A DNA stretch of 64,000 bases from Acetobacter estunensis (GTDB lineage Bacteria > Pseudomonadota > Alphaproteobacteria > Acetobacterales > Acetobacteraceae). The stretch lies in contig NZ_WOTH01000003.1 of NCBI RefSeq assembly GCF_011516945.1, forward strand, positions 1-64,000. The letters run 5' to 3'. Both the position numbers and the translations under genes were made by a program. This document shows, piece after piece, positions 1-64,000 of the stretch. The stretch's first letter is position 1. Every line of letters begins with the position of its first letter. The notes below the pieces were generated by a model. That model ran no database searches. It was not told the origin of the DNA and saw only the letters and a list, made by a program, of their open reading frames with translations.

Positions 1-2
1 GT

Positions 3-344
3 TTTGCGCTGGCCCCTGGACAGGCTCATGAACTGCCTCTGGCACCAGCCATGCTCGACAGCCTTCCCGCCACTCCCCTGTGGGTAGTAGCGGACAAGGG
101 CTACGCGTCGAACGCCATGCGTGAACGGATATGGGACATGGGAGCACGGCCAGCCATTCCCGCGAAACGACGCGATGGCCCGGTCGCCTGCCCCAAATGG
201 GCCTATCGGTGTCGGCATCTCGTTGAGAACCTCTGGGCTCGCCTCAAGGAGTGGCGCGCTGTCGCAACCAGATATGAAAAAACAGCAACGTCGTTCCTCG
301 CGGTCATCCACATCGCTGCCGCAGCAGACTGGATCAAGCCCTAA
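3..344 (+). CDS. IS5-family transposase, C-terminal part (cut by window edge)
   Basis: The frame is open from the first bases, so the gene begins upstream; 113 codons plus stop are visible. The block VADKGYASNAMRERI followed by HLVENLWARLKEWRAVATRY is the C-terminal DDE catalytic region of IS5/IS427-group transposases; the Glu in VEN is the expected third acidic residue. An internal ATG at 51 lies within the conserved domain and is unlikely to be the true start. In this group the IS end usually lies close to the stop codon, so the right terminal repeat is probably just after 344, but the left end is outside the window and the repeat cannot be confirmed. Whether the element is intact is unknown. 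Confidence 0.85.
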   Translation, partial: FALAPGQAHELPLAPAMLDSLPATPLWVVADKGYASNAMRERIWDMGARPAIPAKRRDGPVACPKWAYRCRHLVENLWARLKEWRAVATRYEKTATSFLAVIHIAAAADWIKP

Positions 345-445
345 CAGGCCCTACACGTTCATGCGGCGGGACCGTATTGCGTGGATGGGTTCTTCGATGA
401 GGAACGTCCCAGCAACGCGGCCTGAACAGACGGCTGTGTTTCTAT

Positions 446-476
446 AGCCCCGGCTCCGATGTGAAGAGCCGGGGCT
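446..476 (-). terminator. Hairpin downstream of the dehydrogenase gene
   Basis: A perfect 11-bp inverted repeat (AGCCCCGGCTC and its complement) encloses a 9-nt loop. It sits 8 bp beyond the stop of the minus-strand dehydrogenase. No clear U-run follows on either strand, so it may be a weak or bidirectional terminator rather than a textbook one. Confidence 0.5.
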
Positions 477-483
477 GATGCCG

Positions 484-1455
484 TCAGGCCGTGACAGGGG
501 TGACCGGCGGTTTGCCTGCCGCCACGGCCGCCACGTTATCGAGCGCGAGCATCCCCATATCGGTGCGGGTCTCCACTGTGGCGCTGCCCACATGTGGTGT
601 CATGAACAGGTTGGGCAATTCCAGAAGACGTGGATCGGGGTGGGGTTCGTTGCGGCAGACATCCAGCCCGGCACCCGCAAGATGCCCGCTGCGCAGGGCG
701 TCGATCAGCGCGTCCTCATTCACCAGCCGCCCGCGGGCAGCGTTGACGAAAATCGCACCTTTGGGAAGTTTCGCCAGAAAGGCCGCATCGACCATGCCGT
801 CCGTGTCATCGCTGCCGGGCAGGTGAAGGCTGATGATCTGACACCGTGGCAGCATGTCATCGAGATGCTCCACCCATGTCGCGCCTTCTTCCTTCTCGGG
901 TGAGAGGCGGCGACGATTGTTGTAGAGCACCGTCGTGCCAAAGCCGCGTGCCCGTCGCGCAACGGCCTGACCGATGCGTCCCATACCCACGATACCCAGC
1001 GTTTTGCCGCTCACGCGCTGGCCGAGCATCTCGTCCATGCCCAGATCGCGTCCCCAGCCGGCGCGCACGAGTGCTGTGTATTCGGCGGCCCGGCGGGAGG
1101 TGGCAAGGATCAGCAGCATGGCGAGGTCGGCATTGCAGTCCGTCAGCACGTCGGGGGTATTGCTCACCGCAATGCCGCGCGCGGTGATGGCGGCGACATC
1201 GAGATGATCGAGACCGACGCTGACAGTGGCCACCAGCTTGACCGTGGAAGGTATGCGCTGTGCCGCTTCGGCGTTGATGGCGGCGTGGTGCGTCACCAGC
1301 ATGGCCTCGGCGTGTGTCTTTTCCGCGAGACGGAAGAGGGTATCGGTGTCCAGCGGCTTGTCTGGCGGTGGCGGAGCGTCGAATTCTGCTGCGATACGGG
1401 CCTCGACCGCCTCTGGGAGTCGGACACTGCGAACGATGTGAGGGCGGGCGGCCAT
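484..1455 (-). CDS. D-2-hydroxyacid dehydrogenase (glyoxylate/hydroxypyruvate reductase-like)
   Basis: 323-aa cytosolic NAD(P)-dependent reductase of 2-keto acids. The nucleotide-binding motif GIVGMGRIGQA lies near residue 150. The family catalytic residues are visible as Arg in NAARGR, Glu in CRNEP and His in PHVGSA. The start was set at the ATG at 1455 because CAGGAGA lies 6-7 nt upstream; an upstream in-frame ATG at 1512 has no such site and would add an unconserved tail. The family includes glyoxylate, hydroxypyruvate and 2-ketogluconate reductases, the last important in acetic acid bacteria; the substrate cannot be decided from sequence. It is divergent from aat with about 180 bp between the starts. 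Confidence 0.88.
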   Translation of the reverse strand: MAARPHIVRSVRLPEAVEARIAAEFDAPPPPDKPLDTDTLFRLAEKTHAEAMLVTHHAAINAEAAQRIPSTVKLVATVSVGLDHLDVAAITARGIAVSNTPDVLTDCNADLAMLLILATSRRAAEYTALVRAGWGRDLGMDEMLGQRVSGKTLGIVGMGRIGQAVARRARGFGTTVLYNNRRRLSPEKEEGATWVEHLDDMLPRCQIISLHLPGSDDTDGMVDAAFLAKLPKGAIFVNAARGRLVNEDALIDALRSGHLAGAGLDVCRNEPHPDPRLLELPNLFMTPHVGSATVETRTDMGMLALDNVAAVAAGKPPVTPVTA

Positions 1456-1636
1456 GTTGATCTCCTGAATGGGGGCGCGTGCCCCGATGATGCGGGGCGG
1501 TCGGCGCTGCATGCAAGCGGGTGACTTTCACGTAAAAGGGAAACAGCCGATCGGGGAAGAGGTTGCGACATGTGTTCGCAGGGCTGGCTGCGGCGCGTAT
1601 GATGGGGCGACGAAGAGCAGAACAGATGGGCGTGAG

Positions 1637-2308
1637 ATGAGCGGGGAAATCGAACTGACGCCGGAGTTGATGTTACGGGCCTATTCCATCGGTCTTTTCC
1701 CAATGGCGAGCGATGATCATCCCGACCAGTTGGACTGGTATGACCCGGATCCACGCGGTGTCATGCCGCTGCATCGTTTCCATCTGTCGAAACGGTTGAC
1801 CCGCACGGCGCTGAGTGACCGGTTCGAGGTTGTCGTGGACCGTGATTTCGAAGGCACGATGCGGGCCTGCGCAGCCCCGGCACCGGGGCGGGAGACGACA
1901 TGGATCAGCGAGACCATCGTGCGTCTGTTCTGTGCCCTGCATCGGGAAGGCTTCGCGCACAGCGTCGAGGCGTGGAGTGAAGGGCGCATGGTGGGTGGCC
2001 TGTATGGAGTGGCGCTGGGGGCGGCCTTTTTCGGTGAAAGCATGTTCAGCCGGGCGACGGACGCCTCCAAGGTGGCGCTGGTGCATCTCGTGGCGCGTCT
2101 GCGTCTGTGCGGGTTCGAACTGTTGGACACGCAGTTCGGCACGGCGCATCTGGCGCAGTTCGGGGGGATCGAGATCCCGGCCTTTCGCTACAAGGAGGCG
2201 CTGGCGCGTGCTGTTCGCGTCGATCCGCGGTGGAGGGGGATTATGGAGGCGGAACTCCGTGACGAAATTCGGCGCATGCGGGAGGAAACGGCGTCAAGGG
2301 GCTGTTGA
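1637..2308 (+). CDS. aat: Leucyl/phenylalanyl-tRNA--protein transferase
   Basis: 223 aa, normal family length. It transfers Leu or Phe from aminoacyl-tRNA to proteins with N-terminal Arg or Lys, marking them for ClpS/ClpAP degradation (bacterial N-degron pathway). Family blocks are clear: LMLRAYSIGLFPMA at the N-terminus, WYDPDPRGVMPL, the central GGLYGVALGAAFFGESMFS, and LLDTQFGTAHLAQFGGIEI. The start was taken at the ATG of MSGEIEL; the frame extends further upstream but those residues are not family-like. It is the first plus-strand gene and stands alone, with about 75 bp before the next gene. Confidence 0.95.
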   Translation: MSGEIELTPELMLRAYSIGLFPMASDDHPDQLDWYDPDPRGVMPLHRFHLSKRLTRTALSDRFEVVVDRDFEGTMRACAAPAPGRETTWISETIVRLFCALHREGFAHSVEAWSEGRMVGGLYGVALGAAFFGESMFSRATDASKVALVHLVARLRLCGFELLDTQFGTAHLAQFGGIEIPAFRYKEALARAVRVDPRWRGIMEAELRDEIRRMREETASRGC

Positions 2309-2383
2309 CGGCGCGGGTGTTATGGGGTGGTTTCGTTTTCGTGAGCACATGCTTGTGCTGCCCGGCTGGAAAGGACGTCGCCA

Positions 2384-3154
2384 ATGATCGCAACCGTTTC
2401 GTGGAGGCGCGGGCTTGCCGCTGCAACGCTGCTGGCTTCCCTGTCAGTATCGGGAAGCGCACTTGCCGCGTCCGAACATCCGCCGCTGATGCCTCTGCGC
2501 GATGCGGTCGTGACGTACGATGTCCAGCCGGATGGGGCGCCTGAAAGCCAGCGCGTGAAGGTATGGTTCACGACGGAGGGGGCGCGCATGCGGGTGGACT
2601 CGCCCGATGGCGCGGCGTCCACCATTCTCGATCGCACCAATCAGGCTGTCACCATCGTTTTGCACCGGCAGCATGTGTACAGTCATCTGGTGCGGCGGGG
2701 AACCGTACGCAATCCGTTCCTCCTCGATGTCTCCATGCAATTCCAGCGCAAGGGAGAGCGTAACATTGCCGGTGTGAGCTGTACGTTGTGGGATGTGACG
2801 ACCGCGCACGGACAGGCGACGGCATGTGTCACGGCGGACGGGCTGGTGCTGGCTGAGGATGGCGTGGATGCCGATGGCGCGAAGGGTAAGCTTTCTGCGG
2901 TTACGGTCGATTATCACCCCATCGCCGCATCCGAGTTCGAGCCGCCTGCGGGGTATCAGGACGTGACGCAACGCTCGGCCAAAGCCGGAGGCACGGCGGC
3001 TCCGGCTACGCCGAAGATTGCGACACCGTCTTCTCCGGCAAAGGGCGAGGAACCGTTGATCCAGACGCCGCATGAAACGGCTCCCGATACATCGGATCTG
3101 CCCAAGGAATCGGAGGCCGATGTCGGCTCGCCGGGGGCATCTTCCGCACCATGA
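2384..3154 (+). CDS. Exported DUF4412-like protein with acidic Pro-rich tail (paralogue 1)
   Basis: 256 aa. A Sec-type signal peptide is visible (WRRG then a hydrophobic stretch ending SGSALA), so the product is probably periplasmic. The body starts VTYDVQPDG and contains two cysteines in GVSCTLW and TACVTADGL, spaced as if for a disulfide. The last 75 residues are rich in Ala, Pro, Glu and Ser and look disordered. The next gene encodes a shorter paralogue with the same VTY start and paired cysteines, and the two overlap by ATGA, so they are co-translated. The resemblance to DUF4412 is by eye only; no activity is known to me. Confidence 0.75.
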   Translation: MIATVSWRRGLAAATLLASLSVSGSALAASEHPPLMPLRDAVVTYDVQPDGAPESQRVKVWFTTEGARMRVDSPDGAASTILDRTNQAVTIVLHRQHVYSHLVRRGTVRNPFLLDVSMQFQRKGERNIAGVSCTLWDVTTAHGQATACVTADGLVLAEDGVDADGAKGKLSAVTVDYHPIAASEFEPPAGYQDVTQRSAKAGGTAAPATPKIATPSSPAKGEEPLIQTPHETAPDTSDLPKESEADVGSPGASSAP

Positions 3155-3741
3155 TGGGAAGGGAAAGACGTCATTTCCTGCGTAATAGTGGGATACTGGC
3201 GCTGGGCCTGATGGCCCCTCTTGCGGCGCAGGCGGATAAGACCACGGGCCCCTATGTCACGCCGTCGGTTGATGTCGCGGTGACGTATGAACTGGCCTCT
3301 CCGGAAGGAGGCGCGCCTGTCCGTCAGGACATGCATTGGCAGGTCGCGACGTTGCGTCAACGGATCGATCCGGCCGGATCGGCGGTGTATATGATTACAT
3401 CGTGGAAGGACCGCACGCTGACGGTGGTGGACACGCTCTCCCATCGCCGCAGCACCATGCCCGCGCCCGGAACGGCCCTGACTCTGCCGGGACAGGTGGC
3501 TGCCGGGTCGTTCGCGAGAATGGGCACGGACACGGTGGCAGGCCAGTTCTGTACGGTCTGGCGCACTGTGGATCAGGACGGCCGTCCCGGAGATGCGTGC
3601 TACACGGCGGACGGCATTCTGGTGAGGATGGTGCAGGGTGGTCGCACCATGGTGCAGGCGGTGTCGGTTGAACGTGTGCCGCAGCCCGACGCGCTGTTCG
3701 TGGTGCCGCAGGATTATTCCGAGACGGCGCCCGCCCGGTGA
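3151..3741 (+). CDS. Exported DUF4412-like protein with Tat-like signal (paralogue 2)
   Basis: 196 aa. The N-terminus ERRHFLRNSG followed by a hydrophobic stretch ending in AAQA matches a twin-arginine signal (RRxFL), unlike its neighbour's Sec-type signal. The body aligns with the upstream protein: VTYELASP, a DRTLTVVDTLSHR block, then AGQFCTVW and GDACYTADGILV with the two conserved cysteines. It lacks the disordered C-terminal tail of paralogue 1. The start overlaps the preceding stop (ATGA); a second ATG directly follows and may be used instead. Function unknown; the pair may act together in the periplasm. Confidence 0.75.
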   Translation: MMGRERRHFLRNSGILALGLMAPLAAQADKTTGPYVTPSVDVAVTYELASPEGGAPVRQDMHWQVATLRQRIDPAGSAVYMITSWKDRTLTVVDTLSHRRSTMPAPGTALTLPGQVAAGSFARMGTDTVAGQFCTVWRTVDQDGRPGDACYTADGILVRMVQGGRTMVQAVSVERVPQPDALFVVPQDYSETAPAR

Positions 3742-3830
3742 GCCGAGGGGTGGAGCGTCGGTGATGTTCGGGCTTCACATTGCCATAGGTCACGGTTACA
3801 GGAGCGCACGACAGGGAGACAGCGGAAGAG

Positions 3831-4866
3831 ATGACTGAAACGATGTCTGTGGGAGTGGTGATTCCTTCCTACAAGGTCACCGCTCACATTCTGGATGTCA
3901 TCTCCCGTATTGGCCCGGAAGTGCAGAAAATTTACGTGGTGGATGATTGCTGTCCGGATCGTTCCGGTGATCTGGTGGAGCGCTCCTGCACCGATGCCCG
4001 TGTGACGGTGGTGCGGCATGAGCACAATCAAGGGGTTGGCGGAGCGGTAATGACAGGCTACCGCGCCGCGATCCGCGACGATGTGGATGTCATTGTGAAG
4101 ATCGACGGCGACGGTCAGATGGACCCTGCTCTCGTGCCGGAGTTTGTGGCTCCGATCCTCACGGGACATGCCGATTACACAAAAGGCAATCGGTTCTTCA
4201 ATTTGGAGGGGCTATCATCCATGCCGGGGATGCGGCTTTTCGGGAACGCGGTCCTTTCCTTCATGACCAAGATTTCCTCCGGTTACTGGAGCCTGTTCGA
4301 TCCCACGAATGGGTACACGGCCATTCATCGCGACGTGGCTGCTCTTTTACCCATGGAGCGCATCAGTTTTACCCATGGAGCGCATCAGTCGTCGTTATTT
4401 CTTTGAAACCGACATGCTGTTCCGACTCAATATTCTCAAGGCGACCGTGCTGGATGTGCCGATGGCGGCGCAATATGGAGACGAGGTGAGCAATCTCAAG
4501 ATTGGCAAGGTAGCGCCCGAGTTTCTGCGCAAGCATCTGGTCAATTTCTGCAAGCGTCTCTTCTACAGCTATTATTTGCGCGATATGTCGCTGGCGTCCT
4601 TGGAACTGCCGCTGGGCGTTTTGCTGGTTCTGGGAGGGACGATCATTGGTGGCATTCACTGGCTGCACAGTCTTCAGGCGGGCGTGTATGCGTCAGCGGG
4701 AACAGTGATGCTGGCAGGATTGCCGATCATTCTCGGGACGCAGTTCATTCTGGCGTTTCTTTCCTATGACATCCTCTCGGAGCCGGGAAAGCGCACTGGC
4801 CTGCCGTTATGGCGGGTTCTGGATGCTTGCGGTGTCAACGCGAGCCGCAAAATGAGCAACGTCTGA
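3831..4866 (+). pseudogene. GtrB/DPM1-like GT2 glycosyltransferase, frameshifted by a 22-bp tandem duplication
   Basis: The N-terminal part (VIPSYKV, VVDDCCPDRSGDLVE, KIDGDGQMDP, FDPTNGYTAIHRDVAA) is a GT-A polyprenyl-phosphate glycosyltransferase. It reads out of frame after 4366 and stops at 4406. The remainder (RRYFFETDMLFRLNILKA, then two C-terminal membrane helices near 4600-4660 and 4705-4770) continues in the next frame to 4866. Removing one copy of the 22-bp duplication at 4345-4388 restores a 337-aa protein reading LLPMERISRRYFFE. Intact, it would charge a lipid carrier with sugar for the two membrane proteins encoded downstream. An ATG at 4375 could allow re-initiation of the C-terminal 163 aa. 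Sequencing or assembly error is possible but a precise duplication suggests slippage. Confidence 0.85.
4345..4388 (+). repeat. Exact 22-bp tandem duplication
   Basis: The 22-nt unit beginning ttttacccatggagcgc occurs at 4345-4366 and again at 4367-4388 with no mismatch. Because 22 is not a multiple of three it shifts the GT2 reading frame by one. Loss of one copy would restore the gene, so the site could act as a reversible switch. Confidence 0.95.
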
Positions 4867-5210
4867 TGGATATTTTCTGGTCCATTCTGTGCGTATGCGG
4901 CATCGCGATAGGACAGATCCTTTTCAAGATCAGTGCTTCAGGTCTGAAAAAAGCCGGCACAGTATTCGATGTGCCAAGTCTGGCGGTTCTGACGGCGGCG
5001 CTCGCGCTCTATGGCATCACCACTATTGGCTGGGTCTGGGTGTTACAGCGCGCGGAGTTGGGGCGCGTTTACCCCTTCATGGCGCTGGCTTTCGTCATTG
5101 TGCCTGTTCTGAGTCATTTCTTTCTGCACGAAAGCTTTAACCGGCAATACATGCTGGGTGTCGGGCTGATTATCGCAGGGATTGTAGTCTCTTTAGGAGG
5201 AAAAGCGTGA
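4866..5210 (+). CDS. Small EamA/SMR-like membrane protein (ArnE/ArnF type)
   Basis: 114 aa with four hydrophobic segments: MDIFWSILCVCGIAIGQILF, a second around SLAVLTAALALYGITTIGW, a third around VYPFMALAFVIVPVL, and a fourth LGVGLIIAGIVVSLGG. The GQILFKISA element and overall size match the half-EamA proteins that flip lipid-linked sugars (ArnE/ArnF) or small multidrug exporters. The start overlaps the stop of the GT2 gene (TGATG) and the end overlaps the next gene (GTGA), so the three are a translationally coupled unit. Between a lipid-carrier glycosyltransferase and a DUF2142 protein, flipping the charged lipid is the likeliest role (inference). Confidence 0.82.
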   Translation: MDIFWSILCVCGIAIGQILFKISASGLKKAGTVFDVPSLAVLTAALALYGITTIGWVWVLQRAELGRVYPFMALAFVIVPVLSHFFLHESFNRQYMLGVGLIIAGIVVSLGGKA

Positions 5211-6580
5211 CGGCAGAGGATTGGAGGATGCCGGAAGCGCGACGCTTTACACTCCTTTTTTATGTCTTTCTCGGTTTTTTCTGTTTCGTGCTCACGGAAA
5301 TCCTGCCTCCCATGCAGTCCCCCGATGAGCCTGAGCATGTGAAACGGGCGTGGTTTCTGACGCAGGGAGTCATTTTGCTGGAACATCCGCAGGGCAATCT
5401 TTCAGGCGGCCCGATCGACAGCGGACTTTCGGATTATATGGTCTTTTCCAAGCAATGGAATCAGCGGCCGGATTTACGACTGACGCAGCGTGATATTGCT
5501 ACTTTTGAGAGTTTTCGCTGGTCGCACCAGAATGTTTTCAGTGTTGCCGCCGGGACTGGCTATTACTTTCCATTGATCTACCTGCCGCAAGCGGTGGGCT
5601 TATGGACAGGACGTACCCTTGATCTTTCGATCGACAAATCGTACCGACTGGCGCGTGGACTGGCCACGGTTTCAGTTATCCTGATTACACTGTCAGCTTT
5701 TGCGCTTTACACGCCGAACGGCCTTGTTCTCGCGCTGCTGGCCATGCCCATGACATTGTTTCAGTCTTCATCCGCCAGCCTGGACGGCATGGCCACTGCT
5801 GTGACTCTTCTGGCACTGTCAGCTTTCATGCGGATTATGCGGGAAAAGGAGGCTGCGTCTCTTCGGCTTTTCTGGATCATGTGCGTCAGTATCGTGTTGG
5901 TGTGTACGTGCCGCACTCATGCTCTGCCGATGCTCCTTCTGCCTTTTGTCGCATGGTTTTCACTTCGGCGTCGCAACCTGCTATCTGCCGCCGTAATTGT
6001 GACGATCCTGTCGGTCGCCTGGACGATGGTCGCCATGAAGACGACGGCCTATTCTGAAACCTATGGCCATATTTCCACGGATCATCGGTTGCTCAACTAT
6101 GTTCTGCATCCCGGTGTTGTCGCCGGTTATGTGATCCGGACATTGTGCGATTCCAGTACCCGCAACTTCTATTTCGTTTCTTTTGTGGGAGATCTCGGGT
6201 GGCTGGATACGCCGTTGTCAGCACATGCTTACAAGGTGTTGGGTATCCTGCTTGTGGTGGCCTTTGCGCTTGCACTGCCACGGAAATTCCTGCGGCAAAG
6301 GATCATGGAGCAAGGAGTGCTGGTGATCATGATGGTCGGTGCCTTGATACTGACTTTTCTCGCCCTTCTGTTGTCATGGACGCCTGCGGGTTCCCCGATC
6401 ATTGTTGGTGTACAGGGACGGTATCTTCTGATTCCAGCGCTTTTTCTGGCTTATGCTCTGACGGATACGGAAAAGAAGGGGCATGTAATCGGGGGGATGC
6501 TGCCCGCAATAGCGATCCTGCTGTTTTCGGTACATCAAATGCTCCCCACAATCTTGTTCCGGTATTATATCGCGCCTTGA
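5207..6580 (+). CDS. DUF2142 family polytopic membrane protein (putative GT-C glycosyltransferase)
   Basis: 457 aa. Starts at a GTG preceded by a strong AGGAGG at 5195-5200. After the first membrane helix comes EILPPMQSPDEPEHVKRAWF, the family's PPxQxPDEPxH signature with an acidic pair on the outer face, as in GT-C enzymes that use lipid-linked sugars. About ten further hydrophobic segments follow. Together with the GT2 and the EamA-like gene it resembles the gtrA-gtrB-gtrC or arnC-arnEF-arnT layout: charge the carrier lipid, flip it, transfer the sugar to a surface polymer. The acceptor is unknown. With the GT2 gene broken, this protein may have no donor in this strain. Confidence 0.82.
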   Translation: MTAEDWRMPEARRFTLLFYVFLGFFCFVLTEILPPMQSPDEPEHVKRAWFLTQGVILLEHPQGNLSGGPIDSGLSDYMVFSKQWNQRPDLRLTQRDIATFESFRWSHQNVFSVAAGTGYYFPLIYLPQAVGLWTGRTLDLSIDKSYRLARGLATVSVILITLSAFALYTPNGLVLALLAMPMTLFQSSSASLDGMATAVTLLALSAFMRIMREKEAASLRLFWIMCVSIVLVCTCRTHALPMLLLPFVAWFSLRRRNLLSAAVIVTILSVAWTMVAMKTTAYSETYGHISTDHRLLNYVLHPGVVAGYVIRTLCDSSTRNFYFVSFVGDLGWLDTPLSAHAYKVLGILLVVAFALALPRKFLRQRIMEQGVLVIMMVGALILTFLALLLSWTPAGSPIIVGVQGRYLLIPALFLAYALTDTEKKGHVIGGMLPAIAILLFSVHQMLPTILFRYYIAP

Positions 6581-6647
6581 TCGGTAACAAAGAACAGAAG
6601 GGTATGAGAGGGTGTGATTCAGGAAAACGGGAAGGAGAAGAAAGACA

Positions 6648-9600
6648 GTGAACCCTTCCCGTCTCTTCATCTTCCGTCCCGTCGCCACGACCCTCATCGC
6701 GCTCGCCATGGTGTTCGCGGGCCTGCTGTCGTGGCGCGTCATGCCGGTTGCGGATCTGCCTGACATTTCGGTACCGGTGATCTATGTGATCGCATCGCAG
6801 CAGGGCAGTTCGCCGCAGCAGATGGCCAGCGCCGTCACCACGCCGCTGGAGCGCAGGCTCGGGGCGATTGCGGGTGTCACGCAGATGACATCCGACACCA
6901 CGGACCGCTCTTCTTTCATTCTGCTGTTCTTCGATGACGCGCGCGACATCAATGGAGCGGCGCGAGACGTGCAGGCGGCGTTGCAGGCCGCGCGGCAGGA
7001 CATGCCGCACACGCTCATTGAGAACCCGCAATATTACAAGGCCAATCCGTCCGACAATCCCGTGATGATCGCGGTGTTGACGTCCGACACGCGCCCACTG
7101 ACCGAACTGCGCGATTTCGCGGAGACGCGGCTGGTGTCGCAACTCGCCGGGATTTCGGGAGTGGGGTGGGTACAGCCGGAGGGCGCGGCCAAACCGGCTG
7201 TACGGGTGGAGATGAACCCTTATCTCCTGTTCCATTACGGCATCGGTTTTGAGGATATCCGCTCGGCACTGGCTTCGGCCAATGCCAACACACCTAAAGG
7301 CAGCCTTGATATAGCTGGGCAGCGCCTGATGCTGGCCACCAACGATCAAGCCCGCAAGGCCGAGCAATATCGCGATCTGGTGGTGGGATATCGCAGCGGG
7401 CGGCCCGTGCGGTTGACCGATGTGGCGCAGGTGGAAAACGGACCGCAGGACGAGCGCGAAGCCGCGTGGTTCGACGGACATCCCGCGGTTGTGTCCATCA
7501 TCCGACCGCAGCCGGGGGCGAATGTCATTGCGTTGACAGATGCCATTCGTGACCATGAGAAGCGTCTGCAACAGGTCTTGCCTGCGGATGTGAAGCTGAC
7601 TCTGGCCGATGACATGTCGCGTTCCATCCGCGCGGCCCTCTGGGATACGGAACTGACCCTGATCATCTCGGTCGTGCTGGTTGTGATCGTGGTGCTGGCG
7701 TTTCTGCGTTCGTGGCGCTCCACGTTGATCCCTGCCGTAACGGTGCCGGTCTCGCTCGCAGGCACTGTGGCCACGATGCATTTCCTCGGCTTTTCCCTCG
7801 ACACGCTCTCGCTCATGGCGTTGACCATCGCCACGGGTTTCGTGGTCGATGACGCCATCGTAGTGGTGGAAAACATTGCACGGCACATGGAAGGCGGCAT
7901 GAGCCGACTGGAGGCAGCGCTGGTCGGATCGCGCGAGATCGTCTTTACGGTGCTCTCCATTACCATTTCACTGATCGCCGTGTTTCTGCCGCTTCTTCTG
8001 CTTTCCGGTATTCCGGGAAAAATTTTCTTCGAATTCGCCATGACATTGACCACGGCGGTGGCGATTTCCTTTTTCCTTTCCCTGTCGCTCACCCCCATGA
8101 TGTGCGCGCGGTTTCTCGAAGTGCACCATGGACACTCATCCATCGAGGGACATGGACTGGTCCGTCTGGCGCACCGGGCCTTTGATCTGATTGAGGCCGC
8201 GCTGGACGGTACGGTCAGGATCTACCTTCGTTCGCTCGATCATGCGTTGCGGCATCGCTGGTGGGTGCTGACCTCGCTTCCCGCCAGTGTGGGCCTGACG
8301 GTTCTTGGCATCATGCTGATGTCGAAAACGATCCTGCCGCCTGAGGATATTGCGCTGGTCTCGGGCTATCTCAGCATGGACCAGACCAGCTCGTTCCGTA
8401 CCGTATCGGAGAAGACGCAGGCGGTGATCGCGGCCATGATGAAGGACCGCGAAGTCACTTCAGTCGTGGCATTCACGGGGGATGATGCGGCTAATGAAGC
8501 GTCCGCCTTTGCCACGCTGACGGACAAGCACGCCCGGCGCGATACGCCGGAAGATGTGGCAAAGCGTATTCAGGGACGTGTGGATCATATTGCGGGGCTG
8601 GATGCACAGATCTCCAATTCGGGTGATGTGAACGGTGGTGGCGGCCGCCAGAAGAAAGGCAACTACACCTATGTCTTCCGCAGTGAGGACGGAGAGGCGC
8701 TGGCGACATGGGTGCCCCGTCTGTCCGAGGAACTGCGGGGGCATTCCATGCTGACCGACGTGAGTTCGGACATCAGTAATCACGGGCGCGCTCTGCATGT
8801 GGATATCCGCCGCGACACGGCGGCGCGGTATCTCATCACGCCGGAACTGATCGGCAATGCCCTGCTCGATGCATTTGGCCAGCGCACGGCGTCGAACATT
8901 TCCACGCCGCTGACAACCTATTACGTGGTGATGGAAGCGATGAAGGCGTTTCGGGAAAACCCTGAAACGCTGCGTTCGCTCTGGGTGTCCACAGCGGGCG
9001 GCACGGCGGGCGGCGGCACGGTCTCGAACTCGATCCGTGTGCGGGTGCCGGATCAGCAGGATTCACGCACAGCCGCCCTGAGCCGTCAGTCCTTCCGTAA
9101 CCAGATCGCCAACCGTCTGGCGGGTGGGGCGGGCGCTTCGAACGGATCGGCTGTGTCGTCTTCGACCGAGACGATGGTGCCGCTCATTTCGGTGGCTGAT
9201 CTGACTTATCGTCCATCACCGTTACAGGTCAGTCATGAGAGCGGCGCTGTGTCCGGTTCCATTTCCTTCAATCTGCCACACGGCAAGGGGCTGTCGGATG
9301 CAGAGGCCGAAATCGCACGGGCAGAGCGTGCAATCCACATGCCGGATACGGTGCGGGGCGGCTTCACCGGACGCGCGGCGGAATTCAACAAGGCGCTGAT
9401 GAATGAAGTGCTGGTGTTCATGGCGGCCTTGGTGACGATGTACGTCACGCTGGGCATTCTCTATGAAAGCCTGATCCATCCCCTGACCATTCTTTCCACG
9501 TTGCCCTCGGCAGCAGTGGGAGCCGTGCTGGCCTTGTGGGCGGCGGGCGAGCCTTTCTCGCTGATCGCGATGATTGGCGTGATTCTGCTGGTGGGGCTGG

Positions 9601-9986
9601 TAAAGAAGAACGCGATCCTGCTGATCGACTTCGCGCTGCATGCGGAGCGGGACGGCGGGATGACGCCTGAGGCCGCGATCCGGGAGGCGTGTCTGCGCCG
9701 GTTCCGTCCGATCCTGATGACGACACTTGCGGCGGCCTTGGGCGCGGTGCCGCTGGTGATCGGTAATGGCTATGGCGCCGAACTGCGGCGGCCTCTGGGG
9801 ATTGCCGTCGTCGGCGGTCTGGCCGTGAGTCAGTTGTTGACACTCTATTCCACGCCGGTTGTCTACTTGTTCATGGAAAGCATGCGGCAGCGGAGTGCGG
9901 GGTGGCTTGGATGGGTGAAAAAGACGTTCACCGGGGCGCATAAGGGGCGCTCGGATGGGGTGGTTGCGGATGAAATGCGTCGGTAG
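6648..9986 (+). CDS. RND-family efflux pump inner-membrane subunit (HAE1/MdtC-like)
   Basis: 1112 aa, starting at GTG with GAAGGAG upstream. The opening FIFRPVATTLIALAMVFAG, then DLPDISVPVIYV and AVTTPLERRLG, are typical of MdtB/C-type hydrophobe/amphiphile pumps. The proton relay is intact: the Asp pair in GFVVDDAIVVVEN near residue 400 and the Lys in GLVKKNAILLIDF near 985. It is about 60-90 residues longer than AcrB/MdtC, partly through a Gly/Ser-rich insertion in the second periplasmic half (around 9000-9170). Neither a membrane-fusion protein nor an outer-membrane factor lies beside it, so it must borrow partners encoded elsewhere or work alone. Confidence 0.93.
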   Translation: MNPSRLFIFRPVATTLIALAMVFAGLLSWRVMPVADLPDISVPVIYVIASQQGSSPQQMASAVTTPLERRLGAIAGVTQMTSDTTDRSSFILLFFDDARDINGAARDVQAALQAARQDMPHTLIENPQYYKANPSDNPVMIAVLTSDTRPLTELRDFAETRLVSQLAGISGVGWVQPEGAAKPAVRVEMNPYLLFHYGIGFEDIRSALASANANTPKGSLDIAGQRLMLATNDQARKAEQYRDLVVGYRSGRPVRLTDVAQVENGPQDEREAAWFDGHPAVVSIIRPQPGANVIALTDAIRDHEKRLQQVLPADVKLTLADDMSRSIRAALWDTELTLIISVVLVVIVVLAFLRSWRSTLIPAVTVPVSLAGTVATMHFLGFSLDTLSLMALTIATGFVVDDAIVVVENIARHMEGGMSRLEAALVGSREIVFTVLSITISLIAVFLPLLLLSGIPGKIFFEFAMTLTTAVAISFFLSLSLTPMMCARFLEVHHGHSSIEGHGLVRLAHRAFDLIEAALDGTVRIYLRSLDHALRHRWWVLTSLPASVGLTVLGIMLMSKTILPPEDIALVSGYLSMDQTSSFRTVSEKTQAVIAAMMKDREVTSVVAFTGDDAANEASAFATLTDKHARRDTPEDVAKRIQGRVDHIAGLDAQISNSGDVNGGGGRQKKGNYTYVFRSEDGEALATWVPRLSEELRGHSMLTDVSSDISNHGRALHVDIRRDTAARYLITPELIGNALLDAFGQRTASNISTPLTTYYVVMEAMKAFRENPETLRSLWVSTAGGTAGGGTVSNSIRVRVPDQQDSRTAALSRQSFRNQIANRLAGGAGASNGSAVSSSTETMVPLISVADLTYRPSPLQVSHESGAVSGSISFNLPHGKGLSDAEAEIARAERAIHMPDTVRGGFTGRAAEFNKALMNEVLVFMAALVTMYVTLGILYESLIHPLTILSTLPSAAVGAVLALWAAGEPFSLIAMIGVILLVGLVKKNAILLIDFALHAERDGGMTPEAAIREACLRRFRPILMTTLAAALGAVPLVIGNGYGAELRRPLGIAVVGGLAVSQLLTLYSTPVVYLFMESMRQRSAGWLGWVKKTFTGAHKGRSDGVVADEMRR

Positions 9987-10125
9987 AGGCGCTCCATTAC
10001 CAAACCCACATGACGTGGTAGTGTTGCTTGGGTGACGGGCGTGTTAAGTTGCCTGTCGTGGGGAGCTGATGGCGGATGGTGCTCCTTCCATATGGAAATC
10101 CGTCGTGAACATGAGGACATGGTCT

Positions 10126-10254
10126 ATGGCCAAGGATTGCTGCAAGGGTGCAGGCGACTGCGCTCCGAAAAAGGGCTGCTGCTCGTTTAAAAAAGTTTTC
10201 GGCTTCATCGTGGTGGCCGGAATTGCCGGCTTCCTGTGGAAGAAGTTCCGTTGA
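10126..10254 (+). CDS. 42-aa cysteine-rich single-pass membrane peptide
   Basis: The start was set at the ATG at 10126 because TGAGGA lies 8 nt upstream; in-frame upstream ATGs at 10069 and 10111 lack a site. The first 20 residues (MAKDCCKGAGDCAPKKGCCS) contain five cysteines and several lysines, followed by one membrane helix (VFGFIVVAGIAGFLW) and a KKFR end. The Cys cluster could bind a metal or a heme/Fe-S partner, but nothing proves it. It has its own terminator 60 bp downstream. I do not recognise a named family; the clear start site, terminator and composition make a real gene likely. Confidence 0.6.
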   Translation: MAKDCCKGAGDCAPKKGCCSFKKVFGFIVVAGIAGFLWKKFR

Positions 10255-10315
10255 ACGGAACGTGCTGAAGCACGGACATCCGCAGCGCTTCTGAAGGGCT
10301 GGAGGATGACTTAAG

Positions 10316-10344
10316 AACGGTCGCCCAAGGGCGGCCGTTTTTTT
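10316..10344 (+). terminator. Rho-independent terminator after the Cys-rich peptide gene
   Basis: AACGGTCGCC and GGCGGCCGTT form a 10-bp stem with one G-U pair and a 4-nt loop, followed directly by a run of T on the plus strand. Confidence 0.85.
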
Positions 10345-10520
10345 ATGGGCTTTTTGCATAGTGAATTATTGGCTGGTCTCGTTTTTCAGAACATAGGGTG
10401 CCGTGGGCGAGGGATTTATTCGACATTCTTGTCAGTCGGGTGACAGATCCAGCTTATGAGACCTCTTCTTTTTTCTTTTATGGGCATTATTTCATGAGAG
10501 TGTGAAGATGAATTATTGGC
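10341..10520 (+). promoter_or_regulatory. mucR upstream region with ordered direct repeats
   Basis: This AT-rich gap of about 300 bp precedes mucR. Two words recur in the same order: TTTTATGGGC at 10341-10350 and 10476-10485, and TGAATTATTGGC at 10362-10373 and 10509-10520. MucR/Ros proteins are known to bind AT-rich sites and often autoregulate, so these are candidate operator halves or remnants of a local duplication. No convincing -35/-10 pair was found. Confidence 0.45.
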
Positions 10521-10649
10521 CGCAAAGTGATGGAAGGCATTGCGTCGGATGATGGAGGTGATTATTACTTATTCCATCCTCTATCGCGGAAGATGCAGAG
10601 GTTTTCGTCAGTTACTTTGCTATCCGCTCAAAGTGTAACGGAGTTTGTC

Positions 10650-11114
10650 GTGTCTGAAAACAAGCCCATTTCCCCGCTTCTTGAGCTGACAGCCCAGATT
10701 GTCTCGGCTCAGGTCTCGAACAATTCGCTTTCTCCCGAGAGTCTTCCCAGTCTGATCCGTGACGTTTACACGGCGCTGGAAAGTGCGGGACAGGTTGCGC
10801 CTGAGCCCGAGAAGCCGCAGCCGGCTGTGCCGATCAAACGTTCGGTTTTCCCTGATTACATCGTGTGTCTGGAAGACGGAAAGAAGCTCAAGATGCTCAA
10901 GCGGCATCTCCAGAGTGCTTATGGCATGACGCCCGATCAGTATCGTGAGCGTTGGGGTCTTCCCACCGATTACCCGATGGTGGCGCCCAACTACGCTGAG
11001 CGTCGCTCCACGCTGGCGCGCGAAATCGGTCTTGGCCGCAAGATCAGCGCCAGCAGCAGCCCGGCTGAGGGTGAGGAAAGCGGTCGTCGTCGCGGTCGCA
11101 AGGCTCAGTCCTGA
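10650..11114 (+). CDS. mucR: MucR/Ros-family transcriptional regulator
   Basis: 154 aa. Starts at GTG 10650, with ACGGAG 6 nt upstream; the frame extends to an ATG at 10527 but that stretch is not conserved. The N-terminus (LLELTAQIVSAQVSNN) is the oligomerisation region. The C-terminal zinc-finger-type fold is clear: VFPDYIVCLEDGKKLKMLKRHL, then MTPDQYRERWGLP, YPMVAPNYAERRS and AREIGLG. As in many MucR proteins only one Cys of the classical pair remains (YIVCLEDG). The family acts like H-NS on AT-rich promoters and in alphaproteobacteria controls exopolysaccharide, motility and cell cycle. The repeats upstream suggest autoregulation. Confidence 0.93.
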   Translation: MSENKPISPLLELTAQIVSAQVSNNSLSPESLPSLIRDVYTALESAGQVAPEPEKPQPAVPIKRSVFPDYIVCLEDGKKLKMLKRHLQSAYGMTPDQYRERWGLPTDYPMVAPNYAERRSTLAREIGLGRKISASSSPAEGEESGRRRGRKAQS

Positions 11115-11147
11115 TACACGGTCTGTTTTTCCGTGCCGTGAACGGAG

Positions 11148-11181
11148 GGGTAAGGATGATTCAGGTCGTCCTTACCCTTTT
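11148..11181 (+). terminator. Rho-independent terminator after mucR
   Basis: GGGTAAGGA at 11148 pairs perfectly with TCCTTACCC at 11169-11177, with a 12-nt loop and a TTTT tail. Confidence 0.85.
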
Positions 11182-11227
11182 GTGTAATCAGGGTGCCGAA
11201 AAGATATGAATGAAAAGCGGGAGCGAC

Positions 11228-12196
11228 ATGGAACCGGATGCTGATGACGTAATGGGGCGTGCGCTGTTGAAGCGACGGCTGTGGCGTTGGCGCGCCGGGG
11301 CTGTGATTGCCGTGGCGGTGGCGGTTCTCTTTGCGGCGTCATCGTCGGTTCCACCGGGAAAGGGATGGTCGTCCGCCGGAAAAATCGTCGGACCGCATCT
11401 GGTTCGGGTCGATGTGCGCGGCATGATCGGTTCAGACGTTTCCCGTTGGACGAAAGCTCTCGATCAGGCCAGCCGGGATTCTTCGGTGAAGGGGCTTGTC
11501 CTCGCTATCGACAGCCCCGGTGGCGCTGTGACGGGCGGTGAGGAATTGCACGACGCCGTTGAGCATTTCGCGCAGACGAAGCCGGTTGTGGCGACGATGG
11601 GCGGTATGGGGGCTTCGGCGGGCTATATGATCGCGGTGCCCGCCACTCGCATTTTCGCTGAACGCAGCACGTTGACCGGTTCCATCGGTGTGTTGATGGA
11701 GGCTCCGGAGTTCTCCGGCCTGCTCGGGCGTTTGGGAGTGAATGTTCAGGAACTGGTGTCGGGGCCGCTGAAGGGGCAGCCATCGCTTACGAAACCTGTC
11801 ACGCCGGAAGGCCGTGTGATGCTTCAGGGCGTGGTGAATGACCTGTTCGACCAGTTCGTGACGATGGTGGTCAACGGGCGCCATATGCCGGTGGAGAAAG
11901 TCCGTCAGCTTGCCGATGGGCGCCCTTACACCGGTCGACAGGCGCTGGCGGCCGGATTGATCGATGAGGTGGGAAGTGCGCGGGATGCGCAGGTCTGGCT
12001 GGGAAAGAAGGTCGGCCTTGGTGACAGTCCGAAAATTGTTAGGATTGGCGAGGCTCCGAAGAGTTTTGTCGTCCGCCATCATATTCTGGGCTGGTTTGGG
12101 AATGTTGTGATGTCATGGCTGGGCCTTGATGTGTCCGGAATTGCGCCACAATTGCAGGTTCCGATTGACGGCGCGGTCTCTATCTGGAAACCTTGA
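11228..12196 (+). CDS. sppA: Signal peptide peptidase SppA, short 36-kDa type (S49)
   Basis: 322 aa from the ATG at 11228 (GGGAG just upstream); an ATG at 11210 is an alternative giving 328 aa. One N-terminal membrane helix (GAVIAVAVAVLFAA) anchors it with the active domain in the periplasm. The S49 fold shows IDSPGGAVTGGEEL, the nucleophile Ser in GGMGASAGYMIA, and TGSIGVLMEAP; the general-base Lys is probably that in SGPLKGQPS. It degrades cleaved signal peptides in the membrane. The next gene, ihfB, begins 22 bp after, an order common in Alphaproteobacteria. Confidence 0.93.
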   Translation: MEPDADDVMGRALLKRRLWRWRAGAVIAVAVAVLFAASSSVPPGKGWSSAGKIVGPHLVRVDVRGMIGSDVSRWTKALDQASRDSSVKGLVLAIDSPGGAVTGGEELHDAVEHFAQTKPVVATMGGMGASAGYMIAVPATRIFAERSTLTGSIGVLMEAPEFSGLLGRLGVNVQELVSGPLKGQPSLTKPVTPEGRVMLQGVVNDLFDQFVTMVVNGRHMPVEKVRQLADGRPYTGRQALAAGLIDEVGSARDAQVWLGKKVGLGDSPKIVRIGEAPKSFVVRHHILGWFGNVVMSWLGLDVSGIAPQLQVPIDGAVSIWKP

Positions 12197-12217
12197 CCCT
12201 GCCCATGGGGAGGCGCG

Positions 12218-12520
12218 ATGACCAGATCCGAACTTGTGGCGGAAATTGCCGCTGCGAATCCTCATCTCTTGCTCAGAGATGTCGAACTGATCGTTCATAC
12301 GATCTTCGATGAACTGACGTCGGCCCTTGCGCGGGGTGACAGGGTGGAGTTGCGTGGATTCGGGGCGTTTACCGTCAAGAAGCGTGATGCGCGTGCGGGC
12401 CGGAATCCGCGCACGGGAGAAACCGTGGCTGTGGAAGAAAAGGTCGTGCCTTTCTTCAAGGCTGGCAAAGAACTGCGTGAGCGTGTCAACGGCACCATTC
12501 CGCAGGATGACGACGCCTGA
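12218..12520 (+). CDS. ihfB: Integration host factor beta subunit
   Basis: 100 aa of the HU/IHF family. [17 protein letters not shown] and the [19 protein letters not shown] block are beta-subunit specific, and [13 protein letters not shown] is the DNA-intercalating arm with its Pro. [17 protein letters not shown] ends the conserved core. With IhfA (encoded elsewhere) it sharply bends DNA for transcription, replication and recombination. A GGGGAGG ribosome site lies 4-10 nt before the ATG. Likely co-transcribed with sppA. Confidence 0.96.
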
Positions 12521-12535
12521 CTGCGAGCGTTCGTG

Positions 12536-12565
12536 CTTGTGCGCGTGGTTGCAACTCATTACAAT
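12536..12565 (+). promoter_or_regulatory. Possible sigma-70-type promoter
   Basis: CTTGTG at 12536-12541 and TACAAT at 12560-12565 are separated by 18 bp, about 60 bp before the following small gene. Only a partial match to consensus. Confidence 0.3.
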
Positions 12566-12624
12566 GATAGAGGTTCCTGCAACGTTGCCGGCCTGATGCG
12601 CGGGCTTTTTGGACAGGTCGCGGC

Positions 12625-13005
12625 ATGTTCAGAGCTCGTGTATTTCCCGAACAGTCTTATCCGCTTCTTCCCCCACGGCGAAGGGTGGCCTCCGTCCTCG
12701 TGAAGGGGGCGGTACTGATGTGTGTTGCGTTGCCTCTCTGCCCTGTGTCTCAGGCGCGGGCGATGACAGAGGCTGTGACACATCACGCGTCAGCTTCATC
12801 TCATCACGTCACAAAGCGCCCTGCGCGTCATCATGTCGCTTTGCGGGGCTGCCTTTCCGGCGGGGCGGTCATTGCCACGCATGGTCATGTGCTGCGGGAT
12901 ATTGGGCGGCGTGGGCGATTGTTGGCTCCGGTGGGCCGGGCGATTTATTATACGGATCGTCATCATGGCTGTATTCCCGGTAAACATGCGCGCCGACGCG
13001 GCTGA
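12625..13005 (+). CDS. Hypothetical exported His-rich protein
   Basis: 126 aa. An unusually long charged N-terminus is followed by a hydrophobic segment (VLVKGAVLMCVALPLC) ending VSQARA, which could be a signal peptide. The mature part is rich in His and Arg (HHASASSHH, RPARHH) with three cysteines. No family is recognised. The ribosome site is weak, so the start is uncertain. Competing frames on both strands over this stretch look less protein-like. It may be a genuine small periplasmic protein, possibly metal-interacting because of the histidines (inference). Confidence 0.45.
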   Translation: MFRARVFPEQSYPLLPPRRRVASVLVKGAVLMCVALPLCPVSQARAMTEAVTHHASASSHHVTKRPARHHVALRGCLSGGAVIATHGHVLRDIGRRGRLLAPVGRAIYYTDRHHGCIPGKHARRRG

Positions 13006-13174
13006 TCCCTTGTTACGGCTTGATGGTTTTCCGCTTACGGTAGAGATATAAGCGCTTGAGAGTGCAGGGCAGAACCCGATGGCCGCAAAACGTGGCCAAG
13101 GTTTTCCTGTGACATGTTGATCGATATCGCTGGGGATGCTTCCGGCAGCAAAGCGATTGAAGGCAGGGGGCAAG

Positions 13175-14638
13175 ATGACGGATCAGAATGCGTCAGGGCT
13201 GTCGGCAGGACAGTCGTCGAAAACGACAATCGTACCCGTTATCCTTTCGGGTGGCTCCGGCACACGGCTCTGGCCTATGTCGCGGGCCAGTTTCCCAAAG
13301 CAGCTCTGGCCTCTGCTGAGCGCCCAGTCTCTCCTGCAGGAGACGGCAGTGCGTGCCAAGACGGTTACGCTCTCTGCTCCGATCGTGGTGTGCAACGAGG
13401 AGCATCGTTTCCTCATTGCGGAACAGTTGCGCGAAGCGGGGATCGATTCCCCCAAGATTCTGCTTGAACCGATAGGCCGTAATTCCGCCCCTGCGATTGC
13501 GGCGGCGGCTCTCATTGTCGCCCAGACCGATCCTTCCGCCGTTCTTTGGCTGATGGCGGCAGATGCGGCCATCACGAAGCCGGAAGCGCTGGGCGAAGCC
13601 ATGCAGGCAGCGGTTGCGGGAGCCGAGGCTGGCAAGGTCGTCACGTTTGGCATGAAGCCGACCCGTCCCGAGACGGGTTATGGCTATATTGAGGTAGGTG
13701 CGACGGTTCCCGGTGTGGCGGGTGTCTGTGCTGTAAAGGCGTTCCGAGAGAAACCGGATGCGCAGCAGGCTGAGGATTTTCTCAAGACGGGCGGTTATCT
13801 CTGGAACTCCGGGATGTTCGTGTTCCGGGCGGACACGTTGATCCGCGAGATGGAAGAGCATGCGCCGGATGTGATCGAAAGTGTGCGTGCCGCCGTGACT
13901 GCGCGCAAGAGCGATCTGTTCTTTGAGCGTTTGGGTAGCGAAGAATTTCGCAAAGTACCCGATATTTCCATCGATTATGCGGTAGCCGAACGGAGCCACA
14001 ATGTGGTGGTGGTGCCGGTCGATCTGGGATGGTCGGATGTGGGAAGCTGGGACGCTTTGTGGGACATCAGCGCCAAGGATGGGGAGGGCAATGTCGAGGT
14101 TGGCGATGTGCTGATCGAGGATTGTCACAACAGTTATGTGCGCTCCGAGAAATATCTCACGGCTGTGGCGGGTCTGGATGACGTGGTGGTTGTCACTACC
14201 GATGACGCTGTGCTGGTGACGCATCGTGATCGGGCGCAGGACGTCAAGAAAGTGGTGGAGCGCCTCAAGGCGCACAAACGACCAGAGGCCGCGACGCATA
14301 ACCGCTGTTATCGTCCGTGGGGATTCTATGAAAGCCTGATTCAGAATGATCGCTTTCAGGTCAAGCGGATTGTCGTGCAGCCGGGGCAGAAGCTGTCCCT
14401 GCAGAAGCATTTTCACCGGGCCGAGCACTGGGTGGTGGTTGGCGGCGTTGCGTTGGTGACGCGCGATGACGACAAAGTTCTGGTGCGTGAGAACGAGAGC
14501 ATCTATCTGCCACAAGGATGCGTGCACCGCATGGAAAATCCGGGCAAGATTCCGCTGACCCTGATCGAGGTGCAGACGGGTGCGTATCTCGGCGAGGACG
14601 ATATTGTGCGGTTGGAAGATACGTACAATCGGGCTTGA
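13175..14638 (+). CDS. manC: Mannose-1-phosphate guanylyltransferase / mannose-6-phosphate isomerase
   Basis: 487 aa, the usual size of the bifunctional AlgA/XanB/CpsB type. The N-terminal nucleotidyltransferase begins PVILSGGSGTRLWPMSR with the catalytic loop FPKQ; the sugar site shows FREKPD and GYLWNSGMFVF. The C-terminal cupin (RPWGFYESL, VVQPGQKLSLQKHFHRAEHWVVV) is the type II phosphomannose isomerase with its metal-binding histidines. It makes GDP-mannose, precursor of exopolysaccharides such as acetan and of LPS sugars. The ATG at 13175 follows a CAGGGGG ribosome site; an ATG at 13136 is possible. The gene stands alone here, not in an EPS cluster. Confidence 0.95.
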   Translation: MTDQNASGLSAGQSSKTTIVPVILSGGSGTRLWPMSRASFPKQLWPLLSAQSLLQETAVRAKTVTLSAPIVVCNEEHRFLIAEQLREAGIDSPKILLEPIGRNSAPAIAAAALIVAQTDPSAVLWLMAADAAITKPEALGEAMQAAVAGAEAGKVVTFGMKPTRPETGYGYIEVGATVPGVAGVCAVKAFREKPDAQQAEDFLKTGGYLWNSGMFVFRADTLIREMEEHAPDVIESVRAAVTARKSDLFFERLGSEEFRKVPDISIDYAVAERSHNVVVVPVDLGWSDVGSWDALWDISAKDGEGNVEVGDVLIEDCHNSYVRSEKYLTAVAGLDDVVVVTTDDAVLVTHRDRAQDVKKVVERLKAHKRPEAATHNRCYRPWGFYESLIQNDRFQVKRIVVQPGQKLSLQKHFHRAEHWVVVGGVALVTRDDDKVLVRENESIYLPQGCVHRMENPGKIPLTLIEVQTGAYLGEDDIVRLEDTYNRA

Positions 14639-14650
14639 AGAGTATTGGAT

Positions 14651-14683
14651 GATTACGGGGAGTGGTGAGAGTTTTCCGTAATC
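14651..14683 (+). terminator. Hairpin after manC
   Basis: GATTACGG at 14651-14658 pairs with CCGTAATC at 14676-14683, extendable to 11 bp through G-U pairs. A T-rich tail is lacking, so it may be a weak terminator. Confidence 0.4.
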
Positions 14684-14757
14684 GTCGCTGAAGGATGCTT
14701 AGTAAATAATGGGGGAAGTCTGAGGCTGATAAAGATTAAGGCTTTCTTGGATGGCTG

Positions 14758-14843
14758 TGGTGCGAACTGCGGGACTCGAACCCGCACGCCCTTACGGACT
14801 CGAGATTTTAAGTCTCGTGCGTCTACCATTCCGCCAAGTTCGC
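14758..14843 (-). tRNA. tRNA-Leu (anticodon UAA)
   Basis: 86 nt read on the minus strand. The acceptor stem GCGAACT/AGTTCGC is perfect, the anticodon stem-loop reads CGAGA-CTTAAAA-TCTCG giving UAA, a long class II variable arm is present, the T-loop is GGTTCGAGTCC, and the 3' CCA is encoded. It reads UUA/UUG leucine codons, which are rare in this high-GC genome. Confidence 0.97.
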
Positions 14844-14890
14844 ACAACCGGCGCGCTTCTAGCACGTTCGGCTCTGTCTCGTAAGTCATC

Positions 14891-15622
14891 TCATCCCGCG
14901 CGCATCAGGGCGGAACCATGCTGCGACAACCATTCTTCGGCCGTACGATAGCCGGGGCACACGCGCTCCACTTCTTTCCAGAAAGCCGTTCCGTGGTTGT
15001 GATGCCGAAGATGGCAAAGCTCGTGCAGGATGACGTAGTCCTGCACGGCAAGTGGCGCCATAACCAGTCGCCAGGACAACATAATGCGGCCCGTGGCGGA
15101 GCAGCTTCCCCAGCGGCTGGTGGTGTCACGCACAGCGATGTGGGTGGGGCGCAGATCGGTGCGGGTCACCTGCTGCATCAGACGTATCCGCAGCCGTTCT
15201 TTTCCAAGTTCGTGCAGGAAATCGCCCACGCGGCGGGCAAGGAAAGTCGCATCGCCGCTTACATGCAGTTCTTCGCCTGCCAGCCACGCGCCTCCACGGC
15301 TTTGCGGGACATGCCTGATCCTGTGCGGTTGACCGTCGAGCGGAACGTATCCTCCATCCACCAGCCGGACGGGAGCGGGGCGGCGCTGCAACTGTTTTTC
15401 CACCCATCCCGTATGGGTGCGCAACAGCTTGAGACCGGCTTCGGCGGGAGTGGTGGCAGGAAGGGTGATGATGACGCTGTCGGACGAGCGTGACAGACGG
15501 ATGGAAAGACGCCGCGCCCGGGAGGAACGGCGCCATTCAAGCGGGATGAGGACATCAGGAAGCTGAAGATGGTCGGGGAGCGCGGAAAAGGGAATGGAGG
15601 GGGGGCGGCCTGTCGCCGTCAT
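14891..15622 (-). CDS. YgjP-like zinc metallopeptidase (DUF45)
   Basis: 243 aa. The C-terminal [12 protein letters not shown] contains the HExxH zinc-protease motif with a downstream third His, followed by [12 protein letters not shown], and [15 protein letters not shown] precedes it, all characteristic of the DUF45/YgjP group. The ATG overlaps the stop of the upstream gene (ATGA at 15619-15622), so the two are translationally coupled. No signal peptide, so cytosolic. In some bacteria relatives sit with restriction-modification genes; here the partner is a YcgN-like protein. Substrate unknown. Confidence 0.87.
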
Positions 15623-16119
15623 GTGTCGCCCATGACGCGGGCGTCCACCTTGCGTGACGCTTCGCTTTCTTCTGCGGGATCCAGCGCGGGCCAACGGACG
15701 ATATAGTCTTCCAGTATTCCCGCCTGCCGCTCACTGATGCAGCGACCTCCGGCCGACACGCCCGCTTCCATCACGCTTTCCGGGCGTCCCGTCACCAACG
15801 GGTGCCACGCGGGGAGATCCAGCCCTTCGGAAAGGCGTCGGTAGGCGCAGGTGGGGGGGAGCCAGTCGATGGTGCGCAGCATTTCAGGGGTAAGGGTTAC
15901 GCAATCCTGCACCTTGCGATGACGCTGCGGGTAATCGGTGCAGCGGCAGGTCTGTGTGTCGAGCAGCCGACAGGCGACATTGGTGTAATAGAGGGTGTCG
16001 TCATCCTCATCCCGCAGCTTGTGCAGGCAGCAACGTCCGCAGCCGTCGCACAGTGATTCCCATTCTTCGCGGGACATCTCGTCGAGGGGCGTGGTTTTCC
16101 AGAAAGGCGCGTCAGACAT
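15619..16119 (-). CDS. YcgN/UPF0260-family cysteine-cluster protein
   Basis: 166 aa. Blocks [38 protein letters not shown] and [14 protein letters not shown] match the YcgN family, including the CxxCxxCC cluster of the zinc/iron-chelating (YkgJ-like) domain and [10 protein letters not shown]. It presumably binds a metal or Fe-S cofactor; its physiological role is not established. The start was placed at the ATG giving MSDAPFWK, as relatives have a very short N-terminus; an ATG one codon earlier and a GTG at 16128 are in frame. First gene of a two-gene minus-strand operon. Confidence 0.9.
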
Positions 16120-16171
16120 CATGTCCACACGATAGCGGCAAGGTGCCCGGGGTTGAAAGAGGTTCCTGCGG

Positions 16172-16642
16172 CTACAGCGCGGGTTGAAGCCGCCAGGCTA
16201 GCGCGAACGCCATCAGGATCGACAGGGCGACACTGGCAGACATGCCGAGTGCGAGGCCTCCGCGCAGCAGCGGCAGCCACAGCAACGTCACGCGGCGGGT
16301 CCGACCGGCCCCCAGTTCAAAGGCCGTGCGTGCCAGTTCGGAGGGGGCGTCCAGAAGCGTGCCCAGCACTGGCAGAGTAAAGGTGGGGCACAGCAGAAAC
16401 CCCTGAATGATGGACACAAGGGAAGGGATAGGCTCACGTGGCATAAGCGTGGGGGTGAACAGCAGGGAGGGAAGCCACAGAGCCAGAACGGTTCCCGGCA
16501 GCCAGAGTGCGAGCAATATATAGAACCACAGGCGACTTCTGGGCATCAGGAGACACAGGGCGCCCATGCCCAGTGTCGCGGTAAATGTGAGTGCGGCATG
16601 CGCCACGAGAAAGTCAGGAGAAGCGGAGAGAAGGGAAGACAA
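16172..16642 (-). CDS. Short ABC transporter permease (polyamine type), probably degenerate
   Basis: About 156 aa from a TTG at 16642; no ATG or GTG lies between an in-frame stop near 16680 and the domain, so initiation is uncertain. Four to five hydrophobic segments are followed by an EAA-type loop ([13 protein letters not shown] then [11 protein letters not shown]), the part that docks on the ATPase. PotB/PotC-type permeases are normally 260-290 aa, so about 100 residues are missing at the N-terminus. It is the third gene after a degenerate ATPase and a binding protein. It may be a decaying permease or a pared-down subunit with a new role. Confidence 0.6.
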
Positions 16643-16703
16643 GACGATGGAACCGACCAGTGTGAACGAGGACGCGGGTAATTAAGGGAGAAAACCGTAT
16701 ATC

Positions 16704-17768
16704 CTAGCGACGCGCCAGCCATTGTGCGAAGCGGGGAGATATTTCGTCCAGATGATTGGTCCAGAAGGCGATATCCAGCGCAAGAGCCGGGCGGGTTTCG
16801 GTGGTGGGAGCCTGTGATTCGGCAAGCCCTTTGCTGAGCGCCTGTGTCTGCTCGGGCGCCATGATCCATGTGCGAAGGGAGGCCGCATCCACCACGTTTC
16901 GTGCCGGATGCGCGGGTTCCACCCAGTTGTAGCGGATACGCAGGCGCGGTGCCCACAGAATGCCAAAGCGCTCGCCTACGAGAGTGTTGGCGGCCAGCAC
17001 CTCCGTTGTCGGTGCCATTCCCATCAGGGCGGCACCCGTTGTCAGGATGCGCATGGCTTCGGCAGGTGTGTTCCACCACACGATATAGGGACGAAGCTGG
17101 CTCAGCCGACGAAAGGCCCGGTCGAGCCCCTGCGGTGTGCTGAGTTGGCTGTAGATGGCGTTGGGCGGCACGCCATCCGACAGAAGGGCAACCTCCAGCG
17201 TGCCACGAGGGTCGGCCCGCAGTCCTCTTTTGCCCGGATGACGGGCGACGTCCCAGAAATCGGTCCAACTCGGCTGGATGGACAGTCGCTTCGTGTCCCA
17301 GACGAGTACATGGTCAAGATCGAACGCCTGAAGGCCGCAGGCATGATCGTCCTTGGCGTCCAGATGGCCCTCGTCCATGCGCCGGAACACGCCATCCCGG
17401 CAGCCAATCCGCGCGGTGTCTTCCTCGACAAGGGCGAGAGACCATGTCTGGAGAGGCGTGTCGGCACGGCGTTCGGCGGAAAGATCCTGCTGATCGTTCC
17501 ACGTCGTCATCCGTATCGTCTCATGAGTCAGGCGGTAGAACGGGTGCCACAACACGTCAGCCAGCACCCCATCGAGAGCACCCGGCTGAGACGCCACCAC
17601 GACAGCATGCGACCGGCGCATCCCGGCTGCCGCGTGTCCGCCCAGTCCGAAGACGGCAAGAGGAATTGCGAGAGAGGCTGCGAGTCGAACCGTGAAGCGA
17701 AACCTGCGCCCAGCACGTCGTCTGTTGCCGCCCGGCTGCGCCGGGTCTGATGAAGCGTGTCGAGACAA
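16704..17768 (-). CDS. Spermidine/putrescine-type extracellular solute-binding protein
   Basis: 354 aa. The signal peptide (RFRFTVRLAASLAIPLAVFG ending GHAAAG) contains no Met; the only usable start is TTG at 17768, with AGGA 7 nt upstream. Family blocks resemble PotD/PotF: FWDVARHPGKRGLRADPRGT, LSDGVPPNAIYSQL, RLSQLRPYIVWW and a GAALMGMAPTTEVL binding-site loop. It would capture a polyamine-like cation in the periplasm for the transporter whose ATPase lies 36 bp upstream. Because that ATPase has lost its motifs, the binding protein may now serve sensing or an alternative transporter (inference). Confidence 0.75.
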   Translation of the reverse strand: MSRHASSDPAQPGGNRRRAGRRFRFTVRLAASLAIPLAVFGLGGHAAAGMRRSHAVVVASQPGALDGVLADVLWHPFYRLTHETIRMTTWNDQQDLSAERRADTPLQTWSLALVEEDTARIGCRDGVFRRMDEGHLDAKDDHACGLQAFDLDHVLVWDTKRLSIQPSWTDFWDVARHPGKRGLRADPRGTLEVALLSDGVPPNAIYSQLSTPQGLDRAFRRLSQLRPYIVWWNTPAEAMRILTTGAALMGMAPTTEVLAANTLVGERFGILWAPRLRIRYNWVEPAHPARNVVDAASLRTWIMAPEQTQALSKGLAESQAPTTETRPALALDIAFWTNHLDEISPRFAQWLARR

Positions 17769-17804
17769 GTTCCCATCCTGAGTCTGATGACAAACAGAGT
17801 CAGG

Positions 17805-18947
17805 TTACTCCTGATTGGTGCCAGTCGGAAAGGCCATGGCATTCATGGGCTGCCATGCCAGCAGGGCGTCCGCTCCGGGCTTCGCCAAGCCAGGGATGGA
17901 GGCCGGAGGGCGATGCACATTGATTTCGGTGCCTTCGGCCAGACGGAATCGCAGTTGCACCACATCGCCCAGATGAATGATGTCGGTCAGGGTCGCCCCT
18001 AGCGCGCTTTCCGCGTCCTCGCTCGTCTGTCCTCTCAAAAACAGCGGGGAAATCTGGTCCGGGCGCACGCACAGATCCACCAGATCGCCTTCTTCCAGAT
18101 CGGGATCGGCGAGCGCCTCCATTTCCGCGCCGCAGGCCAGCCGGACGCGCGCGACATCGTCTTCAAGCGCCATCACCGCGCCGACGAGAAGATTGGCATC
18201 TCCCATGGCGACCGCCACGCGGGGGCAGGCCGGACGTTCGATCAGCGTGCCCGCATCGCCAAGCTGAAGCAGTGCGCCATCGGCCAGCACGCCGATCCGA
18301 CGCGCGGCGGTCAGCGCTTCCTCCCGGTCGCGGGTCAGCAGAAGCAGAGTGAGCATTCGCGCGCGGCGCAGGCGATCCAGTCGCTGGCGCAGATCGCGTC
18401 GCATCTCGCCATCGAGCCCCGCGAACACGTCGTCCAGCACGATGACGGCAGGATCGGTGGCAAGTGCGCGTGCGAAAGCAACGCGAATACGGATATCGGG
18501 CGCCAGATCGGCGGGGAACGCATCGGCGTGGCGTTCAAGCCCCAGCAGAGCGAGATGATGTACGGCTGCCTGCCGGGCTGCGGCGCGCGAGAGCCCCTTC
18601 GCACGGAGGGGAAAGCCGATATTGTCGCGCACGGTCATGTGACCGAAAAGCGGCGTGTGGCGACCGACCACAGCAATGCCGCCTCGGGCTACCGGAAGGA
18701 GGGGGGTGACATCCTTTTCGGCCACAAAAACTCTTCCGTCGGCGGGAAGCGCCCTGCCGGACAGAACATCGGCGAATCGCGACAGCCCGTTTTCCCGCTC
18801 GGAAAGGGCCAGTAACGCTAGGCACTCGCCTTCGTGAACGGTCACGTTCAGGGGAGGCGTCTCGGAGGAGAGGCGCAGCCCTTCCAGTCTGAGCGTGGGG
18901 GCGCCGGTGTCGCGCCTGCTGCGGCCACGAGGTGATGAAGCTGTCAT
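17805..18947 (-). CDS. PotA-like ABC ATPase with all nucleotide-binding motifs degenerate
   Basis: 380 aa. Overall alignment to PotA-type subunits is evident: VTVHEGECLALLAL, PLFGHMTVRDNIGFPLRAKG, IRVAFARALATDPAVIVLDD, DREEALTAARRI, and a C-terminal TOBE region near NLLVGAVMALEDDVARVRL. The functional residues are gone: Walker A reads ALSERENGLSR without the Lys, the Q-loop Gln is Gly (VVGRHTPLF), the LSGGQ signature is LAPDI, the catalytic Glu after Walker B is Asp, and the switch His is Arg (LLTRDRE). Yet the frame stays open at full length. Start uncertain; in-frame ATGs exist at 18989 and further upstream. Not expected to hydrolyse ATP. Confidence 0.8.
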   Translation of the reverse strand: MTASSPRGRSRRDTGAPTLRLEGLRLSSETPPLNVTVHEGECLALLALSERENGLSRFADVLSGRALPADGRVFVAEKDVTPLLPVARGGIAVVGRHTPLFGHMTVRDNIGFPLRAKGLSRAAARQAAVHHLALLGLERHADAFPADLAPDIRIRVAFARALATDPAVIVLDDVFAGLDGEMRRDLRQRLDRLRRARMLTLLLLTRDREEALTAARRIGVLADGALLQLGDAGTLIERPACPRVAVAMGDANLLVGAVMALEDDVARVRLACGAEMEALADPDLEEGDLVDLCVRPDQISPLFLRGQTSEDAESALGATLTDIIHLGDVVQLRFRLAEGTEINVHRPPASIPGLAKPGADALLAWQPMNAMAFPTGTNQE

Positions 18948-19062
18948 GGCGCCATGGAACCACAGCCTTCTCCGGGAGTTAAGAGCCATGTAATCCATGC
19001 CCGTCCGACGTCCAGGCAAGTTCATCAAGACGGGCATGGAGACAACTGGGAAGGACAACCGC

Positions 19063-19344
19063 ATGTCTGCTGAAAAGATCGCGAAGGGCGCCGCCAAGGC
19101 TGCCAGCGATGCGAACACCAACGCGCGTGACGAACTGGAAGCTCTGAAAAATCAGCTCGAAGAGTTTCTGAACAAGCACGTCGTCCCGTCCGTGACGGAT
19201 GCGGCCAACTCAGCGGTCTCCAGTGCGCGCGACATGGCGCAGCACCAGCGCAAGAACGTGGAAACGAATGTCAGCGCCAAGCCGCTGCTCTCCATCGGCA
19301 TTTCCGCCGTCGTCGGGTTTGTCCTCGGCCGCCTGTCGCGTTAA
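19063..19344 (+). CDS. DUF883/ElaB-like membrane-anchored stress protein
   Basis: 93 aa. Starts at the ATG at 19063 with AAGGA 7 nt before; an earlier ATG at 19036 is weaker. A long charged amphipathic helix (DELEALKNQLEEFLNKHV) is followed by a single C-terminal membrane helix, SIGISAVVGFVLGRL, the hallmark of ElaB/YqjD-type proteins. Relatives tether to the inner membrane and associate with ribosomes in stationary phase in E. coli. The next gene is a small two-helix membrane protein, as in the yqjD-yqjE pair. Confidence 0.85.
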   Translation: MSAEKIAKGAAKAASDANTNARDELEALKNQLEEFLNKHVVPSVTDAANSAVSSARDMAQHQRKNVETNVSAKPLLSIGISAVVGFVLGRLSR

Positions 19345-19515
19345 GCTTTCGCCCCGGGAGTCTCTGCAAGCAGGAAACCGGGGCTGTCAGTCGATCCGTT
19401 ACCGTTATCGGGGTGATTCGACTTCGTTCCGGTTTTCCCGCAAAGGGACGAGGTTGGAATCAGGAAGGCGGGCTTTTTCGCGAAAGCTGGCCGATGGCAA
19501 GGTAGACGGCGACTC

Positions 19516-19944
19516 ATGCGCATCTTTGAGGTCGGAAAGACCGCAGCCCACGCGGAAGTGGAACTCCTTCAGCGGAAGGCGATGCGTCTGGGACGCCAGA
19601 TCGCGCTTCTGGTCGTGGCGGCTCTGATGGGATTTTTCTCCCTTATCACTGGCCACGCCCTGCTTTGGGCCATTTTCCGGTATGAATTCGGTTTCGGGCC
19701 TGTGCTGGCGCCGGGAGCCGTGTTCGGTACCGATATTTTCGTTGCGCTTGTGTTCCTCTTCTTCGGTCGCCGTTCTTTCATCCTGCCCTCCGAGATCGAG
19801 GCGCATCTGCGGCGTGACCGGGCCATCAACGAACTCAAGCAGACCCTCACCATTTTCTCCGTGGCGTCCGCTGTGACGGGGCCACTCAGCCGCTTTGCCG
19901 GGCGCAAGGTGTGGGGTGTGATGTCGCGGCGCAACCGTTCCTGA
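19516..19944 (+). CDS. Holin-like/YqjE-type small membrane protein
   Basis: 142 aa. An N-terminal amphipathic segment (EVELLQRKAMRLG) leads into two membrane helices (IALLVVAALMGFFSLITGHAL split across 20 residues, and DIFVALVFLFFG), then a basic cytosolic tail ending SRRNRS. The pattern matches the phage-holin-like/YqjE family next to DUF883 proteins. Its role is probably in membrane stress or ribosome tethering with the neighbour. A strong terminator follows 30 bp downstream. The 170-bp gap before it holds a GCCCCGG/CCGGGGC inverted repeat at 19351-19384 but no obvious promoter. Confidence 0.75.
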   Translation: MRIFEVGKTAAHAEVELLQRKAMRLGRQIALLVVAALMGFFSLITGHALLWAIFRYEFGFGPVLAPGAVFGTDIFVALVFLFFGRRSFILPSEIEAHLRRDRAINELKQTLTIFSVASAVTGPLSRFAGRKVWGVMSRRNRS

Positions 19945-19972
19945 CGAACGGTTTATCCGGAACTGTGAAATT

Positions 19973-20001
19973 AAGGCGGTCTCTTCGGAGGCCGCCTTTT
20001 T
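19973..20001 (+). terminator. Strong Rho-independent terminator with UUCG loop
   Basis: AAGGCGGTCTC and GAGGCCGCCTT form an 11-bp stem (one G-U pair) closed by the extra-stable TTCG tetraloop, followed by a T run. The leading AA on the opposite strand may let it also end the convergent gene. Confidence 0.92.
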
Positions 20002-20011
20002 CATTTGTGTG

Positions 20012-20215
20012 TCAGTCCTGCTCGTTCGGGAAAGCGGCTCCCTGTAGGCGAGCCTCAAAAGCGCGGACGAGGGTGGGATTGGTGCGGCGCAACTGACTGG
20101 CATCGAGCATGATGGCCGTGTCGCGGGCCGAAGCGCGGCTCCAGCGGACGAGGCGGGCGCATTCGGAGCGCTCGGCTTCCTCGTGGCGGCGCAGGGGAGA
20201 TGTGGTTACAGGCAT
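20012..20215 (-). CDS. Hypothetical small basic protein
   Basis: 67 aa from the ATG at 20215, which has CCGGAAA about 8 nt upstream. The protein is rich in Arg and Ala with a helical pattern (RRHEEAERSECARLVRW) and no membrane segment or known motif. The frame extends to 20341 but that part lacks a convincing start. It ends 11 bp from the strong bidirectional-looking terminator, which favours a real gene. No family recognised. Confidence 0.4.
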   Translation of the reverse strand: MPVTTSPLRRHEEAERSECARLVRWSRASARDTAIMLDASQLRRTNPTLVRAFEARLQGAAFPNEQD

Positions 20216-20363
20216 GGTCGGTTTCCGGTGTGCAGCAGAAAGAAAATGTCTGCTCGGAGACCGGGCAGAAACATGCGCGGCTCTTTCGCATGTCTCCATG
20301 AGTGAGAGGTAAAGATTCTTCTCGGTGGTGTCGGTCTGCACGAATGGCGGTCATGCGCTGCGT

Positions 20364-20879
20364 TCAGGAGCGGCGATTACGCCGCTCCGCCAGTCGCGTG
20401 CCCAGAGCCTCCAGCGCGTCGCGCAGCGGGCCCTCAGGAAAATCGGGCAGATCGGGAGGCGTGAGTGGGGCATACTGACGTGCAACCGCTCGCGGTTTGG
20501 GTGTCATGGGCTGGAAGTCCTGCGTCAGTCGCAGTCGCTCCACGATTTTCTGACCGCACCACATATTGATCCGGTTGATGAGGGCCGCCTGCATGTGCTG
20601 GATTTCCATCGCCACCGGCCCATGACAGGCGATGGTGAGCGTCCCGGCGCCCAGCTTGCGCGGCTCCGTGCGGCGCGCAAGCGATTCTCCCACGATGTTG
20701 GACCAATCGAGGAATAGCGTGACCGTTGCGGGAGAGCGCTTGCGAAACGCCTCCTTCGTCACGCCGGGCAGAAGGGTGGAGAGGGTGCGGGGCGCAAAAG
20801 CGCGTTTGGGTGGGTGCGGGGGCTGCCTGTCTTCGGCCTTGTTTCTCCCGGCCTTGCCCGATGTCCGTGCGGCTTTCAT
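20364..20879 (-). CDS. dciA: DUF721/DciA-family protein
   Basis: 171 aa. The DUF721 core is visible: a long helix (LFLDWSNIVGESLARRTEPRKL), then the KH-like strands LGAGTLTIACHGPVAMEIQ and a helix MQAALINRINMWCG, followed by IVERLRLTQDF. A Pro/Lys-rich N-terminus and a basic C-terminus flank it. DciA proteins load the replicative helicase DnaB in bacteria lacking DnaC; assignment here is by domain only. It is divergent from mutY with only 10 bp between start codons, an arrangement frequent in Alphaproteobacteria. Confidence 0.85.
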   Translation of the reverse strand: MKAARTSGKAGRNKAEDRQPPHPPKRAFAPRTLSTLLPGVTKEAFRKRSPATVTLFLDWSNIVGESLARRTEPRKLGAGTLTIACHGPVAMEIQHMQAALINRINMWCGQKIVERLRLTQDFQPMTPKPRAVARQYAPLTPPDLPDFPEGPLRDALEALGTRLAERRNRRS

Positions 20880-20889
20880 AAGAGCCTCC

Positions 20890-21969
20890 GTGATTCCATC
20901 TTCATCCGCTCTCCTTGCATGGTACGACCATAATCGCCGCGTCCTACCTTGGCGTGCGCTGTCCGGTCAGACCGCCGATCCCTATCATGTATGGATCAGC
21001 GAAATCATGCTCCAGCAGACGACTGTTACGGCGGTCGTCCCCTATTACCACGCATTTCTTATGCGCTTCCCGACCGTAGAGCGGTTGGCCGCAGCTCCGC
21101 TCGATGACGTGCTCGCGGCGTGGGCGGGCCTTGGCTATTACTCCCGTGCGCGCAATCTGTATCGGTGCGCGGGCGACATCGTGCGGCGTGGCGGGTTCCC
21201 CCGTGATGTCGAGGGATTGCAGTCGCTTCCCGGAATCGGTCCCTATACGGCTTCCGCGATCGCGGCCATCGCCTTTGGTGTGCCAGTCGTGCCGGTGGAC
21301 GGCAATGTCGAGCGGATCGTGGCGCGTGTGTTTGCCATTGAGGAACCGCTTCCGGGTGCGCGGCGGAAACTGGGCCGCGAGGCGCTTCGTCTCAATGGGG
21401 AAACCGAAGCCCGAAACCGTCCGTCCGATTTCGCGCAGGCTCTGTTCGATCTGGGCGCGACCGTCTGTGTGCCCCGCACGCCGCAATGTCTGCTCTGCCC
21501 GTGGGTGGTCTCGTGTGCGGCCCATAAAGCCGGGATACAGGCGCAACTTCCCGCGAAGACACCGAAAGCCGCACGCCCTGAGCGGCACGGCGTGCATTTC
21601 CTGCTGGTGGATGAAGCGGGGCAGATAGTGCTGCGTCGTAGGCCCGATAAAGGATTGCTGGGGGGTACCGTCGAGTTGCCCGGAACGCCGTGGCGGGATG
21701 CGCCATGGCCGCTGCCAGAGGCTTTCGAACTTGCACCGGGAGGGCCGCGCCACCCGTGGCGGGTGGCGGGAACGGTGCGGCATGTGTTCAGCCATTTTGC
21801 GCTCATGGTGACGGTCTGTGTTGCGCGTGTCCGCACGATGCCGAATCTGTTGCCGGAAGAAGGGTTTGTCGTTCCAGCGGTGCAGGCCGAGGGACTTGCG
21901 CTCTCCTCGCTTATGCGCAAATGCCTTGGGACTGGGCTGGAGGCTCTCGGCAATGAGCCGACCGCATGA
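20890..21969 (+). CDS. mutY: A/G-specific adenine DNA glycosylase
   Basis: 359 aa from GTG 20890. It removes adenine mispaired with 8-oxoguanine or guanine. Visible: RVLPWRAL, EIMLQQTTV with the catalytic Glu, the helix-hairpin-helix LPGIGPYTASAIAAIAFG, VDGNVERIVAR, and the Fe-S ligands in CVPRTPQCLLCPWVVSC (C-x6-C-x2-C-x5-C). The C-terminal NUDIX-like domain (FLLVDEAGQIVLRRRPDKG, VRHVFSHFALMV) recognises 8-oxoG. The frame is open farther upstream through the opposite dciA gene, but that stretch is not MutY. Its promoter must lie inside or overlap dciA. Confidence 0.95.
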   Translation: MIPSSSALLAWYDHNRRVLPWRALSGQTADPYHVWISEIMLQQTTVTAVVPYYHAFLMRFPTVERLAAAPLDDVLAAWAGLGYYSRARNLYRCAGDIVRRGGFPRDVEGLQSLPGIGPYTASAIAAIAFGVPVVPVDGNVERIVARVFAIEEPLPGARRKLGREALRLNGETEARNRPSDFAQALFDLGATVCVPRTPQCLLCPWVVSCAAHKAGIQAQLPAKTPKAARPERHGVHFLLVDEAGQIVLRRRPDKGLLGGTVELPGTPWRDAPWPLPEAFELAPGGPRHPWRVAGTVRHVFSHFALMVTVCVARVRTMPNLLPEEGFVVPAVQAEGLALSSLMRKCLGTGLEALGNEPTA

Positions 21970-22621
21970 AAGAGAAGGGCGCGCAGGGGTGACCGATATA
22001 CAGGCTTCGGACAAGGAAATATGGCTGCTCGACGTGTACGGCCGGTTTCTACACAACGATCCTGTCTCGGACCGCCTGGAAACGCTGCTCCCGGAGGATT
22101 TACCGCCTGAAGGGCCGGGTGTTCTCCTGCATATCGATTCACAGAAAAAGGAAGAGCCGTTTCGCCTCGTGAAGCGCGACAGCCGGCCTGTTCCCTTGCC
22201 GCATATCGTTCCACATTTGGGAGGCGATCTGACGGTACGGCTTGAGGTGACGGATCGGCAGGGGCCTTTTGCCGCGTCGTATGGACATTTTCTTACCGGT
22301 ACGGACGATGGCGGAGTGGACGCCGTGGAGGCGAGTGACACGGAAGCCGCCTTCGTGCCGGTGCCAGCGCGTACGGCGCGCGTGCTTTTGCCGTCTTCTC
22401 CGCTGAAGGTGCGGGATGAATGGGACACCGTTCTTCTGCCGCCTCGCGCGGATGAGGGAATGTGCGTGCGGGTCGGGGCTGGGGCATATCCGTGGCCGGT
22501 TGTCAGTGAATTGCTGACCCGCATGGCCAACATGTCGCCGGGTGAGATTCTGCGCCAGCATTTGCCGGAAATCGGTGATATTCCAGCACTTCGTGTCGAA
22601 GTCAGTTGTCCCACGCATTGA
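21953..22621 (+). CDS. Hypothetical protein downstream of mutY
   Basis: 222 aa. The start was placed at the ATG at 21953, 9 nt after GGAGG and overlapping the mutY stop by 17 bp; GTG 21989 is an alternative. The sequence is soluble, acidic, with blocks EIWLLDVYGRFLHNDPVSD, PPEGPGVLLHID and RVLLPSSPLKVRDEWDTV. No signal peptide, membrane helix or catalytic motif is apparent and I do not recognise a family. Overlap with mutY suggests co-expression, but a repair role is only a guess. Confidence 0.65.
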   Translation: MSRPHEREGRAGVTDIQASDKEIWLLDVYGRFLHNDPVSDRLETLLPEDLPPEGPGVLLHIDSQKKEEPFRLVKRDSRPVPLPHIVPHLGGDLTVRLEVTDRQGPFAASYGHFLTGTDDGGVDAVEASDTEAAFVPVPARTARVLLPSSPLKVRDEWDTVLLPPRADEGMCVRVGAGAYPWPVVSELLTRMANMSPGEILRQHLPEIGDIPALRVEVSCPTH

Positions 22622-22748
22622 TCTCGGGCCTTTGGCGCGCGAGCAGTATTTGACTTGCGCTGCTCACCTTCCCATGTCCTGATGACATAGCGATGTCGAA
22701 GCATTGCCTCGGGGGCAGTGCGGATGTCGCGGGATGGGAGTTGCCGAC

Positions 22749-22901
22749 GTGTCGATGCCCGAATTCCTCATGCCCTTTTCGTCCGTTGTTGAGTGGACGG
22801 TGTTTGCCGGTATGGCTGGACTGATCGCCGCGATGGCGGGCCGAAATGCGGCACGTCAGCGAGCGTTGCAGCCGGTGCGGGTGCGTCGGCGACGCGGCTG
22901 A
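22749..22901 (+). CDS. Hypothetical 50-aa membrane peptide
   Basis: Starts at GTG 22749 (GGGAG 9 nt upstream); ATG 22755 or 22734 are alternatives. One hydrophobic helix, VVEWTVFAGMAGLIAAMAG, is followed by a strongly basic tail (RVRRRRG) that would sit in the cytosol. It lies alone between a hypothetical gene and hemH. Small size makes it tentative. Confidence 0.4.
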   Translation: MSMPEFLMPFSSVVEWTVFAGMAGLIAAMAGRNAARQRALQPVRVRRRRG

Positions 22902-22938
22902 TTTCGCTTCGTTGGCGTGATGGGCTAAGCCGGATCGC

Positions 22939-23976
22939 ATGAATTTCCTGCATGTTCCGGCTGCTCAGTCAGTCGCTTCCGTTGGGGGCGGACGTCTTGG
23001 CGTTCTGCTCCTCAATCTCGGTACCCCTGACGACACCAGCTTTGCATCCGTCCGGCGTTATCTGAGTGAATTTCTCTCGGATCGGCGTGTGATCGAAGCC
23101 AATCCGGTTGTCTGGCAGCCCATTCTGCAAGGGGTTGTCCTGACTGTGCGCCCCCGGCGTTCGGGCGAAGCCTATCGTCGGATCTGGAACACCGCGTGCG
23201 ATGAAAGCCCATTGCGCACGTTTACGCGGGCACAGGCGGAGCAACTGGCCGAGCGGTTTGCAGCGGAAAATGTGCAGGTGGCGTGGGGCATGCGCTATGG
23301 TACGCCTTCTGTGGCCGATGGTGTGACGGAACTCATGCAGGCGGGATGCGACCGTATTCTCGCCATGCCGCTTTATCCGCAATACAGCGCCACGACGACG
23401 GCTACAGCCAATGACCAGCTCTTTCGCTTCCTGATGAAGCTGCGGCTCCAGCCCGCGATTCGCACGCTGCCTGCCTTTGCCGATCACGCTCTCTACATTC
23501 GGGCACTGGCCGATTCCCTGAAGACGGCAGTGGAGGGGCTTTCTGCTCCTCCGCAAATGGTGGTGATCTCTTTTCACGGCCTGCCTGAAGAGTATGTCCG
23601 CAAAGGCGATCCGTATCGGGAGGAATGTGAGCGAACGGTTGCGGCTCTGAGACAGGAGACGGGGCTGTCCGAACAAGAGATGCCGATGACGTTTCAGTCC
23701 CGTTTTGGGCCAACGAAGTGGCTGGAGCCCTATACGGCGCCTTTTCTTGCAGGACTTCCGGCTCAGGGCATTACGCGTGTTGCTGTCATGACGCCGGGTT
23801 TTCTCACGGACTGCCTTGAGACACTCGATGAGATCGGCAACGAAGTCCGCGATGAGTTCCTTGCGGCGGGCGGAGAGGAGCTAACTTTGATCCCCTGCCT
23901 CAATGCCAGCAAGGGCGCGATAGATCTGCTTGAAGGACTGGCGCGGGTTGAATTGGGTGGCTGGTTGACGCCCTGA
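22939..23976 (+). CDS. hemH: Ferrochelatase
   Basis: 345 aa. It inserts Fe2+ into protoporphyrin IX, the last step of heme synthesis, at the inner membrane. Clear family blocks: GVLLLNLGTPD, the YSATTTA loop, the catalytic His in VISFHGLPEEYVRKGDPY, and the signature FLTDCLETLDEIG with the acidic metal path. RFGPTKWLEPYT is also conserved. The gene stands alone, with no heme genes beside it; heme is in high demand in acetic acid bacteria for cytochromes and quinohemoprotein dehydrogenases. Confidence 0.96.
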   Translation: MNFLHVPAAQSVASVGGGRLGVLLLNLGTPDDTSFASVRRYLSEFLSDRRVIEANPVVWQPILQGVVLTVRPRRSGEAYRRIWNTACDESPLRTFTRAQAEQLAERFAAENVQVAWGMRYGTPSVADGVTELMQAGCDRILAMPLYPQYSATTTATANDQLFRFLMKLRLQPAIRTLPAFADHALYIRALADSLKTAVEGLSAPPQMVVISFHGLPEEYVRKGDPYREECERTVAALRQETGLSEQEMPMTFQSRFGPTKWLEPYTAPFLAGLPAQGITRVAVMTPGFLTDCLETLDEIGNEVRDEFLAAGGEELTLIPCLNASKGAIDLLEGLARVELGGWLTP

Positions 23977-24221
23977 GGTTCCGTTCCATTCTGAGTGGAG
24001 CGCGTGTGATTTAAAGGACGTATCTCGGAAAAGAGACGGAGGATAACAATTCGCCGTTTCCGTATACCTTCATGCAATGTTTGTTAACGGTCGGACCGTA
24101 ACATTTCCTCAAGCCGCCGGAGAGTTCCGGCACCCTTGAGTCGCGCTTCTGCCTGACCATGCTCCTTGAGCCAAAAGGTATGGACATGGATCACGCAGGG
24201 CGATGATGGAAATGCAGAGTC
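23977..24221 (+). promoter_or_regulatory. Upstream region of the large surface protein, with two symmetric elements
   Basis: 245 bp without a gene. It holds a palindrome ACGGTC-g-GACCGT at 24087-24099 (operator-like) and a two-tier hairpin at 24108-24140: CTCAAG pairs CTTGAG outside, GCCGG pairs CCGGC inside. The hairpin lacks a T tail, so it is more likely a leader structure or weak hemH terminator. No clear -35/-10 pair was seen. Confidence 0.4.
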
Positions 24222-27200
24222 ATGACCGACAGCACAAATGCGACGCCCCCCGTGTCCCGGAAAACCGGTGCCACGTCTCCTTCGATCCTTGTGGCCGATG
24301 ACAATTACCAGCTCAATCCGATCATCTTCAATCCGCTGACCGGGTTTGTTCTTTCGGACGGTCAGAGTGTCGATGCGGTCGATACCATCACTGTTTCCGC
24401 TCTTTCGGGAGGCGCGTCTTTTAATACGACGCGGTTGCAGAGCGACAGTCGCATTTCTTCCGACTTTACCCAGGGCAGTGACGGTACGCTCACCTATAAG
24501 GGAACGCTGGCGGATTTCGCGAATTATTTCGTTCCTGACCTTTCCGCTACTTGTGTCACCACAACTGTGACGACCCAGCAGTTTCAGGTCACGATTTCCA
24601 ATTCTGCCGGGACAGCTACGGCAACGAACTCTGTTGTCATCAATCCGGATACCTCCCTCGCGCAGGCGATGATCAGTGGTGCCGATCCGCAGACAGTTTC
24701 AGATACGGCTGGCAGTGCTCAGCAGATAGGGCAGATATTCGCTCTTCGCACGGCCAACTGGTCCCCAAATCTGTCAACGACGCAGGTTGCCACATTGACT
24801 TTTACCATTACCGGCGTTTCGGCGGGCGTGGGTGGTGTGCTCAAGGTGGACGATGTACCATCGGATGTAACGGTTTCCGGTAACGATACAACCACGCTGA
24901 GCCTGACGGGAACGGAATCCGAGCTTGGCAGTCTTCTTCAGGATTCATCGTTCCAGAGTCATCTTGCCTTCGTTCCCGGAAGTGACTCCACCCTTCTCTC
25001 TACGCAGCAGGCTCAGATCGGGATCAGCGCTACCCTGCAGGAACAGGGAAGTGACATTGTACAGAAGGTAGATTCTTCTCTGCTTGAGGATGGTCATGTT
25101 TCTCCCATGACCTTGCAGATCGTGCCCACCGTTCCTTCTGGGAATGATGCCGTAACGAACGGGCATTATTCCATCACGCAGGCTTCGACGTCGCTGTCGC
25201 TTTTCTCCGCCGATAACGGTGTGAAAATCAGCAATGGTTATGGTGGCGATGTGACGGTTGCCGTGCAGAGCAGCAATGCCCTGGCGGGTACACTCGATTT
25301 CGCTTCCGCATCCACGACAGGTCTTATCGGAAGCGTTGCGAACACCACCACAAATGGCCAGCAGATCGTTTCCGCGAGCTTTGACAGCGCTGCGGATGCG
25401 GCCTCCTTTCTTGAGGGGGTGAACTTTGAAACCGGACAGGGCGCGGCTGCGGCTGGTCAGTCAACAACGCTTTCGGTGAGTGCGACCAACGGCAATCCGT
25501 ATGAATCGACAGTATCCTGGTCGGAAAGTCTTCAGGTCTTTCCATCGGATTCCCCATCTCTGACAGGTCTTGTCCAATCAGGAACGACAGCGGTCAATGC
25601 GGCGGGCGATGCAACCACGCCGTTTGCGGCTGCCGTGATCAACAGTCCGGATGATCTACCGGTTACGGTCACTGTTTCGGCTTCGGGCAACAGCGGTCTT
25701 CTCGCAACCAGCGCCGGTTCCGATGTGACGCTGTCCGGAAACGACACGTCCACACTGACGCTCACTGGAACGGCAGCGGAGGTGCAAGCGGCACTGCGGA
25801 ATGCGACCTTCCAGCCGTATGGTGATCTTTCCTCTTCCACGGATTTTTCGTTTTCCACAACGATCAGCAATGGTTTTTCCACCGACAGTGCCACGTCATC
25901 TGTCACTGTGGTTCCCGATATTTCACTGACCGTTCCTGACGAGAACGTCGATCTGTCTTCGCTTCTGAAGGACTCTACTCTCAGTGGCATTGGCGGTACG
26001 TCACAGGTCGATGTGTTGACGATCAAGGAGACCTCGGGCGACGGCCAATTTGTGGATTCTGGTAAGGGGCCTCTCCAGTCCGCCATTTCCGCCGATGGCA
26101 AGACGCTAGTGCTGAGTGGCACGCTGGCAGAACTGAAAGCCGATCTTGCGAGCGGCGCGATCACAGCTACGGATCCTACGACGGCCGCAGGCGCTACCGG
26201 TGGAACGGCGTCGCTGTCTTTCACTCTCTCACAGGATGCCGACAGCGCCACGGCTTCTGCAGACGTGGTTCTACCGGGCTCCATGGTGACGAATATCGTC
26301 GATCCTGATGTCGGCAGCACGATCACAGCAACGGCTTCTGCGCCTCTTACTGTGGTCAATGACAATGCGAGCCTGACTCAGGGCAGCACTTTTGTCCTGC
26401 AAGATGGAAGCACGGTCAGTGCTACGGAGACGGGGCGTAATGGCGACACGTTTGCCATGGGAGTGGACGGCGGAAGTTCCGTGTTAAGTTTGGCTAACAC
26501 GGGCGTGGGTATCAGTACGGTGGTCACCTCTGGCGGTGTCCAGACCGTGAATGCGTCGTCGAGCACATCGCAGGTTACGGTTTTCAGCGGTGCGCAGTCT
26601 GTGGATTTCACGGGGGGTACGGGCGAACTTGTATCCAACAGTTCGGGCGATACGACCGATTGGACTGTGACCGGTACGTCCGGTGGTGACAACCAGCTCT
26701 GGCTGGGCAACGGGGCGGCCACGATCAACGCGGGTGGCTTCAATCAGGTGATTCTGGGCAATGGTTCGGGCCTGAACGGCACGGTGGCCATCACGGGGGG
26801 CACGTCAGCGGATAAGGAAGAGGTCGATCTGTGGAATGGTTCGGGCACGACCGGAACAGTGACGCAGACGGGCGATTCCTATCTGACGGTGTTTGGCAGC
26901 AGCGAGGGCAGCACGAACGATGCCACGCTGAGCAATGGCCTTGTGGCGCTCTCGGGCGCCACAAGCGAGATCACGGCGCAGGATCAGGGCACGGTTCAGG
27001 TATGGGCCAATGGTGGAGCGACAACCTTCACCGATGCGGGAACGGGTGATGCCCAGTTCTATGAAACCGGTTCGGGCACCTTCTCCGTCAAGGACACCGG
27101 CGCTTCCACAGGTACCTTGACGATTGGTGTGTTCGCCGGTGCGAATGCGACGTGGACGGCGACGACCGCGGCTCGTCAGGCCATCATCTCGGTGGCATCC

Positions 27201-28319
27201 GGCAACGGAACGGTCGTTACCGGTGCTGGAGTGGTGACGGCCCAGCAGATGGCCGATGCTGCCGTAACCTATAACCTTGGACAGAATGGCGTGTCGTCGC
27301 AGCTCAATCTGACGGCGACCGGGAAGAACGCGGCTCTTATCAATACCTCTGGCGGTGTCCAGACCGTGAATGCGTCGTCGAGCACATCGCAGGTTACGGT
27401 TTTCAGCGGTGCGCAGTCTGTGGATTTCACGGGGGGCACGGGCGAACTTGTATCCAACAGTTCGGGCGATACGACCGATTGGACTGTTACCGGTACATCC
27501 GGTGGTGACAACCAGCTCTGGCTGGGCAACGGGGCGGCCACGATCAACGCGGGTGGCTTCAATCAGGTGATTCTGGGCAATGGTTCGGGCCTGAACGGCA
27601 CGGTGGCCATCACGGGGGGTACGTCAGCGGATAAGGAAGAGGTCGATCTGTGGAATGGTTCGGGCACGACCGGAACAGTGACGCAGACGGGCGATTCCTA
27701 TCTGACGGTGTTTGGCAGCAGCGAGGGCAGCACGAACGATGCCACGCTGAGCAATGGCCTTGTGGCGCTCTCGGGCGCCACAAGCGAGATCACGGCGCAG
27801 GATCAGGGCACGGTTCAGGTATGGGCCAATGGTGGAGCGACAACCTTCACCGATGCGGGAACGGGTGACGCTCAGTTCTATGAAACCGGTTCGGGCACGT
27901 TCTCCGTCAAGGACACCGGCGCTTCCACAGGCGATGCGACGTTGACAGTGATGGAATTTGCATCGGCGTCCGCCAGTGGCACGGTAACGGGTGGTAGCAA
28001 GAAGCTTGATGTCACGACAGGCGGCGGCTCTCTGGATGTCGTTGCTGGCTCCGGCGGACTTGATCTTTCCACGGCGGGCACAGGCGCGCTCACGCTCGAT
28101 GTGACACAGGGATCGGATCACATCACGATTGCCAGCGGACACACCGGGGATGTCACGGTGATTGGTCGTAACCTGAATGCCGATGCCAGTTTCTCGATTT
28201 CTGGCACGGCGAGTCAGGCGATGGTGGGAAGCAACTTGGTGGTCAGTCTGGACGATGGCCACACCGTGACGTTTGTGGGGGATGCCAGCAGCAATAATAT
28301 GTCCTTGTTTCTGGCTTGA
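24222..28319 (+). CDS. Large repetitive adhesin-like surface protein
   Basis: 1365 aa, rich in Ser, Thr, Gly and Asp with almost no Cys. No N-terminal signal peptide. The first ~740 residues are beta-sandwich-like modules; a recurring unit VSGNDTTTLSLTGT near residue 216 recurs as LSGNDTSTLTLTGT near 502. Residues ~769-963 and ~1042-1237 are an identical 195-aa block encoded by two direct repeats, with a 78-aa unique spacer. The block has short glycine-rich strands like a beta-helix (NQLWLGNGAATINAGG). The C-terminus (VSLDDGHTVTFVGDA) resembles ends of type I-secreted repeat proteins, but no secretion genes lie near. Adhesion or biofilm role is inferred. Confidence 0.8.
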   Translation: MTDSTNATPPVSRKTGATSPSILVADDNYQLNPIIFNPLTGFVLSDGQSVDAVDTITVSALSGGASFNTTRLQSDSRISSDFTQGSDGTLTYKGTLADFANYFVPDLSATCVTTTVTTQQFQVTISNSAGTATATNSVVINPDTSLAQAMISGADPQTVSDTAGSAQQIGQIFALRTANWSPNLSTTQVATLTFTITGVSAGVGGVLKVDDVPSDVTVSGNDTTTLSLTGTESELGSLLQDSSFQSHLAFVPGSDSTLLSTQQAQIGISATLQEQGSDIVQKVDSSLLEDGHVSPMTLQIVPTVPSGNDAVTNGHYSITQASTSLSLFSADNGVKISNGYGGDVTVAVQSSNALAGTLDFASASTTGLIGSVANTTTNGQQIVSASFDSAADAASFLEGVNFETGQGAAAAGQSTTLSVSATNGNPYESTVSWSESLQVFPSDSPSLTGLVQSGTTAVNAAGDATTPFAAAVINSPDDLPVTVTVSASGNSGLLATSAGSDVTLSGNDTSTLTLTGTAAEVQAALRNATFQPYGDLSSSTDFSFSTTISNGFSTDSATSSVTVVPDISLTVPDENVDLSSLLKDSTLSGIGGTSQVDVLTIKETSGDGQFVDSGKGPLQSAISADGKTLVLSGTLAELKADLASGAITATDPTTAAGATGGTASLSFTLSQDADSATASADVVLPGSMVTNIVDPDVGSTITATASAPLTVVNDNASLTQGSTFVLQDGSTVSATETGRNGDTFAMGVDGGSSVLSLANTGVGISTVVTSGGVQTVNASSSTSQVTVFSGAQSVDFTGGTGELVSNSSGDTTDWTVTGTSGGDNQLWLGNGAATINAGGFNQVILGNGSGLNGTVAITGGTSADKEEVDLWNGSGTTGTVTQTGDSYLTVFGSSEGSTNDATLSNGLVALSGATSEITAQDQGTVQVWANGGATTFTDAGTGDAQFYETGSGTFSVKDTGASTGTLTIGVFAGANATWTATTAARQAIISVASGNGTVVTGAGVVTAQQMADAAVTYNLGQNGVSSQLNLTATGKNAALINTSGGVQTVNASSSTSQVTVFSGAQSVDFTGGTGELVSNSSGDTTDWTVTGTSGGDNQLWLGNGAATINAGGFNQVILGNGSGLNGTVAITGGTSADKEEVDLWNGSGTTGTVTQTGDSYLTVFGSSEGSTNDATLSNGLVALSGATSEITAQDQGTVQVWANGGATTFTDAGTGDAQFYETGSGTFSVKDTGASTGDATLTVMEFASASASGTVTGGSKKLDVTTGGGSLDVVAGSGGLDLSTAGTGALTLDVTQGSDHITIASGHTGDVTVIGRNLNADASFSISGTASQAMVGSNLVVSLDDGHTVTFVGDASSNNMSLFLA
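26526..27112 (+). repeat. Intragenic direct repeat, copy 1 (587 bp)
   Basis: In frame, encodes 195 aa of the adhesin-like protein. Matches copy 2 at 27345-27931 with an offset of 819 bp (273 codons). By eye about seven base differences, all at third codon positions and silent. Confidence 0.93.
27345..27931 (+). repeat. Intragenic direct repeat, copy 2 (587 bp)
   Basis: Same 195-aa block as copy 1. Similarity begins at acctctggcggtgtcc and ends at cttccacagg on both sides, with unrelated sequence beyond. Homologous recombination between copies would delete or add exactly 273 codons without a frameshift. Confidence 0.93.
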
Positions 28320-28334
28320 TCCTGTGTGGGGAGA

Positions 28335-28356
28335 AGCGGACTTGATATGGTCCGCT
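28335..28356. terminator. Hairpin between convergent genes
   Basis: AGCGGAC and GTCCGCT form a perfect 7-bp stem around an 8-nt loop, between the stops of the adhesin-like gene and the minus-strand Sel1 gene. No U-run directly adjoins it on the plus strand. Confidence 0.4.
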
Positions 28357-28390
28357 CACGTCCTCGATAAGAAAAAAGACGTAGAGAACA

Positions 28391-29434
28391 CTATCCGTTC
28401 TGAGCGAGGAGTTTCAGAAATTTCTGTGCTCCGGGATGTCCGGCCTGTGCGGCTTCGCGCAGCATGGTGAGGCCGCGTTCCCGGTCTGCAGAGGACGGTT
28501 GTCCTTCCAGAGTCAAACGGCCATACATATAGAGTGCCCCGGGATCTTTCATGGACGCGCCAAGACGGAACCAGTTCATGGCCTGTGTCATGTCTTTTGG
28601 TTCCGCAATGACGGCCCAGTAATCTCCCAGCACGCAGGCGGCTCGGCCATGACCGTTTTGTGCCGCGCGGCGCAGCAAGGTTTCGCCGCGCGTCAGGCGG
28701 CGCAACCGTTCACGTCGATCCGTTTCATCTTCAGCGGGAGGGGAGGCGTGATTTTCCACCATCAGGCACTCACCAAGAAGGGCCTGCGCGTCGAGATGAT
28801 CCGTAGATGCGGCTGTTTCAAGATGGTGTCGGGCGAGGATCGCATCGCGCGGAAGAAATTGTCCCCGCGCGTACCATTGCGCCAGCAGATGATGCGCTGC
28901 CCCGAGCCCGGTTTGCAAAGGTTCTTTCAGGCGCTCCATGACGGACTCGACAGAAGCACCGGAGCGCGCTTCCAGATCGGCGAGCGCCGTTACCGCAAGC
29001 GGTAGGCCGGCCTGTGCTGCGGCTTGCAGGGCTTCCAGCCGTTCCTGAGGAGCCTGTGTGCGTGTTCGGTCAAGCAGCCACACAAGGAAGAGAGAGGCCT
29101 GCGGGTTGGCGCGCGCGTGACCGAGGCGGGCCAGACGGAACGCTTCCTGTGTTCGAGGGTGTTCCTTACGTGGTGCCTCAAGAGCTTTTTCGTCCGGAAC
29201 CACGCCCTCCCATGCCAGTCGGGCCGCAGGATCGCAGGCTGGCCCATCTCCTTTTGCGGCGGCCTGTTCCAGCCACCATGCCGCGTGACCGTGATGCGGC
29301 AGCGTCTCATGAGTGCCCTGCAGATAAGCCAGTCCGACGGTGCGCATGGCCTGAGCGTCTCCCTTGCGTGCCGCTTCAAGGGTTTTTTGGAGCGGGGTTT
29401 TTCGTTTCAGAAACCGAGGGAGAAGGTCACGCAC
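28391..29434 (-). CDS. Sel1-like (TPR-type) repeat protein
   Basis: 347 aa from a GTG at 29434. It carries repeated Sel1 units of about 36 residues: AQAMRTVGLAYLQGT, AAHHLLAQWYARGQF, HGRAACVLGDYWAVI, and DPGALYMYGRLTLEG followed by REAAQAGHPGAQKFL. No signal peptide is present, so a cytosolic scaffold is likely. Sel1 proteins often assemble partners in secretion, surface polysaccharide or signalling pathways. It is convergent with the adhesin-like gene and divergent from a GGDEF-EAL gene, which hints at a surface-regulation link (inference). Confidence 0.88.
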   Translation of the reverse strand: MRDLLPRFLKRKTPLQKTLEAARKGDAQAMRTVGLAYLQGTHETLPHHGHAAWWLEQAAAKGDGPACDPAARLAWEGVVPDEKALEAPRKEHPRTQEAFRLARLGHARANPQASLFLVWLLDRTRTQAPQERLEALQAAAQAGLPLAVTALADLEARSGASVESVMERLKEPLQTGLGAAHHLLAQWYARGQFLPRDAILARHHLETAASTDHLDAQALLGECLMVENHASPPAEDETDRRERLRRLTRGETLLRRAAQNGHGRAACVLGDYWAVIAEPKDMTQAMNWFRLGASMKDPGALYMYGRLTLEGQPSSADRERGLTMLREAAQAGHPGAQKFLKLLAQNG

Positions 29435-29583
29435 GCAGGGAGCTTTCCAGATAACGGCAGAAGACGTCGGCCTAACATGTCCGCTGATAAGGATCAGCCC
29501 GTCAGTCTTATGTCGGCGTTAATGTGTTGGTGGTTAGGTGTCTCACGAAAACGACATGTTGCGACAGGTGAGAACACGACGCG

Positions 29584-31977
29584 ATGGAGCGGCTGTTTAC
29601 ATTCCTTCTCAGTGGACAGAATGCAGAGTCTCATCTGAGTGTCATTGCGATAGCGATCCTGACATCCGCTCTCGCGATCTTCTTTCTCTCGCGGCAATCG
29701 TTGCAGTCCCGTGAAAGCGTTCTTGCTTTTGGCGCCACGGTCACCCTCGCTGAATTTGGGACGTTTTTCGACACGTTCTGGTCGACGCATTCCAGTTTGT
29801 GGGGCACCAGTCCGGAGCCGGCGACAGTCCTTTCCGGGCTGGTCATCTGGGCATCGGCCACCGGGGCAGGGTGGCTCTATCGTTGTCATAGGCGGACCAT
29901 AAAATCAGTCATTCTTGCGGGCAGCGTGCTCGCGTTCGGAATGACATTTTCAGCGTTCTATATCCTCTCCGCGGCGGTCGAGCCGGGAGTGGTGGCTTAC
30001 GATCTCTGGGTCGTGCTCTTCGTGCTGGTGTTGAGCGCAACGCTCTGCGGTTTCGCTTTCTGGGAGCTTGGCAGTCAGGCGGCCTCACGTCCTCGGCTTG
30101 TGGCCACAGCCCTTCTTGCTCTGGCGCTGACCCTGCTTCCGTTGGGATGCATGGGGTCCGTTCTGCCGTTCGATCAATGGCTGACGCTCGTGCAGCAGCC
30201 CGACAGCGCATTGTTTTCACCGCTTGCCGTGCTGTGCCTGTCCGGTTTTACCGCTCTCATTTTGCTGTTTTGTCTTGCCTCGTTGCTCGATATTCGCGTG
30301 GCCATCGCTCAGCGGCAGGAAGGTGATCGCATGAGGCATCTGGCGGACGGTACGTTTGAGGGACTGCTCATCTGCCGAAATGAAACAATTCTCGATGCCA
30401 ACAACCGTATTCAGGAAATGCTGGGGCTCGATCTTTCGCAGCTACAAGAGAAGCGGCTGTCGGATCTGTTCCAGGACACCGGTTCCAAGCAGGATCATGT
30501 CTTTTCTGCTGGCGATCAGCTGAGGATGGGGAATCCGGCGCAGAGGGAAATGCTCGGGCCGAATGGGCGCCGTATTCCTGTGGAGGTTCTGTCACGCGAA
30601 CTGCCGTATGTGGACGGGGAAGCGACCATTGTTGCGGTCCGCGATGTCACTGAGCGGAAAGCGGCGGAAGAACATATCCGTTATCTGGCTCTACACGATT
30701 CGCTCACCTCTCTCCCCAATCGTCGCGCTTTGGAAAGTGTGCTGGGGCAGATTCTTGAAAAGTCCCATGGTGACGGACCGCAGGCCGCCATTCTGGGGCT
30801 GGATCTGGATGGGTTCAAAGCCGTTAACGACACGTTGGGTCATCACGCAGGCGATCTGCTGCTCAGGGAAGTCGCGGAGCGGTTCCAATCCCAGCTTCGT
30901 GATTCCGACTACATCGCCCGCATCGGTGGAGATGAGTTCGTCATTGTCCTGCGTGGCGTCACATCGCCTGCCGATGCCCAGCAACTGGCTCAGCGTCTGT
31001 TGGCAAGTCTGTGGCAGCCTTTCAAGTTGGGTGGCCATGATGCCTATGTGGGTGTGAGCATCGGTATCGCCATCTGTCCCCGCGATGGGCATTCGGCGCA
31101 GATGCTGCTGAAATGCGCCGATATCGCCATGTATCAGGCCAAACTTGCCGGAAAAGGGCAGGTCTGTGAGTTCCAGCGCGGCATGGATGTAGCCGTGCGG
31201 GAACGGCATGATCTCGAACTGGAACTGCGCGCCGCAATCAGTCGCCATGAACTCATGCTGTATTATCAGCCGCTTTTTGGCAGGGACGGAAAGATCATCG
31301 GTTTCGAGGCCTTGGCGCGTTGGCCGCATCCGCATCGTGGCATGATCCCTCCCGATCGTTTCATTCCATTGGCTGAGGAAAGCGGTCTGATCGTGCCGTT
31401 GGGTGAGTGGGTAATGCGCACCGCCTGCTCGGTGGCCGTCAACTGGCCTTCCGACCTCAGCATTGCCGTCAATCTGTCGCCTACACAGTTCCAGCGTGTC
31501 GATCTGGTAGGGACAGTGCGCGATATTCTACACGAAACGGGGCTGGCACCCTCCCGGCTGGAATTGGAGGTGACGGAAAACCTCCTGATGGAGGATGTGC
31601 CACGCGCGCTGGCGCTGGTGAAGGATTTGCGGGCGCTTGGAGTGCGGGTAGCGCTGGACGATTTCGGCACCGGCTATTCGAGCCTTGCCTATCTTCACGA
31701 CTTTCCGTTCGACAAGGTGAAGGTGGATCGTTCCTTCATCAACAAGATCACCAATGATGCCAATGCTTGGACCATCGTGGAATCGATCATTGTCATGAGC
31801 CACAAGCTCAAGCTGCGCGTGACGGCAGAGGGAATCGAGACGGGCGCCCAGCTTGAGCTGCTGACCGATCATGACTGCGACGAAATGCAGGGATTCCTGC
31901 TCGGTCGGCCCATGCCCGAGGAAGAGGCGAGCCGTCTCGCGGAAGTGGTGCGACAGGATTGCGATGTTGCCGATTGA
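29584..31977 (+). CDS. Membrane-bound PAS-GGDEF-EAL c-di-GMP cyclase/phosphodiesterase
   Basis: 797 aa. About six to seven membrane helices fill residues 15-240, followed by a PAS domain (HLADGTFEGLLICRNE to VRDVTERKAAEEH, residues ~255-365). The GGDEF domain has an intact RIGGDEFVIVL at about 447, and the EAL domain starts IIGFEALARWPHP near 575 with VTENLLMED, ALDDFGTGYSSLAYL and AEGIETGAQLE, the metal and catalytic residues of active phosphodiesterases. Both activities are therefore possible; many such hybrids in acetic acid bacteria tune cellulose synthesis. The N-terminal membrane sensor does not match MHYT or CHASE domains that I know. Confidence 0.92.
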   Translation: MERLFTFLLSGQNAESHLSVIAIAILTSALAIFFLSRQSLQSRESVLAFGATVTLAEFGTFFDTFWSTHSSLWGTSPEPATVLSGLVIWASATGAGWLYRCHRRTIKSVILAGSVLAFGMTFSAFYILSAAVEPGVVAYDLWVVLFVLVLSATLCGFAFWELGSQAASRPRLVATALLALALTLLPLGCMGSVLPFDQWLTLVQQPDSALFSPLAVLCLSGFTALILLFCLASLLDIRVAIAQRQEGDRMRHLADGTFEGLLICRNETILDANNRIQEMLGLDLSQLQEKRLSDLFQDTGSKQDHVFSAGDQLRMGNPAQREMLGPNGRRIPVEVLSRELPYVDGEATIVAVRDVTERKAAEEHIRYLALHDSLTSLPNRRALESVLGQILEKSHGDGPQAAILGLDLDGFKAVNDTLGHHAGDLLLREVAERFQSQLRDSDYIARIGGDEFVIVLRGVTSPADAQQLAQRLLASLWQPFKLGGHDAYVGVSIGIAICPRDGHSAQMLLKCADIAMYQAKLAGKGQVCEFQRGMDVAVRERHDLELELRAAISRHELMLYYQPLFGRDGKIIGFEALARWPHPHRGMIPPDRFIPLAEESGLIVPLGEWVMRTACSVAVNWPSDLSIAVNLSPTQFQRVDLVGTVRDILHETGLAPSRLELEVTENLLMEDVPRALALVKDLRALGVRVALDDFGTGYSSLAYLHDFPFDKVKVDRSFINKITNDANAWTIVESIIVMSHKLKLRVTAEGIETGAQLELLTDHDCDEMQGFLLGRPMPEEEASRLAEVVRQDCDVAD

Positions 31978-32049
31978 GGCTCCTGCCTCGTGAATATCCA
32001 CCCTGCGGGGTCATGGCATTGAGGCACTCGATCCTGTATCAGGAACGGC

Positions 32050-32646
32050 ATGAACGACGCACGCACCGCCACATTGCACCGGGTCACCAGCGAGACCGAT
32101 ATCACCGTCACCATCAATCTCGATGGCACGGGCCGTGCGGTCATCGACACGGGGATCGGGTTTTTCGATCATATGCTGACGGCGCTTGCGCGTCACGGCA
32201 TGGTGGATATCGACGTGACGGCCAAAGGCGATCTTGAGGTCGATTTTCATCACACCGTCGAAGATGTGGGCATCACGCTTGGGCAGGCGTTCCGCAAGGC
32301 GCTGGGCGACAAGAAAGGCGTGCGGCGGTTTGGTCATGCGCTTGTGCCATTGGACGAGGCGCTGGCCGAAGTGGTGGTGGATCTGTCGGGACGTCCATTC
32401 CTCGCGTGGGATCTGCCGTTTCCGACCGAGAAGATCGGCATCATGGACACCGAACTGTTCGAGGAATTTTTCCGCGCCTTCGCCATGTCCGCAATGATTA
32501 CCCTGCATGTCACGCGCAAGGTCGGGCGTAACAGTCACCACATCGCGGAAAGCGCGTTCAAGGCGGCCGCGCGTGCCTTGCGTATGGCCGTCGAATTCGA
32601 TCCCCGCGCGGTGGGCATCGTGCCCTCCACCAAAGGTGTGCTGTGA
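32050..32646 (+). CDS. hisB: Imidazoleglycerol-phosphate dehydratase
   Basis: 198 aa, monofunctional. Sixth step of histidine synthesis. The manganese-binding His motifs are visible as [11 protein letters not shown] and [17 protein letters not shown], and [14 protein letters not shown] and RPFLAWDL are conserved. It opens a tight his operon on the plus strand; the next gene begins inside its stop codon (GTGA). Its start lies 73 bp after the c-di-GMP gene, so the promoter must be in that short gap or upstream. Confidence 0.97.
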
Positions 32647-33101
32647 AAGTCTGGTCGGTCTGGGTGCCGGGGGTAGCCTTCGCAGGCCGCGCGGCGGAGC
32701 GGGAACTGCCGGTCGTAGTGCCGCAGACCGTTCGCTGGAGCGTGCTGTTCCTGGGCGGCATCGGACTTGCGGGTATTGGCGCGCGTATCCCCGGAATGCT
32801 GGTGATCGCGCTCTCGGTCGTGCTGGCGGTGGTCTTGCGTGATGTGCCGTTGTTGCCGGTGATCGTCTTCGCGGGGCGTTTCGCGCTGGCGGCCTTCGGC
32901 AGCGAACTGGTGGAGTGGAACCTTCGGCTGCGGGGTTACGTTTCGGCTGGCAGCGTGGTGGGGTCGTCGCGGGAAATGGCTCTTCTGCGCTATCTGGATG
33001 GACAGCACAGACGGGGGGCAACTCAGCCTTCGGTCAGCGCTGTGTCGTCGATTCCGGATCCCTTCGCACTGGCGGCGTCTGGTGGAAGCGGGCGGTCATG
33101 A
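32643..33101 (+). CDS. DUF2628-like membrane protein within the his operon
   Basis: 152 aa, starts at GTG overlapping the hisB stop. Two or three hydrophobic segments lie between residues 30 and 90 ([47 protein letters not shown]), followed by the [18 protein letters not shown] block typical of DUF2628-type proteins and a disordered tail. Such a gene between hisB and hisH recurs in related Alphaproteobacteria as far as I know. Its role is unknown; overlaps at both ends show coupling to histidine enzymes. Confidence 0.7.
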
Positions 33102-33112
33102 CGGAGAAGCGG

Positions 33113-33769
33113 ATGTCCTCTCAGCGCGTGGTGGTCATTGATTATGATGGCGGTAACCTCGCCTCGGCCGCCCGAGCGGTGGAGGAAGCCGCGCGCCGTG
33201 CCCGCCTGCCTGTTACGGTCGAGATCACGAATGAGCCGGTCGCTGTCCGTGATGCGGATCGCATCGTTCTGCCGGGACAGGGTGCGTTTGCCGACTGCGC
33301 ACGCGGAATCGAGGCCGTGCCGGGGTTGAAGGCCGCCATCATGCAGGCGGTGGAGGGCGGTACGCCGTTTCTCGGCATCTGTGTCGGCATGCAGTTGATG
33401 GCCGAGCGCGGGCTGGAGCATGGCGAGACGGCTGGCTTTGGCTGGATTTCCGGTGAGATCGCGCCCATGGAGGTTCCCGGTCTGCGCCTGCCGCAGATGG
33501 GGTGGAATGAACTGTCTTTCCCGCAGGCGCACCCTTTGACAGAGGGGCTGGGAGCGCAGCCGCACGGATATTTCGTGCATTCCTATGCCCTGCGTGGTGC
33601 GCGTCCGGACGATCTGCTGGCGACCACGGATTATGGTGGCCCGGTTCCCGCCATCGTGGCGCGGGGTAATGTCGCGGGCACGCAGTTTCATGTCGAGAAA
33701 AGCCAGACGGTGGGTCTGCGGATTCTCGCCAATTTCCTTCGCTGGACGCCCGGGGTTGTGCCGGGATGA
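33113..33769 (+). CDS. hisH: Imidazole glycerol phosphate synthase, glutaminase subunit
   Basis: 218 aa. Class I glutamine amidotransferase that feeds ammonia to HisF. The nucleophile Cys is in FLGICVGMQLM, the catalytic His/Glu pair in GTQFHVEKS (usually FHPEKS), and VIDYDGGNL opens the protein. The ATG at 33113 was chosen for its GGAG 6 nt upstream and family-like start; an ATG at 33098 overlapping the previous stop (ATGA) is possible. The 3' end overlaps the next gene by ATGA. Confidence 0.95.
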   Translation: MSSQRVVVIDYDGGNLASAARAVEEAARRARLPVTVEITNEPVAVRDADRIVLPGQGAFADCARGIEAVPGLKAAIMQAVEGGTPFLGICVGMQLMAERGLEHGETAGFGWISGEIAPMEVPGLRLPQMGWNELSFPQAHPLTEGLGAQPHGYFVHSYALRGARPDDLLATTDYGGPVPAIVARGNVAGTQFHVEKSQTVGLRILANFLRWTPGVVPG

Positions 33770-35115
33770 ATCGGGTGTTTTCCGCAACCCCGCCGCCAGC
33801 TCTTGCCGCCGAGCGTGCGCAGGAACTGGACGACGATGACATCGACGCCTTGTGCGAGGCGGTGGACGCCGCAATTCTCGATGGGGGCGGTTTCGGCTGG
33901 GTGAAGCCGCAGGGGCGCTCGGTGCTGGAGCGCTATTACCGTGGTCTGCTTCTGGTGCCGGAACGGATGCTGTTCGTGGCGCGGCATCGGGGCGTGATCG
34001 TGGGCTCTGCCCAGCTTGTCCGGCCGCCGCGCAACAATGAAGCGCAGGCGATGAACGCCAGCGTCATGCATTTTCACATCGCTCCCTATGCCCGCGGTAT
34101 GGGGCTGGGGCGGATGCTGCTCGACGAGATCGTGCAGTGCGCGCGGGCGATGGGCTATCAGTTCCTCAATCTTGATGTGCGCGAGACGCAGACAGGCGCC
34201 ATTGCCCTGTTCCGCAGCATGGGGTTCGAGCAGTGGGGGACGCATCCGTCCTACGCCCATGTCGATGGCCGTATGTTGCGGGGCCATTATTTCGTGAAGC
34301 GGCTTCAGGAACAGAGCCGCATCGCGCAGAACGGATCCGACACCCCAGCCGATACGGGAAGACCGAACTCCATGAGCACCCGCGCCCTGACTCTCTACCC
34401 TGCCATCGATCTCAAGGATGGAGCCTGCGTGCGTCTGCGCCGGGGCGAGATGGACGACGCCACCGTCTATTCCGACGATCCGGGCGCGCAGGCGCGGGCA
34501 TGGTGCGATGCGGGATTCAGTTGGCTGCATGTGGTGGATCTCAACGGCGCGTTTGCTGGACACTCGGCCAATACGGACGCCGTGAAGAAGATCGTGGCCA
34601 ATGCGTCCGTGCCCGTGCAGCTTGGAGGGGGCTTGCGGGACATGGCCGGGATTGAGGCATGGCTGGAGGCGGGGATCACCCGCGTCATCCTCGGCTCGGT
34701 CGCGGTGAAAAATCCGGCGCTGGTGAAGGAAGCGTGCAAGGCGTTTCCCGGCCGTATCGTGGCGGGCATCGACGCACGACAGGGACTCGTGGCCACCGAA
34801 GGCTGGGCGGAAGTGTCCGACATGCAGGCGACCGATCTTGGACTGCGGATGCAGGACGCGGGTGTGACGGCCATCATCTTTACCGAGATCACCCGTGACG
34901 GCATGCTCGAAGGGCTGGATCTGGTCCAGACGGCGGAACTGGCGCGCACGGTGTCCATCCCCGTGATCGCCAGCGGCGGCGTGGGATCACTGGATCATCT
35001 CGCGGCGCTCAAGCGCGTGGCGGAGGAGACGCCGGGCATTGAGGGCGTGGTCGTGGGACGCGCGCTCTATGACGGGCGCATTACGCCGGCAGACGCGCTG
35101 CGGGTTCTGTCCTGA
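33766..35115 (+). CDS. hisA: GNAT acetyltransferase fused to HisA isomerase
   Basis: 449 aa in one open frame. Residues 1-185 form a GNAT domain: [20 protein letters not shown] carries the acetyl-CoA loop, followed by [22 protein letters not shown] linker of about 20 residues leads to HisA ([20 protein letters not shown], with catalytic Asp; [20 protein letters not shown] with the second Asp; [13 protein letters not shown]). HisA isomerises ProFAR to PRFAR. No stop separates the two, so a fusion is encoded, though an internal ATG at 34372, with GGGAAGA 9 nt upstream, could also give free HisA of 247 aa. The role of the acetyltransferase is unknown. Confidence 0.9.
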
Positions 35116-35891
35116 TGCTGAAACTCCGCGTTATCCCGTGTCTGGATGTGAAGAACGGGCGCGTCGTGAAGGGCGTGAACTTCGTCTCCCTGCGCGATGC
35201 CGGTGATCCGGTGGAGCAGGCGGCGGTGTATGACGCCGCGGGCGCGGATGAGTTGACGTTCCTCGACATCACGGCCAGCCATGAGAACCGCGACACCATT
35301 CTGGATGTGGTGAACCGCACAGCCGAACGCATCTTCCTGCCGCTGACGGTGGGGGGCGGGGTGCGCACGACCGCTGATATGCGCAAGTTGCTGCTGGCGG
35401 GCGCGGACAAATGTGCCATGAACTCGGCGGCAGTGAAGCGGCCGGAACTGGTGAACGAAGCCGCCAACAAGTTCGGTAGCCAGTGCGTGGTTGTGGGTGT
35501 GGATGCCCGTGCCAACGGCAAGGGCGGCTGGGAAATCTATACACAGGGCGGTCGTGCCCCTACAGGCATCGACGCGGTGGAGTGGTGCCGGGAGGTGGCA
35601 GCGCGTGGTGCCGGTGAAATCCTACTGACCTCCATGGACCGTGACGGCACACGCTCGGGGTTCGACCTCGATCTGCTGCGAGCGGTGAACGCCGCCGTGC
35701 GCCTGCCTGTCGTCGCTTCGGGCGGGGTGGGCGCGCTGGAGCATTTTGTGGAAGGCGCGAAGGCCGGGGCGACGGGTCTTCTTGCGGCGAGCGTGTTCCA
35801 TTTCGGACAGTTCACCGTGCCTGAGGTGAAACAGGCGCTGACTGACGCCGGGCTGCCGGTGCGTCCCCCCGTGCCGCCCCTGACATTCTGA
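35115..35891 (+). CDS. hisF: Imidazole glycerol phosphate synthase, cyclase subunit
   Basis: 258 aa (beta/alpha)8 barrel that pairs with HisH to make IGP and AICAR. The catalytic Asp residues appear in [16 protein letters not shown] and [26 protein letters not shown] and [13 protein letters not shown] are phosphate-binding loops. The ATG overlaps the hisA stop (TGATG). Confidence 0.97.
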
Positions 35892-35908
35892 GACTGACCG
35901 GAAAGATC

Positions 35909-36319
35909 ATGGCCAAGACACCCGAAAAGAAGAACGCCTCCTCCGCCAAGGTATTGCAGAAGGAAGCCGCGCGCCGAAGTGACGTGCCTGTCGATGCTTC
36001 CGTCCTCGATAGGCTGTTTGCTGTCGTGGAGAGCCGTAAGGGCACGGATCCTTCCATCAGTCATTCGGCGCGGCTGCTTTCGCGCGGCACTCGCAAGGTG
36101 GCGCAGAAATTCGGTGAAGAGGCCGTCGAATGTCTGATCGAGGCGGTCGCTGGGCGTCCGCATGAACTGATCGGGGAGAGCGCGGACGTGCTCTATCACC
36201 TTATCGTTCTGTGGGTGGACGCAGGGGTCACGCCCGATCAGGTCTGGGCGGAACTTGCCCGGCGCGAGGGCACCAGCGGGATCGCGGAAAAAGCGTCCCG
36301 TTCGTCCAAGACACCCTGA
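35909..36319 (+). CDS. hisE: Phosphoribosyl-ATP pyrophosphatase
   Basis: 136 aa, second step of histidine synthesis, MazG-like all-alpha fold. [19 protein letters not shown] and [14 protein letters not shown] carry the metal-binding acidic residues. About 35 additional Lys/Ala-rich residues precede the usual start and a Lys/Ser tail follows. HisI (cyclohydrolase), hisG and hisD are not in this window. Confidence 0.95.
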
Positions 36320-36337
36320 AGCGGAGGGAGCGTAGTC

Positions 36338-36703
36338 ATGATGACAGATTATGATCCGAACAACATCTTCGCGAAAATCCTGCGCGGTGAAATCCCGTGC
36401 AAGAAAGTGTTCGAGAACGAGTGGGTGCTGGCCTTCCATGACATCGGACCGAAGGCGCCGGTGCATGTGTTGGTGATCCCCAAGGGGGCCTATGTCTCCT
36501 ACGCGGATTTCTCGGCAAAAGCCTCTTCCGATGAAATCGTGGGCTTCACCCGTGCGGTCGGCCATGTGGCGCAGATGCTCGGGCTTGAAGAGAACGGCTA
36601 TCGCCTCATCAGCAATGTGGGGCCGCATTCCGGTCAGGAAGTGCCACATTTCCATGTGCATCTGCTTGGCGGTGGACCGCTGGGTGCGTTGATCGGACGC
36701 TGA
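36338..36703 (+). CDS. hinT: HIT-family nucleotide hydrolase (HinT-like)
   Basis: 121 aa. The histidine triad reads VPHFHVHLLGG, and the N-terminal NIFAKILRGEIPCKKVFE is typical of HinT/PKCI-like purine nucleoside phosphoramidases. GGAGGG lies 9 nt before the ATG; a second ATG follows directly. It trails the his operon by 18 bp, as in several Alphaproteobacteria, and is probably co-transcribed. Confidence 0.93.
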   Translation: MMTDYDPNNIFAKILRGEIPCKKVFENEWVLAFHDIGPKAPVHVLVIPKGAYVSYADFSAKASSDEIVGFTRAVGHVAQMLGLEENGYRLISNVGPHSGQEVPHFHVHLLGGGPLGALIGR

Positions 36704-36719
36704 ACGCGCAGTGCCCGCA

Positions 36720-36743
36720 CCCCTTGCTCCCATGAGCGAGGGG
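36720..36743 (+). terminator. Strong hairpin between hinT and the RidA gene
   Basis: CCCCTTGCTC pairs with GAGCGAGGGG (one G-U pair) around a 4-nt loop. No T run follows, so it could attenuate or protect mRNA rather than fully terminate. Confidence 0.45.
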
Positions 36744-36790
36744 CGGCAGGGTGAGGCTTCCTTTACGGATCATCCAAGCAGGAGGTTTTC

Positions 36791-37255
36791 ATGTCCGACA
36801 CTCCCGAATCCCGTCTGGCCGCGCTGGGCATTGAATTGCCCACCCCGGCGGCTCCTGTCGCCAACTATCTGCCGTGGACCCGTTCGGGCTCCCTGATCGT
36901 GGTGTCGGGCCAGCTTCCCCTCAAGGACGGCAAGCTTCTGACCACCGGGAAACTGGGTGCCGCCGTATCGCCCGAGACGGGTGCCGAGGCGGCCCGTTAC
37001 TGCCTGATCGGGGTTCTGGCTCAGCTCAAGGCCGCGATCGGGGATCTCTCCAAGGTCACGCGCGTGCTGCGTCTGGGTGGGTTCATTTCCTGCACGCCCG
37101 AGTTCACCGCCCATGCCGGTGTGATGAACGGCGCCTCCGATCTGGCGGTGGCGGTGTTCGGCGATGCCGGTCGTCACGCCCGTTCCACGGTCGGTGTACC
37201 GTCCCTGCCGCTGGACGCGCCTGTCGAGGTGGAAGGTCTGTTCGAGATCGGCTAA
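36791..37255 (+). CDS. RidA-family (YjgF/YER057c) protein
   Basis: 154 aa with AGGAGG five nt before the ATG. Conserved features: LPWTRSGSLIVVSGQLPL, a central GAEAARYCLIGVLAQLKAA helix, and the substrate-binding Arg in HARSTVGVPSLPLDAPVEVE. The length fits the longer branch common in Alphaproteobacteria rather than the ~128-aa enamine deaminase. RidA proteins hydrolyse reactive 2-aminoacrylate or related imines. The stop overlaps the next start (TAATG). Confidence 0.93.
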   Translation: MSDTPESRLAALGIELPTPAAPVANYLPWTRSGSLIVVSGQLPLKDGKLLTTGKLGAAVSPETGAEAARYCLIGVLAQLKAAIGDLSKVTRVLRLGGFISCTPEFTAHAGVMNGASDLAVAVFGDAGRHARSTVGVPSLPLDAPVEVEGLFEIG

Positions 37256-38400
37256 TGACCGGATGGACGGTTTCCCTTCATGACCGGATCGGCAGTCTTC
37301 CCGTCAGTGAGTGGGATGCCTGCGCCGGAGATGGGAATCCGTTCGTCAGTCATGCCTTTCTCTCGGCCATAGAGGACAGTGGTTCCGCCACGCCGGAAAC
37401 CGGCTGGCTCCCCCAGCATGTCGTGCTGCGGGATGAGGCGGGACACCTCGTGGCTACGGCGCCCACCTATCTGAAGGCCCATTCCTACGGCGAATATGTG
37501 TTCGATCAGGGATGGGCCCGCGCTTTTGAGCAAGCGGGCGGGGATTATTACCCCAAACTCCAGACAGCCGTGCCGTTTTCACCCGTTCCCGGCCCGCGCT
37601 TGCTGGTGCGACCGGACGCGCCGAACGGCACAAAGGCCGCCTTGGGGCAGGCGCTGGCGCAGGTCTGCGGTGAACTGGCGCTGTCCTCGGCGCATGTGAC
37701 GTTCTGTTCGTCCGAGGACGCCTCCGTATTGACAGAGGGCGGCTGGTTGCCGCGTCTGGGCCTTCAGTATCACTGGCACAATCGCGGTTATGGCAGCTTC
37801 GAGGACTTTCTCGGCGCGTTGGCGTCGCGCAAGCGCAAGGTGCTACGACGTGAACGCCGGGATGCCAACGCCTGCGGTCTGACGTTCCGGGCCGTGCGAG
37901 GGGCGGAGATTACGGAAGCCCTCTGGGACGCATTCTTTGTGTTCTATCAGGCGACCGTGGACCGGAAGTGGGGGAGCGCCTATCTCACGCGTCCATTTTT
38001 CTCGCTGTTGTCCGAACGGCTTGGCGATCGCATCGTGCTGATGGTCGCTGAACAGGGAAACAGACCGGTTGCTGGCGCCCTGAATCTGATGGGCGCTGAT
38101 ACGCTTTATGGTCGCAACTGGGGATGTGTGGGGGAGTGGCCCTTCCTCCATTTTGAGCTGTGCTATTATCGGGCCATCGATTTTGCCATCGAGCACGGAC
38201 TGGCCCGGGTAGAGGCGGGGGCGCAGGGTGAGCACAAGATCCAACGAGGGTATCTGCCCGCGCTGACCCATTCCGCCCATTGGATCGCGCACCCTGCGCT
38301 GAAGCGGGCCGTGACCCACTTTCTGGTCGCCGAGCGACAGGGCGTGCTGGCGGAAAAAACGGCTCTGATGGAACTTTCTCCCTATCGACAGGATGGCTGA
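37255..38400 (+). CDS. FemAB/GNAT-fold protein (COG3146, 'peptidogalycan' family)
   Basis: 381 aa. Two GNAT-like halves: the first with GNPFVSHAFLSAIEDSG and YLKAHSYGEYVFDQGWA, the second with FLGALASRKRKVLRRERR and VEAGAQGEHKIQRGYLP, the strongly conserved motif of this family. Related to FemX/FemAB aminoacyltransferases, but the substrate of these proteobacterial proteins is unestablished. No signal peptide. Translationally coupled to the RidA gene; the link between the two is not understood. Confidence 0.85.
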   Translation: MTGWTVSLHDRIGSLPVSEWDACAGDGNPFVSHAFLSAIEDSGSATPETGWLPQHVVLRDEAGHLVATAPTYLKAHSYGEYVFDQGWARAFEQAGGDYYPKLQTAVPFSPVPGPRLLVRPDAPNGTKAALGQALAQVCGELALSSAHVTFCSSEDASVLTEGGWLPRLGLQYHWHNRGYGSFEDFLGALASRKRKVLRRERRDANACGLTFRAVRGAEITEALWDAFFVFYQATVDRKWGSAYLTRPFFSLLSERLGDRIVLMVAEQGNRPVAGALNLMGADTLYGRNWGCVGEWPFLHFELCYYRAIDFAIEHGLARVEAGAQGEHKIQRGYLPALTHSAHWIAHPALKRAVTHFLVAERQGVLAEKTALMELSPYRQDG

Positions 38401-38410
38401 CGGCACGGTT

Positions 38411-38426
38411 ATGCATGTTTTTGCAT
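38411..38426 (+). promoter_or_regulatory. Candidate MarR operator
   Basis: ATGCA and TGCAT form perfect 5-bp arms 6 bp apart (also a TGCATG direct repeat), about 70-85 bp before the proposed marR start. A GATAAT box lies at 38476-38481. MarR proteins typically bind such short palindromes at their own promoters; this is inference. Confidence 0.35.
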
Positions 38427-38494
38427 GACAGAAATGTGTTTTGCGCCTTGTGGAGCCGCGCGCGATTCTGTCATGGATAATTGTACGCATACGA

Positions 38495-39070
38495 ATGATT
38501 CGTGTGTTGTCTTTTCGTGTGGGCCCGAACCGTCGCGTGTCAGATTCCATTGCCCCTGTGCAGGAAGCCTTGCCGTCCCTGCCTTTGCTGAGACGTCGCT
38601 TTGGGCATCGACTGGCCCGTCTGGCGACGCATTGGCGGCGTGAGATCGATCACGATCTGCGCCGTTTCAACCTGACCGATGCGACGTGGCGCCCGCTTTA
38701 CTATCTCGGCACCCTTGAACCGCCCGTGCGTCAGACCGATCTGGCGCGCGCGCTCTCGGTTGAGGCGCAATCTCTTGTGCGGGTGCTGGACGTGTTAGAG
38801 CAGCGCGGCCTCGTCACGCGCGAGGTCGATCCGGATGACCGCCGCTCGAAACTGGTCGTGCTGACACAGGAAGGGGCGGCTATGGGAAAGGCCGTTCTTG
38901 CCGTGGCGGATGATGTGGCGGCGCGGGTGCTCAGCGATGTGTCGGAGCGGGAGCTGGTTCTCTGTCTTGATGTGTTCGAGCGTGTCGGGGCAGCTCTGAA
39001 TGCGGAACGGGACGACGAGAAAGAGAGCGGTTCGGTCCCCTCATCTCTTCGTGCAAAAAAATCTGCATGA
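38495..39070 (+). CDS. MarR-family regulator of the efflux operon
   Basis: 191 aa from the ATG at 38495; GTG 38537 is an alternative and the true start is uncertain because no clear ribosome site is present. The winged helix is plain: WRPLYYLGTLEPPVRQTDLARALSV split over two helices, then the recognition helix SLVRVLDVLEQRGLVTRE and the wing DPDDRRSKLVVLT. MarR proteins are usually released from DNA by phenolic or aromatic acids. The stop overlaps the FUSC gene (ATGA), which makes that operon its obvious target. Confidence 0.9.
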   Translation: MIRVLSFRVGPNRRVSDSIAPVQEALPSLPLLRRRFGHRLARLATHWRREIDHDLRRFNLTDATWRPLYYLGTLEPPVRQTDLARALSVEAQSLVRVLDVLEQRGLVTREVDPDDRRSKLVVLTQEGAAMGKAVLAVADDVAARVLSDVSERELVLCLDVFERVGAALNAERDDEKESGSVPSSLRAKKSA

Positions 39071-41340
39071 GTGCCGCGACTGGTGTTCTCTCCGATACGC
39101 CGCCCGGTCTGTGGGCGGAAGTCGGCCATGATCTGCGACAACTCTGGGCACGGATCGGCCCTACTGTGCAGTATGCCCTGCGTGTCGGGCTGGCCATCGG
39201 TCTGGCGCTCTGGCTGGCCGGGTTCCTTATGCTGGAAAACCCGATCTCGGCCGTCACCACCGTTCTGATCGTAGCCAACCCCACGCCGGGTGCGCTGATT
39301 TCCAAGAGCATGTGGCGCATCGTGGGTACGCTGGCGGGCACGACGCTGGGCATCACGCTGATGGCGTCCTTTCCGCAACAGCCGGTGCTGTTCTTCGCCG
39401 GTCTCGCCTCGCTCATCGGTGTGGCGTGCGGTGTAGCCACGCTGTTGCGGTTCTACCGCGCCTATGCCGCCGTGCTCACCGGCTACACTATCATCATCAT
39501 CTCGGTCAGCGCGTTTACGGACCCGGATCGCATTTTTGAAAGCGCCATGTCGCGTCTTTCTGTGGTGGTGATCGGGATCGTCAGCACCGCCATCGTCTTT
39601 CAGATCACCACCCTGCGCAGCCCCAACACGGCCACAGAGCGCATCGAGAAACTGCTGCGCGATGTGCTGGCCCAGTTCGTGACGCTTACGGCGGTCGAGC
39701 GGGATGCCGCCGATCCACGCTCCGACGAGACAGGGCAGGCGGGTGCGTTCCGCGAGTTCGACACGTCCACCTACAGCGCTCGCGCCCGGCTTCTGGCGCA
39801 GGCTGGCGCCGTGACGGAAGCGATCGATTACGCCTCATCCGTGGATTATCAGGTAAACCGGCGCGCGGCGGCCCTGCATCAGGGAGTGGCGCGGCTGCTG
39901 GGTCTGCTCAGCACCCATCACGCTGCCATGCGGGCCGTCCCTTCATCCGATGCGGCGCGTGTGCTGCGGGCGCGGGTGATCTCTAATCGTCTCATGCGCG
40001 AACTGGCGGATATGCCCATGGAGCAGTTGCTCCACGGCGATCCCACGGTCATCCGCCAGCGTATTCGTGCGGCTGTGCATGGGATCGAGGCGCTGGCGCT
40101 GGAAACGCCGGATCTGGCCGGTCTGGCTGCGATCGACACAGAGCGCGATATCCTCGTGCAACTCGGGCTGGCGGTCGACAATCTGTCCGATCTGGCATGG
40201 CGTGAAAAAGGCGTGCGGCTGATGCCGCTTCTCGAGTGGCCGGCAGCTCTGCGCAACATGTCGCGTGGCGCGCTCATCACGCTGATGGGGTGTCTGACAT
40301 GGTACATCCTGCACTGGACGGCCGGGCCCAACGCTCTGGTCTATCTCATCTGCGCGTCCTGCCTTCTGGCCACGGCGCCTTCGGCCACCAAGGCGGCCGT
40401 CATGCTTTCGAGCGGTACGGCGCTGGCAGTGCCGGCATGTTACGTGTTCCGCACGTTCATGTTGCCGCAGACGGATGGTTTCCCGCTGCTGTGGCTCTCG
40501 CTCTATCTGTGTCTGCTGCCGGGCATCTGGATTCAGTTCCATCCGCGTTACGCCCTGCGCGGCTTCGGTTATGCCGTGTTCTTCAATGTCATGACGCAGG
40601 TGTCCAATCCCGTTCGTTATGAAGATATTCCGCTCATCAACAGCTGGTTGGCCTACTGGGTGGCGTGCGTGGGGATTGCGCTGGTGTTCCGGGTGATCCT
40701 GCCTGCGGACCAGCGGCTGGATGTCGCCCGGCTCGTGACGGCGCTGTGCCGCGCCGTGCAGCGATTCGCACTGCTTCCGTTGCGCTATCGCGTGATGTGG
40801 CTGAACTGGGAATATCTCCAGATGCAGCGTGTGCTGCGCCTGACCATGCGTCTGTCGCTGGTGGAGCGGCCGGAGCGTGTCTTTCATGTCACGGATGCGG
40901 CCCTTGCTGCTGTGGCACTCGGGCGCGTGGTGATGCGCCTGCGCGGTCTTCTGCGGCTTGATGGCCGAGTGACATTGGCGCAGGAAAAACTGGTGGCAGA
41001 GGCTCTTGGCTCCCTGTCGGGACTGCGGCAAGACCCGCAGGCAACCGCCACCTCGCTGCGTCATGCCGCCGCTCGGCTTCTTCCGCCCGAGGCGGCGCGG
41101 GCGCAGGCGGGAGCGGCTGGAAAGGCGCGCGGAGAAGAGGAGATGAGAAGCGTGAGCACCGTCAGACGCATGGCTGCCTGTCTTGTACAGGCCGCACAGC
41201 TTATCGACGCCGTGCCGGGTTTCTTTCATAAGGGTGGCCCGATGCAACAAGGAGCCGAGCATCCTCTTGCTCAGGCGGATTTACGCCAGTTGATCATGCC
41301 TCGTGTGAAACGACCCGATTCGAGAACAGCCGGATGCTGA
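39067..41340 (+). CDS. FUSC-family aromatic/weak-acid exporter, inner-membrane subunit
   Basis: 757 aa in the AaeB/YccS/fusaric-acid-resistance family. Two membrane blocks of about five to six helices each (residues ~30-180 and ~395-540) flank cytosolic regions. Recognisable parts: AIGLALWLAGFLMLENPISA, SKSMWRIVGTLAGTTLG, GNPxR-like NPVRYEDIPLIN and FRVILPADQRLD. It would export aromatic carboxylic acids or similar toxic acids with the DUF1656, HlyD and NodT proteins encoded next. Coupled to marR upstream. Confidence 0.92.
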   Translation: MSAATGVLSDTPPGLWAEVGHDLRQLWARIGPTVQYALRVGLAIGLALWLAGFLMLENPISAVTTVLIVANPTPGALISKSMWRIVGTLAGTTLGITLMASFPQQPVLFFAGLASLIGVACGVATLLRFYRAYAAVLTGYTIIIISVSAFTDPDRIFESAMSRLSVVVIGIVSTAIVFQITTLRSPNTATERIEKLLRDVLAQFVTLTAVERDAADPRSDETGQAGAFREFDTSTYSARARLLAQAGAVTEAIDYASSVDYQVNRRAAALHQGVARLLGLLSTHHAAMRAVPSSDAARVLRARVISNRLMRELADMPMEQLLHGDPTVIRQRIRAAVHGIEALALETPDLAGLAAIDTERDILVQLGLAVDNLSDLAWREKGVRLMPLLEWPAALRNMSRGALITLMGCLTWYILHWTAGPNALVYLICASCLLATAPSATKAAVMLSSGTALAVPACYVFRTFMLPQTDGFPLLWLSLYLCLLPGIWIQFHPRYALRGFGYAVFFNVMTQVSNPVRYEDIPLINSWLAYWVACVGIALVFRVILPADQRLDVARLVTALCRAVQRFALLPLRYRVMWLNWEYLQMQRVLRLTMRLSLVERPERVFHVTDAALAAVALGRVVMRLRGLLRLDGRVTLAQEKLVAEALGSLSGLRQDPQATATSLRHAAARLLPPEAARAQAGAAGKARGEEEMRSVSTVRRMAACLVQAAQLIDAVPGFFHKGGPMQQGAEHPLAQADLRQLIMPRVKRPDSRTAGC

Positions 41341-41528
41341 CCGAGTTCAATCTCTTTGGTGTCTTCATGGCGCCGATCGTGGTCTATGCCCTCGTGGCAC
41401 TTCCCATAACGATGGTCCTGCGCTTTCTGCTCTGGTGGAGTGGACTCATGCGCTGGTTCTGGCATTTCGCCCTCTTTGAGGTCGCGCTCTATACCTGCGT
41501 CCTCTGTCTTTTGATTCTCTACGTCTGA
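41334..41528 (+). CDS. DUF1656 small membrane protein (AaeX-like)
   Basis: 64 aa with two hydrophobic helices (FGVFMAPIVVYALVALPI and WFWHFALFEVALYTCVLCLL). The LTEFNLFGVFMAP start and position between FUSC and HlyD genes identify the DUF1656 family. It overlaps the FUSC gene by 7 bp. Its exact job in the efflux complex is unknown. Confidence 0.93.
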   Translation: MLTEFNLFGVFMAPIVVYALVALPITMVLRFLLWWSGLMRWFWHFALFEVALYTCVLCLLILYV

Positions 41529-41562
41529 GCAACCCGTCGCCAAAGGTTTTCGAGACACCACA

Positions 41563-42474
41563 ATGCCTCTGCTCCGCACACTGATCCGCGTGATCCTGAC
41601 ACTGGCCGTCGTTTCTCTGGCCATCGTCCTTGGGGTGACTCTCTGGAACACCTACATGATCGCGCCGTGGACCCGTGACGGGCGCGTGCGTGTCTATGTG
41701 GTGGACGTCGCTCCTGAAGTCTCGGGTACGGTGGTGCAGGTGCCGGTGGTGGACAACCAGTTCGTCCACAAGGGTGATCCGCTCTATGTGCTCGACCCGG
41801 TCCGTTTCCGTCTGGCCATCCGTGAGGCTCAGGCCCGTCTGGACGGGGCGCTCGAAGACCTCAAGCTCAAGCAGAACGATGCACGCCGCCGTATGGGCCT
41901 GTCGGGCATTGTCTCGGCGGAAGAGCAGGAAGTCTTCAACTCGAACGTGGCCACGCAGGTGGCGGCGGTGGATGCGGCCCGCGCGGCGCTCGATGTGGCG
42001 AAACTGAATCTTCAGCGTTCGGTGCTCTATTCCCCGGTGAACGGTTACATCACCAACCTCAATCTGCGGGTGGGTGACTATGCCACGGCGGGTCAGGCGC
42101 GGCTGGCCGTGATCGACTCCGATTCCTACTGGGTTTACGGCTACTTCGAGGAAACGAAGATGTGGGGCGTGCATGTGGGGGATGAAGCCCGCGTCAAGCT
42201 GATGGGCTACAAGCAGATCATCCCCGGCCATGTCATCTCCATCGCCCGCGGTATCAACGACACCAACGGCAACCCCGACAAGCTGGGCCTTCAGGATGTG
42301 AACCCGATCTTTACATGGGTGCGTCTGGCACAGCGTATTCCGGTGCGCATCCATCTCGATCAGGTGCCTGAGGGCGTGACGCTGGCTGCCGGTATGACGG
42401 CGACGATCAGCGTCGGGCCTGAATCCCTCAGTCGTCGCGGCAAGCTGACCTCATGGCTGCAGGATCATCTGTGA
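41563..42474 (+). CDS. HlyD-family membrane-fusion protein (AaeA-like)
   Basis: 303 aa. N-terminal membrane anchor (VILTLAVVSLAIVLGVTLW) then the lipoyl/barrel-sandwich halves VAPEVSGTVVQVPVVDNQFVHKG... and VLYSPVNGYITNLNLRVGD, a short coiled-coil hairpin between them, and a beta-barrel. It bridges the FUSC inner-membrane exporter to the outer-membrane channel encoded next, whose gene starts only 5 bp downstream. Confidence 0.93.
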   Translation: MPLLRTLIRVILTLAVVSLAIVLGVTLWNTYMIAPWTRDGRVRVYVVDVAPEVSGTVVQVPVVDNQFVHKGDPLYVLDPVRFRLAIREAQARLDGALEDLKLKQNDARRRMGLSGIVSAEEQEVFNSNVATQVAAVDAARAALDVAKLNLQRSVLYSPVNGYITNLNLRVGDYATAGQARLAVIDSDSYWVYGYFEETKMWGVHVGDEARVKLMGYKQIIPGHVISIARGINDTNGNPDKLGLQDVNPIFTWVRLAQRIPVRIHLDQVPEGVTLAAGMTATISVGPESLSRRGKLTSWLQDHL

Positions 42475-42479
42475 GGCCG

Positions 42480-44099
42480 ATGGACGTGATGATGTGCAGC
42501 ATGTCCACCACGGCGGAGAGTTCTTCCTCCGATCCTTCCGATCAGCCGGCGTTCTCTCGCAAAGCCTCGCATCGTGGTCTTCTCGCCACTCTGCGCGGGC
42601 GTGTGCTTCCCACTCTTCTGAGTGGCTGCATGTTGGCGGGGTGCACGGTAGGGCCGAATTTCCAGCCGGACCGCATGAAGGTGCCGGCGGGCTTCAAGGA
42701 GGCGGCGGAAGAAAAGCCTGCGACACCGGAGCAGATTGCGCGCACCGACAAGGAAATGACCGAGTGGTGGGCGTCCTTCAATGATCCGATCCTGACCCGA
42801 CTGGTCGAGGACGCGATCAAGGGCAATTACGATCTGCAGGAAGCCGGACAGCGTATTCTTGCCGAGCGTGCCCTGCGCGATAAGGCGGCTTCGGCCTGGT
42901 ATCCGCAGATGGACGCCAATGCGGGCGGCGGCGATGTCCGTTATTCCATCAACATCGACAACTGGCCCCTGCGTCCGGGTAATCCGGCCAACCAGCCCGA
43001 AGCGTCCATGTTGACCTATGGCATGTCCGCGACATGGGAAATCGACGTGTTCGGACGTATCCGGCGGGCCGTCGAGGCGCATGAACGCTCTGTCGAGACA
43101 TCCATTGAAGGCCGCCGCGCCCTTCTGATGATGCTGCTCTCGGAACTGGCCAACGATTACATGCTTCTGCGCGTGACGCAGTTGCAGATCCAGATTGCGA
43201 CCGACAACATCAAGGTTGCGAAGGACAGTTTCGATCTGGCCAACCGTCTCTATCTCGAAGGCGTGGGCAATACGCTCCAGACCGCACAGGCGCAGGCCGA
43301 GCTGGATTCCCAGATCGCAGCCCGCGAACCGCTCAAAACGCATGTCTCGCAGATCTCCCACGCCATTTCGGTTCTGACAGGCAAGATGCCGGGCGAACTG
43401 GAGGATGAGCTCAAGGTCGTTCGACCGTTGCCGAAAGTCCCTGAGTTCCCGGCCACCATGCCGTCCATCGTGATTGCCAACCGCCCCGACATCCGGGCTG
43501 CGGAGAAGCAGTACGCGATGGCCACGGCCGAGGTCGGTGTTGCGGTGGCGGATCTTTACCCGCACTTCGTGATTCCGCTGAACTTCAATCCGAACGCATC
43601 GGCCATGTATCAGGCGTTCCAAGCCAATGCGATGAGCTGGCAGTTCCTGATGATGGCCAGCCTGCCGCTGATGCACGGCGGCAAATACACAGCCACCATC
43701 CGCGCAGCACAGGCGGCGGCCGAAGCGTCCCGTCTGCATTATCGGCAGACCGTCCTCAACGGCTTCAAGGAAGTCGAGGATGCGATGGCCGCGTGGCATG
43801 ACGACATCGAATATGCCGAGCAGTTGCATAAGGCCTCGGAAGATAGCGCGTTGGCGCGCGATCGCGCTCGTAGACTCTACGCCGCCGGCCTGATCGGCTT
43901 CCTCGATGTGCTGACGGCAGAGCGCACCACTCTCGATGCGCAGAATCATGAGGCTCTTTCGCGGCTTGAGCGTCTGCGCGATGCGGTCAATCTCTACACC
44001 GCCATTGGCGCGGGCTGGCGTGGCGTGGCGCTCACGAGTTCCAGCCTGCCGGTCTCATTGCAAACGCAGAACGCGTGGGCACAGGCCTTCCAGCAGTAA
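42480..44099 (+). CDS. NodT-family outer-membrane efflux lipoprotein
   Basis: 539 aa from the ATG at 42480; an ATG at 42453 overlapping the HlyD gene and later ATGs are also in frame. A lipobox LAGC (in SGCMLAGCTVGPNFQ) follows a signal peptide, so the protein is lipid-anchored in the outer membrane. Two TolC-like repeats, WWASFNDPILTRLVEDAIKGN and IVIANRPDIRAAEKQYAMA, mark the OEP fold. The tail beyond residue 500 is unstructured. It ends the operon at a strong terminator. Confidence 0.93.
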   Translation: MDVMMCSMSTTAESSSSDPSDQPAFSRKASHRGLLATLRGRVLPTLLSGCMLAGCTVGPNFQPDRMKVPAGFKEAAEEKPATPEQIARTDKEMTEWWASFNDPILTRLVEDAIKGNYDLQEAGQRILAERALRDKAASAWYPQMDANAGGGDVRYSINIDNWPLRPGNPANQPEASMLTYGMSATWEIDVFGRIRRAVEAHERSVETSIEGRRALLMMLLSELANDYMLLRVTQLQIQIATDNIKVAKDSFDLANRLYLEGVGNTLQTAQAQAELDSQIAAREPLKTHVSQISHAISVLTGKMPGELEDELKVVRPLPKVPEFPATMPSIVIANRPDIRAAEKQYAMATAEVGVAVADLYPHFVIPLNFNPNASAMYQAFQANAMSWQFLMMASLPLMHGGKYTATIRAAQAAAEASRLHYRQTVLNGFKEVEDAMAAWHDDIEYAEQLHKASEDSALARDRARRLYAAGLIGFLDVLTAERTTLDAQNHEALSRLERLRDAVNLYTAIGAGWRGVALTSSSLPVSLQTQNAWAQAFQQ

Positions 44100-44119
44100 T
44101 GCGTGGCTGAACTCCAGTC

Positions 44120-44165
44120 GTGTCGGGACGTTGGGGAACGGCCCCGTTCGTTCCGACACATTTTT
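44120..44165 (+). terminator. Rho-independent terminator of the efflux operon
   Basis: GTGTCGG at 44120 pairs with CCGACAC at 44153-44159 with further inner pairs (ACG/CGT, GGGG/CCCC), followed by ATTTTT. Confidence 0.85.
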
Positions 44166-44184
44166 CCACGAAAGGATCAGGCCC

Positions 44185-44448
44185 ATGGATGATGAGCCGA
44201 ATTACGCCCGTCGTCTGGCCTTGATTCTGGGTGGTTTCATGGTGGGCTTCACCCTGATCGTCGTCGATACGTGGACGTTGATCGCCAATCCCGGTTACGG
44301 GCAATCGCTCTTCGTACTGATCCTGCGTTATCTGCCGCTGGTGGCGGGTGTCGCCATCATGATTGGGGCCTTCGTGCTGCTTCGCAAGCCGGTTGAGGAC
44401 GATCCCGGCGTTGCGCCCGACGATGTGGACAACATGGACGGCGCCTGA
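44185..44448 (+). CDS. Hypothetical two-helix membrane protein
   Basis: 87 aa. AAAGGA lies 8 nt before the ATG. Two membrane helices (LALILGGFMVGFTLIVVDTW and LILRYLPLVAGVAIMIGAFVL, each partly listed) and an acidic C-terminus (EDDPGVAPDDVDNMDG). It starts 20 bp beyond the efflux terminator, so it needs readthrough or its own promoter. It is convergent with the next gene, the stops being 6 bp apart. No family recognised. Confidence 0.7.
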   Translation: MDDEPNYARRLALILGGFMVGFTLIVVDTWTLIANPGYGQSLFVLILRYLPLVAGVAIMIGAFVLLRKPVEDDPGVAPDDVDNMDGA

Positions 44449-44454
44449 GCACCT

Positions 44455-45099
44455 TTACGCCGCGAAGGGCAGTTTCTTGAGGAAAGCGGAGAGTTTGTGC
44501 CGCCGCAGTTCCGAGCGGGCCAGCGCTCCGGTCTCCATATAATTCAGCTGGATGGTGGTGCGCGGTCCGGCGTAGCGCCGGTGGCCGTGCCACGTTGTCG
44601 GACCGTTGGGAAAGACCAGAAGTGTCCCGTTTACGGGGGGCACCTCGACGGCATAGTCCTCCACATCGTCCGGTCCGTTCAGAAGACGCAGGCAGCCGTC
44701 CTGCCGTGCGAACGCCTCCGTCGCCGGGTTGAGATAGAGCAGCACCGTCACACGCTTGGCGGCAGAGTCGCAATGGATACGCCCGTCCTTTTCCCGTGTC
44801 CGGCCGCGCACGGTCAGCATGGTGGGGGCGTCATGCAGGTCGAGACCGAATTTTTCCGCAATGAGCCGCCGCAGTTCCGGCCCTTCCATCTGTTGGATCA
44901 GGTTCTGCATGAGCGGTGTGAGTGACAGGGATTCCGGCGGAAAGGAGCCGCCTGACTCGATCTGGGGCAGCGAGACATACAGAGCCTTCAGATCATCGGG
45001 ACGGATGAAGTGCTCGACCACCAGATGCGCAAAAGGAGTCTGCACGACCGGTGCCGCCGCGAGAGCCGCGAAATCGGGATGAACGGAAGCAACGGTCAT
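44455..45099 (-). CDS. 2-oxoglutarate/Fe(II)-dependent oxygenase
   Basis: 214 aa, starting at an ATG with AGGAGA 8 nt upstream. The iron ligands read HCD in GRIHCDSAAKRVTVLLYLNP and a distal His in TTWHGHRRYAGPRTTIQLNY, where the Arg would bind 2-oxoglutarate, giving the HxD...H facial triad of the prolyl-4-hydroxylase-like superfamily. The substrate is unknown. It stands alone on the minus strand. Confidence 0.85.
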   Translation of the reverse strand: MTVASVHPDFAALAAAPVVQTPFAHLVVEHFIRPDDLKALYVSLPQIESGGSFPPESLSLTPLMQNLIQQMEGPELRRLIAEKFGLDLHDAPTMLTVRGRTREKDGRIHCDSAAKRVTVLLYLNPATEAFARQDGCLRLLNGPDDVEDYAVEVPPVNGTLLVFPNGPTTWHGHRRYAGPRTTIQLNYMETGALARSELRRHKLSAFLKKLPFAA

Positions 45100-45234
45100 G
45101 GCGGTTCTCCTGCGCATGCGCGGGGTCTGGGGTTTCAGGCGGCATCATAGAGGCACGCGAACCCGGTTTCCATATTTCGAGGCATTGCGAAAATGAGAGT
45201 TTGTTAAGGGAGTTGAGGGAAAATCGCGCGGGAT

Positions 45235-46569
45235 ATGAGTGTCATTCCCGCATCGCTGTCCCGGTTTCTCCGATCCGGCGTTCACCTGTTCATCGTGAAA
45301 GGTGTGCTGGAAGGGCGATGGCTCACGCGCGATCGTGCGCTTGCGTACTGCCTTATCAGCGGCGTCTTCAACTGGGGGCTGCTGCCTTACATCCTGTTGG
45401 TCTCACATGGTGGATACGATTTCCACGGTGTGCCGATCTGTCTGGATTTTGTCAGCTTCTGGACCGCATCCATTCAGGTGCAGTGTGGTCATGTGGCGGA
45501 AGTGTACAACGAGATCGCGCATCATCTGGCGGAAAAAGTGGCCTTTCACGGCATGACCTTCGGGAATGTCGCGTTCTATTACCCACCTACATGGCTTCTA
45601 TTTTGCCTGCCTTTCGCTCTTGCGTCCTATCCGGTCGCGGTGGGGCTTTTCGAATTTGGAAGCGTGGCGGTTTTTGTGGCGGTTGTGCGTCGCCTGCTGC
45701 CCCAGCGGTGGGCGTGGATCCCGATCCTGATGTTTCCCGGGCTCGTCATCAACATCGTCAATGGACAGAACGGTCTTCTGACCGGCTCATTTCTGGGGCT
45801 CGCCATGGTGCTGATCCCTACATGGCCTTTTCTGGCGGGCATGTCGTTGGGCGTGCTGGTCATCAAGCCGCAGCTTCTGCTGGCCGCGCCGGTCGTGTTG
45901 CTCTGCGCACGGCAGTGGCGGGTGATTGCAGGTGGCCTATGTTCCGGTCTGGGGTTGATAGCTGTGTCGTGGCTGACATTCGGACCGGCCGCATGGAGCG
46001 GTTTCTTCCGCGTGAGTGCGATCGCGCGCAAGACCTATGAGATGTCCTACGTCCCGGCGTGGAAAATGCAGAGCGTGTTCACGTCCGTCCGTCTTCTGCA
46101 CGGCAGTATCGCCATGGCCTATGTGGCGCAGATCACCATGACGTTGCTTGTGCTCGCTTTGGCCGGATGGGCGGTGTGGCGACGGCCTGCATCATCCTAC
46201 GCGGAGGCGGGACGTGCTGATATGGCGGTGATGATCGCTGCCCTGCCGTTCTGCTCACCCTTCCTGCTGGATTACGATCTGGCCTGTCTGGCTTTTCCCA
46301 TGGCGTGGGTGCTGGAACGCGGATTGCGGAACGGTTGGTGGAGCGGTGAGAAGTTTGTGCTCTTCCTGATTTTTCTTTATCTGCCCGCCGCCCGCGTGTT
46401 CGGGCATGCTTTCCTGTTGTGTCCGACGCCTTCCATCGCCTTTCTGTTGCTGCTGATTGTTGTGCGTCGGGCCGCATCTGAGCGGTGGAGACAGGCCCGG
46501 GCGTTTCTGCACAGGAATGGCGGGAGACACAGCACAGCCTCCATCGCGGGAGAGGGCGTTCAGGCCTGA
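45235..46569 (+). CDS. GT87/DUF2029-family polyprenol-linked sugar transferase
   Basis: 444 aa with about ten to eleven membrane helices. Family features: CLDFVSFWTAS with the outer-face acidic residue, a YYPPTWLLFCLPFA loop, NGQNGLLTGSFLG, and KPQLLLAAPVVLL. Members (for example mycobacterial PimE-like mannosyltransferases) use polyprenyl-phosphate sugars on the periplasmic side. The acceptor here is unknown. The 3' end overlaps the convergent tyrA by 10 bp. Confidence 0.87.
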   Translation: MSVIPASLSRFLRSGVHLFIVKGVLEGRWLTRDRALAYCLISGVFNWGLLPYILLVSHGGYDFHGVPICLDFVSFWTASIQVQCGHVAEVYNEIAHHLAEKVAFHGMTFGNVAFYYPPTWLLFCLPFALASYPVAVGLFEFGSVAVFVAVVRRLLPQRWAWIPILMFPGLVINIVNGQNGLLTGSFLGLAMVLIPTWPFLAGMSLGVLVIKPQLLLAAPVVLLCARQWRVIAGGLCSGLGLIAVSWLTFGPAAWSGFFRVSAIARKTYEMSYVPAWKMQSVFTSVRLLHGSIAMAYVAQITMTLLVLALAGWAVWRRPASSYAEAGRADMAVMIAALPFCSPFLLDYDLACLAFPMAWVLERGLRNGWWSGEKFVLFLIFLYLPAARVFGHAFLLCPTPSIAFLLLLIVVRRAASERWRQARAFLHRNGGRHSTASIAGEGVQA

Positions 46570-47456
46570 CGGTTTTCGAGCAGGCTCCGCCGGATGGCCC
46601 GCCCGCGCTCGATGCGATCCACGATGTAATCCGAATCGCCCCAGCGGATGGCGCGCGCCATGGCCTGCGCGTCTTCGAGAAAGCGGGAAAGCATCTCCAG
46701 CACGGCTTCGCGGTTGGAGAGAAAGATGTCGCGCCACATGATCGGGTCGGAGGAAGCGATGCGCGTGAAATCCCGAAATCCACTGGCCGCGAATTCCAGC
46801 ACTTCGGAGCGTGTTTCGTCCGCCAGATCGTCCGCCGTGCCGCAGATGGTGAAGGCCAGAAGATGCGGAAGATGGCTGACGATGGCGCAGACGCGGTCAT
46901 GATGCTCCGGCGTCATGGTGCGTGTGCGGGCGCCGCACAGTTCCCAGAGCGTGGTGATGGCGGTCGTGGCGGTGTCCGGCATGCCGTCGAGCGGTGTGAG
47001 GAGGCACCAGCGGTTGTCGAACAGGGTCGCGAAGCCCGCGTCCGGACCGGAATATTCGGTGCCGGCCATGGGGTGCGCGGGCACGTAGGGCACATCCGGG
47101 CGCAACGATGGACGAATGGCGTCGATGACCGATACCTTCGTGGAGCCGGTGTCGGTCAGAATGGCGCCGGGTTTCATGGCGGGAATGGCGGTGGCCGCGA
47201 CCTCTCCCATCGCCCCGACAGGCACGCAGAGCATCACGCAGTCCGACTGCGCGGCAGCGCCTGCGAGATCGTCCGTCACCTCATCCGCGATGCCGAGTTG
47301 GCGCACACGCTCCCGGAACGTCGGGTTGATGTCCACCGCGATCAGCTTTTTCGCCAGCGTGCCATCACGGCGCCCCCGATGGAGCACGGACGCGCCGATA
47401 AGGCCGGGTCCGACGACGGTGAGCGTCTCGAACAGAGGGGCAGCCGCGGACGTCAT
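46560..47456 (-). CDS. tyrA: Prephenate/arogenate dehydrogenase
   Basis: 298 aa. NAD-binding VVGPGLIGASVL, substrate-site VPAHPMAGTEYSGPDAG, and helical C-terminal half with CAIVSHLPHLLAF and FAASGFRDFTRIASSDP are all typical of monofunctional cyclohexadienyl dehydrogenases of tyrosine synthesis. The ATG lies 4 bp after the stop of the hpnL-like gene with AAGGA in the preceding stop region, so the two are one operon. Confidence 0.95.
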   Translation of the reverse strand: MTSAAAPLFETLTVVGPGLIGASVLHRGRRDGTLAKKLIAVDINPTFRERVRQLGIADEVTDDLAGAAAQSDCVMLCVPVGAMGEVAATAIPAMKPGAILTDTGSTKVSVIDAIRPSLRPDVPYVPAHPMAGTEYSGPDAGFATLFDNRWCLLTPLDGMPDTATTAITTLWELCGARTRTMTPEHHDRVCAIVSHLPHLLAFTICGTADDLADETRSEVLEFAASGFRDFTRIASSDPIMWRDIFLSNREAVLEMLSRFLEDAQAMARAIRWGDSDYIVDRIERGRAIRRSLLENRQA

Positions 47457-47460
47457 GACG

Positions 47461-48552
47461 TCATCCTTCCGGGTTGTCCGTGGCCACCTTGCCCGATGAG
47501 GGAAGAGGGGCGGGACGCTGTGCGTCAGGCTTGTGAAGGGCGCGCATTTCGCCCAACTGCCACAGAACGAGGACAGGCAGACCGATGCCCACTTCGCGGC
47601 CGCGCCGCAGAAGCGACAGGGCGAGGCAGGTCGAGGCATCCAGCCCGAAGGCGTGCCCGAGCGTCATGTAGGAGCCTTCCTGCACGCCCAGCCCGGCCGG
47701 GATGAGGAAGGAGGCGGACATCAGCCCGCAGGTCACACCCTCCACGGCGATGGCGTCGGGAAAGGAGAGAGAGGCGCCCATCAGGTGGACGGTCAGCCAC
47801 GTTACGCCAGCACTGGAGATCCAGCCGACAAGATGAATGGCGGCGGAAGCGGAGATACGTCCGGGGTGGGACCACGCTTCTTCCATCCGCTCCTGTAGAG
47901 AATCCGCACCATTGACCATGGTGGTCTGCCACTGACCGGCAATATGGCGGCCGAGACCTTCCACGCCACGCCGAATGGCGGCGCCCCCGCGCTGCTGAGT
48001 CCAGATGAAACCGGCGGCCCCCATGGTGAGCAGGAAGGCGCCGATGATGACGGGCCGCACAAGCGGGTTGGACGGCGTGCCGATGGCCAGAAGAGCGACA
48101 GCCAGAAGGATGAACACGATCTGCGCCAGCACTTCCGTGGTGATGTCCACCACGTTGGCGCAGGCCGCCTCGGGCCACTCGACGCCACCGCTCTGGGCAT
48201 CGCGCAGACCATGATGGCGACAGGTGGCGCGGATGCCGATCACAATGCCGCCAAGTTGTGAGAAAGGCAGGCAGGTGGAAGCGGCGTCGCGCACCATGCG
48301 GGCCTTGAACAGATGCCGGAAGCTCATGGAGGGGAAGGCGGCATGCCAGGCGGCGCCGAGCAGCACGTCCACGCCAAGCTGGGCGGCGACCGTAAGCAGG
48401 AAGCCGCTGACGCCAATCCGGGTGACGGCCGTGAACACTTCCCGGATGCCGCTATGGGCCAGCGCGAAGGCGATAACGCCGAGGCCGATGAGGGTGAGCA
48501 GAATAGTGAGCTTCTTCAACGCGCTGGGCCGTCCGTGACTGTTGCAGCTCAT
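47461..48552 (-). CDS. hpnL: HpnL-like membrane protein (lysylphosphatidylglycerol synthetase TM family)
   Basis: 363 aa with about seven to eight membrane helices (for example LTILLTLIGLGVIAFALA, VDITTEVLAQIVFILLAVAL, and SFLIPAGLGVQEGSYM). The LPFSQLGGIVIGIRA and IPAGLGVQEGSY motifs are those of the UPF0104/HpnL group. HpnL proteins co-occur with hopanoid genes; its position divergent from hpnA supports that name. A role in hopanoid transport or modification is proposed but unproven. GTG 48618 is an alternative start. Confidence 0.85.
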   Translation of the reverse strand: MSCNSHGRPSALKKLTILLTLIGLGVIAFALAHSGIREVFTAVTRIGVSGFLLTVAAQLGVDVLLGAAWHAAFPSMSFRHLFKARMVRDAASTCLPFSQLGGIVIGIRATCRHHGLRDAQSGGVEWPEAACANVVDITTEVLAQIVFILLAVALLAIGTPSNPLVRPVIIGAFLLTMGAAGFIWTQQRGGAAIRRGVEGLGRHIAGQWQTTMVNGADSLQERMEEAWSHPGRISASAAIHLVGWISSAGVTWLTVHLMGASLSFPDAIAVEGVTCGLMSASFLIPAGLGVQEGSYMTLGHAFGLDASTCLALSLLRRGREVGIGLPVLVLWQLGEMRALHKPDAQRPAPLPSSGKVATDNPEG

Positions 48553-48699
48553 CCCGTCCGCAGGCCATGCGGCAGGGGTTCGGGAAAAGGCGCATGGGCG
48601 TGAAGGGCCTGTCGGCACAGGGACCGTTCACGGACATCGTGCGGATGCCGCGCGCCTGCTCCGAAACAGGGCGCTTTCCATACACTACCCACCCGTTGC

Positions 48700-48749
48700 A
48701 CGCCAGAGCGTGGGATGAAAAGCCCTTTCCCGCTTGTGGGCTCTGGCGT
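48700..48749. promoter_or_regulatory. Perfect inverted repeat in the hpnL-hpnA divergent region
   Basis: ACGCCAGAGC at 48700-48709 and GCTCTGGCGT at 48740-48749, with an inner GTGGG/CCCGC pairing. The element sits in the 265-bp gap, about 70 bp before hpnA. It could be an operator for both directions or an mRNA leader hairpin. Confidence 0.5.
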
Positions 48750-48817
48750 CAGAGGTAAACATCGCGATAATCAGGCCCCCTGTCCGTCCGTCGCGTTTCT
48801 CAGGGGAACTGCTTGCA

Positions 48818-49813
48818 ATGACCGCACCGACGCTCGTTACGGGAGCCACGGGATTCGTGGGTTCCGCCGTGGCCCGGGTTCTGCTCGCCCGTGGCCATGA
48901 CCTGCGCCTGATGGTGCGCAAAGGCAGCGACCGTACCAACATCGCCGATATTCCCGCCGAATTGGTGGAAGGCGATCTCTCCACACCGGCCTGCTTTGCC
49001 GATGCGGTGAAGGGATGCCGTTACGTGTTTCACGTCGCGGCGGATTATCGCCTGTGGGTGCCCGATCCTGCGCCGATGATGGCGGCGAATGTCGAAGGCA
49101 CGCGCCTGTTGATGATGGCGGCGCAGAGCGCGGGCGTGGAGCGCATCGTGTACTGCTCCTCCGTGGCGGCGCTGGGCCTGATCGGGGACGGCACGATTTC
49201 GGACGAGCAGACGCCCGTGCATGAGCACGGTGTCATCGGCATCTATAAGAAATCGAAGTATCGCGCCGAGCAGGAAGTGCTCCGCATGGTGCGTGACAAG
49301 AGCCTGCCCGCTGTCATCGTCAATCCGTCCACGCCCGTTGGGCCACGTGATATCCGGCCCACGCCGACTGGCCAGATGATCCTCGACTGTGCGGCGGGTC
49401 GGATGCCGGCTTATGTCGATACGGGCGTGAACATCGTTCATGTGGACGATGTCGCGGAAGGCCATGCGCTCGCGCTCGAGCGCGGCAAAATCGGCGAGAA
49501 ATACATCCTCGGCGGCGAGAATTACCTGCTGGGCGACCTGTTTCGCATGGTGGCCGAAATTGCGGGCGTGAAGCCGCCCTCCATCCGCCTGCCGCAGGAA
49601 GTGATCTGGCCCGTCGCCATCGTCTCCGAATGGCTGTCACGCCGTTTCGGGATCGAGCCGCGCGTCACGCGTGAGATGTTGGCGATGTCGCGCAAGAAGA
49701 TGTTCTTTTCCTCCGATAAGGCCATTCACGAACTGGGCTACAGCCCGCGTCCAGCGCGTGAGGCGGTGACGGACGCCATCGACTGGTTTCGCAAGAGTGG
49801 GATGTTGCAATAG
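48818..49813 (+). CDS. hpnA: Hopanoid-associated sugar epimerase HpnA
   Basis: 331 aa, extended short-chain dehydrogenase. LVTGATGFVGSAVARVLL is the Rossmann motif; the catalytic YxxxK appears as IYKKSKYRAEQ and the Ser in VYCSSVAALG. Acts, by family knowledge, in side-chain steps of bacteriohopanepolyol synthesis. The ATG at 48818 fits relatives; AGGGGA lies about 11 nt upstream. First gene of the hopanoid operon. Confidence 0.94.
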   Translation: MTAPTLVTGATGFVGSAVARVLLARGHDLRLMVRKGSDRTNIADIPAELVEGDLSTPACFADAVKGCRYVFHVAADYRLWVPDPAPMMAANVEGTRLLMMAAQSAGVERIVYCSSVAALGLIGDGTISDEQTPVHEHGVIGIYKKSKYRAEQEVLRMVRDKSLPAVIVNPSTPVGPRDIRPTPTGQMILDCAAGRMPAYVDTGVNIVHVDDVAEGHALALERGKIGEKYILGGENYLLGDLFRMVAEIAGVKPPSIRLPQEVIWPVAIVSEWLSRRFGIEPRVTREMLAMSRKKMFFSSDKAIHELGYSPRPAREAVTDAIDWFRKSGMLQ

Positions 49814-49826
49814 GGGCGTATGAGGC

Positions 49827-50978
49827 ATGCTGGTCTTTCTCACGACGCTTGCAACTGTTGTCTGGGGGCTTCTTCTCGCGTTTCATGGGCGGTTCTGGCA
49901 GGCTGGACCGATCCTGCGGCATGCGCGTCCGAAAGGAGCGCCACCTGTCACGGTTGTCGTGCCGGCTCGTGATGAGGCGGAGTCGATCGAACGGGCGCTC
50001 TCCACGTTGTTGGCGCAGGATTATGACGGTCGCTACCGCATCGTGATGACCGATGACGGCAGCACGGATGGAACCGGCACTCTGGCCCGCAAGCTGCCCG
50101 ATCCGCAGGGAAAGCTGACCATCGTGGAGGGGGCGCCCCGTCCCGATGCCGAGTGGAGCGGTAAGCTCTGGGCCGTGCAGCAGGCCGTCGCCCGTGTGCA
50201 GGCCGACGATCCGCAGGATGAGGGCTATATCCTTTTTACCGACGCCGATATCGAACATGACCCGCAGCATGTCGCAACGCTCGTCGCCAAGGCTGAGGCG
50301 GACGGGTTGGATATGGTATCGGAGATGGTGGAGCTGAACTGCGAAAGTCCGGCCGAACGGGCATTGGTCCCGGCTTTCGTGTTCTTTTTTGCTCTTCTTT
50401 ATCCTTTTGCCCGTGTGGCCGACCCTAAAAGTCCTACGGCAGCAGCGGCAGGCGGCACGATCCTTCTGCGGCGTTCGGCTCTGGCGCGTATCGGAGGTAT
50501 CGAATCCCTGCACGGTGCGCTGATCGATGACTGCACGCTGGCCGCTCATGTGAAGCGCTCGGGCGGGCGTCTCTATCTGGGACATTCGTGCCTTGCGCGT
50601 TCCATCCGTCCTTACCCGCACCCCCGCGACATCTGGCGGATGATCGCGCGCACAGCCTATGTGCAGCTTCATTATTCCCCGCTCATGCTGGCAGGTACGG
50701 TGCTGGGGATGGTGCTGGTGTGGATGCTGCCCATGCTGGTGGCGCTGTTTGGCAAGGGCACGGCGCGCAAACTGGCGTTTGTCGCATGGGCTGCTTCCAT
50801 GGGGTCTTATGTTCCCACCCTGAAACGCTTCCGCATGTCGCCGCTCTGGGCGGTATGCCTGCCTGCTGTGGCGCTTTTCTATACGGCAGCGACGGTGGGA
50901 TCGGCGATGGATTATCATCGTGGACGCGGCGTGCAGTGGAAAAACCGGGCCTACCGGGATGCCACGCACGCCGGTTGA
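49827..50978 (+). CDS. hpnB: Hopanoid-associated glycosyltransferase HpnB
   Basis: 383 aa GT2 enzyme with an N-terminal helix and two to three C-terminal helices (VLGMVLVWMLPMLVALFG, VCLPAVALFYTAATVG). Catalytic parts: VTVVVPARDEAESIERAL, MTDDGSTDGT, ILFTDADIEHDP with DAD, and LIDDCTLAAHVKR. Follows hpnA by 13 bp. Proposed to act in hopanoid polyol processing. Confidence 0.93.
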   Translation: MLVFLTTLATVVWGLLLAFHGRFWQAGPILRHARPKGAPPVTVVVPARDEAESIERALSTLLAQDYDGRYRIVMTDDGSTDGTGTLARKLPDPQGKLTIVEGAPRPDAEWSGKLWAVQQAVARVQADDPQDEGYILFTDADIEHDPQHVATLVAKAEADGLDMVSEMVELNCESPAERALVPAFVFFFALLYPFARVADPKSPTAAAAGGTILLRRSALARIGGIESLHGALIDDCTLAAHVKRSGGRLYLGHSCLARSIRPYPHPRDIWRMIARTAYVQLHYSPLMLAGTVLGMVLVWMLPMLVALFGKGTARKLAFVAWAASMGSYVPTLKRFRMSPLWAVCLPAVALFYTAATVGSAMDYHRGRGVQWKNRAYRDATHAG

Positions 50979-51063
50979 CGGCGTGGCGCGTGGGGCGGCC
51001 CTGAGGGACGCGCGGGGCAGGGAGTGTAGGCAGCCGCCTCCGGAGCGTGTAAACCACCGCGCC

Positions 51064-52002
51064 ATGTCAGTGGATTCGTCATCTGTGGCCGGGGTCGTTA
51101 CGCCCGAAGGGCTGGTGGAGGCTGCGCGTCGCGAGATCGCGGCGCATGGCGTCGCACCGTGGCAGGCCCCCGATGTCTCTTCCGGCAAGGGACAGGCGGA
51201 CGAGAACTTTCCGGTGGGATCGGTTCTGTTTGCCCGCCCGCTGCGGACGCATGTTCACGCTTATTACGATTTTGCCCGATTCAGCGACGACGTGACCGAC
51301 AGCGCGCAACTGACGCCACAGGAAAAGATCGCCCGTCTGGATGCGATGGAAGACATCGTGCGTGGAAAGGCGGCAGCACCCCCGCGCAAGGACGCGCGTT
51401 CCGCCGCTCGCGTGCGGACCATGCTCGAAGAAACGGGACTGCCCTGCGCGGTGGCGACGGACCTGCTGGTGGCCTTCCGCGAGGATGCGGTGAAGGACCG
51501 CTACGCTTCGATGGTGGAACTGGAGCGGTATTGCCGTTATTCGGCCAATCCAGTCGGTCGGTTTCTGCTGGGGCTGCACGGGGAAAGCGAGGCGACGTTC
51601 GTGGCCTCGGACGCGCTGTGCACATCGCTCCAGATTCTCAATCACCTTCAGGATTGTGCGGATGACCTGCGCAAGCTTGGTCGGTCCTACATTCCGCTCG
51701 ATCTGCTCGCGGCGGAAGGACTGACGGCGGAGGCCGTGCTGGCGCGCGCAACATCGGCCGGTCTGCGCCGTGTCTTCGATCTGATGCTGGATGACGTGGA
51801 CCTGCTGAACGCAACGGCGCGCGGCCTTCTGCACACCGTGCGGGACCGTCGTATGAGAATGTATTGCGGCGCGGTGGTGCAACTGGCGCATCTGCTGGCG
51901 GCGCATCTGCGCGCGGGCGATCCGCTGGCCGGACGGGTGGCATTACGCCGCGCTGATTTCGGTCGCGGGATGCTTGCGGCGCTGGCCGCGTGGAAAGCCT
52001 GA
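51064..52002 (+). CDS. hpnC: Hydroxysqualene synthase HpnC
   Basis: 312 aa of the trans-prenyltransferase head-to-head class. Aspartate motifs DFARFSDDVTDS and LNHLQDCADDLRKLG are intact, and YCRYSANPVGRFLLGLHG is the conserved substrate block. In the HpnCDE route HpnC hydrates presqualene diphosphate to hydroxysqualene. The frame extends upstream inside hpnB; the ATG at 51064 fits family starts, though its ribosome site is weak. Confidence 0.94.
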   Translation: MSVDSSSVAGVVTPEGLVEAARREIAAHGVAPWQAPDVSSGKGQADENFPVGSVLFARPLRTHVHAYYDFARFSDDVTDSAQLTPQEKIARLDAMEDIVRGKAAAPPRKDARSAARVRTMLEETGLPCAVATDLLVAFREDAVKDRYASMVELERYCRYSANPVGRFLLGLHGESEATFVASDALCTSLQILNHLQDCADDLRKLGRSYIPLDLLAAEGLTAEAVLARATSAGLRRVFDLMLDDVDLLNATARGLLHTVRDRRMRMYCGAVVQLAHLLAAHLRAGDPLAGRVALRRADFGRGMLAALAAWKA

Positions 52003-52053
52003 GGCGATGCGTGGAACATGGGTGTGGCAAGCCGCCACAAAGGAGCAAATGGC

Positions 52054-52956
52054 ATGAACGAGACACTCGGTACGCATGATGAACCGACGCCGCTGGGCTG
52101 CGATCCCGCTGATCTGGCGCGCGTCGAGGCGATCGTCCGGCAGGCGGGAACCTCGTTTGCGACCGGAATGCGCATCCTCCCGCCCTATCGTCGTTATGGC
52201 ATGTATGCGATCTACGCCTTCTGCCGCATCGTGGACGACATTGCCGACGGAGACGCCCCGTCGCTGCGCGGGGCCGAGCATGCCAAGGACCGTGAAGCAC
52301 GGCTGAATGAATGGCACGCGCGCATCGCGCGTCTTTACGAAGGGCAGACGCACGACGCGCTGGATCGCGTGCTTCATGCTGCCATCCGTTTCTTCTCGCT
52401 GCACAAGCATGACTTCGATGCCATCATCGATGGCATGACGATGGACGCGCTCGGTCCCATCGTGGCGCCCGACGAGGAAACGCTGGACCTTTATTGCGAT
52501 CGTGTGGCCGCCGCCGTTGGGCGTCTGTCGGTGCACATCTTCGGTGACAGTTCGCATGACGCCAAGCGCGTCGCCCACCATCTGGGACGTGCGCTCCAAC
52601 TCACGAACATCCTGCGCGATGTGGGAGAGGACGCACATGCCGGGCGTCTCTATCTGCCGCGCGATCTTCTGGCCCGTTTCGATGTGCCGGCCGACCCGCA
52701 GAAGATTCTCTCCTCCGCTGGTCTGCCCGGCGTGCTGCAGATCATCTCCGTACGGGCGCGGGATCATTTCCGTGAGGCCTTCCGCATCATGAAGAAGTGC
52801 GACCGTCGCGCCATGATGCCGGCCCGTCTGATGGGCGGCTGCTATCTCGGGATTCTCGATTCTCTGGAAAAGCGTGGCTGGGACCATGCAGGCTCCGCCA
52901 TGGACGTGTCGCCCGCCCGCAAGGCCGTGGGTGTGTTGCAGGCCTTCGCGGCCTGA
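52054..52956 (+). CDS. hpnD: Presqualene diphosphate synthase HpnD
   Basis: 300 aa. AAAGGAG lies 8 nt before the ATG at 52054. Both metal motifs are present: FCRIVDDIADGD and LTNILRDVGEDAHAGR, with RLYLPRDLL and YGMYAIYAFCR. It condenses two farnesyl diphosphates to presqualene diphosphate, the substrate of HpnC. Confidence 0.95.
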   Translation: MNETLGTHDEPTPLGCDPADLARVEAIVRQAGTSFATGMRILPPYRRYGMYAIYAFCRIVDDIADGDAPSLRGAEHAKDREARLNEWHARIARLYEGQTHDALDRVLHAAIRFFSLHKHDFDAIIDGMTMDALGPIVAPDEETLDLYCDRVAAAVGRLSVHIFGDSSHDAKRVAHHLGRALQLTNILRDVGEDAHAGRLYLPRDLLARFDVPADPQKILSSAGLPGVLQIISVRARDHFREAFRIMKKCDRRAMMPARLMGGCYLGILDSLEKRGWDHAGSAMDVSPARKAVGVLQAFAA

Positions 52957-52961
52957 CGGCG

Positions 52962-54287
52962 ATGGCCCGGCGCGTTCATATCATCGGCGGGGGCCTGTCG
53001 GGTCTGGCCGCTGCGGTGGAGATTGCGGGAAGCGGCCGCCATGTGGTGATCCACGAGGCCGGCCCGGCCTGTGGTGGACGCGCGCGTTCCTACGAAGACC
53101 GCAAGCTGGGCTGTCGTATCGACAACGGCAATCACCTGCTGCTGACCGCCAATGACGCCGCCTTCCGCTATCTCGGGCAGATTGGAACGCTGGATACGGT
53201 GTGCGGGCCGGACCGGCCGATCTTTCCCTTTGTCGATCTCGCGGATGGCACGAACTGGACGCTCGATCTGTCCATGGGGCGGGTGCCGTGGTGGCTGTTC
53301 AGTCCGCAACGTCGCGTGCCGGGCATGAAGTTGGGTGAGGTGATGGCGCTGCGCCGGTTGATGGAAGCCGGGCCGGATGAGGTCGTGTCCGCCTGTCTTT
53401 CGGACGGCGAGTTCTCGCGTCGCCTGTTGGATCCGTTTTCCATTGCCGCTCTCAATACGCCCAGTGACGAGGCGAGCGCGGCTCTCCTTGGGCATGTCAT
53501 TCGTGAGTCGCTGGCAAAGGGCGGAAAAGCCTGCCTGCCGCGTTTTGCCAAAGTGGGGCTTTCTGAGACTTTGGTCGATCCGGCGCTGGCCTATCTTTCC
53601 GTGATGAAGGCGGACGTGGGCACGGGGAGGCGCGTGACGGCCATCGAGACCGGTCTGGACCGGGTGACGGCGCTCTGCTTCCCCGACGAGCGGATCGAGC
53701 TGGGTCCGGAGGATGTGGTGATCCTTGCCGTGCCAGCGCCCGTGGCCGCGTCCCTGCTGAAGGATGCGCTGCCAAATCTGCTGGTTCCGGACGAATTCGA
53801 GGGGATTTTCAACGCGCATTTCCGTCTCGACCGCGCCCCGCTGCCGCTCGGCAGTTTCGCGTCCACCGGTTTTGTGGGCGTTGTGGGCGGTGTGACCGAG
53901 TGGGTGTTCCTGCGCGATGACATCCTGTCCGTGACGGTGAGTGCCGCCAATCGCTACGCAGCGCGGCCGCCCGAGGAGTTGGGGGCTGCGATCTGGCAGG
54001 AGTTGCGCCGCGTCATGGACACACTGCTGGACATGCCGCTGCCCGCCACTGTGCCGGAACGACATCGGCTGGTCTGGGAAAAACGTGCCACGTTTGCCGC
54101 AACGCCGTCGCAATTGCGACGCAGACCGCAGGCAAAGACGGCGCTTGCCAATCTCGCTCTGGCGGGGGACTGGACGGCCACGGGTTTGCCCGCCACGATT
54201 GACGGTTCCATTCGGTCCGGGATTGCCGCAGTTCGGGCGCTGGGATTGCGCGGCGCTTACGAAAGCGGCATGCAACCGGCTGCCTGA
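52962..54287 (+). CDS. hpnE: Hydroxysqualene dehydroxylase HpnE
   Basis: 441 aa FAD enzyme of the carotenoid-desaturase-like amine oxidase family. Dinucleotide motif VHIIGGGLSGLAAAVEIA, GGRARSYEDRKLGCRIDNGNH region, and a C-terminal FAD-binding LAGDWTATGLPATIDGSI. It reduces hydroxysqualene to squalene. The ATG is 5 bp after the hpnD stop. Confidence 0.95.
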   Translation: MARRVHIIGGGLSGLAAAVEIAGSGRHVVIHEAGPACGGRARSYEDRKLGCRIDNGNHLLLTANDAAFRYLGQIGTLDTVCGPDRPIFPFVDLADGTNWTLDLSMGRVPWWLFSPQRRVPGMKLGEVMALRRLMEAGPDEVVSACLSDGEFSRRLLDPFSIAALNTPSDEASAALLGHVIRESLAKGGKACLPRFAKVGLSETLVDPALAYLSVMKADVGTGRRVTAIETGLDRVTALCFPDERIELGPEDVVILAVPAPVAASLLKDALPNLLVPDEFEGIFNAHFRLDRAPLPLGSFASTGFVGVVGGVTEWVFLRDDILSVTVSAANRYAARPPEELGAAIWQELRRVMDTLLDMPLPATVPERHRLVWEKRATFAATPSQLRRRPQAKTALANLALAGDWTATGLPATIDGSIRSGIAAVRALGLRGAYESGMQPAA

Positions 54288-54333
54288 GCCGTTGCGGGCT
54301 TTGGATAAGACATAGGGAGAATGACGGTAGGCC

Positions 54334-56310
54334 ATGCTGGACGATACGACACATTCCGCATCTTCTGCTCCGGGCGGACCGGGTGCTGACGAACTGGAGA
54401 AGATTGTCCGGCGTGCCCATGCAGCCCTGGGCGGCAAGCAGAACGAGGACGGTCACTGGGTGTTCGAGCTTGAGGCCGACGCCACCATTCCGGCCGAATA
54501 TGTCCTGCTGGAGCATTTTCTCGACCGTATCGACGAGGATCTGGAGCGCAAGATCGGCGTCTATCTGCGCCGCATTCAGGGCGAGCATGGCGGCTGGCCG
54601 CTGTATCACGATGGCGAGTTCAACATTTCCGCCACGGTGAAGGCCTATTACGCCCTCAAATGCATTGGGGACGATCCCGATGCGCCGCACATGAAGCGTG
54701 CGCGGGAAGCGGTGCTCGATCATGGCGGGGCGGAGCGCAGCAACGTCTTCACGCGCTTCCAGCTCGCCCTGTTCGGGGAAATCCCGTGGCACGGTACGCC
54801 GGTCATGCCGGTCGAGCTGATGCTGCTGAAACGCTCGGCGTTCTTCTCCGTGTGGAACATGTCTTACTGGTCGCGCACGGTGATTGCGCCTTTGCTGGTG
54901 TTGGCGGCCCTGCGTCCGGTGGCGATCAACCCGCGTGGCGTGCATGTGCAGGAACTGTTCGTGACTCCGCCCGATCAGGTGAAGGACTGGATTCGCGGGC
55001 CGTATCGCTCGCGTTGGGGGCATGTGTTCAAGGTGGTGGATCAGGTTCTGCGCCCGACCATCAAGCTGGTTCCCAAGAAGACACATCAGAAGGCCATCAA
55101 GGCGGCCGTGGATTTCATTGAGCCGCGTCTGAACGGGATCGACGGTCTGGGGGCGATTTATCCCGCCATGGCCAACACGGTGATGATGTACCGCGCTCTG
55201 GGTGTGCCAGACAGCGATCCTCGCGCAAAGACGGCGTGGGAATCGGTGCAGGCTCTGCTCGTCGATCACGGCGATGAGGTGTATTGCCAGCCTTGTGTGT
55301 CGCCCATCTGGGACACCGGTCTTGCCGGTCATGCGATGATGGAAGCGGGCAGCGGGGCCAATCCCATCGAAGCGGAAGCCACAAAGGCCAATCTTACCAA
55401 AGCCGCCGAGTGGCTTCGAGGACGTCAGATTCTTGACGTGAAGGGCGACTGGGCCATCAACAAGCCCGATCTGGAACCGGGTGGCTGGGCCTTCCAGTAT
55501 CGCAACGATTATTACCCGGATGTGGACGATACGGCGGTGGTGGGCATGCTGCTGCATCGCCAGAACGATCCGGCCAATGCGGAGGCGATCGAGCGCGCCC
55601 GTAAATGGATCGTGGGTATGCAGAGCACCAACGGCGGTTGGGGTGCCTTCGACATCGATAATGACAAGGACCTTCTCAACCACATTCCGTTTGCCGATCA
55701 TGGTGCGTTGCTCGATCCGCCGACCGCCGATGTGACGGCGCGTTGCATCTCCTTCCTTGCGCAGCTTGGCAATCCTGAGGATCGCCCGGTTATCGAGCGT
55801 GGCCTCGCTTATCTGCGCTCCGATCAGGAGAAGGATGGCTCGTGGTTCGGCCGGTGGGGGACGAACTACATTTACGGTACATGGTCGGTGCTATGTGCTC
55901 TCAACGCTGCCGAGGTGTCGCATGACGATCCGATGGTGGTGCGAGCTGTAGAGTGGCTGCGTTCGGTTCAGCGGCCCGATGGCGGTTGGGGTGAAGGCTG
56001 CGAAAGCTACGAAGGCGGGTTGCACGGCCAGTACAAAGAGAGCCTGCCTTCACAGACCGCATGGGCCGTTCTGGGTCTGATGGCTGTGGGGCGCCGTGAC
56101 GATCCGGCGACGGTGCGGGGTATCGCGTGGCTGGCGAAGCACCAGAATGACAATGGCGAGTGGGACGAGCAGCCCTACAACGCCGTTGGTTTTCCCAAGG
56201 TGTTCTATCTGAAATATCACGGCTACCGGCAGTTCTTCCCGCTTCTGGCGGTGGCGCGGTATCGCAATCTCGGCAGCACCAATTCGCGTCAGGTGTCCTT
56301 TGGCTTCTGA
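54334..56310 (+). CDS. shc: Squalene-hopene cyclase
   Basis: 658 aa, normal family length. The proton-donating motif reads DVDDTAVVG; several QW repeats are visible (QNEDGHWVFE, STNGGWGAFD, QEKDGSWFGRWG, QRPDGGWGEG). It cyclises squalene to hopene and hopanol at the inner membrane, the committed step for hopanoids that stabilise acetic acid bacterial membranes against acid and ethanol. The last 11 bp overlap hpnG. Confidence 0.97.
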   Translation: MLDDTTHSASSAPGGPGADELEKIVRRAHAALGGKQNEDGHWVFELEADATIPAEYVLLEHFLDRIDEDLERKIGVYLRRIQGEHGGWPLYHDGEFNISATVKAYYALKCIGDDPDAPHMKRAREAVLDHGGAERSNVFTRFQLALFGEIPWHGTPVMPVELMLLKRSAFFSVWNMSYWSRTVIAPLLVLAALRPVAINPRGVHVQELFVTPPDQVKDWIRGPYRSRWGHVFKVVDQVLRPTIKLVPKKTHQKAIKAAVDFIEPRLNGIDGLGAIYPAMANTVMMYRALGVPDSDPRAKTAWESVQALLVDHGDEVYCQPCVSPIWDTGLAGHAMMEAGSGANPIEAEATKANLTKAAEWLRGRQILDVKGDWAINKPDLEPGGWAFQYRNDYYPDVDDTAVVGMLLHRQNDPANAEAIERARKWIVGMQSTNGGWGAFDIDNDKDLLNHIPFADHGALLDPPTADVTARCISFLAQLGNPEDRPVIERGLAYLRSDQEKDGSWFGRWGTNYIYGTWSVLCALNAAEVSHDDPMVVRAVEWLRSVQRPDGGWGEGCESYEGGLHGQYKESLPSQTAWAVLGLMAVGRRDDPATVRGIAWLAKHQNDNGEWDEQPYNAVGFPKVFYLKYHGYRQFFPLLAVARYRNLGSTNSRQVSFGF

Positions 56311-56986
56311 TAACGCTCAGAGCGGACCGATCGGGTTTCTGGTCGGGCTGAAGGCTGAAGCGGACCTGTTGCGTCGGTTTTTCCCGGACTCGCCCATTGC
56401 GATCAGCGGAGCTACGCGCGATGGCGCCGAGCGAGGGGCGGCGCGTTTGGTGGCGTGTGGTGTGCCAGTGCTGGCGTCGTTCGGGCTGGCGGCTGGGCTC
56501 GATCCGGAGCTGGCTCCGGGGACGATTCTCGTGCCGGATGCTGTTGTCGCGGAAGGAAAGCTTTTCCCATGTTCGCCATCCTTGCGGCGCAGGCTGGGGG
56601 CAGGATTGCGTGGTGTAGTAGCCGGCGCGCTGCTGCACAGCGATGTGGTGGTGCTGACGGCAGAAGAAAAACAGCGGCTGGCGCATGAGACAGGCTGCTG
56701 CTCGCTGGACATGGAAAGTGGCTTTGTCGCGCGGGCAGCGCAAAAGGCGGGGCGTCCGTTCGCTGTTCTGCGTGTCATCTGCGATCCTGCATCGCGAACC
56801 CTGCCTCCGGCAGCGGCTCTGGCTCTCTCACCCGATGGTGGGTTGGGTGTGGGAGCGTTGGCGAAATCACTCCTCTGTCGTCCATCCCAGATTGTGTCCC
56901 TGATAAAACTTGGCTGCGATGCGTCTTCTGCACGCAAAGCGATGCTGCGTTTTCTTGAATTTAAGGCTTCGGCGCCATCGTCCTGA
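56300..56986 (+). CDS. hpnG: Hopanoid-associated phosphorylase HpnG
   Basis: 228 aa nucleoside phosphorylase family. Starts at TTG 56300 inside the end of shc, with AGG about 7 nt upstream; no ATG exists before the conserved GPIGFLVGLKAEADLL. SFGLAAGLDPELAPGTIL and the substrate-site CCSLDMESGFVARAA are characteristic. By family knowledge it releases adenine from adenosylhopane to give ribosylhopane. Last gene of the hpn operon. Confidence 0.93.
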   Translation: MASDNAQSGPIGFLVGLKAEADLLRRFFPDSPIAISGATRDGAERGAARLVACGVPVLASFGLAAGLDPELAPGTILVPDAVVAEGKLFPCSPSLRRRLGAGLRGVVAGALLHSDVVVLTAEEKQRLAHETGCCSLDMESGFVARAAQKAGRPFAVLRVICDPASRTLPPAAALALSPDGGLGVGALAKSLLCRPSQIVSLIKLGCDASSARKAMLRFLEFKASAPSS

Positions 56987-56994
56987 TATCAGGA
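56981..56994. other. 14-bp perfect palindrome over the hpnG stop
   Basis: TCCTGATATCAGGA is fully self-complementary and includes the hpnG TGA. The remaining ~135 bp to the next gene are AT-rich (TAAAAT near 57076) and may hold that gene's promoter. Confidence 0.35.
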
Positions 56995-57131
56995 TGCGCG
57001 ACACTCTCTATTGTGGCGCAAAAATAATCTGTCTTGCGTCGTGCCGACTTTTTTCATCGGTGCAGCGTAAGCCAATAAAATTTTAGTGCGCGCATGCCGG
57101 TGAGGGTGGCGGGCCAGTCGAAGAGGATTTC

Positions 57132-59648
57132 ATGAACGCTCCTTTGGCGACGTCAAGGAAACTGACGCGATTCATCGGTTATTTTGACAGTCTTGACGGG
57201 CTGGAAGTGCGTGGGTGGGCGTGCGATCTGGCGACGCCGCGCGTTCCAGTTGTCCTGCATGTGCTGCTGGACGGGCAGGAAGTCGGGCGTGTGACCTGTG
57301 ATCTTCCGCGCCCCGATGTTCAGGAAAACATCGGAGTCATGACGCCGCAGCTTGGATTTTCCTTCCATCTGCCTGCGTCGGCGGCGGACGGTAAGCCACA
57401 TCGTGTGGGGCTGCGCTTTCCGGATCGGTCGATGGTGCCGTGTCTGGTTGGCGCGGTGGAAGAGGCGTTCGAGGAAGATATCCTAGTCACTCTTCAGCCG
57501 CGTTATGTTTATGAGTCGTTCGTGGACGGTTTTGGGCGTGGAGCGCTGCGAGGCTGGGTGCAGCGTCTTGACCCTGCGACGGGCGAACGCACAGGGTGTT
57601 GCGAAGTCTCGGTCTTCGTGGATGGCGTGCCCTTCATGCATGTCCGCGCGGATCGTTTCCGTGGCGATGTCGCGGCGGCTATAGGGGGCGACCCGAACTG
57701 CGGGTTTGAGGTTGTCATCCCCAAGCGGCGACGGGGCACCGGTCAGCGGAGCATCCGCTTTGTGGTGACGCCCGGTGATGTGGAGCTTCAGGGCAGTCCG
57801 CTGACCACGGCACTGGTGGATGACCGGCTGGAAGAGCACCTGCTGTCCATGAGCGAAACGGTGACCAATCTCCATCGCGAGATTGCTCGTTTGCGTGCGA
57901 AGATGCTTGATCTGCTGCCTGAGCAGCGCTACAGCCTCAACGATTACGATGCATGGGCGCGCCGTTATTTCGATGCGCTGCGGGCCCGTGTGGCCGAGCG
58001 CCGACGACAGCCGGGCATGCTGAAGCCCGAAGAACAGCCGCTCGTGAGTGTAATCTGCCCCACCTACAAACCGGACATGACGGATTTTATCGCCGCCGTC
58101 GATTCGGTCGTGGCCCAGACATGGAGCAACTGGGAGCTGATCGTCGTGGAAGACGGCAGCAAATCGCCCGAGGTGGCGGCCCGCATTGCGGAATATTCGC
58201 GCAATGACTCCCGTATCCGTCTTGTGCGCCTGAAGAAAAATCTGGGCATTGCGGGGGCGACCAATGAAGGGATTAAGGCTGCGAAAGGTGAATGGATCGC
58301 CTTTTTCGATCATGATGATCTTCTCGTGGATGTCGCTCTGGAAGCCATGTTTCAGGCCGCGCAGGGGCTTGAGCCGCTGGTGATCTATTCCGATGAGGAC
58401 AAGATCGATCAGGCGGGGTACTTCCTTGAGCCGAATTTCAAACCCGATTTCGATTACCGCTACCTGTTGGGCTGCAACTACATCTGCCACTTGACCATGG
58501 TGCGCGCGGATGTTCTGGCGGAAGCGGGCGATCTGCACGCGAAATACGATGGCGCGCAGGACCATGACCTGATGCTGCGGTTGACGGAAATCGTGCCGCG
58601 CGAAGATTTTCTCCATGTGCCGGAAGTGCTGTATCACTGGCGCAAGACGCCCAATTCCACGGCGTCCACTGTGGCGAACAAGCAGTATGCCGTCGATGCG
58701 GGCGTACGTTGCGTGTCAGACCATCTGGCCCGTGTCGGGCATGACGCCATTGTAGAGTCGATCAACGACATCACGATTTACAATGTGAAATGGAAGCTGG
58801 AGGACACGCCTTCCGTGTCCATCATCATTCCGTTCCGCGATCAGGTGGAGATCACCCGTGAATGTGTGAATCGTCTGTTGAGCAGCACGGATTATCCGGC
58901 GTTTGAGATCGTGTTGGTGGACAACTGGTCCTCGCAACCCGAGACGCTGGATTTCTGCCGGGACATCGTGCGCGATGAGCGTGTGCGGGTGCTGATCATC
59001 AAGGAGGAGTTCAACTTCTCCCGTCTCAACAATCTCGCGGCGGCCACCTGTCGGTCCGAGTTCCTGTTCTTCATGAACAACGATCTGTTCGTGGAAGATG
59101 CCTCATGGTTGCGGACGATTCTGGGAGAAGCCCGGGCTGCGGACGATATTGGTGCTGTTGGCGGCAAGTTCCTCTACCCCAACGGGACGATCCAGCATGT
59201 GGGTGTCGCGGTCGGGCCGGATGGCGTGGCGGCGCATGTGCATCGCGGTCTGGCTGGCAATGACTACGGTTACATCGCGCGGGCGCTGCTTTGCCATGAA
59301 GTGTCGGCTGTGACGGCCGCGGGTATGCTGGTGCGCGCGGATGCCTTCCGGGAAATGGAAGGCTTCGATGAAGTCAATCTGCGCGTGGCCTATAACGATG
59401 TGGATTTCTGCCTGCGTCTGCGTGAGGCGGGCTGGCGCATCATCCAGTGCAACAATTTCGTGGCCATTCACCATGAGAGCCTGTCGCGTGGCAGCGATGA
59501 TCGTCCCGAGCATGAAGCGCGCTTTTTTGCTGAAACGCAGTACATGCACGATCGCTGGAGCGAGAACCCGCTCTACCGGTACGATCCGGCGTATTCGCGG
59601 CATTTCCTGCTTGAGCAAAGCTATCACGATCTCGCAAAGCCGGTGTGA
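57132..59648 (+). CDS. Large glycosyltransferase with two GT2 domains and N-terminal beta-sandwich repeats
   Basis: 838 aa, AGAGGA just before the ATG. Residues ~15-85 and ~120-205 look like two related beta-sandwich modules (LEVRGWACDL...QLGFSFHLP and GALRGWVQRL...NCGFEVVIP, each abridged). A coiled coil (VTNLHREIARLRAKMLDLL) follows. GT2 domain 1 begins VSVICPTYKPD with FFDHDDLL and SDEDKID; GT2 domain 2 begins VSIIIPFRDQ with FFMNNDLFVED and VAYNDVDFCLRLRE. No membrane segments, so cytosolic. Resembles O-antigen/rhamnan-type polymerising transferases; the product is unknown. Confidence 0.9.
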   Translation: MNAPLATSRKLTRFIGYFDSLDGLEVRGWACDLATPRVPVVLHVLLDGQEVGRVTCDLPRPDVQENIGVMTPQLGFSFHLPASAADGKPHRVGLRFPDRSMVPCLVGAVEEAFEEDILVTLQPRYVYESFVDGFGRGALRGWVQRLDPATGERTGCCEVSVFVDGVPFMHVRADRFRGDVAAAIGGDPNCGFEVVIPKRRRGTGQRSIRFVVTPGDVELQGSPLTTALVDDRLEEHLLSMSETVTNLHREIARLRAKMLDLLPEQRYSLNDYDAWARRYFDALRARVAERRRQPGMLKPEEQPLVSVICPTYKPDMTDFIAAVDSVVAQTWSNWELIVVEDGSKSPEVAARIAEYSRNDSRIRLVRLKKNLGIAGATNEGIKAAKGEWIAFFDHDDLLVDVALEAMFQAAQGLEPLVIYSDEDKIDQAGYFLEPNFKPDFDYRYLLGCNYICHLTMVRADVLAEAGDLHAKYDGAQDHDLMLRLTEIVPREDFLHVPEVLYHWRKTPNSTASTVANKQYAVDAGVRCVSDHLARVGHDAIVESINDITIYNVKWKLEDTPSVSIIIPFRDQVEITRECVNRLLSSTDYPAFEIVLVDNWSSQPETLDFCRDIVRDERVRVLIIKEEFNFSRLNNLAAATCRSEFLFFMNNDLFVEDASWLRTILGEARAADDIGAVGGKFLYPNGTIQHVGVAVGPDGVAAHVHRGLAGNDYGYIARALLCHEVSAVTAAGMLVRADAFREMEGFDEVNLRVAYNDVDFCLRLREAGWRIIQCNNFVAIHHESLSRGSDDRPEHEARFFAETQYMHDRWSENPLYRYDPAYSRHFLLEQSYHDLAKPV

Positions 59649-59680
59649 CGGTTGCGATCTTTCACACCCTGATGTGACGG

Positions 59681-59704
59681 GAACCTGACCCTTTTGTCAG
59701 GTTC
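59681..59704 (+). terminator. Hairpin after the large glycosyltransferase
   Basis: GAACCTGAC and GTCAGGTTC form a perfect 9-bp stem with a 6-nt loop (CCTTTT). Only a short T stretch follows. Confidence 0.6.
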
Positions 59705-59809
59705 TTGACGCCGCCTTCCGCCTGTGTCCGCATGACCGCCATCGCGCCTGCTCCCTCAATCATGGGGGCATGCTCCGGCGGTTCCATGCTCCACAGGAGG
59801 CCAGAGGCA

Positions 59810-62176
59810 ATGACAGAGACTCAGATTCCCCTGACGCAGGATGAACTGACCGCGTTCGAGCGTTGGTGGCGCGCTGCGAATTATCTGTCGATTGGTCAGA
59901 TCTATCTGCTTGCCAATCCGCTGCTGCGGGAGCCGCTGGCCCTCGATCACACCAAGCCTCGTCTGCTTGGCCACTGGGGCACCACGCCGGGTCTCAATTT
60001 TCTCTGGCTGCATCTCAACCGCATCATCCGCCACAGTGGGCAGGACGTGCTGTTTATTGCCGGTCCGGGGCATGGTGCGCCGGGTGTGGTGGCCAGCACA
60101 TGGCTGGAAGGCACCTATTCCGAGGTGTTTCCGGAAGTCACGCGCGACGAAGCTGGCATGGGCCGGCTCTTCAAGCAGTTCTCCTTTCCCGGCGGCATTC
60201 CCAGTCATGCGGCTGCGACCACGCCCGGCTCGATCCATGAAGGCGGAGAGCTGGGATATTCTCTTTCCCATGCCTATGGCGCCGCGTTCGATAACCCGGA
60301 TCTGGTTGTCGCCTGCGTGATCGGGGATGGGGAGGCCGAGACGGGGCCGCTCGCCACGTCATGGCATTCCAACAAGTTCCTTGATGCCGCGCGGGATGGG
60401 GCCGTTCTGCCCATTCTGCATCTCAACGGCTACAAGATTGCCAATCCGACAGTGCTGGCACGTATTCCGCATGCCGAGCTTGAAGCTCTGCTGCGCGGGT
60501 ATGGGCATGAGCCCATCTTTGTCGAAGGTGACGACCCGACCTTGATGCATCAGGCGATGGCGGTGGCCATGGACCGCGCCTTCGCCATGATCCGTGACAT
60601 CCAGACACAGGCGCGCGGCGGCCATCAGCCGACAGTGCGTCCCGTCTGGCCGATGATCGTCATGCGCAGTCCCAAGGGATGGACATGCCCCAAGACGGTG
60701 GATGGTCTGCGCACGGAAGGTTACTGGCGCGCGCATCAGGTGCCGGTGTCCGATCTGGCGGAGGGGGACCATCTGGCCATTCTGGAAAAATGGATGCGCT
60801 CTTACAGGCCCGAAGAACTGTTTGACGAACAGGGCCGGCCGCATGCGGACATCCTTGCTCTTGCGCCCGAGGGCACCAAGCGGATGAGCGCTTCGCCCCA
60901 TGCCAATGGCGGCCTGTTGCGGCGTCCCCTTCGACTGCCGGATTATACGCAACATGCCATTGCCGTCACCGAACCGGGCAAGACTTGCGCGGAGTCGACG
61001 CGCAATCTGGGCAACTGGCTGCGCGATGTGATGATCGCCAATCGCGATCAGGCCAACTTTCGGGTGCTGTCGCCCGATGAGAACAATTCCAACCGTCTGA
61101 ACGCGGTGCTGGACGCCACCAATCGCGCATGGGAGGCCGAGCGTTTCCCGTATGACGACCATCTTGCGCCTGACGGGCGTGTGATGGAAATCCTCAGTGA
61201 ACACACCTGCCAGGGCTGGCTGGAGGGCTACCTTCTGACGGGGCGGCACGGTTTCTTCTCGTGCTATGAGGCGTTCACCCACATCGTGGACTCGATGGTC
61301 AACCAACACGCCAAATGGCTGAAAACATCGCGTGAGGTGCCGTGGCGACAGCCGATTTCATCGCTGAACTATCTGCTCACTTCGCATGTCTGGCGGCAGG
61401 ATCATAACGGGTTCAGTCATCAGGATCCGGGTTTCCTCGATCATATCGCCACCAAGAAGGGCGAGGTCGCACGCATCTATCTGCCGCCCGATGCCAACAC
61501 CCTGTTGTGCGTGGCCGATCATTGCCTGCGCACGCGCGACACCATCAATGTGATCGTGGCCGGCAAACAGCCGGAGCTTCAGTGGTTGGACATGGATGCG
61601 GCCATCACGCACGTCACCAAGGGACTGGGGCTGTGGGAGTGGGCCAGCAACGACAAGGGCAACGAGCCGGATGCGGTCATTGCCTGTGCGGGCGACGTGC
61701 CGACGCTCGAGGCATTGGCGGCTACGAAGCTGATCCGCGAATATCTTCCCGATATGAAGCTTCGTTTTGTGAATGTGGTGGACCTGATGACGCTCCAGAC
61801 GCCGGAGCAGCATCCGCATGGCGTGCCGGACGAAACGTTCGATGCGCTGTTCACACGCGACAAGCCGGTGATCTTTGCTTTCCATGGCTATCCTGCGCTT
61901 GTGCATCGCCTGATTTACAAACGGGTCAATGCGGCCAATTTCCACGTCCATGGCTATCAGGAAGAGGGAACGACCACGACGCCGTTCGACATGACGGTGC
62001 TCAACAAGCTGGATCGCTTCCATCTGGTGCTCAACATCGTGCGGCGGATCCCCTCGCTGGCCTCCAAGGTGGCGTATGCGGAGGAGGCGGTGCGGGACAA
62101 ACTGGTCGCGCACCGGCGCTACGTGGACAGCCACGGGCAGGACATGCCCGAAATCCGGAACTGGACGTGGGCATGA
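59810..62176 (+). CDS. xfp: Xylulose-5-phosphate/fructose-6-phosphate phosphoketolase
   Basis: 788 aa from the ATG at 59810 with AGGAGG nine nt upstream; earlier in-frame starts are not conserved. Thiamine-diphosphate enzyme cleaving sugar phosphates to acetyl phosphate. Signature [20 protein letters not shown], the ThDP/Mg motif [35 protein letters not shown] and [12 protein letters not shown] are all intact. In acetic acid bacteria it lets pentose-phosphate carbon flow to acetate. Probably a single-gene unit. Confidence 0.96.
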
Positions 62177-62206
62177 AGACTGCGGGCCTGAACGCCAGCC
62201 TGTCTG

Positions 62207-62653
62207 TCAGAGAGACATGCGGTAACGCACGAAGTCATCGGCTTTGATGAATTCGTCATAAAGCCGTCGTGCGGGATTGTCGTTGCGGGTGTGCCAGTAA
62301 AGGCGCGACCAATGGCACTTGGTCCCCAGATCGATCAGGTCACGGATCAGGGCGCGTCCGATGCCCTGACCGCGTGAAGCGGGATCGACGAACAGGTCTT
62401 CCAGATAGCACAGCGGGTCTTTTACCCATGTGCCTTCGTGCAGGACGTTATTGGTGAAGCCCACGACCTGCCCGGAGGCTTCCGCAACACGACAAAAAAG
62501 CGCGGATTCCGGCGAAAGCAGGCGTTTCCATGTAAAGGTCGTTACATCTTCGGGAACGGAAGATTCGTAGAACCGGTTGTAACCGGCCCACAGGCCACGC
62601 CATGCCGTCTCATCGGCGGGTTGGGCATCGCGGATTGTCAGGGAGAGAGTCAT
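62207..62653 (-). CDS. GNAT family N-acetyltransferase
   Basis: 148 aa. Acetyl-CoA site VDPASRGQGIGRALIRDLI, preceded by YLEDLFV and followed by LYWHTRNDNPARRLYDEF. The pattern fits the diamine/aminoglycoside-like single-domain GNATs of unknown substrate. Convergent with xfp, 30 bp between stops. Confidence 0.9.
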   Translation of the reverse strand: MTLSLTIRDAQPADETAWRGLWAGYNRFYESSVPEDVTTFTWKRLLSPESALFCRVAEASGQVVGFTNNVLHEGTWVKDPLCYLEDLFVDPASRGQGIGRALIRDLIDLGTKCHWSRLYWHTRNDNPARRLYDEFIKADDFVRYRMSL

Positions 62654-62743
62654 CGTGTCTAATTTTCATTCGGATTCGAAACGAACACGATGACGTATAT
62701 GGCTGGAATGGCAAGGGAGGCCTCTGCCGTTCCAGCCGAAAAG

Positions 62744-64000
62744 TCAGCTCACCAGACGCAGGCCGCGCCGTCGATCTCCCGGTGAACGCGGACCGCCCGG
62801 ACCGTCGGGAGGCGGTTCGTCGAAGGGCAGGAAAGGAGAGGCGGCGTGTTCGGCGTCCTCGTGCGGCGCATCCGGCATCCGGCGGTGCAGGTAGATGTTG
62901 GACAGCGCACGAAACGCATAATCCAGAATGGATGTGGCATAGGCCGCGACCGGGTCGCCTTCCACGGTGCCGGCGGGTCCGAAGCAGGAATAAGCGAAGC
63001 GTTCGACATATTCTTCCAACGGCGCGCCATATTGCAGGCCCACGCTGACCGCTTCGCTGAAGCTTTCCATCAGGCCACGCACCATGGCGCTTTCGCGTGC
63101 GGGCGTGAGCGCGATTTCACCCACCGTACCGTCTTCATATTCCGCCGTGCGCAGGAACAGGCGATGCCCTCCCACGGAGGTTTTCTGGGCAATGCCGGTG
63201 TGGCGCTCGGGGAGAGGGCGAATGACACCACGGGGCAGAACGCGCGGCATGGGGCTGCTGACCGGATCGGGTCGGGCGGGCACACGATCCACGAAACCGG
63301 CGAGGGCACGATACATCCGCATATGTGCGTCCGGGCCGGGCAATGGCAGCGGCATGTCCCCTGCCAGAGCGGAGGCGAGGGCGGCTTCGACCGTCAGGCC
63401 GCGCGCGGCGAGGCGGGCCAGCGTGCTGACGGCCAGTTGTCCGTCTGATCGCAGCAGCGAGAAGACGGGGGCGATTCCACAGGCCTCGCAGCCGAGGAGG
63501 GCGTCGATTGGACCGGGTGAGGAAAACCCGGTCTCGACACGGGCTTCCGGCGTGTCGGTTTCCACGGCGGCGCGCGACCACGCATCGCGCATCACGGCGG
63601 CGAGGCCGGGAATGACCTGACGATGAGGTGTCAGCGGCAGATTGTCGCCACCCGTGCCTTCGCGCGCCACCAGCGTGGTGAGCGCCGTCAGGGAGCAGGC
63701 GGCGTCTCGCCCCTGATCGCTGTCGTAGTCGAAGCCGAGGGCCGCGAGACAGGCGTCGAGATTGGTCAGCAGCAACTCGCCCGCGACCGGCTGAGGCTCA
63801 CCCAACGGGAGGCCGAGCGCGTCGTCGGGCTGTGTCCGCTGTTCCGCCGCTGTGAACAGATCGAGCGGCAGTTCGCCATTGCGGCGGTCGGCCCGAGCTT
63901 TCGAGTCCGTGCGTAGTGCGAGACAGAGCAGGCGCAGTGCCGCGACAAAAGCGTCCCCCGCAAAACCCTGATCCGGCAGGACAAAGGCGGCAAGGTTGAT
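62744..64000 (-). CDS. B12-dependent ribonucleotide reductase-like protein, C-terminal part (runs off window)
   Basis: The minus-strand frame is open from 62744 to the window end, about 418 codons; the start lies beyond 64000. A block LPERHTGIAQKTSVGGHRLFL, then YEDGTVGEI, SVGLQYGAPLEEYVERF and TSILDYAFRALSNIYL, matches the C-terminal region of adenosylcobalamin-dependent class II reductases (NrdJ). The segment before it (residues upstream of ~63250) is poorly conserved, with a CEAC pair, and the usual C-terminal multi-Cys tail is missing. Either a divergent NrdJ or a separate TSCPD-type relative; the missing N-terminal part would decide. Confidence 0.75.
   Translation of the reverse strand: MNLAAFVLPDQGFAGDAFVAALRLLCLALRTDSKARADRRNGELPLDLFTAAEQRTQPDDALGLPLGEPQPVAGELLLTNLDACLAALGFDYDSDQGRDAACSLTALTTLVAREGTGGDNLPLTPHRQVIPGLAAVMRDAWSRAAVETDTPEARVETGFSSPGPIDALLGCEACGIAPVFSLLRSDGQLAVSTLARLAARGLTVEAALASALAGDMPLPLPGPDAHMRMYRALAGFVDRVPARPDPVSSPMPRVLPRGVIRPLPERHTGIAQKTSVGGHRLFLRTAEYEDGTVGEIALTPARESAMVRGLMESFSEAVSVGLQYGAPLEEYVERFAYSCFGPAGTVEGDPVAAYATSILDYAFRALSNIYLHRRMPDAPHEDAEHAASPFLPFDEPPPDGPGGPRSPGDRRRGLRLVS

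Follow-up and report, generated by a model that had tools for sequence, protein, structure and literature searches.

In the window, the 64-kb stretch of an Acetobacter genome analysed here, an open reading frame for a GtrB-like glycosyltransferase (3831–4866) is split by a 22-base tandem duplication. The preliminary description had suggested that this duplication could be an on/off switch of surface glycosylation. The question is therefore whether the locus is such a switch or carries an ordinary inactivating mutation.

The duplication and the interrupted gene

The features of the gene and its duplication are as follows.

3831..4406, + strand: 5′ part of the GtrB-like gene with the GT2 catalytic domain, 191 aa, premature stop at 4404–4406 (Pfam PF00535, PHROG 841, ORF)
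4345..4366, + strand: duplication copy 1, exactly identical to copy 2 (Tandem Repeats Finder, genome scan)
4367..4388, + strand: duplication copy 2, on the same evidence; in the relatives G007 and A. orleanensis the site is only one copy long
4267..4866, + strand: open C-terminal frame of the GtrB-like gene, in which 4390–4866, past the duplication, shows homology to the intact gene and holds hydrophobic membrane segments
4375..4866, + strand: hypothetical re-initiated C-terminal fragment of 163 aa from an ATG in the C-terminal frame (coding to 4863); weak start context, no product claimed

The two 22-base copies were exact, adjacent and head-to-tail, as the preliminary description had stated, and the repeat extended by one more base, to 4389. 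Tandem Repeats Finder gave this array a 100% match and a score of 90, the runner-up array in the 64-kb window scoring 53. A scan of the window and 20 further stretches of 20 kb from the same 3.45-Mb genome (464,000 of 3,447,365 bases) revealed the duplication to be the only perfect tandem pair with a unit of 12–399 bases in the sequence sampled, so that chance is not a credible origin for it. Each strand around the duplication was folded once with RNA parameters, without a shuffle control, and showed nothing distinctive; a search of viral contigs for the junction pattern gave 0 matches.

As 22 bases do not make up whole codons, the duplication puts translation out of frame. The reading from the ATG at 3831 ended at the stop at 4404–4406, which separated the 191-aa front part from the C-terminal frame; the latter was open from 4267, read RRYFFETDMLF... 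and ended at 4866. The frame shift claimed in the preliminary description was thereby borne out. The 337-aa length and the LLPMERISRRYFFE reading were taken from the one-copy gene of the related genome G007 (L087:5097–6110), not from a window gene edited to one copy.

The front part matched Glycos_transf_2 (Pfam PF00535, E 1.3e-17) and the GtrB-like PHROG 841 (E 6.8e-12), and residues 3–226 of the intact G007 protein matched dolichol monophosphate mannose synthase (5mlz, E 7.7e-13); together these matches relate the GT2 domain to GtrB/DPMS. Simple hydropathy of the intact G007 protein placed a pair of C-terminal membrane segments at residues 247–265 and within 276–304. In the window gene both segments fell after the break, and the front fragment had no hydrophobic segment by hydropathy. 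From these matches the intact product is predicted to be a DPMS-like polyprenyl-phosphate-sugar synthase of the GT2 family, which would transfer a sugar to polyprenyl phosphate.

Comparison with related genomes

A DNA search found a match in 5 of the 49 genomes of the genus, the source genome included. The closest relative compared, G007, shared 95.2% identity with the window over the region 351–12758, in a colinear alignment of 12,408 columns with gene order kept. At the site of the duplication G007 had a single copy within an uninterrupted 337-aa gene; A. orleanensis (LMG 1583) likewise had a single copy at the same place and one uninterrupted frame.

Two bases that differ from G007 were present in both window copies (TTTTACCC in the window, TTCTGCCC in G007), so the duplication most simply postdates those changes. 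In the single-copy form the ends of the unit shared one base (T) only. Longer repeats that could have given rise to the duplication, or that could promote its recurrence, were thus absent. With the duplication removed, the gene differed from that of G007 at 35 of 990 bases, and 29 of these differences fell at third codon positions; 13 of 513 bases differed before the duplication and 22 of 477 after it. Relative to G007, the remainder of the gene showed no other indel and no second lesion. The first full codon of the unit was changed doubly, from Leu CTG in G007 to TTA in the window, which is unusual but not telling, as 20 of the 3,276 other compared codons also differed at two or three bases. 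The age of the duplication is only weakly set by the identity of its copies, as a pair of 22-base copies might remain unchanged over a long period, and the conservation between the window and G007 may mostly reflect the time before the duplication.

The survey was extended to 82 homologous loci, comprising the best 80 of 568 matched by the front part of the protein together with G007 and G005. In 80 of these 82 the frame was open for 300 aa or more, so that recurrent breakage was not borne out among these relatives; of the two exceptions, L017 ran off its contig and L020 was broken by a different lesion. A perfect tandem pair with a unit of 12–199 bases was found at none of the 82 loci, either inside the match or up to 100 bases from it. 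Most of these loci belong to other genera with one genome per species, so that this count speaks against a conserved repeat and not against switching within a species. With one copy in both G007 and A. orleanensis as well, no conserved or recurrent repeat was found at the site among these relatives.

The L020 locus (294–1190) lies in a betaproteobacterial draft genome. Its GtrB homologue was interrupted near residue 220, and no perfect tandem duplication was present.

The neighbouring cassette

Two genes for membrane proteins follow the GtrB-like gene.

4866..5210, + strand: small ArnE/ArnF-like (EamA) membrane protein of 114 aa, whose start overlaps the gtrB stop (NCBIfam ArnE, E 5.4e-11, under the curated cut-off; Pfam EamA, E 6.3e-08)
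5207..6580, + strand: DUF2142 multi-spanning membrane protein, whose start overlaps the preceding stop (Pfam PF09913, E 4.1e-46)

The DUF2142 protein is probably the GT-C type transferase of the cassette. No GtrA family was present among the Pfam, NCBIfam or PHROG matches of the neighbour of gtrB, where a GtrA-type flippase was looked for. The three genes are read as a cassette operating in the manner of gtr or arn systems, in which a lipid-linked sugar is made, flipped and transferred. Within 3.5 kb of the homologous loci (tblastn, E 1e-4) the small protein was found in 36 of 84, the DUF2142 protein in 12 of 84 and both in 11 of 84, a count in which two loci are present twice and some have short flanks.

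The same three-gene cassette was present in A. orleanensis (L088, 5443–8233) beside neighbours other than those in the window, which suggests that its chromosomal location varies within the genus. Another Acetobacter genome (G004, C58:95–843) had DUF2142-like matches in two abutting pieces, which suggests a frame break or fragments.

A compensating second copy of gtrB was also sought. The source genome encoded no second gtrB of the same subfamily, its best other match having 26% identity (E 2.2e-10), and a search of it with the C-terminal half of GtrB gave no match at E 0.01.

Indels across the window

Alignment of the whole window with G007, in five BLAST rows totalling 63,694 columns (two rows of at most 800 columns were dropped), revealed 18 indels, of which 13 were not a multiple of three. 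The 22-base duplication was the longest of the 18, and none of the other frame-breaking indels was found within the body of a Pfam-supported gene; among the recognisable genes of the aligned region, only the GtrB-like gene is clearly interrupted in its body. The other 12 frame-breaking indels comprised three at gene edges, listed below, and others in ORFs that were short or had no Pfam match, those under about 115 aa having been tested against Pfam only in part.

45129: gene-edge indel in a 2OG-Fe(II) oxygenase gene, ahead of the Pfam domain
48588: gene-edge indel in an LPG_synthase_TM gene, ahead of the Pfam domain
49826: gene-edge indel in a GT2 gene, ahead of the Pfam domain

Two larger differences lay elsewhere in the window. 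G007 carried about 640 extra bases opposite 14756–14772 (L144:2015–2658). At the left end, 1–350 contained a DDE transposase remnant (51–344; Pfam DDE_Tnp_1_2), and similarity to G007 started directly after it, at 351.

Comparison with known systems

Waite et al. reportedly found, in 2001 and 2003, spontaneous tandem duplications in pneumococcal capsule genes (the type 3 locus, cap8E and tts), the reversal of which was described as phase variation. Spontaneous reversible sequence duplications of pneumococcal capsule loci are described in PMC4243769, and a duplication in pneumococcal wchA under culture in PMC4022640. As in the window, these are short tandem duplications in the reading frame of a surface-glycan gene, with loss of the gene. 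The pneumococcal duplications are also described as reversible. Their reversal was termed phase variation, however, whereas here only one allele of one Acetobacter genome is known, in a lipid-carrier glycosyltransferase.

Polysaccharide mutants of acetic acid bacteria resemble the present case in the spontaneous inactivation of a polysaccharide gene but affect other genes, namely gumD in Kozakia, where the lesion is a transposon insertion, and polE in Acetobacter tropicalis, where a spontaneous polysaccharide mutation is said to have occurred. PMC5553594 describes the Kozakia strain as a spontaneous polysaccharide mutant and states that the change was not reversible. The operons for O-antigen glucosylation (gtrA-gtrB-gtr(type)) of Salmonella, Shigella and phages share with the cassette a GtrB-like GT2 protein with C-terminal membrane segments together with a small and a large membrane protein, whereas the small protein here is ArnE/ArnF-like, without a GtrA-family match, and the large one is a DUF2142 protein. 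Phase variation of gtr in Salmonella is attributed to a DNA methylation-dependent mechanism (PMC2909390), and not to duplication; the word 'duplication' does not occur in the main text of a phase-variation review (PMC11868660).

Discussion

The best explanation, to which we assign a probability of roughly 0.8, is a recent, lineage-specific loss-of-function duplication of 22 bases in the GtrB-like gene of an Acetobacter three-gene lipid-linked-sugar cassette, an ordinary mutation that is in principle revertible. The duplication would have arisen recently inside the polyprenyl-phosphate-sugar synthase gene, and translation would go out of frame after residue 179 and reach a stop 12 codons on. 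The resulting fragment would retain most of the GT2 domain match, but the remainder of the conserved region would be missing, as would the membrane segments at the C terminus; the truncated enzyme is therefore most likely inactive. The stop at 4406 leaves about 460 bases untranslated up to the start of the next gene at 4866, which overlaps the gtrB stop; translation of the two tightly coupled downstream genes is therefore likely to be reduced (polarity). The missing product would be a sugar added to a surface glycan.

The duplication is exact, lies in the reading frame, is not a multiple of three and leaves the rest of the gene intact, as a reversible tandem duplication should. Slippage with loss of one copy would restore the gene, so cultures may be mixed. 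Reversion of this kind is plausible on general grounds and from the pneumococcal precedent. Reversibility through loss of a copy is a property of a mutation, however, and is not evidence of an evolved switch.

Of the interpretation given in the preliminary description, the GtrB-like identity of the gene, its breakage by the duplication and the intact one-copy version in a relative all held, whereas the on/off switch did not. A phase-variable locus, in which two-copy (off) and one-copy (on) cells interconvert often by slippage and are selected for surface variation, would have its precedent in the duplications cited above for pneumococcal capsule loci and wchA, described as spontaneous and reversible, and its target would be fitting, a glycan-type gene that is otherwise intact. 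We nevertheless consider it unlikely. The allele states, two copies in the window and one in G007, are a contrast between genomes, and with only one allele known here there is no support for evolved phase variation. A single copy is likewise present in A. orleanensis, none of the 82 loci (the best 80 of 568 with G007 and G005) has a perfect tandem pair, the single-copy form has no pre-existing repeat beyond one base and the 464 kb sampled held no similar duplication, although this contrary evidence comes from between genomes and not from populations of the Acetobacter species concerned. A bistable switch of surface glycosylation, with the duplication repeatedly gained and lost at this site and the two-copy state selected in some niches, is more doubtful still and would be very improbable.

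An assembly or sequencing artefact, the real genome being one-copy, has in its favour that the assembly is a draft of 120 contigs. It is nonetheless decidedly unlikely, as the assembly looks otherwise clean: the 464 kb sampled contained no further perfect tandem pair, which leaves an assembly-wide artefact signature unsupported, and no other frame-breaking indel was found in the body of a Pfam-supported gene over 63.7 kb. The 44-base array is also shorter than common read lengths. Continued expression of the two-copy allele is highly improbable. Both frames are open across 4267–4406, and a +1 frameshift in this overlap, after the start of the duplication, may yield the whole protein lengthened by seven residues, with some activity left. 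Alternatively two fragments could be made, the second from the ATG at 4375, which is in frame; the separate C-terminal membrane fragment proposed in the preliminary description would start here. Against this, no ribosome-binding site was found at normal spacing before 4375, the nearest candidate being a GGAG 16 bases away, and this poor start context makes re-initiation a weak proposal. The front fragment has no hydrophobic segment, and G007 and A. orleanensis each have a single uninterrupted frame.

If switching were true, a pneumococcal-type mechanism would be extended to the acetic acid bacteria; as it stands, the locus presents one ordinary mutation. Should the strain truly carry the inactivating duplication, the sequenced clone would presumably lack the sugar made by the cassette, through a revertible kind of lesion.
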